From a virus, in IMG/VR virus record IMGVR_UViG_3300035698_019089, positions 1 through 23,485 of that record: a stretch of 23,485 nt of DNA; one strand, given 5' to 3'. Below, in pieces: positions 1 through 23,485 of this stretch (position 1 is the first letter of the stretch; every line of letters starts with the position of its first letter). The notes beneath the pieces were generated by a model. The model had not been told where the DNA came from. It saw nothing but the letters and a program-made list of their open reading frames with translations, and did not search any database. The position numbers and the translations under genes are program-made.

Positions 1-6
1 AAAAAC

Positions 7-270
7 ATGACTTACATAATAATCTTTTTAATGCTGCCGTTCTTTTTGATAGGATTTTTGAACTTCTGGCACTGGATAAGGCCGATTAAACAAAATCCCG
101 AAGTAATGGACACCGGATTTGATACCAGCAACCGGATTAACCGCATAAAACTATGGTGGCAAATTTCACGCGAACCGTGGGAACTTGCAAAATATCCAGA
201 ATTTAAGTATCTGCATTTTGATGTAGACGAACAAGCCAAGATTATTGAGGATTATGAAAATGAATTGTGA
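7..270 (+). CDS. small single-TM membrane protein, unknown function
   Basis: An 87-aa protein with a strongly hydrophobic N-terminus (about residues 3-24, ending in FLNFWHW) that should form one membrane segment, followed by a polar, charged tail ending in DYENEL. There is no lipobox and no obvious signal-peptidase site, so it is probably an inner-membrane anchor with a cytoplasmic tail. It is the first gene in the window and overlaps the next gene by 11 bases, so the two are likely co-transcribed and translationally coupled. I do not recognise a family. Its place just before a VRR-NUC nuclease gene suggests the end of an early or middle operon, but no function can be assigned. Confidence 0.6.
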   Translation: MTYIIIFLMLPFFLIGFLNFWHWIRPIKQNPEVMDTGFDTSNRINRIKLWWQISREPWELAKYPEFKYLHFDVDEQAKIIEDYENEL

Positions 271-433
271 GCCTGAACGACTTTACCCGCATTACACAAA
301 TAAAAAGCCGGACGCAAACGGCGCTCTTGCAAGAGCCGAACAGCGGATGCGCTGGACAAAGTCATTTTTGAAAAACGGGTCGTGCAAGCGCAAACTTCAA
401 CAGGCGAATATATTGTCCGAGGTTATATCTTGA
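260..433 (+). CDS. small hypothetical protein
   Basis: A 57-aa basic protein (rich in K and R; starts MNCEPERLYP) with no recognisable domain. I chose ATG 260 because TTGAGG at 245-250 sits 9 bases upstream as a ribosome binding site; ATG 254 is possible but too close to it. The gene overlaps the preceding one by 11 bases and its stop (TGA 431-433) overlaps the likely TTG start of the nuclease gene at 430. That chain of overlaps is the main evidence that it is translated. Function unknown. Confidence 0.5.
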   Translation: MNCEPERLYPHYTNKKPDANGALARAEQRMRWTKSFLKNGSCKRKLQQANILSEVIS

Positions 434-798
434 GCGAGTCAAAGGAACAAAAGGCCGTTGTTAAATTCTTCCGGACTTTTTACCAAAACTTTTTGATTTA
501 CGCAGTCCCCAACGGGGCTTGGCTACATGGCGACAAACTTCAGAGAATAAAGCAAATTGCTAAAATGAAAGCCGAGGGTCTTGAGCCGGGAATTCCGGAC
601 TTATTCATTGCGGTTGCAAGAGGCGGCTTCCACGGTCTTTTCATTGAAATGAAAGACCGGGGACTTAGTGAGAGAAATTTAAGCAAGCCGCAAAAAGAAA
701 AAATAAAATATTTAAACCTACAAGGATATAAAGCCGTTTGTTGTTGTGGTTTTGATGAAGCGGTTAAGATAATTAACGATTATATGAACTTGAAATGA
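430..798 (+). CDS. VRR-NUC domain nuclease
   Basis: A 122-aa stand-alone VRR-NUC nuclease, a PD-(D/E)XK-fold family found in phages and in FAN1-type structure-specific nucleases. Counting from TTG 430, the expected motifs appear in order: E6 in the first helix, the P27-N28-G29 turn, P56-D57-L58, I72-E73-x-K75 and Q88. D57, E73 and K75 are the metal-binding and catalytic set. A GTG at 382 extends the frame by 16 residues, but those residues lie outside the fold, whereas the TTG has a GAGG ribosome binding site at 419-422 with 7-base spacing and overlaps the previous stop (TTGA). Known family roles include resolution of branched DNA; in a phage this could process recombination or packaging intermediates, which is inference. 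Family call is confident, start less so. Confidence 0.85.
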   Translation: MSESKEQKAVVKFFRTFYQNFLIYAVPNGAWLHGDKLQRIKQIAKMKAEGLEPGIPDLFIAVARGGFHGLFIEMKDRGLSERNLSKPQKEKIKYLNLQGYKAVCCCGFDEAVKIINDYMNLK

Positions 799-823
799 AA
801 TTAAATGGAAAAAATGTTATAAT
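795..823 (+). promoter_or_regulatory. extended -10 promoter ahead of the 908 gene
   Basis: A perfect extended -10 element, TGTTATAAT at 815-823 (TGn followed by TATAAT), lies in the 109-base gap after the nuclease gene. The -35 region at the right distance (ATGAAA, 795-800) is poor, as is common for extended -10 promoters; TTGAAA at 790-795 is 22 bases away, too far for normal spacing. Transcription would start near 830 and read into the accessory genes and possibly the whole packaging/head block. Downstream, 824-907 holds nothing else I can support. Confidence 0.55.
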
Positions 824-907
824 TTATTTTATCTTAATGGCTCAAAGCTATGTACAGACGGCGCTAATCAATGAAAATATTGTTCAATAAATCAACCGGA
901 TTATAAA

Positions 908-1534
908 ATGAAATTATCAATCGGCGGTCTGTCTTTATCCAAGGCAGAATCAGATAGCAGCGGTGGTGGTGGTGGTGCAGCAGGCACATGGGATTCAGTT
1001 ACGGCCAACGCGCCAATAACATTATCAGATTCAGGTCAAACCTACTCACCAAGCAACAATGGTTCATACACTTACGTATCGTCAGATGATATTGGTTATG
1101 ACACCAGCAGAACAGACATGGTGAAATTTGAAGTTGAAATACAAGCCGCCGGCGGAAATGGATGGATTGGTGTTAGCTGGTTGCAAGACGTACGAACAAA
1201 ATACCACCTACTCAGACAAAACGGCACACAGTTTTATAGAATTGGTTTCGGCACATTAGGACCAAGCCCGACACTGGCAACATTCGGCGCAGGCGCGGTA
1301 GTATCTGTTTGGTTAAAAGGCACAAGTATATGGGTGGGTACTGAAAAAGCCGGCTCATTCCTATATCATGGCGACCCATCAACCGCCACAACCCCAATAG
1401 CTACAACTTTACCAGCAGCCACAACGGTATATCCAGGAATGTGGGCGTATTACTCAGCAGACCTTTATAGATTAAGAACGCTATCAGCGGACTTTTTAAG
1501 TCCGGCACTTGGCGCGCCCGGTTTAGCAGATTAA
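908..1534 (+). CDS. beta-rich protein with glycine linker, possible virion appendage
   Basis: A 208-aa protein. After a short N-terminus comes a serine/glycine linker with five consecutive glycines (about residues 17-26), then a beta-rich domain (about 27-200) rich in aromatic, Gly, Ser and Thr residues. Alternating patterns such as GNGWIGVSW, FYRIGFG and VSVWLKGTSIWVG suggest a jelly-roll or SPRY/concanavalin-like sandwich, but I cannot confirm the family. A flexible linker plus a beta-sandwich is common in phage decoration and receptor-binding proteins. It is the first gene after the extended -10 promoter and has no clear ribosome binding site. Its place upstream of the terminase, away from the tail fibre genes, is unusual for a receptor-binding protein. 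The role is inference. Confidence 0.7.
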   Translation: MKLSIGGLSLSKAESDSSGGGGGAAGTWDSVTANAPITLSDSGQTYSPSNNGSYTYVSSDDIGYDTSRTDMVKFEVEIQAAGGNGWIGVSWLQDVRTKYHLLRQNGTQFYRIGFGTLGPSPTLATFGAGAVVSVWLKGTSIWVGTEKAGSFLYHGDPSTATTPIATTLPAATTVYPGMWAYYSADLYRLRTLSADFLSPALGAPGLAD

Positions 1535-1536
1535 AA

Positions 1537-1565
1537 AACATAACAAACATAACAGAAACATAACA
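1537..1565 (+). repeat. three short direct repeats AACATAACA
   Basis: AACATAACA occurs at 1537-1545, 1546-1554 and 1557-1565, filling the gap between the 908 gene and the next start. The last copy runs into the AGGAG ribosome binding site (1565-1569) of the 84-aa gene. The tract is A-rich and unstructured, so it could keep the start site open as a translation enhancer, or it may simply be slippage. Confidence 0.6.
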
Positions 1566-1579
1566 GGAGCAAAAAACAA

Positions 1580-1834
1580 ATGTCAGATACTCAAACAATA
1601 AGATACGGCTGGACAACAGGTTCAAACCCAACCGCAGAAGTAGTTCCGCCGCATTCTCACAAATGCTTCAGACAAATAGACAGCTTGACCGGCGGCACAA
1701 AGTTTGTTTTTGTGGATATCGACGGCCAACAAATCGAAATTCTTGCGGCAGGTTACGCCGATAAAATAAACAAAACTATTTTTATGAAGTCGATTCATCC
1801 GAATACCGACTGCGACTTTGTAGTCAGTTATTAG
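1580..1834 (+). CDS. small hypothetical protein
   Basis: An 84-aa protein starting at ATG 1580 with a good AGGAG ribosome binding site 10 bases upstream, which supports real expression. It is mixed alpha/beta in character, with alternating hydrophobic stretches (KFVFVDIDGQQIEIL) and no membrane segment or signal peptide. Three histidine/cysteine residues cluster at HSHKC (about residues 25-29) and another Cys lies near the end (NTDCDF); no recognised metal site results. No family is recognised. It sits downstream of the 908 gene in the same probable transcript, and the two may form a small accessory module. Confidence 0.65.
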   Translation: MSDTQTIRYGWTTGSNPTAEVVPPHSHKCFRQIDSLTGGTKFVFVDIDGQQIEILAAGYADKINKTIFMKSIHPNTDCDFVVSY

Positions 1835-1860
1835 ATTACGTGTTGGTTGAGACACCTTGA

Positions 1861-2013
1861 ATTACTGCTCACAGGTCAGTATACGATACCATCAATGCAA
1901 CAGGCCGCTGTCCAAAAAATTTCAACTTCGGCCAAGGTTGTCAAGTTACTCTCGTAAATAATCCAAAGCAAATTGGCGGAAACCTGAATTTTATTTTTAA
2001 AGGCAAATTATGA
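1861..2013 (+). pseudogene. start-less open frame, possible gene remnant
   Basis: Between the 84-aa gene and the tRNA-like element, one frame stays open for 50 codons after a TGA at 1858-1860. Its translation looks protein-like, with segments such as SVYDTINATGRCP, NFNFGQGCQVTL and GGNLNFIFKGKL, and has two cysteines and a beta-rich pattern. There is no ATG, GTG or TTG in the frame, so it cannot be an ordinary gene as written. It may be the 3' remnant of a decayed small virion gene, or be reached by an unusual start (ATT 1861) or frameshift. Its stop overlaps an ATG (ATGA, 2010-2013) that opens a 12-codon frame ending inside the tRNA-like element. Confidence 0.3.
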
Positions 2014-2038
2014 CAAAAGTTAAGGACAGAAAAAATGC

Positions 2039-2111
2039 GCGGGTTTAGTTCAACGGTAGAACATGCGACGACCAGTCGCAAGATGGCGTTCAAATCGACC
2101 AACCCGCTCCA
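2039..2111 (+). tRNA. tRNA-Gly-like gene, anticodon ACC, aberrant loop
   Basis: A 73-base tRNA-like sequence including an encoded CCA end. The acceptor stem GCGGGTT (2039-2045) pairs perfectly with AACCCGC (2101-2107), followed by discriminator T and CCA. The D-arm is canonical (GTTC 2048-2051, loop with GG 2055-2056, GAAC 2059-2062). The anticodon stem TGCGA/TCGCA (2064-2068, 2076-2080) closes a loop CGACCAG, which places ACC (2071-2073) at positions 34-36. The T-loop TTCAAAT (2089-2095) is canonical, but its stem GGCG/CGACC has a mismatch or bulged A. The GCGGG acceptor, T discriminator and D-arm resemble bacterial tRNA-Gly. Oddities: position 33 is G instead of the near-universal U, C32 and G38 can pair to shrink the loop to five bases, and the variable loop is short. 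It lies 11 bases before the terS start codon. It may be a functional, degenerate or repurposed tRNA. Confidence 0.65.
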
Positions 2112-2122
2112 ACTTTTGTAAA

Positions 2123-2587
2123 ATGGACAAGCTGACCGAAAAACAAAAAAGGATTGCAAAGCTGTTTAAAGATGCCAGTAAAGCTATAACAAAAAACAAA
2201 CTTTTTTTTATTGAGGACGTCGTTTGTATGTTGCCAATATCAAAGCCAACTTTTTACGACTATTATCCGGTTGGCTCTGACGATTTTAACGCGTTAAAAG
2301 AATTGCTTGACCAAAACAGAATGTCAATAAAAGTATCTTTACGCAATAAGTGGTTTAAATCAGAGTCGGCGGCCTTGCAAATGGGCTTGATGAAAATCAT
2401 TGCCAGTGAGGATGAATTGAGGCGGCTGTCCAATAGGTCGGACGCTCAGCAAGCACAAGCAGATCCGGGCGATGAAGTTGGAATTGTTGAGGTGCCGGGT
2501 ATAATGACAATTGAAGATTGGGAAAAGGCCGGAAAAGAATCAACACAAAGAATAGCACTTGCACATTCCAAAATGGAAGCTGAGTGA
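2123..2587 (+). CDS. terS: terminase small subunit
   Basis: A 154-aa protein identified mainly by position directly upstream of the large terminase and by its architecture. The N-terminal part (about residues 1-60) has a helix-turn-helix-like region with the segment SKPTFYDYYPVG, as in DNA-binding domains of small terminases that recognise the packaging site. A central helical region (about 60-110) fits oligomerisation, and the acidic C-terminus would contact TerL. I start it at ATG 2123; the frame is open up to an ATG at 2063, but that codon is inside the tRNA-like element. ATG 2123 has no Shine-Dalgarno sequence and follows the encoded CCA end by only 11 bases. The stop overlaps the TerL start (TGATG). 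Confidence 0.75.
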   Translation: MDKLTEKQKRIAKLFKDASKAITKNKLFFIEDVVCMLPISKPTFYDYYPVGSDDFNALKELLDQNRMSIKVSLRNKWFKSESAALQMGLMKIIASEDELRRLSNRSDAQQAQADPGDEVGIVEVPGIMTIEDWEKAGKESTQRIALAHSKMEAE

Positions 2588-3987
2588 TGACAGCTAAAGC
2601 CGCCTGGCGACCAAATCCCGGCAGTCAACAATTGTTTTTGGCATGTCCAATCAATGAAGTTCTTTTGGAGGGGAACAGGGGCGGCGGCAAGACTGAAACC
2701 TTAATTTTTGATTACCTTATGGGCGTGAATAAAGGATGGGGTCAGCATTATCGCGGGATTCTGTTCAGGAACGAGTACAAGCATTTGGCCGATGTAATAA
2801 ACAAATCAAAAATTCTCATTCCCAAAATATTTCCCGCCGCAAAGTTTCATACATCAGCAAGCTCATTAAAATGGATTTTCCCGCAAGGTGAGGAGTTGTT
2901 ATTCAGGCACGCAAAAAAAATGTCCGATTACGACGCGTTCCATGGACACGAATACCCGTGGCAAGGTTTTGAGGAGCTGACCAAGTTTCCAAACCTTGAT
3001 TTTTATGACGCCATGCGTTCTTGTTGTCGCTCACCCATCCCGGGAATTCGCAAACGCAGAGTGTCAACTACAAACCCGTTTGGTATTGGTCACAGCGCGG
3101 TCAAGGCGCGATTCATTGACCCGGCACCAGCCAATACGGTTATTGAAGAAAACGGCCTTAAAAGGGTCAGAATTCAGTCCAGCTTTATAGAAAACCCGTA
3201 CATTTTTAAGAATGACCCGGAATACATACAATTCTTAAAGGGCATAAAGGATGAAAACGTCAAAAAGGCTTGGTTGTATGGTGATTGGAATATAGTAGCC
3301 GGTGGAGCTTTCGACGACCTTTGGAATGAATCAATACACGTTTATAATCCGGCCAAAGTCGTTATCCCAACCCATTGGAAAATATTCCGCTCATTTGATT
3401 GGGGTTCATCCGCGCCATTTTCGGTCGGTTGGTGGGCTTTATCGCCTGGCGAGTCTATCCAGTGGGATGGCAAGACAAAATACCTACCCAAAGGCAGCTT
3501 GTTAAGGATTGGTGAGTGGTACGGGGCTAAAAAAGGCGAAATTAATGTCGGTCTTAGAATGACGAATGAAAAGATAGCAAAAGGCATTCTGGAACGTGAA
3601 AAAATAAACGGCTGGAACGTTAAGCCGGGCGCTGCTGATTCTGCTATTTGGGCTGACGCTCATGGTGAGGGGCGTTCAATTTATGATACCTTTAAGGAGT
3701 GTGGCGTTAAATTTGAGAAAGCCGTTAAAGGTCCAGGCTCAAGAAAAATGAGGATGTCATTATTGCGCGATATGTTAGAATCAAGCAATGACGGCAATCC
3801 TGAGGCACCGCAAATTTATGCCTCACTTAATTGCAGGGAATTTATAAGACAGATTCCATTATTGCCAAGGGATGAAAAAGACTACGAAACCGTAGACAGT
3901 TCCGGCGAAGACCATTTGTACGATGAATCAACATATCAAGTTTTAAACCAATCCAAATTAGGAGGTAGTTTCACCCATGGATACTAA
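2587..3987 (+). CDS. terL: terminase large subunit
   Basis: A 466-aa ATPase/nuclease motor that translocates DNA into the procapsid. Walker A is G29-N-R-G-G-G-K35-T36. A Walker B-like acidic strand (WQGFEELT) follows near residues 122-129, and a coupling motif STTNPFG lies near 160-166. The C-terminal RNase H-like nuclease begins with FDWGSSAPF near 270 (first catalytic Asp), has a DSAIWADAHGEG block near 350, and ends with an acidic EDHLYDE motif near 443. Length is normal. The ATG overlaps the terS stop as TGATG; a GTG three bases upstream is an alternative. The 3' end overlaps the portal gene by 11 bases. Confidence 0.95.
   Translation: MTAKAAWRPNPGSQQLFLACPINEVLLEGNRGGGKTETLIFDYLMGVNKGWGQHYRGILFRNEYKHLADVINKSKILIPKIFPAAKFHTSASSLKWIFPQGEELLFRHAKKMSDYDAFHGHEYPWQGFEELTKFPNLDFYDAMRSCCRSPIPGIRKRRVSTTNPFGIGHSAVKARFIDPAPANTVIEENGLKRVRIQSSFIENPYIFKNDPEYIQFLKGIKDENVKKAWLYGDWNIVAGGAFDDLWNESIHVYNPAKVVIPTHWKIFRSFDWGSSAPFSVGWWALSPGESIQWDGKTKYLPKGSLLRIGEWYGAKKGEINVGLRMTNEKIAKGILEREKINGWNVKPGAADSAIWADAHGEGRSIYDTFKECGVKFEKAVKGPGSRKMRMSLLRDMLESSNDGNPEAPQIYASLNCREFIRQIPLLPRDEKDYETVDSSGEDHLYDESTYQVLNQSKLGGSFTHGY
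3960..3966 (+). promoter_or_regulatory. strong ribosome binding site of the portal gene
   Basis: AGGAGGT lies inside the 3' end of terL, 10 bases before portal ATG 3977. It is the best Shine-Dalgarno match in the head block and fixes the portal start despite the overlap with terL. Confidence 0.8.
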
Positions 3988-5347
3988 AAATATTGCGAAA
4001 ATGCACCCGCTTTTTGGAGCTATCAGAAAGCACTACGAGTTCTCAGATTTGTTGGCCGGTGGTACAATCGACATGAGAGAGGCGCATAACAAGACTTTAC
4101 CAAAAGAGCCGATGGAGTCGGATGAAGCCTATAAAATCAGAATAAGCCGGTCTGTTTTGTTTAATGCGTTCATGAAAACCGTTGATACTTATTCGTTGAA
4201 GCCTTTTGGCGAGAAGCCGACAATTTTAGTCGGAGGCAAGGAAGGCGACATATTACCCGCTGGTTATGAGTGGCTTGAAAACGACACCGACAGAGAAAGC
4301 ACCAAACTAGCTAATTTTCTCAAGCGCCGGGTTAGGGACGTTTTGATGTATGGCAAATCTATTGTGATGGTTGATATGCCATCCACGGTAGGCGAAAACG
4401 GTTCAGCCATGAACTTAGCTGAGGAACGTAGCAATAACATTCATCCGTTTTTTGCGCACATTCATCCGGATTCGCTTATATTTTGGTCAAAAGACGAAAA
4501 AGGATTCGACGAAATTAAGCTTAAATACAGCTTGTTTGAAAATAACGGGAACGGCGAAATAAAAGAGGTCGATTACATTGACCACTGGACGCGGGAAACA
4601 ATCGACACCTATTTCAAAACCGATAAAAACTCAGAAAGCTGGCAACTAAAAGAAACAATAAAAAATCCGATTAAGGCGATACCAATCAATGTTGTGTCCT
4701 CAATTGACTCAAATCCCGTCCTTGAGGACTTGGCGCATTTAAATCTGTCGCACTTTAGAAAATCATCAGATCTGGATAATATTTTACACGTTGCTTGTGT
4801 TCCAATTCTGCACCTGGCCGGGTTTGATGCGGATGAAATCAGCGGCACGATATCTGTAAATAATGCCTATGTAACGTCAAAGGAAAATTCAAAGGCCGCG
4901 TGGATTGAATTAACCGGCTCAGGCGTTGAACAAGCGACCAAAGACCTTGAGCGCCTTGAGGATAAAATGAGCGTTTATGGCATTGAGCTTACAACGCCAA
5001 AGTCGGTATCAAAAACAGCAACAGAAGTTATCACCGATACAGACGCGGACACTTCAATACTTCAAGCGGTTGTAAAAGAAGTCGAGAGCGAGGCGCCAAC
5101 CTTAATTGGATTGGCCGCGCTTTGGATGAACGATAGTTCGCCGCCGGATATAACGATTGATATTTTCAAAGACTTTAACATCAGCCGAGAAGTTTACAAA
5201 AAAGTGGCCGCGCTATTGGAGCTCAGAAAAGCTAACGAGATTAGCCGGGCAACATTCTTGTCAATGCTTAATAAGTTGAAAGTTTTTGGCGATGATTTTG
5301 ATGTTGATGAAGAGCTTGGCAAGATTGAGGACAGCGGGGAGTTGTGA
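3977..5347 (+). CDS. portal protein (DUF4055-like)
   Basis: A 456-aa protein at the portal position between TerL and a MuF-like protein. The N-terminal third resembles the DUF4055 portal family: an ESDEAYKIRISRSVLFNAFMK segment, slightly shortened here to EAYKIRISRSVLFNAF, precedes a KPFG turn, followed by RRVRDVLMYGKSIVMVDMP near residue 120. The rest is mixed alpha/beta with a helical, acidic C-terminus. The portal forms the dodecameric DNA channel at one vertex, binding TerL during packaging and the neck afterwards. The start is set by the AGGAGGT at 3960. The stop overlaps the next gene's GTG start. Confidence 0.85.
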   Translation: MDTKNIAKMHPLFGAIRKHYEFSDLLAGGTIDMREAHNKTLPKEPMESDEAYKIRISRSVLFNAFMKTVDTYSLKPFGEKPTILVGGKEGDILPAGYEWLENDTDRESTKLANFLKRRVRDVLMYGKSIVMVDMPSTVGENGSAMNLAEERSNNIHPFFAHIHPDSLIFWSKDEKGFDEIKLKYSLFENNGNGEIKEVDYIDHWTRETIDTYFKTDKNSESWQLKETIKNPIKAIPINVVSSIDSNPVLEDLAHLNLSHFRKSSDLDNILHVACVPILHLAGFDADEISGTISVNNAYVTSKENSKAAWIELTGSGVEQATKDLERLEDKMSVYGIELTTPKSVSKTATEVITDTDADTSILQAVVKEVESEAPTLIGLAALWMNDSSPPDITIDIFKDFNISREVYKKVAALLELRKANEISRATFLSMLNKLKVFGDDFDVDEELGKIEDSGEL

Positions 5348-6342
5348 GTTTTAATCAATCGTTAATTGACAAGATAATAGTTCACGCAATAGGCTTGGAG
5401 AGGCTCAAAGCGGGGCTTGCGAATGATTATCAAAAACAACTGGCTGAAATCGACTCACAAGTCCAGGGAATGTTGCTTGCGGCTATTGGCGGCGGCGCGA
5501 AAGAGAAAACCCGTTTCAACAGAAAGCTAAAGGAACTAAAGACAGAATTATATTGGAACGTGAGAGAGGATTTTTTAAACCAGCTTGAAGTTATCGCAGA
5601 AAAGCAGACTCTTTGGCTTGAAGCGGTCATAGCGGGGCTTTTGGTTGGTGGTATGGTTAAACCCGCAAGAAAAGTAATCAGCCCAAGCCGGGCACAAATA
5701 CGCGGCAAGACTATAAAGGATAATTTCAAGGACTTATTCGACGGGGACATTGACAGGCTTATCGTTTTGGCAAATACCGCAGTTAATGACGGATTCACGA
5801 TTGCTCAGGCCAAAGAAGCGTTCAAGGCAATCAAGGTTAAAAAGACGGCCAGAACCAGAGCCATAATCCATACGGCAATAGCCGGAGTGACGGCGAACGC
5901 TGACCGTGAAGTTATGGCGGCTAATGATGATATAATAAAAGGCGTCAAATTATCTGTTGTCTTTGACAATAGAACCACGCCAATTTGTATGCAACATAGT
6001 ATTGACGACGTCCTTTATCCGATAGATAATTACCCAATGCCGCCGTTTCACTGGAATTGCCGAACAAGGGCGGTGCCGGTGGTTAAGTCCTATGAGGAAC
6101 TTGGATTGAAGATGAAAAGAAAAGTGCCGGTTGGCACCAGGGCCTCAATGACGGGCGATGTTAAAATGGACGTGACCTACAATCAATGGCTGAAAAGACA
6201 GTCAAAAGAGATACAAAACGACGCGCTAGGAAAAGTGAGGGCGGAGTTATTCAGAAGCGGTAAATTGCCGTTGAAAAAGTTTATAGACCCAACCGGAACT
6301 TTTTACACGGTTGAGGATTTATTCAGTAAGTATAAAATTTGA
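5344..6342 (+). CDS. MuF-like minor head morphogenesis protein
   Basis: A 332-aa protein with an N-terminal helical region (about 1-130) and a C-terminal Mu gpF-like domain. The domain signature is visible as D208-x-R210-T-x-x-x-C215-x-x-H218, then P233-P-F-H236-W-N-C239-R240, the Cys/His pattern conserved in this family. MuF-type proteins sit at or near the portal inside the head and are often ejected with the DNA. It starts at GTG 5344, overlapping the portal stop as GTGA, and is followed closely by the scaffold gene, the usual portal-MuF-scaffold-coat order. The C-terminal 80 residues extend beyond the core motif and carry no recognised toxin domain. Confidence 0.9.
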   Translation: MSFNQSLIDKIIVHAIGLERLKAGLANDYQKQLAEIDSQVQGMLLAAIGGGAKEKTRFNRKLKELKTELYWNVREDFLNQLEVIAEKQTLWLEAVIAGLLVGGMVKPARKVISPSRAQIRGKTIKDNFKDLFDGDIDRLIVLANTAVNDGFTIAQAKEAFKAIKVKKTARTRAIIHTAIAGVTANADREVMAANDDIIKGVKLSVVFDNRTTPICMQHSIDDVLYPIDNYPMPPFHWNCRTRAVPVVKSYEELGLKMKRKVPVGTRASMTGDVKMDVTYNQWLKRQSKEIQNDALGKVRAELFRSGKLPLKKFIDPTGTFYTVEDLFSKYKI

Positions 6343-6353
6343 GGTAATTGAAA

Positions 6354-7127
6354 ATGGTATTAAAGGCATTTATTAAAGACTTGTCGTCTGTTGAGGAATC
6401 TCTTCAGGCATTTTACAAGTCAACCGAGGGTGGTTACATTTTAGAGGTTCAGCCGGTTGACGGCTACGACTTGCAGAACGTAACCAATTTAAAAGGCGCG
6501 TTACAAAGACTGAAAACTGATTACGATACGGCCAAATCAACGCTTAAATCGTTTGGGGAACTTGACCCCAAAGAAGCACTTGCCAAGCTGGAGAGGTACG
6601 AAAAACTCAAAGACTTGAACCCAGAAAAAATGAGCAAGGAATTAAAGGCCGAGCAATATGAACTTGTTAAGGGCGAATTCAAAGACGTAATCGACCAAAA
6701 GGAAAAGCTGATTCAAAAAATGACCGGTGCTGTTAAGAGTGCTGAGAAAAAATCGCTCATGTCAAAAATAACTGAAGCAGGCGGAATGGCTTTGGCTTTT
6801 GAGGCTGACCTGGATAAAAATGTCCGAATTGATATCCAGGACGGCGAATTCAAGACAATCTTTGTTGATGCAGAGGGTAATCCGCGCAATTTATCGGATA
6901 ATGCCGGAAATTTAAACCCGTTTGGAATCAAAGATTACATCAAAGATAGACAAAGCCATGCCGACTATGGTAAATTCTTTACTTCAAATAGCAATTCTGG
7001 AAAAGGAACTACACCTGAATACCAGAACAAAAGTGCAAACGGCGTAAAATTAATCACCAGAGAGCAGTCAGAGTCCGGTGAGTATATGAAGGAATTAGCC
7101 AATGGAACTGCACGCGTAGAGAGTTAA
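6354..7127 (+). CDS. scaffold protein
   Basis: A 257-aa, charged, mostly helical protein between MuF and the coat protein, the standard place for a scaffold. Residues about 45-145 are rich in K, E and L with heptad-like spacing (coiled coil: ALQRLKTDYDTAKSTLKSF, then KLERYEKLKDLNPEKM). The C-terminal half is less ordered and ends with a polar tail, which in scaffolds contacts the coat. It would direct procapsid assembly and then leave. I start it at ATG 6354, 8 bases after GAGGT (6341-6345), rather than TTG 6348. No protease motif is seen. A short inverted repeat, TTAAGCG-A-CGCTTAA (7124-7138), surrounds the stop codon. Confidence 0.8.
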   Translation: MVLKAFIKDLSSVEESLQAFYKSTEGGYILEVQPVDGYDLQNVTNLKGALQRLKTDYDTAKSTLKSFGELDPKEALAKLERYEKLKDLNPEKMSKELKAEQYELVKGEFKDVIDQKEKLIQKMTGAVKSAEKKSLMSKITEAGGMALAFEADLDKNVRIDIQDGEFKTIFVDAEGNPRNLSDNAGNLNPFGIKDYIKDRQSHADYGKFFTSNSNSGKGTTPEYQNKSANGVKLITREQSESGEYMKELANGTARVES

Positions 7128-7168
7128 GCGACGCTTAATTAACGGCTTGAGATTCGAGCAAGGTCATA

Positions 7169-7231
7169 AAGTGGCCGGTCAACGAAGTTGGTTTATTATT
7201 AACTTAATTTATTAACTTTTACAGGCCACTT
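7169..7231 (+). promoter_or_regulatory. inverted repeat in the coat gene leader
   Basis: AAGTGGCC (7169-7176) is the exact complement of GGCCACTT (7224-7231), whose end is 3 bases before the coat ATG at 7235. The 47-base loop is very AT-rich and contains two copies of TTATTAACTT (7196-7205 and 7209-7218). The coat gene lacks a good Shine-Dalgarno sequence; only AGG at 7223-7225 is near, and two of its bases lie in the stem. The arrangement could be a translational control hairpin, a protected 5' end or an operator. No convincing promoter was found in this 107-base gap. Confidence 0.5.
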
Positions 7232-7234
7232 ATT

Positions 7235-8362
7235 ATGTCAAACACTTTAACAAATATAATCCCGCGTTTATTAGGCCGCGGCTTAATGAGCTATCGCCAA
7301 ATGTTACCTTTTGTCATGAGCGCAAACCGAGATTACGAAGCGGACGCGGCTCAAAAGGGTTCAACAATTGACGTACCTATCTCAAAACCAAAAATCGCCA
7401 CCGACGTTACTCCATCCGGAAACCGACCCGACGCGCTGCCATCTAGCGACCAAGGCCTGGTTCAAATCCAGTTAGATAATTGGCAAGAGGTCGAGTTCAA
7501 TTTAACGGACAAAGACAAGAAGCTGATTGAAAAAGACGATTACTTCATGCCGATGGATTTTCACGAAGCCGTCAAAGCACTCGCAGAATCGGTTGAAACT
7601 TCGGTTGCTTTACAGTACAAAGACGTTTATTCAGTCGTTGGAACAGCAGCAACAACCCCGTTCGCCTCAGACACAACCGCGGCTATCAATGCGCGTAAAA
7701 AATTAAATGAGTACGGCGTACCGAAAACAGACCGCACGCTAATTGTTGACAATGACGCTGGAGCCAATATGCTTGCTTTACCGGCATTTTCCCAGGTTGA
7801 CCAATCGTCTGACAGCAGATTGATTATTGATGGCGAGATTGGCCGTAAACTTGGCTTCATGAACATTGAGGGCAACACGGTTCAAACTCACACAACCGGT
7901 GCTGCCGGTACGCCATTGACCGACGGCGGAAACACTCTAGGTGATACTGTTGTTAAAATTGACGGGTTCTCAACAGTCCCATCAGTCGGCGATATTTTCT
8001 CATTAGCCGGGAACGACCAAACCTACACGGTAATCTCAGCAACACCACTGGCAACCGGCGAAAGTGATTTAACTATCCAACCGCCATTAGCCGCTACTGT
8101 TGCGGATGGCGTGGCAGCCACTTTTGTTGCGACTCACGTTGCCAACTTAGCCATGCACCGAGATGCTTTGACATTCTCAACCAGACCTCTGGAGGGCAGC
8201 GACTCAAGCGCGGCTGATATCTCATACATGCCAGACCCTGAAACCGGCTTGGTGTTGAGAGTTGAGGTTGCAAGAGCTCATAAAGCTGACATCTGGTCAC
8301 TTGATGCGCTTTGGGGTTCAAAAATGGTTCGTCCATACGCCGCAACCCGCGTCTTAGGTTAA
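7235..8362 (+). CDS. major capsid protein, P22 coat family
   Basis: A 375-aa HK97-fold coat protein of the P22 gp5 type. Family features are the opening SNTLTNIIPRLLGRG, an early strand with TPSGNRPD, a long helical spine with VETSVALQYKDVY near 115, the GTAATTPFAS and PKTDRTLIVDNDAGANML segments, and a C-terminal LAMHRDALTFSTRPLEG motif near 305. Between about residues 229 and 299 lies an inserted beta domain (GDTVVKIDGFSTVPSVGDIF, then QTYTVISATP), comparable to insertions seen in P22-like coats, where they aid folding and stability. The gene follows the scaffold, has an inverted repeat over its leader, and is followed by a strong terminator, which isolates the most abundant virion protein. 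Confidence 0.92.
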   Translation: MSNTLTNIIPRLLGRGLMSYRQMLPFVMSANRDYEADAAQKGSTIDVPISKPKIATDVTPSGNRPDALPSSDQGLVQIQLDNWQEVEFNLTDKDKKLIEKDDYFMPMDFHEAVKALAESVETSVALQYKDVYSVVGTAATTPFASDTTAAINARKKLNEYGVPKTDRTLIVDNDAGANMLALPAFSQVDQSSDSRLIIDGEIGRKLGFMNIEGNTVQTHTTGAAGTPLTDGGNTLGDTVVKIDGFSTVPSVGDIFSLAGNDQTYTVISATPLATGESDLTIQPPLAATVADGVAATFVATHVANLAMHRDALTFSTRPLEGSDSSAADISYMPDPETGLVLRVEVARAHKADIWSLDALWGSKMVRPYAATRVLG

Positions 8363-8364
8363 TC

Positions 8365-8397
8365 AAAGTAGCCCGGCCATAAGCCGGGCTACTTTTT
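8365..8397 (+). terminator. strong intrinsic terminator after coat gene
   Basis: A near-perfect hairpin: a 12-13 bp stem built on AAGTAGCCCGGC (8366-8377) and its complement (8383-8394), a 5-base loop CATAA, and a run of five T (8393-8397). It starts 3 bases after the coat stop. Downstream genes have no evident promoter of their own, so they probably depend on readthrough or antitermination. Confidence 0.92.
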
Positions 8398-8414
8398 CAC
8401 GTTTGGAGAAAACA

Positions 8415-8603
8415 ATGAAATCAATCGGTAAATCAGTACCAACAGTTCACGTAACCAATGGCAAGCAAGCCATTGTTGTAAACAAGTCAGATTTTGACAA
8501 CGGGGCTTTTAAAGGCTACGAATTAGTTGGCGCAAAAACCGCCAAGAAAACCGCCAAGAAAACCGCCAAGAAAACCGCAAAAAAACCGGTTTCAAAAGAG
8601 TAA
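8415..8603 (+). CDS. small head-associated protein with TAKK repeat tail
   Basis: A 62-aa protein. The N-terminal half (KSVPTVHVTNGKQAIVVNKSDF) is a compact beta-like segment shared with the next gene; the C-terminal half is four TAKK units followed by PVSKE, making a highly basic tail. I start it at ATG 8415, 6 bases after GGAG (8405-8408); TTG 8403 is too close to the terminator and lacks a site. Small proteins with a VxIxN...VNxxDF core are common between the coat and the head-tail adaptor of phages, but the function is unclear. The lysine tail could bind packaged DNA or the acidic capsid interior; that is inference. Confidence 0.7.
   Translation: MKSIGKSVPTVHVTNGKQAIVVNKSDFDNGAFKGYELVGAKTAKKTAKKTAKKTAKKPVSKE
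8535..8582 (+). repeat. 12-bp tandem repeat coding TAKK
   Basis: Three identical copies of AAAACCGCCAAG (8535-8546, 8547-8558, 8559-8570) and one variant (8571-8582) encode KTAK-type units in frame. Near-identity at the DNA level points to recent expansion by slippage, so copy number probably varies between relatives. Confidence 0.9.
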
Positions 8604-8606
8604 CAA

Positions 8607-8849
8607 ATGGCCTCCGTTCCTACAGTAACAATCAGAAATAGCAAAGGCGAAAAGGTCGTTGTTAATGAGTACGATTACAGCCAAGGTCGTTCCGGTTTTA
8701 AATCTCGTTATTATGGCGGTGATTGGGAAATCTGTGGGCACAACCACAAAGGCGGGATGGAGGGTTTTTTATCTGCAAAGGCACATTCTGATATGAATGA
8801 AGATTTAAAAAGACGTCGGCAACGTGACGGAATAGGAATGAACAGATGA
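8607..8849 (+). CDS. small protein, paralog of the preceding gene
   Basis: An 80-aa protein starting 3 bases after the previous stop. Its opening ASVPTVTIRNSKGEKVVVNEYDYSQG, here shortened to SVPTVTIRNSKGEKVVVNEY, lines up with the start of the preceding protein (SVPTV, a T/V-x-N motif, VVN, then a D-Y/D-F acidic-aromatic step), so the pair looks like a tandem duplication with different C-termini. Here the second half is YGGDWEICGHNHKGG and a helical, basic end (DLKRRRQRDG). Its stop overlaps the next start (ATGA). Position suggests a head or neck accessory role; the family is not recognised. Confidence 0.7.
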   Translation: MASVPTVTIRNSKGEKVVVNEYDYSQGRSGFKSRYYGGDWEICGHNHKGGMEGFLSAKAHSDMNEDLKRRRQRDGIGMNR

Positions 8850-9334
8850 CCATTAACGCGACGCCCATGTCACAATCCGCTAATTCATTTGTAACTTTGG
8901 CCGAGGCGAACGCTTATCATGATGCCAGGCTTCATAACGCAGAATGGACAGCGGCTTCAGACCCAGACAAAGAAAAAGGAATCAAGCAAGCAACTAGAAT
9001 GCTTGACCAGTTATCTTACTCAGGCAGCCCAAAGACAAGTGACCAGGCTTTGAAGTTTCCGAGGGTTAGTATATTTGAAGATGACGGCGACGCCTTTGAC
9101 GATTTAACAATACCAAAATTTATGATAGAGGCGACAAGCGAATTGGCTTGGCTGCTTTTAATTAGCGATACAACCCGTGATTCAGGAACAAAAGGTTTTT
9201 CTCAAATCAAAGCTGGTCCAGTTAGCTTGTCAGTGGCGCCAACAGATAGAGCGAACGATTTTCCAGAGGCAGTCATGGCAATGATTAAGCCCTGGTTATG
9301 GAATCGCGGTGAAGTCAGGATTAAACGAGGGTGA
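8846..9334 (+). CDS. head-tail adaptor (DnaT_2-like family)
   Basis: A 162-aa, mainly helical protein at the adaptor position after the coat. The N-terminal NSFVTLAEANAYHDARL, a Trp a few residues on, then KQATRMLDQLSYSG and LKFPR follow the pattern of the phage family labelled as putative DnaT-like ssDNA-binding proteins. That label is a misnomer in this context: members lie in the head-completion cluster and resemble gp6-type connectors that ring the portal. The C-terminus (EAVMAMIKPWLWNRGEVRI) fits the adaptor tail. It overlaps its neighbours by 4 bases on each side, consistent with coupled translation. Confidence 0.75.
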   Translation: MTINATPMSQSANSFVTLAEANAYHDARLHNAEWTAASDPDKEKGIKQATRMLDQLSYSGSPKTSDQALKFPRVSIFEDDGDAFDDLTIPKFMIEATSELAWLLLISDTTRDSGTKGFSQIKAGPVSLSVAPTDRANDFPEAVMAMIKPWLWNRGEVRIKRG

Positions 9335-9702
9335 GTTTAGCCGCTGCCATAGCCGGAGGGGTTGATGCAATCTTTAATGCTGTTGATGATTTAAAAGTTG
9401 CCTGCGTTTTAATTAACGAAACAGGTCAAACTTACAACTCAACCACCAGAGTTTACGATGTTGGCACTCCGATAAACTCAAGCGTTAACGGAATTCAATA
9501 CGATTTTAAAAGGTTCGAGATTAACGGTGATTCAATTCGCCACGGCGATACCAGGTTCATGTTTAAAACAAACGAGATTACCGGGCATTTTAGCGACTAC
9601 GATTTTATAACAGAGAACGGAAAAAGATGGAACGTTGTTAACAGCGAAACAGTGCCGGGTGAGTCGATTGCAATTTTCCAGGTTAGGTTGTCCAAAAAAT
9701 GA
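9331..9702 (+). CDS. head closure / stopper candidate
   Basis: A 123-aa protein starting at GTG 9331 (GTGA overlap with the adaptor stop) and ending in an ATGA overlap with the next gene. After a short helical start it is beta-rich (LKVACVLINETGQTYNSTT, DTRFMFKTNE, RWNVVNSETVPG, IAIFQVRLSKK), as in head-closure proteins that plug the portal-adaptor channel. The call rests on size, fold character and position between the adaptor and tail terminator; no diagnostic motif is visible. Confidence 0.6.
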   Translation: MSLAAAIAGGVDAIFNAVDDLKVACVLINETGQTYNSTTRVYDVGTPINSSVNGIQYDFKRFEINGDSIRHGDTRFMFKTNEITGHFSDYDFITENGKRWNVVNSETVPGESIAIFQVRLSKK

Positions 9703-10091
9703 CCACTCAATTTATCCAGAATCAGTTGATAGAGCAAACATTTATTAGTGAGTGGGCTGACCCAATCGCCTACTTTTTTAAGAACGCGCCTATACCGGAT
9801 GGATTGCCGGATGAATACATAAACGTCCTGGCATTCGATGGCAATGGTGTTAATACGTTTATTGGACCACTCAAGACCCGTAAAACTTGTTCGGTTGTAG
9901 CTGAAATAAGAGTTAAGAAAAACGAGGGCACAGCAAGGGCGGAGTTATTGGCGCAAAGTTTTAAGGATATTTTTGAAAATCAATATCTTGGTCAAATGAG
10001 ATTCAGAGAGGCAAGCGTTTCAGAATTTGTTGGCGATACCCATTATGCGATGAATGTATTTATCCCGTACCAATGGGACGAGGTGGCTTGA
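9699..10091 (+). CDS. tail terminator protein
   Basis: A 130-aa protein matching the pattern of phage tail terminators (DUF4128/gpU-like): an N-terminal helix with FISEWADPIAYFFKNAP, a central strand pair around TCSVVAEIRVKK, a helix with ARAELLAQSFKDIF, and a final strand (YAMNVFIPYQW). Such proteins cap the finished tail tube as a hexameric ring and join it to the head. It lies between the closure candidate and a gp10-like neck protein, in the expected place. Start ATG 9699 overlaps the previous stop (ATGA) and the end overlaps the next start (TGATG). Confidence 0.7.
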   Translation: MTTQFIQNQLIEQTFISEWADPIAYFFKNAPIPDGLPDEYINVLAFDGNGVNTFIGPLKTRKTCSVVAEIRVKKNEGTARAELLAQSFKDIFENQYLGQMRFREASVSEFVGDTHYAMNVFIPYQWDEVA

Positions 10092-10510
10092 TGGAATTAG
10101 ATTTAAACGCCCAATCAATCCAGATTGTAATGAAGCAAATTAACTTCAGCCTTGGCGATTTTGTCAGGATTGTAGGGTTAAAAACATGGACATCATTAGT
10201 CTACAAAACACCAGTAGGTAATCCGACTTTATGGAAAAGCAAAGCGCCAAAGGGTTACGTTGGCGGACAGGCGCGACACTCTTGGAATATGCAGCACAGC
10301 AAACCGGATAAGAGATTGCCTAAAAACTACTCGGCTTCAGTACCCGTTCTGCCAAACATTAAGAGCGCAGGATTGAAACCGTTATTTGTTACAAGTTCTG
10401 TCCCTTACATGACGAGGCTTGATGAAGATAATTGGAGCAAGCAAGGCTCTCACATGACAGCAAGAACATTAGCTGAGATAAAGTACGAATTTAATTCAAT
10501 AGGACAATAA
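10091..10510 (+). CDS. gp10-like neck / tail completion protein
   Basis: A 139-aa protein. The central pattern, LVYKTPVGNPTLWKSKAPKG followed by GGQARHSWN, is typical of HK97 gp10-like minor structural proteins (helix, K/R-TPVxTG-like turn, then L/H-xxSW), which sit in the neck. The C-terminus has SSVPYMTRLDEDNWSKQ, also typical (PY-x-x-x-L-E-xG). I use ATG 10091, overlapping the previous stop as TGATG, rather than ATG 10073 inside the preceding gene. It ends one base before the tail tube start codon region. Confidence 0.75.
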   Translation: MELDLNAQSIQIVMKQINFSLGDFVRIVGLKTWTSLVYKTPVGNPTLWKSKAPKGYVGGQARHSWNMQHSKPDKRLPKNYSASVPVLPNIKSAGLKPLFVTSSVPYMTRLDEDNWSKQGSHMTARTLAEIKYEFNSIGQ

Positions 10511-10511
10511 T

Positions 10512-11684
10512 ATGACTGATACAAACAGAGTAAGACTTTCTTATATAGAAGAAGCCACCCGAGGCACAACACCAGCCGGTAATCTGCAAATATTGCCCTA
10601 TGTGAGCCACGGCCTTGTAACTACGCCAGCAACAGTTAAATCCGCCATTATCCAGGATAGTGGAAACGTCAAAGACCACATCAGAACCGATATGGCAGTC
10701 GCTGGTAATATCGCCTCAGAGCTTGGTCATGAATTCTATGACCCGTTTTATGAGGGAACTTTCAGGAACGACTTTGGGACGCCGGTATCAATTGCCGTCA
10801 CTACTCTAAGCGTTACTGCGGGAAGCCCGGCGACGTTGGACGACTCAGGAAGTGGTTTGGGCGCGTTAAAACCAAACGATGTTGTTATGATTAGCGGCTT
10901 TACAACCGCGGCCAACAATGGCGCTTTTGTAATCGGCGGCAATACTGCCGCGGGCTCTGTTGACATAATTCCCGTTAACGGAAGCAATACAGCAGTGACC
11001 GAGGCGGCTGGAGATTCTGTTACATTGACGACTACCAGGCTGACCAATGCCAACACCTCAAAATTCTACTCAATTGAGGAATTCAACACTTTAACCAACG
11101 TTTATCGTGCGTGGCTTGGAATGGAAGTTGATGGCTTTACCTTGACATTTGGTTCTGGAGCCGTGACAAGCACAGGATTTACTTTCAGCGGGTTTAGCGA
11201 ACCAACCGTGGCCGCATCTATTGGCGATGGCTATGATGCCGCATCTACCAATGACGTTATCGACACTGAAAACGGGTACATTGGCACCCTGATATCGGTC
11301 AACGGGGCGGCGCTTGCGGCACCAACGGCTTGTGTCACCGGAATAACTTACACCGTATCAAATTCAGTTAGACGGGAAAAAGGGCTGGTGTGCACCACCA
11401 TGGGTAAAGGTGAGTTTATGGTTACGGTAAATGCGACGATTGTTTTTACAAATAAAGCAATCTATGACGCATTCTTGGCTGACCAAATCTTTTCAATTGG
11501 CTCAGTGGCCGTCGATGCAAGCAACCAAGGAATCGGAATTGTAGTTCCTGAGCTGAGATTCAGTTCTGGAAGCGTTCCGGTAGCTGGAGGCAATCAAACT
11601 CAAATTGCAACATTTACAGGAATGGCAAAAGGCTCGACCGTTGGTTCGGATGAATACACGGCGGTTCTGTCAAAATTGGGTTAA
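10512..11684 (+). CDS. major tail tube protein with inserted domain
   Basis: A 390-aa tail tube protein. It opens with an SYIEEATRGTTPAGN motif typical of siphovirus tube proteins and ends with beta strands and GGNQTQIATFTGMAKGS near the C-terminus. Between about residues 89 and 177 is an extra beta-rich module (TTLSVTAGSPATLDDSGSG, PNDVVMISGFTTAANNGAF) that looks like a surface-exposed insertion. This may explain a length well above a minimal tube subunit. The gene starts without a Shine-Dalgarno sequence. It is followed by the chaperone pair and tape measure, confirming the assignment by order. Being beta-rich and abundant, it polymerises as hexameric rings around the tape measure. Confidence 0.85.
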   Translation: MTDTNRVRLSYIEEATRGTTPAGNLQILPYVSHGLVTTPATVKSAIIQDSGNVKDHIRTDMAVAGNIASELGHEFYDPFYEGTFRNDFGTPVSIAVTTLSVTAGSPATLDDSGSGLGALKPNDVVMISGFTTAANNGAFVIGGNTAAGSVDIIPVNGSNTAVTEAAGDSVTLTTTRLTNANTSKFYSIEEFNTLTNVYRAWLGMEVDGFTLTFGSGAVTSTGFTFSGFSEPTVAASIGDGYDAASTNDVIDTENGYIGTLISVNGAALAAPTACVTGITYTVSNSVRREKGLVCTTMGKGEFMVTVNATIVFTNKAIYDAFLADQIFSIGSVAVDASNQGIGIVVPELRFSSGSVPVAGGNQTQIATFTGMAKGSTVGSDEYTAVLSKLG

Positions 11685-11712
11685 ATAAATTTTTCAACAA
11701 CGGGTAATTGTA

Positions 11713-12174
11713 ATGTTAAGTGATTTTAAAAAAGACGAAGTAACAAGGGAAACCGCCATCATTCAAATCGGAGATGGCGGTGACTTCATCGAGGTTAAAC
11801 CAACAACCAATAAGGGCTATATTAATGCCCGATCATTGGCTCACAAAAGAAACAAACACGCCATGAAAAAACGCGGGTTTCTTGATGATGCTGATAAGGT
11901 TCAGGCAATCATGGCGCCAATCATAGCAAAATATATTCTTGTGGATTGGCAAATGACTGACACGGTAGATAATCTTGAAAAAGATTTTCCGAGTTTAAAG
12001 ATTAAGCCGTTAAAAGACGACGAAACAAAGGCGAGAGTCCCCTACACTCCGGACAATTGTTTGACTGTTTTAAGCCATAAAGGTTATCAAGATTTTTTAA
12101 ATTATGTTGTTATTAATGCCGAGGAAACGGCAAACTTCATTGACGACGAAAAAGAAGACGATTTAAAAAACTAA
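11713..12174 (+). CDS. tail assembly chaperone, G part
   Basis: A 153-aa protein between the tail tube and the tape measure, the position of lambda gpG. The sequence is mixed, with a very acidic C-terminus (FIDDEKEDDLKN). The gene ends TTA AAA AAC TAA, so its last sense codons form a slippery run (see 12162-12171). Most ribosomes would stop here to give G; a minority would shift by -1 and continue to give a 272-aa GT protein. Chaperones of this type bind the tape measure and recruit tube subunits, and are absent from the virion. Sequence similarity to gpG is not evident; the call is by position and recoding signal. Confidence 0.8.
   Translation: MLSDFKKDEVTRETAIIQIGDGGDFIEVKPTTNKGYINARSLAHKRNKHAMKKRGFLDDADKVQAIMAPIIAKYILVDWQMTDTVDNLEKDFPSLKIKPLKDDETKARVPYTPDNCLTVLSHKGYQDFLNYVVINAEETANFIDDEKEDDLKN
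12162..12171 (+). promoter_or_regulatory. programmed -1 frameshift slippery site
   Basis: TTTAAAAAAC contains two overlapping heptamers that fit the X XXY YYZ rule in the G frame: T TTA AAA (12162-12168) and A AAA AAC (12165-12171), immediately before the G stop TAA 12172-12174. Moving back one base gives TTT AAA AAA CTA and an open frame to 12530. A weak stem (CTCAC 12195-12199 with GTGAG 12208-12212) lies 23 bases downstream, further than a normal stimulator. Confidence 0.85.
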
Positions 12175-12530
12175 TAAAGTTTGTTATTTGGTCACTCACT
12201 TATTCCGGTGAGAATGGCAAACATTTATTGATGGCGGCTAGGTTGGGAGGTCCAAAGGTAGATCCCCAGCCGAAACTTTATGACCATTTGGGCGCAGTAA
12301 GTCAGGCGGTATTTCAGGCCAGGGCGGTTGGTTGGTCACAATGGGGAATGTTAGTACCATTGATTGAGATTGAGGTTGCTCACAGGGCGTTTGGTTTCCA
12401 CGGAAGCCTTGAGGAATTTATAGATTTATTCAGGTCAGTAGAACGAGAGATTAATGACAGACATAACGCTAAAGACAGTCGGAATAGTGATAGACCCGAA
12501 ACCAGCTCAGGAGGGCGGGAAAAAGGTTGA
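12162..12530 (+). CDS. tail assembly chaperone, T extension (-1 frame)
   Basis: This frame is open from the slippery site and adds about 120 codons to G, giving a GT fusion of 272 aa. The first residues after the shift are KLIKFVIWSLTYSGENGKHL, then LLMAARLGGPKVDP. An ATG at 12231 could start it alone, but it has no ribosome binding site and the in-frame coding character extends back to the slip site, so a separate gene is unlikely. The helical body (QARAVGWSQWGMLVP, EEFIDLFRSVEREINDRHN) is typical of T domains that bind the tube protein. The 3' end overlaps the tape measure gene by 77 bases, an unusually long overlap. Confidence 0.8.
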   Translation, partial: FKKLIKFVIWSLTYSGENGKHLLMAARLGGPKVDPQPKLYDHLGAVSQAVFQARAVGWSQWGMLVPLIEIEVAHRAFGFHGSLEEFIDLFRSVEREINDRHNAKDSRNSDRPETSSGGREKG

Positions 12531-15500
12531 ACGCTCACTGGACGGCGTTAGAAAATCAGCTTCAAGCGTAAAAAAGAGTTTGCTGGCCGCATTCTCGGTC
12601 GCGGCGATAGGCGCGGCGGCTAAACAGTTTGCAGATTATGACCAACAATTAAGGAATGTTGCAACGGTAGCCGGAGCCACAGAAGCCGAATTTGCAAAAC
12701 TTGGGGCAACCGCAAAAAGTTTAGCACTTGGCACACGTTTCGACCCGCAAGAAATCGCTCAAGGCATGTACTCACTTGCCTCTGCCGGTCAATCGGTTAA
12801 TCAACAACTATCAACCTTGCCAAATGTATTAAACCTTGCTGAAGCGGCTCAGGCTGACCTTGCTACGACGACAGAGTTGGTGGTTTCAACCATGGCTCAA
12901 TTTGGAATACAAGCCAATGACTCGCAAAGAATAGTTGACGTTTTCACCGCTTCGATTGCCTCAAGTGCTACCAATGTTCCGCGGCTTCAGGTAGCAATGG
13001 CTAACTCAGGCGCAACCGCCAAAGCAATGAACCAGGAGTTTGAAAGCTCTGTTGCTGTTGTTTCCATTTTAACGACTTCATTTGGTAACGGAGAAAAGGC
13101 GGGAACCGGTTACAAAACCTTGTTAAATAAACTAGCAACTGATGGCAAAAAACTTGGACTAGATATAAGCGACGCTTCCGGTAATATGTTGCCGTTGGTC
13201 GATATACTTGACCAGATAAAAGAATCCGGAATGCCAGCAACCGAATTGATGAAAGCCTTTGGTGCCGAGGCCGGTCCAGCTTTGGCAATTTTGCTTGAAC
13301 AAGGAACGGGCGCTATAAATGATATGCGCGACGGGCTTTTATCCAACGGCCAAGCCAGCGAAACCGCGGCCAAACAACTTGATACTTTAAAGGGCGACAT
13401 TGACCAACTTGGTTCGACATTAAAAGTTGCTTTACTTGGTACGATTGAGGCGATTGAGCCATTACTCAGAGGGTTGGTCCAATCTGTGGGGTTTTTAGCC
13501 AATCATATAAAAGAGCTGTCTATTGTTGCGGCTATATTTGTTGGCCCTAAAATATTAGGTGCCATGCTTGTTGGGCTACCATCATTATCAATTGCCATAA
13601 GTGCAGTTACCGGAAGTGTTCTGGCTTTGGGTGCCGCGATTAAAACAGCAATATTGGCTAACCCTATTACAGCCGCTTTGGCGGCTTTATATGCAGGGTA
13701 TGAAGGTGTTAATTATTTAATTGACAAACACAATGAAAAAATCGAAAGGTTATCTGTACTTAGCGGAGGTGCTGAAAGTGCTATCAAAACGCTTAGTGAA
13801 GAGATGGCCAAAGGGTTTGAAACTGAAAACGTCGAAGCTTATACCACATCAATCCAAACACTACAAAGCGAGCTTCTAAAAGCAATCGAAAAACAAAAGC
13901 AATTAAGTGAATTTGTTAATGCTAACAATGCAGGTTCATTTAAAGATGGCACACGTGTTTTAGGTGGTGTGGCAGGTCAAAAAGAAGATGAATTAACCGG
14001 TGTAAACAACCAAATACAACAAATTGAAAGCACGCTCGGACTTGCTAATGCACAGAAGTTTTTAACCGATACGTTTGGAACGCTTTACCAAGCCGCAGTC
14101 AAAGCAACCACAGCTGAGGAGGCTTCGGCAGAAGTGGCCAAAAAAAAGAAAGTTGTTGTAACACAATTAAGCGACTCTTATACAAAGCTAAGCGATAGAA
14201 TAAAAATAGGAACCGGACTTTTAAAGGCTGAAATATCGGTTTTAAAAGGACAGTTGAGCGCAGTCAAAGATTTTAACAAAGAACAACAAGTTTCAATAGG
14301 TCAGACCGATGAGGAAAAAATACTCATTGGCGAATTGATTGATGAGCAAAATGAATTGCTGGATTTAAAGAAAAGTTTAACGGATGAACAGGCTAAGTTA
14401 AACGACGCCCAATCGCTATATAATCAGTTAATGAGAGATGCTCTTGGAGAGTTGAACCCGTTTATTGAAGCTGAGGAAAAAAGATTGACAGGCAGGCAGG
14501 CGCTGCAATTGCTTTATGAAAAAGAGTTATTAACTTTCGACGAATATGTTGCCGGACAATCCGAGATAACTAGGCAATTTAATGAGGAAACCAAAGCGGT
14601 TGAAAATCTTGGTGGAGCATTGGCCGATACTGAAACAGCTTTCGGCAAATTTTTTGCCAATCTTAAGGACGGTTTTAAAGACGCCGCCAGCACAATATTT
14701 TCAGGTTTAGGCGGCGACATATCCGGTTTGTTTAGCGGGACATCAAGCGGATTTTTAAATGGTATCCAAGGATTTAGCGACGGACTGGGCAATATAGCCA
14801 ATGTGTTTGAACAATCTGGCGGTAACATGCTAAGAACTGCAAACTCATTAATTGGCTCGGCCGCCGGAGCAGTTACCGCCGCCGCCGCCGCTGGTGTTGG
14901 TGGAAGCGCGGTTGCAAGTCTGGCGGCATTTGCCGGTCCCGTCGCTATCGCGGCGGTCATAGCTGGACTTATTGACAGTATATCTGGCGGTAAATTATTC
15001 GGCACATCGTACGAGTCAACCGGGGCTGGCTTTAATGTTTCAACTGGGCCTGATGGCGTTCAGGGGAACCAGTTTGAAAATCAATCCAGACAACGCTCAT
15101 TCTTTAGAGGCACAAGACGTAGAACGATTGAGTCGGAGCTGGATTCACAACTTAAAGAGCAATTTGAAGCAATCGGAGAAGCGGGTACATCTGCCGCGAT
15201 AGCGACGGCCACAGCTCTCGGCGTCGAAGTGGTCACAGGACTATCAGCTTCTTTGTCACAAGAATTCGACAAAGATGGAAACCAAGTATCTTCTGTTGTC
15301 ACTGATTCAATGGGCAGGGCTTGGAATGAGGGTGTAGACGCGTTTGCCAGTCGGGTTGTGGCTGATAATGTGCTCGCTCAAGTTTTAACTTCGGTAGTTG
15401 AGACCGGCGGTTCGGAGCAAGACTTTAATTCATTAACCGATAGGTTTAGAAGTAACGCATCTGAGTTACTCGAATTCTCTCAGTTTTTGGCACAAGTACA

Positions 15501-16731
15501 GCAAGATATTATAAACGACTTTAATCTATTGGATGACGGCTCTCTCACTGATATAACCGACTTAATAGAAACCTATAAAAACGTGGGCGAGTCCCATCTC
15601 GAAACCTATACGCGAGTCAGTGGTGGTTTTAGATTATTTGATGAAGCCCTGGACTTCATGGGCGTTTCAATGAACCAAACAAGAGAGGAGGCCATTGCAT
15701 TTTCTGTTGGTATTGTTGAAGCGGCTGGTGGGCTACCACAAGCCCTTAGTTTATGGCAGTCTTTTTACGCTGGCTATTTTACCGAGCAAGAGTTTTTGAT
15801 AAACCAACTCCAGGGCGTTAATGACGAGGTCAACAGATTAGGTTCTGAGCTTGGCGCTGATGTTAATTTTGATAACTTTAGGCAATCGTTTGAAGAGGCG
15901 CTGCCGACCCTATCTCCAGAGGACGTTGTTAAGTGGTTGACCTTTGGCCGGGCTTTATCGAATGCCAATTCATTGGCCGAACAATTATCAAACAGCTCGC
16001 TTGTTGATGCAATGGAATCTTTCGCCGATATGGCTACCACTTTGGCCGAGGCAAATTACAGCTTAAGCGAACAGCTTCAACACAACTACGATTCAATTTG
16101 GGATATGATTGCGGCCTACGATGGTTCGATAGACGCCGAAAACAGAATTGCCGAATCATTACGCGCACGCTACGAAATGGAACTTGAATTCATTGACCAA
16201 ATCCGTTCCGCATCCGAAAGCGTTTCACAAATGATAAACGGGGCGCGTGAAGATGTATTTTTAACCGGATTGAACGATGAGGAAAAATACAATTATTTTA
16301 GAGGCGAATCAGAAGCCGCCGCCGCTCAAGTTGCTTTGTCCAATGACCCTGAGGAAATTGAAGCCTTAACCCGACGGGCTTTGGATTATGAGGGCAGAGC
16401 CTTTGGATTGCTTGACGAGGGGCAGCAGGATGAACTTAGAGAGGGTTTTCTGGGCTTTGTTGACCAGTTGGGTCAGAATGCGCTTGGTAGGCTCTCTGAG
16501 CTTGAAACTCAAGCAAGCGAACGAAGTGACGAGTTAATAGATTCTTTAAGTCTTATGATGCTAACAAATCAAGAGGCCGATACAGAAAACACAAATCAAT
16601 TCACTGAGTCTGTTGGATTGTTCCAGCAAAATGTAGTTTCAATGGCCGCCGCGATTGAAAGGCTTCAAAATATACAAGTTAATGTTAATGTTAACAATGA
16701 GCGTTTTGACGTTGGGTTTGGTTCATTGTGA
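12454..16731 (+). CDS. tail tape measure protein
   Basis: The largest gene, 1425 aa. It sets tail length and is ejected before the DNA. A TP901-type core begins near residue 60 (FADYDQQLRNVATVAGATEA; GMYSLASAGQSV; ANSGATAKAM) and runs to about 330. Two hydrophobic regions that could insert into the host membrane lie at about 356-416 (SIVAAIFVGPKILGAMLVGL onward) and 801-846 (Ala/Gly-rich, GPVAIAAVIAGLI). Between and after them are long helical, coiled-coil regions rich in E, Q and L. At about 1.5 angstroms per residue, a family rule, the tail would be roughly 210 nm. No lytic or peptidase motif is seen. It starts inside the T frame at ATG 12454 and ends overlapping the next GTG start. Confidence 0.95.
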   Translation: MTDITLKTVGIVIDPKPAQEGGKKVERSLDGVRKSASSVKKSLLAAFSVAAIGAAAKQFADYDQQLRNVATVAGATEAEFAKLGATAKSLALGTRFDPQEIAQGMYSLASAGQSVNQQLSTLPNVLNLAEAAQADLATTTELVVSTMAQFGIQANDSQRIVDVFTASIASSATNVPRLQVAMANSGATAKAMNQEFESSVAVVSILTTSFGNGEKAGTGYKTLLNKLATDGKKLGLDISDASGNMLPLVDILDQIKESGMPATELMKAFGAEAGPALAILLEQGTGAINDMRDGLLSNGQASETAAKQLDTLKGDIDQLGSTLKVALLGTIEAIEPLLRGLVQSVGFLANHIKELSIVAAIFVGPKILGAMLVGLPSLSIAISAVTGSVLALGAAIKTAILANPITAALAALYAGYEGVNYLIDKHNEKIERLSVLSGGAESAIKTLSEEMAKGFETENVEAYTTSIQTLQSELLKAIEKQKQLSEFVNANNAGSFKDGTRVLGGVAGQKEDELTGVNNQIQQIESTLGLANAQKFLTDTFGTLYQAAVKATTAEEASAEVAKKKKVVVTQLSDSYTKLSDRIKIGTGLLKAEISVLKGQLSAVKDFNKEQQVSIGQTDEEKILIGELIDEQNELLDLKKSLTDEQAKLNDAQSLYNQLMRDALGELNPFIEAEEKRLTGRQALQLLYEKELLTFDEYVAGQSEITRQFNEETKAVENLGGALADTETAFGKFFANLKDGFKDAASTIFSGLGGDISGLFSGTSSGFLNGIQGFSDGLGNIANVFEQSGGNMLRTANSLIGSAAGAVTAAAAAGVGGSAVASLAAFAGPVAIAAVIAGLIDSISGGKLFGTSYESTGAGFNVSTGPDGVQGNQFENQSRQRSFFRGTRRRTIESELDSQLKEQFEAIGEAGTSAAIATATALGVEVVTGLSASLSQEFDKDGNQVSSVVTDSMGRAWNEGVDAFASRVVADNVLAQVLTSVVETGGSEQDFNSLTDRFRSNASELLEFSQFLAQVQQDIINDFNLLDDGSLTDITDLIETYKNVGESHLETYTRVSGGFRLFDEALDFMGVSMNQTREEAIAFSVGIVEAAGGLPQALSLWQSFYAGYFTEQEFLINQLQGVNDEVNRLGSELGADVNFDNFRQSFEEALPTLSPEDVVKWLTFGRALSNANSLAEQLSNSSLVDAMESFADMATTLAEANYSLSEQLQHNYDSIWDMIAAYDGSIDAENRIAESLRARYEMELEFIDQIRSASESVSQMINGAREDVFLTGLNDEEKYNYFRGESEAAAAQVALSNDPEEIEALTRRALDYEGRAFGLLDEGQQDELREGFLGFVDQLGQNALGRLSELETQASERSDELIDSLSLMMLTNQEADTENTNQFTESVGLFQQNVVSMAAAIERLQNIQVNVNVNNERFDVGFGSL

Positions 16732-17246
16732 TTTTATCAGCCGGACAAGCAACCGAAATAGCCAAGGCGGTTAGAAAGCCGCGATTGTTGGTTAAAATGA
16801 TAATGAACGGGACTGAGGTCAGATTGTCGTCCGGTGGAACGGTCACATATAATAGCCAGGTTTATTTGAAGTCCGGCGTCTCTATGGAGCGAATAAAAAC
16901 CGGAAAAGGCGGAATATCAAGAGGTCGCTTACACCTTGCTAATGAAGATAATGTCTACACAAGACTGGCAATTGGCGGGGCTGGTTTTGAATTTATATCG
17001 GTTGAGGCTTGGAGTTATTACGGCTCAGGCAATCCCGCTTTGGATGATGTTGTTAAGGAGATGGACGGCGAAGTTATAGCGATTCCATCAATGAATTCAA
17101 AAGAGATTGTATTGGATTGCGCCACTACCGGCGGCTTGACAAAATTTGTTCCAGATTACAGTCTTGGCACCGGCGTAAATCACATGCCACAAAGCGGCCA
17201 ATCTTTTTTAATTGGATCTGAATATTACGTAGTGGAGATTAAATAA
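16728..17246 (+). CDS. tail tip protein, gpL/DUF2163-like position
   Basis: A 172-aa protein directly after the tape measure. It starts at GTG 16728 (GTGA overlap). A short helix (ATEIAKAVRKPRLLVKMIM) is followed by beta-rich sequence with VTYNSQVYLKSGVSMERIKT and ISRGRLHLANED, a pattern seen in baseplate-hub and DUF2163-type proteins of siphophage tail tips, ending SGQSFLIGSEYYVVEIK. It has few cysteines and no iron-sulphur motif like lambda gpL. It probably contributes to the ring joining tape measure and tip, but the exact family is not certain. Confidence 0.5.
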   Translation: MILSAGQATEIAKAVRKPRLLVKMIMNGTEVRLSSGGTVTYNSQVYLKSGVSMERIKTGKGGISRGRLHLANEDNVYTRLAIGGAGFEFISVEAWSYYGSGNPALDDVVKEMDGEVIAIPSMNSKEIVLDCATTGGLTKFVPDYSLGTGVNHMPQSGQSFLIGSEYYVVEIK

Positions 17247-17247
17247 A

Positions 17248-17601
17248 ATGGCAATTTTTAATGCTGATATTCCGCTGTCTTATGAAACAAATCTGCCTTT
17301 GTCCGGCTCAAGAGTTCCGGTTGTTTTCCAAGACTTAACCAATCACATAGAATCGTTCACGGATGATGAAGTTGTGTTGTCCGGAATAATAGTTTGCAGA
17401 CCTTTAACCGCTGCTGAGCGGGATGAAGTCATGACGTTTTATACAACAAACAAAGACCTAGAATTCACTTTCACCGACCCCAACGACGAGAACGATTATG
17501 GATTGTATTTTATAAGTCCGCCACCAAAGCCGGTAAAAATACCAAGCATTGTTGGTCATTGGTCAATTACATTAAGCGTCAAGGGGCAAATAAGTGCCTG
17601 A
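17248..17601 (+). CDS. minor tail protein, distal-tail/gpM-like
   Basis: A 117-aa beta-rich protein starting 1 base after the preceding stop. It has a central helix typical of small tip proteins (PLTAAERDEVMTFYTTNKDL) followed by an F-T-F-T-D-P strand, a YGLYFISPPPKP turn and a final strand (HWSITLSVKGQ). This layout (beta, AAERDxxxxF helix, beta, PP turn, beta) is common to gpM and related proteins that cap the tube end. Order between tape measure and the gpJ-like protein supports the role. Its stop overlaps the next gene's GTG start by 8 bases. Confidence 0.55.
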   Translation: MAIFNADIPLSYETNLPLSGSRVPVVFQDLTNHIESFTDDEVVLSGIIVCRPLTAAERDEVMTFYTTNKDLEFTFTDPNDENDYGLYFISPPPKPVKIPSIVGHWSITLSVKGQISA

Positions 17602-18172
17602 ATATACAGGTCCAATTGCGCCCGGCGGTGGCGGCTTACTGCCACCGGTTAATACCGGCGGCCATCTAGTTTCACCCGGTTTGCCAACTGTGACGTTGTC
17701 AAACAATTACCCCAACCCGCAATTGCCGGACTGGGTGGATTCAACACAATCAAGTAATCCGTCAGCCTACGACATAAATTCTGTTGGCAATACGCTTTCA
17801 GAAAGGACGCTGACGGTTAACACTTGGTCAAAATATGTTCCATTGGTTTATGGAACGGAAAAAATTGGTCCAATTCTCAGCTTGATTAAAAGAAAGCCGC
17901 CATATTTATACGTGCGGTTTGTCTGGTGTATTGGCGAAATTGAGTCAATCCAGGTATCCGCACAAAACGGTGAGAACATTTACGGCGGCACTTACAATCA
18001 TTACTTAGGAACTCCAGGACAGGGCGTTGACCCGTTATTGTCAACCGCATTATCCGGCGAGGCTACTTACACTGATACTTTGGCCGGGCTTGGTCCAAAA
18101 TCAGACATAAATATTCCTATACTGCGGCGCGTTTTGACTTGGCTCAACTTGAGGAATTCCCGCGGCTGGTAG
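17594..18172 (+). CDS. gpJ-like tail tip protein, N-terminal part (frame broken)
   Basis: A 192-aa frame starting at GTG 17594. After a Gly/Pro-rich start (GPIAPGGGGLLPP) it carries the N-terminal motifs of central tip proteins: SKYVPLVYGTEKIGP, then YLYVRFVWCIGEIESIQVS, then YTDTLAG. In the family this is continuous with an AVRF...PRL-x-A-x-IxGKK segment, which is found here in the -1 frame (AARFDLAQLEEFPRLVA, about 18124-18174). This frame instead runs on with LRRVLTWLNLRNSRGW, which looks out of frame, and stops at 18172. So the true protein is likely one chain of about 1100 aa, divided by a one-base loss or a frameshift between 18076 and about 18135. Confidence 0.8.
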   Translation: MPEYTGPIAPGGGGLLPPVNTGGHLVSPGLPTVTLSNNYPNPQLPDWVDSTQSSNPSAYDINSVGNTLSERTLTVNTWSKYVPLVYGTEKIGPILSLIKRKPPYLYVRFVWCIGEIESIQVSAQNGENIYGGTYNHYLGTPGQGVDPLLSTALSGEATYTDTLAGLGPKSDINIPILRRVLTWLNLRNSRGW

Positions 18173-20847
18173 CCACAATAGAGGGAAAAAAAATAGCGTC
18201 CCCGGTGCCAACGATTGAATCGGTTGATAGGGGGATTGCCGCCGGTTCGGCCGATACGGTAACTCTGGACGGAAACACCGTTACAGCAACCGACGTTTCC
18301 GCCAACGGTCAAGTCAACTCTTTTATCCGTTATTATGAAGATGAATTGATTGACAATGAAAGCTATACTTTTGAAATTGAAGTTTTAACCTATACCAACC
18401 AGGGCGCGGGCGATACCACGGTGACATGGGCTTCTGAAACCCTTTTGGATGCGGCCTTATCGCCGGTTGTAATTACTGGCGTCGGAACTTATGTTGGCTC
18501 AGCGTCCAGGGCGACCTATGATGGAACTTACAATGCTTTGGTTTTGGCGATTGACGGAAACGCGGGCGTTTCTATGACCTATAAAGTCACTGCCTATAAT
18601 ACGCTTGAAAACTCAGTTACAAAATATCACGAAACCGCCGGGCTTGTCCTTAATGATTTATATACTAATCCGAGTTATGGGCTTGGGCTGAGTGTTAATT
18701 TTGCCTCTCTTGTAGATTTAATTCACAGAAATCAAGAAGTTTTGTTGACCACTGGCTACCAAGAGATTCGTTCAGGAATAGGTTTGGCGTTGACAAATAA
18801 AAGGCCAATTGACCAGGTTCTTGAAGTTGTCAGGGGCTACGCAAGAACAATTGTAAGAAACATAAACGGTGAGATTTTCTTTGTCCCGCTCAAACCGCTG
18901 GAGCCGTCTTTTACCATTACAAATTCAGAAATAAAAGGACTACCGGATTTAAAGATTAACGACGTACGAAGCATACCGAACGCGGTCAGAGTTTATTATA
19001 CCGATACATTTGGGGCTGAGTTCAGGGACAATTATGTCGAAGTTTACACCTCAGAATATTTGGCCGGGGATGAATTTAAGCGTGAGGCCGTTTACAGAAT
19101 GCCGGGCTTTAAATCTAGGCCTGCGGCTTTGAGAATTGCCAACGATATAATCAACCAAAGACTTCGTAAGTTTTCGGTTTCATTCAAGGCTCACCAATCA
19201 GTTTATCCTTTTTTTGAGGGCGACACCTTTACGCTGACAATTAACGAGCTTAATGACGTTCCGCAAAAAATGAAAATCTTTGCCAAGAAAAAAGTCAACA
19301 TATCAGAGTATGAAATCCTGGCACAAAAAGAAGACGACGACATTTATTCAAACGAAATCGCAGACTTTGACCCCGAAAATCCGGGCTTAACCGTTGATGA
19401 CCCCTTTGATGTAACGGACGCAAGCGGCTTGGCTTTATCGGTAGAGGTTCCAGCGTTTCAAACCGGAATATATTTCAGCCGCATAAGAGCCGATTGGACT
19501 GCCACGGCTTATTCCTACAATTACAACTATCTTTGCGTGTTAACCGAGGTTGTAAGTGGAATTGAAATTGACACTAAAATACTCAACTCAAGCGCAACAC
19601 AATGCGCGTTTTCAAACATACAAGAGAATATAGAATATTCTGTTAACTTAAAAGTTATCGGTTTTGGCGGAACTGAGTCCACGGGCATAACGGATACCAT
19701 TACACCGCTTGGCAAAGATTTTCCGCCAACAAATGTTCCGGATTTTGTTTGTTTCCAATCTCAAGGTTCTGTCACTTGCCAATGGAGTCCGGCTGCCGAT
19801 AATCAATCAGTTTGGTATTATGAAATCCAATTTGGTCCAGATGGATTTTTATGGAACGATGCAAATTCAAGATTGTTAATAAGTCGGATTGACGCCTACG
19901 TATTCACCGCTGAACTTTTCCCAGAGGGCACTTGGGACTTGTTAATCAAAGCGGTGGACAATGCCGGAAATGAATCTGTAAATGCGACAAGATATTCGGA
20001 TTTAGTTGTTCAGGATTATGAAGATTACGCGCTACTTAAAACCGGACCAATTTATATTGACGATGTGGGCTCTGTTGAAATGACCGGGGTTTATACTGAC
20101 AGAGTTACTTTTTTGACTAATCCGCCTGTATTTGATGCGGATTTTTTCTCAAGAAAAGGGTATGCCAACAACACCGGTAATACCTGGGCTGAAATGTTTC
20201 CAAACGCCATGAACACGTACACCACTGAATCGCTTTTATCTGAGGGTGCGGGCGATATAACTTCTACCTTATATTCAGACGAAATCACCATCGAACAAGA
20301 TGCCTTTTCTGTTCGGCCTCCAACTGACTGCGTTTTTGAAATAATCAACACGGTCAGCGGCGCGGAGGTTACAGGAAATCATATTTGGGGTGGAGGCGAT
20401 ATGATTGAATCAGTTTCAGGCAGTCTGCCAAATATGCAAATCGAAATCGGCACAATTGGATTCGGTACGACTACATGGGTTGAGCGTGACGGCTTGAACT
20501 GTAGCGGGACAGGTCACTCAATGCGATTAAAAATAACGTCTCCAGACACAAGCTCAAGGTGGCTCTGGAAGTCCGGTACATACAATTACAGAATTAAAGG
20601 AAAAATTAAAACAGACTTTGTCAATTTTGTTTACAATAGCGGCAATGACCAATTTTTATTCAGCCAGACGGCAGCCCTTGTTCAGTTTGTATCTATTAAT
20701 GTGGCTGAATTCAATAGTTATGTAGCCACATTTGAGCTCATAACTTCGTCGGATGACTTCTTTGGCTTTGATATAAAAGTCTATGACGAAATGGGTTCTT
20801 TGGTTACGGGCGATGTAAATTTAAACATTTTAGCGAGATATGTATAA
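18139..20847 (+). CDS. gpJ-like central tail tip / host specificity protein, main part
   Basis: A 902-aa frame counted from TTG 18139; the frame is open back to 18076 and no Shine-Dalgarno supports the TTG, so it is probably reached from the 17594 frame. Its start (LEEFPRLVATIEGKKI) continues the broken tip domain. Residues about 36-157 form an inserted beta-sandwich (TATDVSANGQVN; YTFEIEVLTYTN; TYVGSASRATYDG), after which family sequence resumes with NDLYTNPSYGLGL and then RPIDQVLEVVRGYARTIV and PGFKSRPAALRIANDIINQR. Residues about 528-624 resemble a fibronectin type III module (PPTNVPDFVC to DNAGNESV). The last 280 residues are beta-rich and likely face the host surface. It closes the tube end and nucleates tail assembly. 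The stop overlaps the next ATG (TAATG). Confidence 0.88.
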   Translation: MAQLEEFPRLVATIEGKKIASPVPTIESVDRGIAAGSADTVTLDGNTVTATDVSANGQVNSFIRYYEDELIDNESYTFEIEVLTYTNQGAGDTTVTWASETLLDAALSPVVITGVGTYVGSASRATYDGTYNALVLAIDGNAGVSMTYKVTAYNTLENSVTKYHETAGLVLNDLYTNPSYGLGLSVNFASLVDLIHRNQEVLLTTGYQEIRSGIGLALTNKRPIDQVLEVVRGYARTIVRNINGEIFFVPLKPLEPSFTITNSEIKGLPDLKINDVRSIPNAVRVYYTDTFGAEFRDNYVEVYTSEYLAGDEFKREAVYRMPGFKSRPAALRIANDIINQRLRKFSVSFKAHQSVYPFFEGDTFTLTINELNDVPQKMKIFAKKKVNISEYEILAQKEDDDIYSNEIADFDPENPGLTVDDPFDVTDASGLALSVEVPAFQTGIYFSRIRADWTATAYSYNYNYLCVLTEVVSGIEIDTKILNSSATQCAFSNIQENIEYSVNLKVIGFGGTESTGITDTITPLGKDFPPTNVPDFVCFQSQGSVTCQWSPAADNQSVWYYEIQFGPDGFLWNDANSRLLISRIDAYVFTAELFPEGTWDLLIKAVDNAGNESVNATRYSDLVVQDYEDYALLKTGPIYIDDVGSVEMTGVYTDRVTFLTNPPVFDADFFSRKGYANNTGNTWAEMFPNAMNTYTTESLLSEGAGDITSTLYSDEITIEQDAFSVRPPTDCVFEIINTVSGAEVTGNHIWGGGDMIESVSGSLPNMQIEIGTIGFGTTTWVERDGLNCSGTGHSMRLKITSPDTSSRWLWKSGTYNYRIKGKIKTDFVNFVYNSGNDQFLFSQTAALVQFVSINVAEFNSYVATFELITSSDDFFGFDIKVYDEMGSLVTGDVNLNILARYV

Positions 20848-21470
20848 TGGCAGTTACAGTAGATGGTACAAACATAATTTTAACGGATACTGGAAGCGAT
20901 TTTGCCTCAGCTGTTAAAACAGAAATAACCGCGGCTCAGGCTGACCTTGGTAAGATGTCAGAAAAGACGGCGGTTGAAACAATCACCGGCGCAAAAACTT
21001 TTTCAAGCCTAACCAGAACAAACGCATTTTTTTCCGCCTATTCAACATCAACGTCCACACTCATTTGGAGCGGCGCATATACTTATGTGAACTGGTCTGT
21101 TGTTGACCGGGTTGATGCTGCGTACACTTCTTTATTGACGCTCATAACGATAGTTGCTGCCGGGGATTACAAGGTCAGCTACGACGCCACTGTTGATATC
21201 GGCACAAATATATCGCAACACCTGGATGTTGAATTCAGGCTAGAGGTTAATGACGGCGGCGGCTATGACCCAATTGTTGGTTCAATAACAAGAATGGGAC
21301 TAATTGGCGGCTACGCAAACACGGCCACCGCGTCGTGTTCGGGCAAAATAGTTACGTTTGGGGCTGGCGACATTGTAAGGTTAGGCGGCTCTGTTATCGC
21401 GGACGGTAACTCGGGGGAAGTAACAAGTCTGGTTTCAGGCGGCAATAGGATAATGATTGAGAAAGTATGA
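20847..21470 (+). CDS. fibre-tip protein with C1q/TNF-like domain
   Basis: A 207-aa protein after the gpJ-like gene. The N-terminal 50 residues end in the ETITGAKTFSS motif that often links fibre shafts to globular heads. Residues about 60-207 have the strand pattern of a C1q/TNF-like jelly roll: a central ITIVAAGDYKVSYDATVDIG, HLDVEFRLEVND, FGAGDIVRLGGSV, and a final NRIMIEKV. Such domains trimerise and are common in phage receptor-binding tips. It overlaps the preceding stop (TAATG) and the next start (ATGA). It is probably the adhesin or a subunit attached to the gpJ-like C-terminus; the fold is inferred from pattern only. Confidence 0.65.
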   Translation: MAVTVDGTNIILTDTGSDFASAVKTEITAAQADLGKMSEKTAVETITGAKTFSSLTRTNAFFSAYSTSTSTLIWSGAYTYVNWSVVDRVDAAYTSLLTLITIVAAGDYKVSYDATVDIGTNISQHLDVEFRLEVNDGGGYDPIVGSITRMGLIGGYANTATASCSGKIVTFGAGDIVRLGGSVIADGNSGEVTSLVSGGNRIMIEKV

Positions 21471-21793
21471 AAGACTTTACCGAACGACGAAAAGAGGAAT
21501 GGCATTTATCTAAGTCAATTCCGATAATAACGCTTTTTGCTTTTGTTTCTTGGACAGGCGGTTTTGTCTGGTGGACGTCAAAACTGGACTCAAGGGTTGA
21601 TAGCAACCAGAGTGCAATAATGATGCTCACATCTCTTTTAAAAACCCACGATGCCGACTCGGGAAAGCATATGCCGTATGGTGAAAAAATAACGGTTTTT
21701 GTTCCACGAACTGAAATCGACAACCGTCTAAAAAACATGGAATACTCTCTGGACAAGATACATGTCGCTGTTTCCAAACTTGCGGATAAATGA
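21467..21793 (+). CDS. single-TM protein, holin candidate
   Basis: A 108-aa protein with a charged N-terminus (MKDFTERRKEEWHLSKS), one membrane segment about residues 18-37 (IPIITLFAFVSWTGGFVWW) and a longer polar, helical C-terminal part. The WHLSKSIPI motif before one TM is one I associate with small phage membrane proteins next to endolysin genes. Its gene overlaps the fibre gene stop (ATGA) and its stop overlaps the endolysin start (ATGATG), placing it first in the lysis cassette. Either a one-TM holin or an accessory membrane protein; the two-TM protein at 22703 is the rival holin candidate. Confidence 0.6.
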   Translation: MKDFTERRKEEWHLSKSIPIITLFAFVSWTGGFVWWTSKLDSRVDSNQSAIMMLTSLLKTHDADSGKHMPYGEKITVFVPRTEIDNRLKNMEYSLDKIHVAVSKLADK

Positions 21794-22110
21794 TGAAATT
21801 AGGCAAAAGACAAGAATTGTTTTCAAGACTCATTCCGAGGCTTTACGATAAGGCGTTTGAGCTTGGTTTTGAAATAAGAACAGGGCACGCCATGAGGTGC
21901 CAAGAATGTCATGTTGGCAGAAAAACAAGTCTACACAAGTCAAAATTGGCAATTGATTTAAACCTATTCAAAGACGGCGATTACATTAACACTTCAGAGG
22001 GGCACAAAGAGCTTGGCGAATGGTGGGAGGCTCAGCACGTATTTTGCAGTTGGGGCGGTAGATTTAATGACGGCAATCATTACAGCATAACCTACCAGGG
22101 GCGGAGATAA
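21790..22110 (+). CDS. endolysin, M15 L-Ala-D-Glu-type peptidase
   Basis: A 106-aa zinc peptidase of the M15 family, which cuts the peptide stems of peptidoglycan. Zinc ligands are H49 and D56 (SLHKSKLAIDL) and H97, with the likely catalytic acid D94 in DGNH97; the D-x-x-H spacing matches phage T5 endolysin. There is a Cys pair at C37 and C40 (RCQECHVG). It is short for the family (T5 enzyme about 137 aa) but all active-site residues are present. No signal peptide or TM is seen, so release would need the holin. Start is ATG 21790 or ATG 21793 (ATGATGA overlap); the stop overlaps the i-spanin start. Confidence 0.93.
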   Translation: MMKLGKRQELFSRLIPRLYDKAFELGFEIRTGHAMRCQECHVGRKTSLHKSKLAIDLNLFKDGDYINTSEGHKELGEWWEAQHVFCSWGGRFNDGNHYSITYQGRR

Positions 22111-22529
22111 TGGGGTTTTTTACACGTTTGGTAAGTCTTAAAAATACTGCGATTTTGGCCGGTATTCTTGGCTTGGGTATTTTGTTTTTGTGGAACTTAA
22201 ATCAATCCAAAAAAGCGGCCATCATTCGCCTTGAGTCTGAAAAATTGACCTTAATCGACGCAAACAAAGCGAGCGACGAAGCCATAAAAAAATTAAAAAA
22301 GGCAAACGAGGTGTGGGAGCTGCGCAAAGGTATCAACGAGGCAAACTCCAAAGCCGAGATTGAATCTAACAAGGCTCTCATAGCTCAAATTAAAAAACAA
22401 CATGAGCTTGAATATGAAAATTTTAAGAAAAACAAGAAGCCGATTGGCGACTGTATCAGTCCTATTGTGGGCGACGATGCTGTCAGGATGCTTCTCCAAG
22501 CCCGTAGCGGTGAAAACTCAAACAATTGA
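22110..22529 (+). CDS. Rz: i-spanin (Rz-like)
   Basis: A 139-aa inner-membrane spanin subunit. An N-terminal TM (about residues 11-29, NTAILAGILGLGILFLWNL) is followed by a long charged coiled coil (about 34-115, rich in K, E, A) that crosses the periplasm. The C-terminal CISPIVGDDAVRMLLQAR is typical of Rz proteins. It pairs with the lipoprotein encoded in another frame inside its own 3' part to fuse inner and outer membranes at lysis. Start overlaps the endolysin stop by one base. Confidence 0.9.
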   Translation: MGFFTRLVSLKNTAILAGILGLGILFLWNLNQSKKAAIIRLESEKLTLIDANKASDEAIKKLKKANEVWELRKGINEANSKAEIESNKALIAQIKKQHELEYENFKKNKKPIGDCISPIVGDDAVRMLLQARSGENSNN

Positions 22530-22719
22530 GGTAAAGGTGCCGGTTTATGTCGAAATGCCCGCAGAACTCTTAATTTGCGAGTATGCCGACATTTATCCGT
22601 GGTACGATTGGTACTACCTTGCGATTGTTTTAGACCAGGCGACGGCCATTTGTAAAGCGAATATTAATTCAATAAAAAAATTACAAGCTGAGGCATTAAA
22701 AAATGACAAACCAGATTAA
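22414..22719 (+). CDS. Rz1: o-spanin lipoprotein (Rz1-like)
   Basis: A 101-aa outer-membrane lipoprotein encoded in a different frame, starting inside Rz and extending 190 bases beyond it. The signal peptide has a basic start (MKILRKTRSR), a hydrophobic core (LATVSVLLWATM) and a lipobox L23-S24-G25-C26, giving a mature chain of 76 residues anchored at C26. I chose ATG 22414; ATG 22402 adds four residues. The mature protein is longer than many Rz1 proteins and is not proline-rich; it has a KVPVYVEMPAELL segment and a helical C-terminus. Partner of the i-spanin. It overlaps the following gene by 17 bases. Confidence 0.88.
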   Translation: MKILRKTRSRLATVSVLLWATMLSGCFSKPVAVKTQTIEVKVPVYVEMPAELLICEYADIYPWYDWYYLAIVLDQATAICKANINSIKKLQAEALKNDKPD

Positions 22720-22945
22720 GAAAACAATTGAAGTTGCAAAAAAAGCAAAAAGCGCCGTCCGATTTTCGCTGTACGAAGCCTTTGACGGAATCCTTATTAT
22801 TGTTGCAATCTCATTCACCATGGGTATAACCACCTGGATTGTTAAAGATACCAATATCAACGCAGCAAGCGCCGGATTCTGGTCTTTGATTACCTTGGTG
22901 GTTACTTCTATGTTTGTTATAGTTCATTCCAGGTTTAAAAAATAA
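22703..22945 (+). CDS. two-TM small membrane protein, holin candidate
   Basis: An 80-aa protein with two membrane segments: about residues 30-48 (ILIIVAISFTMGITTWIV) and 57-75 (GFWSLITLVVTSMFVIV), joined by a short polar loop, and with basic ends. Two TMs, small size and a place at the end of a lysis cassette fit a class II holin. The N-terminal 28 residues form a basic amphipathic-looking helix (KKTIEVAKKAKSA). It overlaps the o-spanin gene and its stop lies 2 bases from the end of the convergent ssb gene. The family is not recognised; a holin role is inferred from shape and place. Confidence 0.65.
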   Translation: MTNQIKKTIEVAKKAKSAVRFSLYEAFDGILIIVAISFTMGITTWIVKDTNINAASAGFWSLITLVVTSMFVIVHSRFKK

Positions 22946-22947
22946 AC

Positions 22948-23331
22948 TTAAAACGGAATTTCATCATCAAAATTGGCCGCACCCGCCGGGCTGTCCTGAC
23001 CTTGGTTTTTATTTTCAGAGAATCCTTTGACGGTTATGTGAATGATATCGTTGACAAACGGCATTTTCAGTTTGGCCGGGTAATCACCGGATGCCGGTAT
23101 AATCTCAATTTGACCCTCAATTGTAACTTGATTACCTTTGACCAACATGTCAGTTAGCTTTAAACTTTCGGCTCTTTTGCCCCATAATGAACATTCAACC
23201 CATTGGGTTTTTTCATTTTCGCCATAGCCGATATTATCCGCCATTGAAAAATTGCAAACCGTCTTGCCGCTTGGCGTGACCCGAACTTCACCGCGTCCGA
23301 TGTTACCCGTTAAAAATGTTTTGTTACTCAT
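22948..23331 (-). CDS. ssb: single-stranded DNA-binding protein
   Basis: A 127-aa bacterial-type SSB with one OB fold (about residues 1-103): FLTGNIGRGEVRVTPSGK, NFSMADNIGYGENEKTQWVE, CSLWGKRAESL, VKGNQVTIEGQIEI. A short linker leads to the acidic tip DDEIPF, the signature that recruits replication and repair partners in the host. This places the phage in a proteobacterial-type system. It coats ssDNA during phage replication. It is encoded on the opposite strand to the late genes, and its start overlaps the stop of the upstream gene (ATGA), so it belongs to a separate minus-strand operon entering the window from the right. Confidence 0.95.
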   Translation of the reverse strand: MSNKTFLTGNIGRGEVRVTPSGKTVCNFSMADNIGYGENEKTQWVECSLWGKRAESLKLTDMLVKGNQVTIEGQIEIIPASGDYPAKLKMPFVNDIIHITVKGFSENKNQGQDSPAGAANFDDEIPF

Positions 23332-23485
23332 AGTCTATAAATCCTCTCATGTTGTGTTTTATTCTTACCGCAATCAACTATGATGCGGTCACTTTTAAGC
23401 TCATACCCGTTATACTGAAACGCCATACTGCAAGGATATTCCGGTAACATGTACCTCACCTTATCATCGTCACTTAGCGATTCTT
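23328..23485 (-). CDS. partial CDS, unknown, 3' end only
   Basis: On the minus strand an open frame enters from the window edge and runs 51 codons to a TGA (complement of 23328-23330) that overlaps the ssb ATG. Its translation is protein-like (MLPEYPCSMAFQYNGYEL; SDRIIVDCGKNKTQHERIYRL) and the stop-start overlap marks a real operon partner of ssb. The 5' end is outside the window. I do not recognise the family from this fragment. Confidence 0.7.
   Translation of the reverse strand, partial: ESLSDDDKVRYMLPEYPCSMAFQYNGYELKSDRIIVDCGKNKTQHERIYRL

Follow-up and report, generated by a model that had tools for sequence, protein, structure and literature searches.

How is a phage gene translated when a tRNA, and no ribosome binding site of its own, lies directly in front of it? 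This question is raised by a viral DNA of 23,485 nt (IMG/VR record IMGVR_UViG_3300035698_019089, the whole of which is called here the window), in which an earlier note had described a tRNA-Gly-like element with an odd anticodon loop just upstream of terS, the putative gene of the small terminase subunit. Our leading explanation, which we hold tentatively, is that a tRNA-Gly that is probably non-decoding sits between the ribosome binding site and terS, and that terS is translated by coupling to an open reading frame (ORF) that crosses the tRNA. The features of the locus are collected in Table 1.

Table 1. Features around the tRNA-Gly-like element and terS (positions in the window)
Feature	Position	Strand	Basis
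Left arm ACAAAAGTT of a 9-bp inverted repeat around the tRNA	2013..2021	+	Folding, pair probability 0.7-0.98
Shine-Dalgarno-like AAGGA, 8 bases ahead of ATG 2035	2022..2026	+	Sequence; duplex of -5.8 kcal/mol with the 16S tail
AAAATG direct repeat, left copy (leader start codon)	2032..2037	+	Sequence
28-codon leader ORF (MRGFSSTVEHATTSRKMAFKSTNPLQLL, then stop) through the whole tRNA, ending 1 base before the terS ATG	2035..2121	+	ORF reading
tRNA-Gly(ACC)-like element: G33, T-stem one base short, U73, encoded CCA	2039..2111	+	ARAGORN, Rfam, folding, alignment
Anticodon loop CGACCAG (G33, A34, C32/G38 pairable)	2069..2075	+	Sequence, ARAGORN, loop comparison
Right arm AACTTTTGT of the inverted repeat, spanning the last tRNA base and the terS leader	2111..2119	+	Folding, pair probabilities
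AAAATG direct repeat, right copy (terS start codon)	2120..2125	+	Sequence
terS, putative small terminase subunit, start without its own Shine-Dalgarno	2123..2587	+	Position, phi10:1 and L003 matches
terL, large terminase subunit	2587..3987	+	TerL relatives in viral contigs

The element upstream of terS is a tRNA-Gly with two lesions

ARAGORN called a tRNA-Gly(acc) at exactly 2039-2111, the sole tRNA in the window, and the Rfam tRNA model matched positions 2039-2108 with 42.2 bits (gathering threshold 29, E 5e-6). The RNA of the element folds at -25.5 kcal/mol, which is more stable than each of 200 dinucleotide shuffles (z -3.4), and the element that the earlier note had proposed is thus real. 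Direct reading confirmed its acceptor stem (7/7 pairs), D-arm (D-stem 4/4), T-loop (UUCAAAU), discriminator U73 and encoded CCA, and added an anticodon stem of 5/5 pairs extended by C32-G38, so that the whole can be drawn as a cloverleaf ending in CCA. Glycine identity in tRNA-Gly is carried by U73, G1-C72, C2-G71 and C35 C36; sequence and alignment place all of them in the element. The expected tRNA contacts U8-A14, A15-U48, GG18-19 with UC55-56 and U54-A58 were also found by inspection.

Against this background two faults are clear. Position 33 is a G, and the T-stem is one base short: the T-arm reads GGCG-UUCAAAU-CGACC, which gives four pairs and a bulged A in place of five pairs. The bulged T-stem and the short variable loop, both listed in the earlier note, are present, but since one extra base would give five T-stem pairs, they are probably one event, the loss of a single base. 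The score of 42.2 bits is low compared with the 52-75 bits of most intact phage tRNAs. Normal decoding, doubted by the earlier note, is indeed unlikely with G33 and a shortened T-stem, and the element is probably a phage tRNA-Gly gene whose decoding function has been lost. It resembles phage tRNA-Gly genes, which are of bacterial type, in G1-C72, C2-G71, G3-C70, U73, C35 C36 and the encoded CCA, and its D-arm GTTC..GAAC is that of the tRNA-Gly(UCC) of two viral loci, L164 and L133; it differs from them in G33, A34, the missing T-stem base and its location inside a Shine-Dalgarno-led ORF. In the cell-wall tRNA-Gly of staphylococci, the D/T-loop contacts used by EF-Tu are altered and binding is weakened. 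The likeness to these tRNAs that had been suggested proved weak, as GG18-19 and UUC54-56 are intact in the element and its D- and T-loops show no such alteration.

G33 is rare but occurs in other phage tRNA-Gly genes

We compared the anticodon loop with those of 786 distinct tRNAs called by ARAGORN in the window and in the fetched viral loci L002-L191. T33 was found in 758 of them, C33 in 20, G33 in 5 and A33 in 3, so that the element has G where a functional elongator tRNA-Gly is expected to have U33. Among the 123 tRNA-Gly of this set, three carry G33, the window's element included, and four have the anticodon ACC, rightly called rare in the earlier note. That note had taken the whole loop CGACCAG as odd. 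G33, A34 and C32-G38 are all there, but the last two features are not unique: the tRNA-Gly at L150:7070-7142 (minus strand) has the loop CTACCAG, which differs only in having U33. Because a U33 tRNA-Gly shares both, A34 and the C32/G38 pair of the element need not be damage. Unlike the element, the L150 tRNA has a full T-stem, and the peroxiredoxin-like gene that follows it has its own Shine-Dalgarno. The D-loop of this tRNA is short and its anticodon is the rare ACC; the locus may be bacterial DNA inside the viral collection.

The G33 genes of two T4-like viral contigs, L136 (47.8 bits) and L160 (42.1 bits), are related to each other and of another kind. These tRNA-Gly(UCC) genes (L136:1593-1664 and L160:7379-7450) have the loop TGTCCAA and a shortened D-loop, and each is preceded by a promoter-like TTGACT..TACTAT/TATTAT and followed by a terminator-like hairpin. 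They look like maintained, stand-alone, non-standard tRNAs, and for this reason G33 alone is no proof of decay or of lost function. They share with the element a tRNA-Gly fold with G33 and differ from it in the UCC anticodon, the shortened D-loop, their own promoter- and terminator-like sequences and a position that is not ahead of terS. They offer a separate test case for whether phages retain non-decoding tRNAs.

The element itself might likewise be a maintained non-decoding or nuclease-resistant tRNA-Gly, with the altered loop acting as a decoy or as an escape from a host anticodon nuclease, since phage tRNAs with anticodon-loop changes have been predicted to evade host tRNases (PMC10264068). 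Besides the L136 and L160 genes, the intact acceptor, D- and anticodon stems, U73 and CCA speak for such maintenance. Against it, the T-stem has lost a base, none of the relatives found has the same loop, a search of the plus strand just around the element found no promoter-like or terminator-like site that could set it up as a separate gene, and the leader ORF, if translated, would unfold the element. On balance we find this explanation unlikely.

A Shine-Dalgarno-led ORF runs through the tRNA to the terS start

Two features of the context go beyond the earlier note, namely a Shine-Dalgarno-led ORF that crosses the tRNA and a 9-bp inverted repeat that flanks it. The leader ORF begins at ATG 2035, four bases ahead of the tRNA, and stops at TAA 2119-2121, next to the terS ATG at 2123. 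As had been noted, the only leader left to terS itself after the tRNA is 11 bases (2112-2122) without a Shine-Dalgarno (duplex energy +0.9 kcal/mol). The locus thus has the layout of a coupled pair, in which an upstream ORF bearing a ribosome binding site ends next to the downstream start, and in which the downstream start is predicted to lack a Shine-Dalgarno and to sit in an outer stem. This arrangement supports the suggestion of the earlier note that the element bears on terS expression.

Two other readings of the junction were rejected. A terS start at ATG 2063, inside the tRNA, has a weak Shine-Dalgarno, and a match to Cellulophaga phage phi10:1 favours a start near 2123. Selection of the T-stem deletion for setting the leader frame was discarded because any of the three frames would terminate within or close to terS. 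A further short ORF of the window (MTKVKDRKNARV and stop, 2010-2048) has as its stop TAG bases 8-10 of the tRNA, and in the viral locus L010 the upstream frame likewise terminates at tRNA bases 8-10.

To judge chance, a qualifying leader was defined as a 5-base Shine-Dalgarno followed by an ATG-initiated ORF of 15 codons or more whose end lies between -12 and +4 of the terS start. In these controls, which were chosen after the feature had been seen and concern a feature carried by one genome, shuffling the upstream 250 bases gave such a leader in 6 of 3000 sequences, and shuffling only the flanks around the unchanged tRNA gave one in 14 of 5000; a flanking repeat of 9 bp or more arose in 30 of 5000 shuffles. 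The fetched viral loci, window included, contain 779 tRNAs with enough flank. A Shine-Dalgarno-led ORF crosses 3 of them, and 5 lie within a flanking repeat of 9 bp or more, which makes about 0.5% for each feature. When only the 107 tRNAs with an ORF of at least 80 aa within 30 bases were considered, the window's tRNA was the only one with a Shine-Dalgarno-led crossing ORF ending at or near the next start. Crossing ORFs that lack a Shine-Dalgarno and end close to the following start are frequent chance events, seen at about 1 in 6 of these tRNAs. Also, many phage genes directly after a tRNA have no Shine-Dalgarno, so that a bare start in this position is not rare and terS may need no coupling.

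Coupling is the normal style of the operon

Inside the window, neighbouring genes overlap or come within 5 bases of each other at 19 of the 26 junctions. The junction at 17246/17248 carries TAAAATGG, identical to the leader/terS junction; the end of terS and the start of terL share TGATG; and in L002, which holds the closest TerL relative (69% identity), the gene in the place of terS starts at GTG 1428 and overlaps the upstream stop at 1429-1431. From these observations we conclude that coupling is the normal style of this operon. Outside this tight packing, positions 1835-2009 comprise about 170 bases without a clear gene, between an 84-aa ORF that ends at 1834 and the element.

The identity of terS is putative and is based on its position, on its best match, a phi10:1 protein encoded just upstream of terL (59% over 91 residues, in agreement with a start near 2123), and on a C-terminal match to an L003 protein that is also encoded upstream of terL; PHROG and Pfam gave no family match. 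Relatives of TerL in viral contigs were 38-69% identical and those of the portal protein only 24-28%, while TerS had only two there, one in phi10:1 and one in L063, the latter matching over a short C-terminal stretch. The upstream gene at 1580-1834 and the ORF at 7235-8362 had no relatives in viral contigs, and TerL had none in genome contigs. No tRNA was found in the available DNA of L002, L003 and L004, nor at the terS/terL locus of phi10:1. Other TerL relatives do have tRNAs upstream of terL (tRNA-Lys in L010, tRNA-Gln in L011, tRNA-Met in L005), and in L010 and L011 direct reading showed a separate Shine-Dalgarno-like sequence for the gene that follows the tRNA.

Searches for the element elsewhere gave no close relative near enough for a comparison of compensatory changes. 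When viral contigs were searched with a pattern that combined the G33 loop with the same D-arm context, 20 matches were returned, with no tRNA at these sites. A looser tRNA pattern, also run on viral contigs, and the D-arm pattern in genome contigs gave no matches, and BLAST against phage records gave partial matches only. The earlier claim that selection had kept the outer fold was therefore not upheld, as the searches turned up no relative bearing the element and recent decay would also account for two lesions in a single genome. The position just before terS would suit a DNA structure of the packaging region (cos/pac), which had also been proposed, or an attachment site with a tRNA in it by coincidence. 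Nevertheless, the closest TerL relatives, L002 and L003, and the closest TerS relative, phi10:1, are devoid of the element, no integrase was recognised in the window, and a damaged T-stem misfits the need of an attachment site to restore a host tRNA, which makes this explanation hardly credible.

The main rival to coupling is decay without a role: a plain decaying phage tRNA-Gly lying in front of terS, crossed by an ORF and flanked by a repeat by chance, with terS initiating without a Shine-Dalgarno. The two lesions are at near-universal or paired positions, the covariance-model score is low, starts without a Shine-Dalgarno are common after tRNAs, and tRNA genes near terL come and go, being found in L010, L011 and L005 and absent from L002-L004. 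On the other hand, decay would leave to chance both a Shine-Dalgarno-led ORF that ends right at the next start and a 9-bp repeat around the tRNA, each a rare event among viral tRNAs, in an operon where coupling is the rule. We consider decay without a role possible, though doubtful.

A model for terS translation through the tRNA

In the coupling model that we prefer, ribosomes would load at AAGGA and ATG 2035 and read the tRNA as a 28-codon leader, melting the tRNA and the outer 9-bp stem, and would then stop at TAA 2119-2121 and restart at the terS ATG 2123. The presence of AAAATG at both start codons would be expected if the tRNA had entered at the old terS start and separated this start from its ribosome binding site; we infer that the tRNA gene may have arrived by insertion at this repeat, displacing the old site and leaving terS dependent on translation of the leader. 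A stop and a start one base apart, a downstream start without a Shine-Dalgarno and a structure over that start are also seen in the translational coupling of phage late operons. What sets the window apart is that a tRNA sequence, read as mRNA, takes the place of the upstream gene. If correct, the model would illustrate how a phage can live with, and perhaps later exploit, a tRNA gene that came to lie between a ribosome binding site and the essential gene behind it, and how tRNA sequence can become a translated leader. It would also advise caution, in that odd phage tRNAs called by software need to be read alongside the ORFs that cross them.

Folding bears on how such a leader could work. In context, ACAAAAGTT and AACTTTTGT form a perfect 9-bp stem that encloses the tRNA and covers the terS leader, and the computed cost of opening the terS start is 9.8 kcal/mol in the long transcript compared with 5.7 kcal/mol without the tRNA and everything upstream. 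The same RNA might then exist either as a tRNA whose additional outer stem masks the terS start or as a translated ORF that starts terS, with output following the balance of folding or processing and translation; we regard this extension as rather unlikely. A structural switch, in which tRNA processing competes with leader translation and the end cuts remove the ribosome binding site and tune terS down, appears very improbable. The site does lie upstream of the tRNA and would be lost on 5′ maturation, and the remaining 11-base leader is bare, but the computed accessibility of the terS start rises, rather than falls, once the tRNA is gone, and the T-stem damage may reduce processing. Flanking repeats of this kind can be longer than that of the window: in L084, the 3′ flank of a tRNA-Lys (9043-9117, minus-strand coordinates of the locus) opens with 13 bases, CCATATACGGGGT, whose complement lies about 50 bases upstream of the tRNA-Lys gene.
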